Shown here piece by piece: positions 1-6,085 of a stretch of 6,085 nucleotides of DNA. A program made the position numbers and the translations under genes. The notes below the pieces were generated by a model that worked only from the letters and a program-made list of their open reading frames with translations, searched no databases and was not told where the DNA came from. The stretch comes from Flectobacillus sp. Lineage in GTDB: Bacteria > Bacteroidota > Bacteroidia > Cytophagales > Spirosomataceae. The DNA lies in assembly GCA_029865665.1 (NCBI GenBank), contig JARXAV010000148.1, positions 1 to 6,085 on the forward strand. Reading direction: 5' to 3'. The first letter of the stretch is position 1, and each line of letters opens with the position of its first letter.

Positions 1-1
1 A

Positions 2-94
2 CCAGAAGTCGTAGAAAAAGAACGCCAAAAATTAGCCGATGCAGAAGCTAAGATTAAAGCCTTAGAAGAAGCCATTGCTCGTTTTAAAGCATAA
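2..94 (+). CDS. valS: Valyl-tRNA synthetase, C-terminal end (partial)
   Basis: This is the last 30 codons of a gene that enters from the left edge and stops with TAA at 92-94. The peptide begins PEVVEKERQKLADAEAK and ends in EEAIARFKA, a charged heptad-like helix. It matches the C-terminal coiled-coil arm of bacterial valyl-tRNA synthetase, where a 'P-x-x-VV-x-KER-x-KL' segment starts the last helix; in that family the arm contacts the elbow of tRNA-Val. The enzyme charges tRNA-Val in the cytoplasm. Only the tail is visible, so the identification rests on about 30 residues. Another protein ending in a coiled coil is possible but less likely. A strong intrinsic terminator follows 21 bp after the stop, so this gene ends its own transcript. 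Confidence 0.8.
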   Translation, partial: PEVVEKERQKLADAEAKIKALEEAIARFKA

Positions 95-115
95 GCCTTG
101 TTGACAACAAGACGC

Positions 116-160
116 AACTCCCAAGTACTGGTGTATAAACCTGCTACTTGGGAGTTTTTT
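116..160 (+). terminator. Rho-independent terminator after valS
   Basis: The perfect 12-bp inverted repeat AACTCCCAAGTA (116-127) / TACTTGGGAGTT (145-156) encloses a 17-nt loop, and a T-run (155-160) ends the hairpin. The orientation and distance from the valS stop fit a terminator for that gene. The loop contains GTGTATAA, which with the preceding base is one mismatch from a reversed DnaA box (130-138). I treat that as incidental. Confidence 0.88.
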
Positions 161-185
161 ATGCCTTTTTGTGGAGAAAAATGAG

Positions 186-219
186 TTATCCACAATTCAA
201 CTTCTTTGTTTGTGGATAA
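186..219. promoter_or_regulatory. Convergent pair of perfect DnaA boxes (left pair)
   Basis: TTATCCACA on the plus strand (186-194) faces its reverse complement TGTGGATAA (211-219). With one more flanking base each, the two form a 10-bp inverted repeat (186-195 / 210-219) with a 14-bp spacer. A one-mismatch box (TGTGGAGAA, minus strand) lies just to the left at 170-178. Confidence 0.75.
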
Positions 220-352
220 TAAACAAACCATACACTAGCTCTAAAACCAGTATATAAGCCATATAATATTTGCCAAAAAGCCTACTTTACCAAAAAAATA
301 ACCTAAAACTAATGCTATATCCTAATAACATAAATCTTTCACAACACAAGAG

Positions 353-385
353 TTATCCACATTTAGCCATTTTCTATGTGCATAA
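353..385. promoter_or_regulatory. Convergent pair of DnaA boxes (middle pair)
   Basis: TTATCCACA (353-361, plus) faces TGTGCATAA (377-385, which is TTATGCACA on the minus strand and fits TTATNCACA). The start-to-start distance is 24 bp, against 25 bp in the left pair, so the same arrangement occurs twice, 167 bp apart. Confidence 0.7.
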
Positions 386-464
386 GTGCTGTTTAATACT
401 TTTTCCTATTGACAAAGTGACAACTTTCTCTAAAATTTAGGTGAATTGACTATTTTCGATTTAA

Positions 465-473
465 TTCTCCACA
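465..473 (+). promoter_or_regulatory. One-mismatch DnaA box
   Basis: TTCTCCACA differs from TTATCCACA at the third base. The same variant occurs in the opposite orientation at 170-178, so the two variants bracket the exact boxes between them. It may be a low-affinity site. Confidence 0.4.
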
Positions 474-537
474 AAGGGACAAATACAAAATATGACTTGA
501 GTGTTAACATCTTTATAAATAGCAACCTACATTGAAG

Positions 538-546
538 TTATCCACA
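538..546 (+). promoter_or_regulatory. Perfect DnaA box
   Basis: TTATCCACA, preceded by AG as at 184-185 and 351-352, so all three plus-strand copies share the 11-mer AGTTATCCACA. It follows a box-free AT-rich stretch (474-537). Confidence 0.7.
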
Positions 547-588
547 TTTTGTTGGAGGGTTTGGTTACACTATTTATTCCCCTCTCTA

Positions 589-597
589 TTATACACA
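589..597 (+). promoter_or_regulatory. DnaA box, TTATACACA variant
   Basis: TTATACACA fits the TTATNCACA consensus and lies 51 bp after the previous box in the same orientation. It is the right-most consensus box of the cluster. Confidence 0.6.
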
Positions 598-620
598 ATA
601 ATCACCCTGTGTATTTAACC

Positions 621-670
621 GACTGAAACTGGATAGATTTAGTAAGCACAATTCAGCTAAATTTTCAGTC
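621..670. repeat. Bulged inverted repeat at the 3' end of the transposase remnant
   Basis: The left arm GACTGAAA (621-628) pairs with TTTCAGTC (663-670), and further in ATTTAG (637-642) pairs with CTAAAT (657-662). On the right the two parts are contiguous; on the left they are separated by an 8-nt bulge. The loop is 14 nt. The transposase stop codon (665-667, minus) lies inside the right arm. It could be a transcription terminator hairpin for the minus strand or a REP-like element associated with the transposase. Confidence 0.45.
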
Positions 671-1099
671 AAACTCAATAATAAATTTATCCAAATTGGC
701 TGAACTTGGATTTTCGATATGGAATTTCACAAATTCGTCTCTGTTACCAAACCAATTCCACACTTCGTCCCGTCTTAATCTTGTCATTGACTTACTCAGA
801 TGTGAATGATATGATGAATGTGGATATGCTCTGAAATCTTCTACGAAGCCATGCTTTTGTGGATTATGATGAATGTAGTAGATGAGTTCTGTAAAGTAGG
901 CATCTGTATTAATCAAAATCCTACGAAATGGTTCTTCAAAAAGCCCTCCTGTACGTGCATAAGCCTTATTGATAGATTAGGCGTACGAATTAAAAAAATC
1001 TGAAAATTGTTTACTGATAATAAGTGGAGCTGATAACAGTTTAATCTCTGTTTGAGAGACAGTGGCTTGTTCAACGCTGGATGGGTTTTGAACCCGTAT
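665..1099 (-). pseudogene. REP-associated (Y1/RAYT-type) transposase, truncated and with a nonsense codon
   Basis: Reading the minus strand in one frame from about 1099 to the TGA at 665-667 gives a continuous transposase-like protein of about 144 residues, broken once by TAA at 977-979. Recognisable pieces in order are KQFSDFFNSYA, the stop, SINKAYARTGGLFEEPFRR, then ELIYYIHHNPQKHGF and an 'FRAYPHSSYHS' segment. These are typical of the C-terminal half of Bacteroidota Y1 (HUH) transposases, which nick single-stranded DNA at hairpins. The stop stands where relatives have a polar residue such as Gln, so a single C-to-T change (CAA to TAA) explains it. The HUH metal-binding motif and the start are absent: the frame stays open to about 1174, but the extra residues show no match to the family. 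The 83-residue piece after the stop could begin only at a TTG (914-916) and would lack the catalytic site. I infer a dead insertion remnant. Confidence 0.8.
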
Positions 1100-1105
1100 G
1101 GCGTT
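1073..1105. repeat. Imperfect palindrome with GGGTT...AACCC core
   Basis: Outer arms AACGC (1073-1077) and GCGTT (1101-1105) and inner arms GGGTT (1083-1087) and AACCC (1091-1095) pair around a 3-nt loop. The five bases between them on each side are mostly unpaired, so 11 of 15 arm positions match. It lies at the truncated 5' end of the transposase remnant. Its core resembles the perfect palindrome at 4804-4835 on the far side of the ATPase/protease pair. Confidence 0.4.
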
Positions 1106-1282
1106 ATTCGCAATATAATAATGCTCAAAAAGTAAATATTTGTTAGGTATTTGTATTAAATAGAAAATTTTTTATACAAAAAGAAAACATTTTGAGTTAA
1201 AATGTATGTAAATATCATATTAAATACTTATATTAAAAAATACCTTACTTAAAAATCGTAATTTTGTCGAAAAAATCAAATA
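1106..1282. other. AT-rich spacer before the ATPase/protease operon
   Basis: This is a very AT-rich intergenic stretch with long A and T runs. I find no gene, RNA or repeat in it. It contains the likely promoter of the operon near its right end and no Shine-Dalgarno-like purine tract before the ATG at 1283. Confidence 0.6.
1259..1266 (+). promoter_or_regulatory. Bacteroidota-type -7 promoter element (TAATTTTG)
   Basis: TAATTTTG is an exact match to the TAnnTTTG -7 box used by the Bacteroidota primary sigma factor. It ends 16 bp before the ATPase start codon, so the transcript would have a leader of only about 10 nt. I see no clear TTG -33 element at the expected distance upstream (about 1233-1242), so the promoter may be weak or regulated. 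Confidence 0.45.
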
Positions 1283-2269
1283 ATGGCAGCAGCAGATCAA
1301 ATAAAAACCTTGATAAAATCATTTGGAGACGAAGATGAAGCTCGTTTCTTTGCTACTGCTTTGCAAATTGCAGCTACTGAAGCTAAACAAGGGCATTCAC
1401 TATTTGCTCAAGAATTAAAAAAGCTAATAGATTCAGCTAAAAAAGAACGCTCTTTAAATGTAATTCAGCAAAAAGCTATACCATTTAATGTTCCTAAAAG
1501 AGAGCTACAAGAATTGATAGAAGTATTTCAGCCTAAAATTAATATGAACGATATGGTTTTAGATGAAAATATAAAGAACACACTATCGAAAGTCATCAAG
1601 GAACAAGAAAAGTGGCAGTTACTAAAGGCTCATAACTTAGAGCCTAAAAGAAAATTATTATTAACAGGTTCACCTGGAACGGGTAAAACTATGACAGCAC
1701 AGGCAATAGCAGGGGAGCTTGGTATAGCTGTTTATATTATTCGTCTTGATGGTCTAATGTCAAAATATTTAGGAGAATCAATAGCAAAGCTTAGATTGAT
1801 TTTCGATGCAATGAATGACCATAGGGCTGTTTATCTATTTGATGAATTTGACTCTATTGGCTCGCAAAGAAATCAAGGTCAAGACATAGGAGAAATCAAA
1901 AGGGTTTTAAACTCTTTTTTAATTAATATTGAAAAAGACCAGAGTAATAGTATTATCATAGCTGCAACGAATCTACCAGAGTCATTAGATAAAGCTCTAT
2001 TTAGAAGATTTGATGAAATCTTAGAATACCCTCTACCAGATGAAAAGCATATAGTTGATATTATAAAGAAACATACAAGAGCGTATTCTTTTTCTAGTAA
2101 AGTAAATTATACAGAGCTTGCTAAAATTGCAAGGGGGTTAAACTATTCAGAGATTGTAAGAATTTGTAAAGATACAATAAAAGAAATGATTCTTAATGAC
2201 TCTTCTTCCCTCGAATTATCAACATTAAAAAGCTTATTTAAATCAAGAAATGTTGTAAATGAAAAATAA
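1283..2269 (+). CDS. ietA: AAA+ ATPase, IetA-like (defence module ATPase)
   Basis: A 328-residue cytoplasmic ATPase of the classic AAA clade (FtsH/katanin-like core). Residues 1-85 form a helical N-terminal region with no named domain. The core carries Walker A GSPGTGKT (129-136), a pore-loop-like SKYLGES (160-166), Walker B with D187-E188 in YLFDEFD, sensor 1 N230 in AATN, and arginine fingers R241-R242 in FRRFD, so ATP hydrolysis and hexamer assembly should be intact. A small helical lid (about 255-325) follows. There is no signal peptide or membrane segment. The reading frame overlaps the downstream subtilase by 11 bp, which implies co-translation. AAA ATPase followed by a large S8 protease is the ietAS arrangement, reported as a plasmid stability locus and as anti-phage defence. 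I infer that the ATPase senses or unfolds substrates, or controls the protease. Arg codons are mostly AGA/AGG (12 of 15), suggesting acquisition. The ATG at 1283 is preferred because the promoter element lies just upstream. The symbol is by domain and gene order only. Confidence 0.85.
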   Translation: MAAADQIKTLIKSFGDEDEARFFATALQIAATEAKQGHSLFAQELKKLIDSAKKERSLNVIQQKAIPFNVPKRELQELIEVFQPKINMNDMVLDENIKNTLSKVIKEQEKWQLLKAHNLEPKRKLLLTGSPGTGKTMTAQAIAGELGIAVYIIRLDGLMSKYLGESIAKLRLIFDAMNDHRAVYLFDEFDSIGSQRNQGQDIGEIKRVLNSFLINIEKDQSNSIIIAATNLPESLDKALFRRFDEILEYPLPDEKHIVDIIKKHTRAYSFSSKVNYTELAKIARGLNYSEIVRICKDTIKEMILNDSSSLELSTLKSLFKSRNVVNEK

Positions 2270-4736
2270 TAAACCACACTTAATAATTAAAGGGAATACG
2301 ACCTCTAATAAATTTAAATCTACAGCCTCTTCAGGAGGAAAAGAAATCTTTAAGCAAGTAGATAGGCTATTGCATGGACAAAATCTATTACAAAAGATAA
2401 AATCTGTCAGGAAGAATGTAAGCCTTTTGGAAATTGAGGGTACAGAGTTAATAAGAGATAATTCTGTTTACATTGAATTTAGTTCAGATTGGGGTTATAA
2501 GCTATCTTTTGACTCATTTGATACAAGTGGTTTTAGACTTCTTAATATAAAAGAAAACAAAAGAGTTTTGAATGGTGCAGAGGAATATATGTATTCATTG
2601 GTTGTTCAAGCTGAGGAAGGAAGTATTTCCAAATTCATTCATAAAATTGAAAGTTATATAAAAAATAATACCACCAAAACAGATAAAATAACCAAAGAGA
2701 AAATAGTTACAGCTACTCCTGAAAATAAAAAACTTCTAAATAATATCAACGACATTAAAATAGCATCCCTAAAATCATTTTGGGTGGATGAGCCAGAAAT
2801 TCCATTCCCAAATGACAATGAAAATATATGGTGGGAGGTTTGGTTTAGGAAAACGGACAATTACAAAGATAAATTAGCAGAAGTTTCTCAAAATTTAGAG
2901 GGGGTAGGATGTCAAATTAGAGTTTCTCAAATTGAGTTAGCTGAATACATTGTTAAATTAGTAAAAGGAAGTGCAAAGCAACTTTCAAGTTCTCTATTAC
3001 TGCTTGACAACTTAGCAGAACTTCGTAAACCACAAGAAATTGCAGATTTTATTTTAGATAAGAATGTTACCTATGGTGATAAAAAGGCATGGTTAGAAGA
3101 TTTACAACAAAGAACTAACTGTAAATTTGATGAAAATAGCATATTAGTTTGTTTATTGGATTCAGGAGTAAATAATAAACATCCGCTAATAACCCCCTTT
3201 CTGCCTGATAATCAATTATATACTTATAAGTCTTCTTGGGGTACTGAAGATAGTCATCCTTTTGATGGACATGGAACAGGTGTAGCGGGACTTGCTCTAT
3301 ATGGAGATTTAACCAATGCTCTAAGCTCAAAAGATAAAATTGATATTTACCATGGGCTTGAATCATTTAAAATTTTGTTCCATAATCAGCCTAATGACCC
3401 TGACTTATATGGTGCAATTATGGAGAGTGCTGTGGCAACTCCCTCGATAGATAGACCTACAAATCAAAGAGTTTTTTGTTTAACAATTACAGACCGTAAT
3501 TTCAGATTTAATGGTCGTCCTTCCTCTTGGTCATCTTCAATTGATAATTTATGTTTTGGAAAATATTCTGAACCTCAACTATTTATTATTAGTGGGGGTA
3601 ATGTGAATATTACAAGGCAAGAGGATTATCCCGTTTTAAATGAAACAGAATGTATTCACGACCCAGCACAAGCTTACAATGCCTTAACTATTGGAACTTA
3701 TACAAGAAAAGTAAAGATAGATATTTCAACAGGCTATAAACCTTTGGCAGAATATGGTGCTATGGCTCCAAGTAATTCAACATCTTTACTTTTTGATAAA
3801 AATTGGAGTATCAAACCAGATGTGGTATTTGAAGGAGGAAATTTAGGGTATGACTCTAATGGAGACGTCGCAGGGCATAATAGCTTAGATGTTACTTCAT
3901 TGAGCAAAGATTTCAATTATAAAAAATTTATTCAGTTTGGTGATACCAGTGGAGCCGCAGGTATAGCTTCAAAAATGGTTGCTGAATTGAGAACAATGTA
4001 TCCAAATTATTGGGTCGAAACGATAAGAGGATTACTTGTTCATTCTGCTGATTGGACTCTAAAAATGACAACTGGAAAAAGCAAGTTTGAAGTTTTAAGA
4101 ACCGTAGGATACGGTGTTCCTAATCTTCAAAAAGCTATGTTTAGTGCTAACAACTCTTTAACAATTATTATAGAACGAGAAATACAACCATATAAATATG
4201 AAAATTCAAGAGGACAATACAATGAATATCATCTTTTTAAACTTCCTTGGCCCAAAGAAGCATTGGAGTCATTAGAAGAAAAGAATGTTAAATTAACCGT
4301 GACATTATCATACTATATAGAGCCTAATCCGGGAAGTCGGAGATTAGCAACCCATTATTCATATCATTCTCATCAGTTAGATTTTGACATAAATAAGCGA
4401 AATGAAACTGAAAATGACTTCAAAATTCGTATTTCCAAACCCGATGATGAAACATCTGAAAATAAACCCAAAAGAACGGGAGTAGCTTGGGAAATTGGAA
4501 AGAATACGAATGCCAAAGGTTCTATCAGAAAAGATTTTATTACTCTAACAGGTAGAGAAATGTCCGAAAGAAATATTTTAGCTGTTTTTCCTAAAAATGG
4601 ATGGTATAAAAATTTGAAGAGACAGAAAAAGTTTAATGAAAAAGTACGCTATAGTTTAATTGTTTCATTACAAACGGAAGAAAATGAGATTGATTTATAT
4701 ACTCCTGTTGAAAATCAACTAATTCTACACGTTTAG
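2259..4736 (+). CDS. ietS: Subtilisin-like (S8) serine protease, IetS-like
   Basis: An 825-residue intracellular protease. Residues 1-290 are an N-terminal region without a recognised catalytic motif, containing a predicted mixed alpha/beta segment with WWEVWFRK (191-198) and a helical stretch (about 225-285). The S8 domain (about 291-625) holds the full catalytic triad: D301 in LLDSGV, H338 in DGHGTGVAG and S564 in GDTSGAAG, plus oxyanion-hole N448 in SGGNVN. Residues 630-825 form a C-terminal region with HLFKLPWPKEALE, SYYIEPNPG and a late RYSLIVSL strand, a pattern I associate with subtilases that partner an AAA ATPase. There is no signal peptide, so unlike secreted subtilisins it should act in the cytoplasm, and no typical I9 propeptide is evident. 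ATG at 2259 lies inside the end of the ATPase gene. I infer an effector that cleaves host or phage proteins under control of the ATPase; its target is unknown. Confidence 0.85.
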   Translation: MKNNKPHLIIKGNTTSNKFKSTASSGGKEIFKQVDRLLHGQNLLQKIKSVRKNVSLLEIEGTELIRDNSVYIEFSSDWGYKLSFDSFDTSGFRLLNIKENKRVLNGAEEYMYSLVVQAEEGSISKFIHKIESYIKNNTTKTDKITKEKIVTATPENKKLLNNINDIKIASLKSFWVDEPEIPFPNDNENIWWEVWFRKTDNYKDKLAEVSQNLEGVGCQIRVSQIELAEYIVKLVKGSAKQLSSSLLLLDNLAELRKPQEIADFILDKNVTYGDKKAWLEDLQQRTNCKFDENSILVCLLDSGVNNKHPLITPFLPDNQLYTYKSSWGTEDSHPFDGHGTGVAGLALYGDLTNALSSKDKIDIYHGLESFKILFHNQPNDPDLYGAIMESAVATPSIDRPTNQRVFCLTITDRNFRFNGRPSSWSSSIDNLCFGKYSEPQLFIISGGNVNITRQEDYPVLNETECIHDPAQAYNALTIGTYTRKVKIDISTGYKPLAEYGAMAPSNSTSLLFDKNWSIKPDVVFEGGNLGYDSNGDVAGHNSLDVTSLSKDFNYKKFIQFGDTSGAAGIASKMVAELRTMYPNYWVETIRGLLVHSADWTLKMTTGKSKFEVLRTVGYGVPNLQKAMFSANNSLTIIIEREIQPYKYENSRGQYNEYHLFKLPWPKEALESLEEKNVKLTVTLSYYIEPNPGSRRLATHYSYHSHQLDFDINKRNETENDFKIRISKPDDETSENKPKRTGVAWEIGKNTNAKGSIRKDFITLTGREMSERNILAVFPKNGWYKNLKRQKKFNEKVRYSLIVSLQTEENEIDLYTPVENQLILHV

Positions 4737-4780
4737 TGGTCTCTACTGAATGAAACGAATTGCTTCTTTATGATTTTACT

Positions 4781-4797
4781 TGATTATAAAATAATCA
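4781..4797. repeat. Short AT-rich inverted repeat after the protease gene
   Basis: TGATTAT (4781-4787) and ATAATCA (4791-4797) form a 7-bp perfect stem with a 3-nt AAA loop, 44 bp past the protease stop. It is weak because it is nearly all A-T and has no T-tract. It may add to transcription stopping together with the following palindrome. Confidence 0.3.
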
Positions 4798-4803
4798 TCG
4801 CAC

Positions 4804-4835
4804 AATGCAGGCAGGGTTTGAACCCTGCCTGCATT
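4804..4835. repeat. Perfect 15-bp-arm palindrome between convergent genes
   Basis: AATGCAGGCAGGGTT (4804-4818) and AACCCTGCCTGCATT (4821-4835) are exact reverse complements around a central TG. It is GC-rich in an otherwise AT-rich spacer and lies between two convergent operons, where it could form a strong hairpin in either transcript. No T-run follows on either strand, so it is not a textbook intrinsic terminator. Its GGGTT...AACCC core also occurs in the palindrome at 1073-1105, suggesting a REP-like repeat family of the kind that Y1 transposases act on. Confidence 0.75.
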
Positions 4836-4890
4836 AAACCAAGTAATTTCATCAAAAGCCAGTTAATTTTATAACACTACTTCTCCTCCC

Positions 4891-4930
4891 AAAAAAACAA
4901 AAAAAGGCACAAAGCCTAAACCTTGTGCCT
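4891..4930 (-). terminator. Rho-independent terminator of the glutaminyl cyclase gene
   Basis: The 8-bp arms AGGCACAA (4905-4912) and TTGTGCCT (4923-4930) enclose a 10-nt loop. Read on the minus strand, the hairpin is followed by a T-rich tract of 14 T in 15 bases (complement of 4891-4905). It lies 32 bp beyond the stop of the minus-strand cyclase gene. Confidence 0.85.
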
Positions 4931-4962
4931 ACTCATCCATCATTACGCATTTATCATTACCA

Positions 4963-5976
4963 CTATTCCTGATAGAGTGCCGTTAATACGGTTTGCCCTA
5001 CTGCTTTGAGGGTATTTTTATCAATAATCGACATATTGTCTTGATGGGTATGGTGATAACTTCCAAAAGTTTTAGGGTCGTTTGGATGTAATTCTACGAT
5101 GTCAATCATTTGAATTTTTGCTACGTCATTTACTGGTACGTGGTCGTCGGTTAATCCTCCGCCATCGGCATCAATAAAGTAGTTAGAATAGCCCAAACGG
5201 CTGGCAATATCCCAAATATTTCTTACCACCATCGGAGCATATTGCATCGACATTCCTTCGTAAGGGAATACTGCACCTTTTGCACCTACCATATCCAACA
5301 GAATACCATAATATGCCTGATAGTTGTCTTTATGCTTGTGTGAAGCCCAATACTGCGAACCTAAACACCACCAGTTTTTAGTAGGGTCATTCGATTCTGC
5401 ATCGTGTGGTTCTCCTGTATCTTCTACATCGAAGAAAATAATATCTACACCCACATTAGGTTGAGCTTTTGCCGTATGAATCGCTCTGGCAATTTCTAAT
5501 AAAATACCTACGCCACTTCCTCCGTCGTTCGCTCCGTCAATGGCTTTTTTAGGGTTAATCGAGTCTTTATCAGCTATCGAACGAGAATCCCAGTGAGAAG
5601 TCAACAAAATGCGTTTAGCCGCTGTAGGATTGATACTACCAATGATATTGCTTGCATTCAGTTTAGAACCGTCATAAGCTGTTGCCACAAAATCCTGAGA
5701 AATTACCTCAAAACCGTAGTTTTTAAGGGTTGCTTTCAACCAAGCAGCACAAGCTCGGTGCGGAGCAGTGTTTGGAACACGTGGGCCAAAACTTACTTGT
5801 TTATCAACAAAATGATATGCAGAATCGGCATTGAAAACAGGTGCAGGTAAAAGTTCTACGGGTTGTGTTTCGGCTGTTTCGGTCGATTCACTTTTGTTTA
5901 ATTTCTGGAAGTAAACAGCAACACCTGATACTAGAAAAATGCCTAAAAGGGCAAATGCGATGGTTGATTTTTTCAT
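4963..5976 (-). CDS. Glutaminyl-peptide cyclotransferase (M28 family zinc enzyme), exported
   Basis: A 337-residue protein of the Bacteroidota glutaminyl cyclase type, which turns N-terminal Gln of exported proteins into pyroglutamate (EC 2.3.2.5). The N-terminus has KK then a hydrophobic segment (about 5-23) without a lipobox Cys, so it is a signal peptide or a membrane anchor; a 25-45 linker follows. The M28 fold shows FGPRVPNT (63-70), SHWDSR with H128 and D130, GANDGGSGVG with zinc ligand D151, FFDVEDTGEP with E185 (likely catalytic) and D186 (zinc), LLDMVG with D228, TDDH (276-279) and HHTHQDN with likely zinc ligand H309. The GSQYWASH and TLKAVGQTVL segments are also characteristic. The position that is usually Trp before the last His is His308 here. 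A general M28 aminopeptidase is the alternative. The start is only 3 bp after the stop of an upstream gene, so the two are co-transcribed; no Shine-Dalgarno sequence is seen. Confidence 0.85.
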   Translation of the reverse strand: MKKSTIAFALLGIFLVSGVAVYFQKLNKSESTETAETQPVELLPAPVFNADSAYHFVDKQVSFGPRVPNTAPHRACAAWLKATLKNYGFEVISQDFVATAYDGSKLNASNIIGSINPTAAKRILLTSHWDSRSIADKDSINPKKAIDGANDGGSGVGILLEIARAIHTAKAQPNVGVDIIFFDVEDTGEPHDAESNDPTKNWWCLGSQYWASHKHKDNYQAYYGILLDMVGAKGAVFPYEGMSMQYAPMVVRNIWDIASRLGYSNYFIDADGGGLTDDHVPVNDVAKIQMIDIVELHPNDPKTFGSYHHTHQDNMSIIDKNTLKAVGQTVLTALYQE

Positions 5977-5979
5977 TGG

Positions 5980-6084
5980 TTATTTTGCAAATAAGGTAGC
6001 AATTTCTGCTAAACTTAATATTTTCATGGTCAACTCCCCAGTAGGCGTATAACTTGGATTCGACGAAGCAAAAAGCTGCTCTAC
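5980..6084 (-). CDS. Unidentified protein, C-terminal end (partial)
   Basis: The minus strand is open from the right window edge to TAA (5980-5982), giving the last 34 residues of a protein. The visible tail contains NPSYTPTGELTMKIL and ends with EIATLFAK; it looks like a short loop followed by an amphipathic helix. I do not recognise the family. The reading is supported as coding because it continues to the edge without stops and ends 3 bp before the ATG of the cyclase gene, an operon-like spacing. The two genes probably share a promoter outside this window. Confidence 0.6.
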   Translation of the reverse strand, partial: VEQLFASSNPSYTPTGELTMKILSLAEIATLFAK

Positions 6085-6085
6085 A

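What the first reader, a model, noticed from the sequence alone, without database searches (positions are those of the whole stretch)
1283..4736. ietAS-like AAA ATPase plus intracellular subtilase: probable anti-phage or plasmid-conflict system
An AAA+ ATPase with intact Walker A/B, sensor and arginine fingers overlaps by 11 bp a large S8 protease with intact D301/H338/S564 and N448, and neither is exported. This pairing matches ietAS, known from memory as a Ti-plasmid incompatibility/stability locus and later as one of the predicted-then-tested anti-phage systems. The mechanism, trigger and protease targets are, to my knowledge, not well defined, and a chromosomal, origin-adjacent Bacteroidota copy is a useful member.
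Basis: partly seen in the sequence, partly recalled or inferred. Interest (0 to 1): 0.75.

Follow-up and report, generated by a model that had tools for sequence, protein, structure and literature searches.

The report
IetAS toxin-antitoxin pair with swappable end
A Bacteroidota bacterium carries a known kind of two-gene anti-virus or plasmid-stabilising module, an ATPase plus an internal protein-cutting enzyme, and comparison with relatives suggests that the front part of the cutting enzyme is exchanged like a cartridge while the rest stays put.

Summary
In detail: an intact AAA+ ATPase gene (1283-2269) overlaps by 11 bp an intact cytoplasmic subtilase gene (2259-4736). The pair is IetAS in the PADLOC sense (IetA E 2.8e-74, IetS E 1.2e-33), below NCBIfam's narrower equivalog cut-offs. 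It is accessory: 2 of 150 genomes of the nearest sampled family have an IetA at E up to 1e-60. Its slot after valS holds a Septu pair in a related genome. Published homologues are toxin (protease) - antitoxin (ATPase) pairs. 'Origin-adjacent' is not supported.

New: the first ~160 residues of IetS are an exchanged cassette. Window and Arcicella rigui IetS are 33-34% identical there, 93-94% in the middle and protease domains. Cassette type needs 8 changes on the protease tree, as many as shuffled labels. Across 61 distinct pairs, IetA divergence tracks the middle, protease and C-terminal parts of IetS, not the cassette, even against more variable control columns; a weak link appears in a 26-pair subset. 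I propose that the cassette recognises trigger or target while IetA restrains the rest; that assignment is inference.

The parts
1283..2269 (+). ietA: AAA+ ATPase (328 aa), N-terminal three-helix region (about 1-61) plus one Vps4/p97-like AAA domain; presumed antitoxin/regulator
1667..1690 (+). Walker A GSPGTGKT with K135
   Evidence: read; P131, G132, G134, K135, T136 invariant in 58 aligned IetA
2259..4736 (+). ietS: cytoplasmic S8 subtilase (825 aa); presumed toxin/effector
2259..2753 (+). exchangeable N-terminal module of IetS (about residues 1-165)
2763..3128 (+). conserved middle domain of IetS (residues 169-290); strand-helix-strand-strand-helix-strand order at 190-256 like a subtilase propeptide (inferred)
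3138..4115 (+). S8 protease domain (residues 294-619) with D301 (3159-3161), H338 (3270-3272), N448 (3600-3602), S564 (3948-3950)
4179..4733 (+). C-terminal domain of IetS (residues 641-825), divergence tracks IetA
2259..2269 (+). 11-bp overlap of the two genes, also 11 bp in L001, L002, L004, L005 and L009

Best explanation
A mobile IetAS module of the toxin-antitoxin / anti-phage kind. IetS is a cytoplasmic subtilase that is harmful when unrestrained; IetA, a Vps4/p97-like AAA+ ATPase from the same operon, holds it in check through the conserved middle and C-terminal parts of IetS. A foreign event (phage replication, or loss of the module in the plasmid-borne cases) breaks the restraint and IetS cleaves proteins, stopping the infection or killing module-free cells. 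The first ~160 residues of IetS form an exchangeable recognition module, the part that sees the trigger or selects the target, and it is replaced by recombination while IetA and the protease stay the same. Shown here: genes, family, intact active sites, accessory distribution, repeated exchange of the N-module. Shown by others for homologues: protease toxic alone and neutralised by the ATPase; phage replication proteins as activators. Inferred: that it works the same way here, that IetA acts on the middle and C-terminal parts, and that the N-module is the recognition part.
Against: No functional data for this pair. NCBIfam equivalog cut-offs are not met (196 of 510 bits, 53 of 900 bits). Raw correlation of IetA with the N-module distance is high too (0.81 against 0.86-0.90 for the other parts). 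In the 26 pairs nearest the window the N-module keeps a weak independent link to IetA (r 0.18, 3 of 300 permutations), and the protease domain does not (0.06, 86 of 300). Only 9 of the 26 type-labelled sequences have a known IetA partner (3 of one type, 6 of the other), so '0 separating IetA columns' is a weak test. A Rhizobium and a Shinella plasmid copy show no exchange (92% N, 86-91% elsewhere). Smaller mosaic patches also occur at 376-400 and 526-550, and a second DNA step lies in the protease part of L002 against L004, so the module is not the only moving part. Neighbour scans show few shared defence genes: no PADLOC family in more than 2 of 106 neighbours.
Confidence: 0.6

Rival explanations
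1. Pure stabilisation (addiction) module: IetA restrains IetS, and loss of the genes kills the cell; no phage function in this host.
For: A homologue confers stability on pTiC58 (as cited in PMC8562856) and another promotes SGI1 maintenance (PMC5006074); 491 of 72,556 plasmid records hold IetS relatives, 340 of them typed conjugative.
Against: The SGI1 operon under its own promoter gave no post-segregational killing effect in E. coli (passage of PMC5006074). This copy has chromosomal flanks, valS and M28-mutL; a Septu pair lies in the valS slot of a relative; homologues are reported to respond to phage replication proteins; exchange of one module is not needed for addiction.
Confidence: 0.2
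2. AAA+ protease machine: IetA unfolds foreign proteins and feeds them to IetS, like ClpXP, FtsH or the proteasome, and the N-module is the substrate adaptor.
For: The IetA fold is nearest Vps4, PAN, FtsH-type and proteasomal ATPases; the ATPase is the most conserved part (66% mean pairwise identity over 62 sequences, against 37% for the N-module over 142).
Against: Reported toxicity of the protease without the ATPase in homologues means that the protease can act without it; a subtilase of this kind is not known to form a closed chamber (recalled).
Confidence: 0.15
3. The N-module varies because phage or plasmid inhibitors of IetS bind it; it is an evasion surface and not the sensor.
For: Frequent exchange of one module fits any arms race.
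Against: Nothing here separates it from the sensor reading; the 376-400 and 526-550 patches in the protease would suit inhibitor evasion better (inference).
Confidence: 0.2
4. Housekeeping proteolysis: a core quality-control pair.
For: AAA+ plus protease pairs are common in housekeeping (recalled).
Against: IetA at E up to 1e-60 in 2 of 150 family genomes; no IetA or IetS match beyond chance-length stretches beside M28 in 6 of 6 related genomes; flanking genes differ from copy to copy, no Pfam family in more than 2 of 106 neighbours.
Confidence: 0.03

Closest known systems
IetAS (PADLOC IetA PDLC04232, IetS PDLC02198; pTiC58 ietA/ietS)
   Same: Two-gene operon, AAA ATPase first, S8 protease second; profile matches over residues 1-309 of IetA and 293-821 of IetS; listed Agrobacterium plasmid IetS align over residues 169-825 at 35-36%.
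   Different: Residues 1-168 are outside those Agrobacterium alignments; chromosomal flanks, Bacteroidota; below NCBIfam equivalog cut-offs.
SGI1 sgiAT (S026-S025) toxin-antitoxin system
   Same: AAA ATPase antitoxin and subtilisin-like toxin, antitoxin gene first (PMC5006074, passages).
   Different: On a mobilisable resistance island in enterobacteria; genes separated by 20 bp; not compared directly here.
Mycoplasma TA132/3 (A132 AAA-ATPase, T133 subtilisin-like protease)
   Same: Same gene order and same assigned roles; neutralisation confirmed in Mycoplasma capricolum, E. coli and B. subtilis results called rather inconclusive overall (PMC8562856, passages).
   Different: Distant host, proteins of 353 and 757 aa; not compared directly here.
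Pro-subtilases such as ProN-Tk-SP (3afg)
   Same: Top Foldseek hit (E 9.0e-17); propeptide-like strand and helix order at 190-256 of the IetS model.
   Different: That superposition is poor (rmsd 22.6, TM 0.32) and the aligned range was not shown; secreted enzymes (recalled), whereas IetS has no signal peptide and carries the exchangeable N-module.

Membership tests
IetAS (PADLOC sense) | IetA profile match over most of the protein | tested here: met
   PDLC04232 E 2.8e-74, residues 1-309 of 328
IetAS (PADLOC sense) | IetS profile match | tested here: met
   PDLC02198 E 1.2e-33, best stretch residues 293-821; PDLC02197 E 5.9e-21 covers 112-644
IetAS (PADLOC sense) | adjacent co-directional genes, ATPase then protease | tested here: met
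   11-bp overlap; 27 of 30 loci with full-length IetS downstream
IetAS (PADLOC sense) | intact ATPase and serine-protease active sites | tested here: met
IetAS (PADLOC sense) | protease toxic alone, neutralised by the ATPase | not testable with these tools
   shown for homologues only (passages)
IetAS (PADLOC sense) | protection against phages | not testable with these tools
   family treated as an anti-phage system in passages of PMC10732053, PMC10286901, PMC11878078; the first test (Gao et al. 2020) is recalled
NCBIfam equivalogs IteA (NF042959) and IteS (NF042956) | score above the curated equivalog cut-off | tested here: not met
   196.4 against 510 and 52.7 against 900 bits; so it is not filed as these narrow equivalogs
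FtsH or other housekeeping AAA protease | score above the NCBIfam FtsH cut-off; protease fused to the ATPase | tested here: not met
   103.2 bits against 600; separate genes
Type VII secretion mycosin | score above cut-off | tested here: not met
   19.4 against 278.75 bits

The most novel reading that the evidence does not exclude
IetS is a modular bacterial immune protease whose first ~160 residues are an interchangeable phage- or target-recognition cartridge, exchanged within and between Arcicella-like and Flavobacterium lineages independently of both the protease and its AAA+ partner. This would place the trigger recognition of IetAS in the effector protease itself, with IetA as a general restraint acting on the middle and C-terminal domains.
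Probability: 0.4. Interest if true: 0.75.

Novelty: new member of a known kind. Interest (0 to 1): 0.5.

Why it matters
The mechanism of IetAS is called unknown in a 2025 paper (passage of PMC11878078). A module that is exchanged by itself, with natural alleles (window type and A. rigui type) that are 33-34% identical in it and 93-94% identical in the middle and protease domains, turns the sensor question into a direct comparison: nearly the same protease background, near-identical IetA (95% between the window and the partner assigned to P0009, which has the A. rigui-type module), different recognition module. The IetA of A. rigui itself was not seen here.

Tried and rejected
Core-genome or housekeeping reading: rejected by 2 of 150 presence and differing flanks. 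'Origin-adjacent': not supported, see the observation check. Exchange in Klebsiella plasmids: one Klebsiella IetS that seemed to lack the N-module (H72) starts late, about 100 bp after an IS110-family transposase gene, so it is no evidence of exchange. Exchange in Rhizobium/Shinella: none seen. Noise as the cause of the missing IetA link: tested with more variable control columns and not supported. Sequence search of solved structures: 0 hits for IetS alone; 4 hits for the alignment, all to positions within 293-352 of its profile, around D301/H338. Viral fold library: 12 matches at E up to 0.001, ten named or described as subtilase-type peptidases or serine proteinases, one a baseplate protein and one named a metalloproteinase. 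VIA-align barely tests the N-module (its list spans 278-631), so I make no claim about the fold of residues 1-165 beyond the model's secondary structure. Rfam and tRNA scans: nothing at threshold. Phage records: 6 of 50,697 hold an IetS match, none covering 80% of it. Literature searches on the pair, the mechanism and N-terminal exchange listed no title or abstract start that describes an exchanged N-terminal module of IetS; the library holds open-licence papers only and I opened passages of five papers. Yamamoto et al. 2009 is not held: only its citation in PMC8562856 was seen. Stokar-Avihail et al. 2023 was seen only as cited.

For the trees and counts I used 39 of 142 aligned IetS (26 of the 39 carry a type label), for the window-by-window scan 25 sequences (99 of their 300 pairs, those with median window identity of 80% or more), for partner analysis 62 pairs, 61 of them distinct. 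The 142 (139 distinct) leave out listed hits shorter than 790 aa and the broken or cut loci L016, L025 and L030, and come from the best 120 of 2,006 hits shown. 34 of the 62 pairs join IetA and IetS records by equal longest-contig length, which is an inference; 27 are from loci read directly and one is the window. The neighbour scan used 106 of 156 mechanical ORFs listed (nearest two a side of 28 loci, fewer at contig ends; L016's second downstream ORF left out). The exchange was first noticed in an identity profile, so the tests that followed are not blind, and the two module types were read off the module's own tree.
Full report
WHAT IS THERE. The window holds the end of valS (1-93; Val_tRNA-synt_C 21.5 bits, below its 25.9 cut-off; the first 90 bases are 81-86% identical to the valS end of 5 of 6 related genomes and 79% over 70 bases to the sixth), an intergenic stretch with DnaA-box-like sites, a broken transposase-like remnant, ietA (1283-2269), ietS (2259-4736), an M28 peptidase gene (4963-5976, minus) and, on the minus strand, a tail that matches the gene before M28 in 4 of 6 relatives at E below 0.001 (that gene begins like MutL, recalled). 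IetA and IetS are intact, overlap by 11 bp, and match the PADLOC IetA and IetS models. NCBIfam's equivalog models also rank first for both, but far below their cut-offs.

FAMILY AND DISTRIBUTION. A genome scan found 30 loci with an IetA relative, 52-86% identical; 27 of them have a full-length IetS ORF directly downstream, and the other three are a late frame change (L016), a contig end (L025) and a doubly frame-shifted pair (L030). In the family of the nearest sampled genome, 2 of 150 genomes drawn from a larger group have an IetA at E up to 1e-60, one 84% and one 45% identical. Of 106 mechanical ORFs beside 28 of the loci, no Pfam or PADLOC family is seen more than twice, so the copies sit in unrelated places. 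Single neighbours match type I restriction subunits, an oligonucleotide cyclase, a type II methyltransferase and PDC-S31; by name, a type I restriction enzyme stands beside L012 and a MADS mad3 match beside L003 (2 of 10 neighbours rescanned). IetS relatives are on 491 of 72,556 plasmid records, 340 of them typed conjugative.

THE SITE. In 6 of 6 related genomes examined, the MutL-like gene and M28 are neighbours as here, and no IetA or IetS match beyond chance-length stretches is near. valS lies elsewhere in them: 70, 72 and 274 kb away where both are on one contig (G408, G379, G358), on other contigs in the other three. The window's valS - ietAS - M28 order therefore joins two places that are apart in relatives, either a rearrangement in this lineage or an assembly join. 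A pair of exact DnaA-box sites follows valS in 4 of 6 relatives. In one of them (G408) two genes sit between valS and those boxes, and they match Septu PtuA (E 7.6e-65) and PtuB (E 8e-17). So the stretch after valS holds one known defence pair in a relative and IetAS here; two cases are a lead to a defence hotspot, not proof.

THE EXCHANGED MODULE. IetS of Arcicella rigui (P0008) and of a metagenome contig (P0009) are 33-34% identical to the window in residues 1-165 but 88-94% identical in the middle and protease domains and 84-86% in the C-terminal part, with the change near residues 155-170. P0008 and P0009 are 99% identical to each other in the module. In a tree of residues beyond 170 the window, P0003-P0007, P0008 and P0009 are one clade with SH-aLRT 100; in the module's own tree they are not, and holding them together is rejected (p-AU 8.1e-5). 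Labelling the two main module types, as read off the module tree, on 26 Arcicella-like and Flavobacterium sequences, the protease tree needs 8 changes (shuffled labels 8.2 on average; at least 5 forced by well-supported branches). No column outside the module separates the types (0 of 660 in IetS; 47 of 165 inside it, where they were defined). In 99 pairs whose median window identity is at least 80%, a drop of 30 points or more is seen in 31-48% of pairs in five of the six 25-residue windows up to residue 150 (10% at 76-100), in 10% at 151-175, 14% at 376-400, 12% at 526-550 and at most 3% elsewhere. Nucleotide comparison of L002 with L004 shows the same step: ietA 88-97%, module 59-65%, next bin 91%, then a second drop to 67-71% in the bins starting 2983-3433. 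The reverse case also occurs: L001 and P0012 are 95% identical in the module and 75% in the protease domain.

WHAT IT SAYS ABOUT MECHANISM. Across 61 distinct IetA-IetS pairs, IetA distance keeps an independent relation with the middle (r 0.41), protease (0.32) and C-terminal (0.32) parts of IetS and none with the module (r -0.04; 226 of 300 permutations reach it); with log-transformed distances 0.40, 0.36, 0.27 and 0.00 (140 of 300). The module's raw correlation with IetA is high as well (0.81 against 0.86-0.90), as expected of genes in one operon. To test whether noise in a fast-changing module explains this, I took the same number of the most variable columns from residue 169 on: they are more variable than the module (19% against 34% mean identity) yet keep r 0.20 (0 of 300), the module 0.03 (103 of 300). 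In the 26 pairs nearest the window the values are 0.44 (middle), 0.06 (protease), 0.58 (C-terminal) and a weak 0.18 for the module (3 of 300). The simplest reading is that IetA acts on the middle and C-terminal parts, and that the module meets something else that changes quickly. Published work on homologues gives the rest: the protease is the toxin and the ATPase the antitoxin on SGI1 and in mycoplasmas, and on pTiC58 as cited (passages); phage primase, helicase and polymerase are named as activators of systems including ietAS (passage); and the mechanism is called unknown in 2025 (passage). I therefore propose a restrained protease whose own N-terminal module carries specificity for the trigger or target. 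The restraint is established for homologues; the role of the module is inference. Evasion of phage inhibitors is the closest rival and is not excluded.

LIMITS. No experiment; no structure of the complex; no genome held for the window; partner assignments for 34 of 62 pairs rest on equal contig lengths; the permutation counts do not allow for shared ancestry; the exchange is shown for one Bacteroidota clade and not for the Rhizobium/Shinella pair examined.

Noticed in passing
L074 5650-7874 (minus), genome G408: A Septu PtuAB pair lies directly after valS, between valS and a DnaA-box pair that in three other relatives follows valS within about 200 bp; with ietAS after valS in the window this may be a defence insertion site.
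   Followed up: partly
window 186-597: Six DnaA-box-like sites (TTWTNCACA) in about 410 bp; a pair of exact TTATCCACA sites also follows valS in 4 of 6 related genomes although dnaA is far from valS in G358.
   Followed up: partly
window about 665-1125, minus strand: Remnant that reads like a REP-associated (RAYT, Y1-type) transposase by recalled motifs, with one internal stop; no Pfam transposase match for its two ORF pieces.
   Followed up: partly
window 4804-4835 and about 1070-1105: REP-like palindromes around GGGTT..AACCC, the first with perfect 15-nt arms, on either side of ietAS; the second was seen by eye only.
   Followed up: no
L030 10001-13600 (Chitinophaga sp. E66): Both ietA and ietS are frame-shifted, a decayed copy or a sequencing fault.
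   Followed up: no
IetS residues 376-400 and 526-550 (window 3384-3458 and 3834-3908): Two smaller mosaic patches in the protease domain, the second just before the catalytic serine; they could concern substrate specificity or inhibitor evasion.
   Followed up: partly
L056 4690-8116, genome G435: The closest ietAS in the 150 sampled family genomes (IetA 84%, IetS 61%; the other, G202, is 45%); by eye its IetS begins like the A. rigui-side module type, and it sits beside genes that look like fabI and a phosphofructokinase (recalled).
   Followed up: partly
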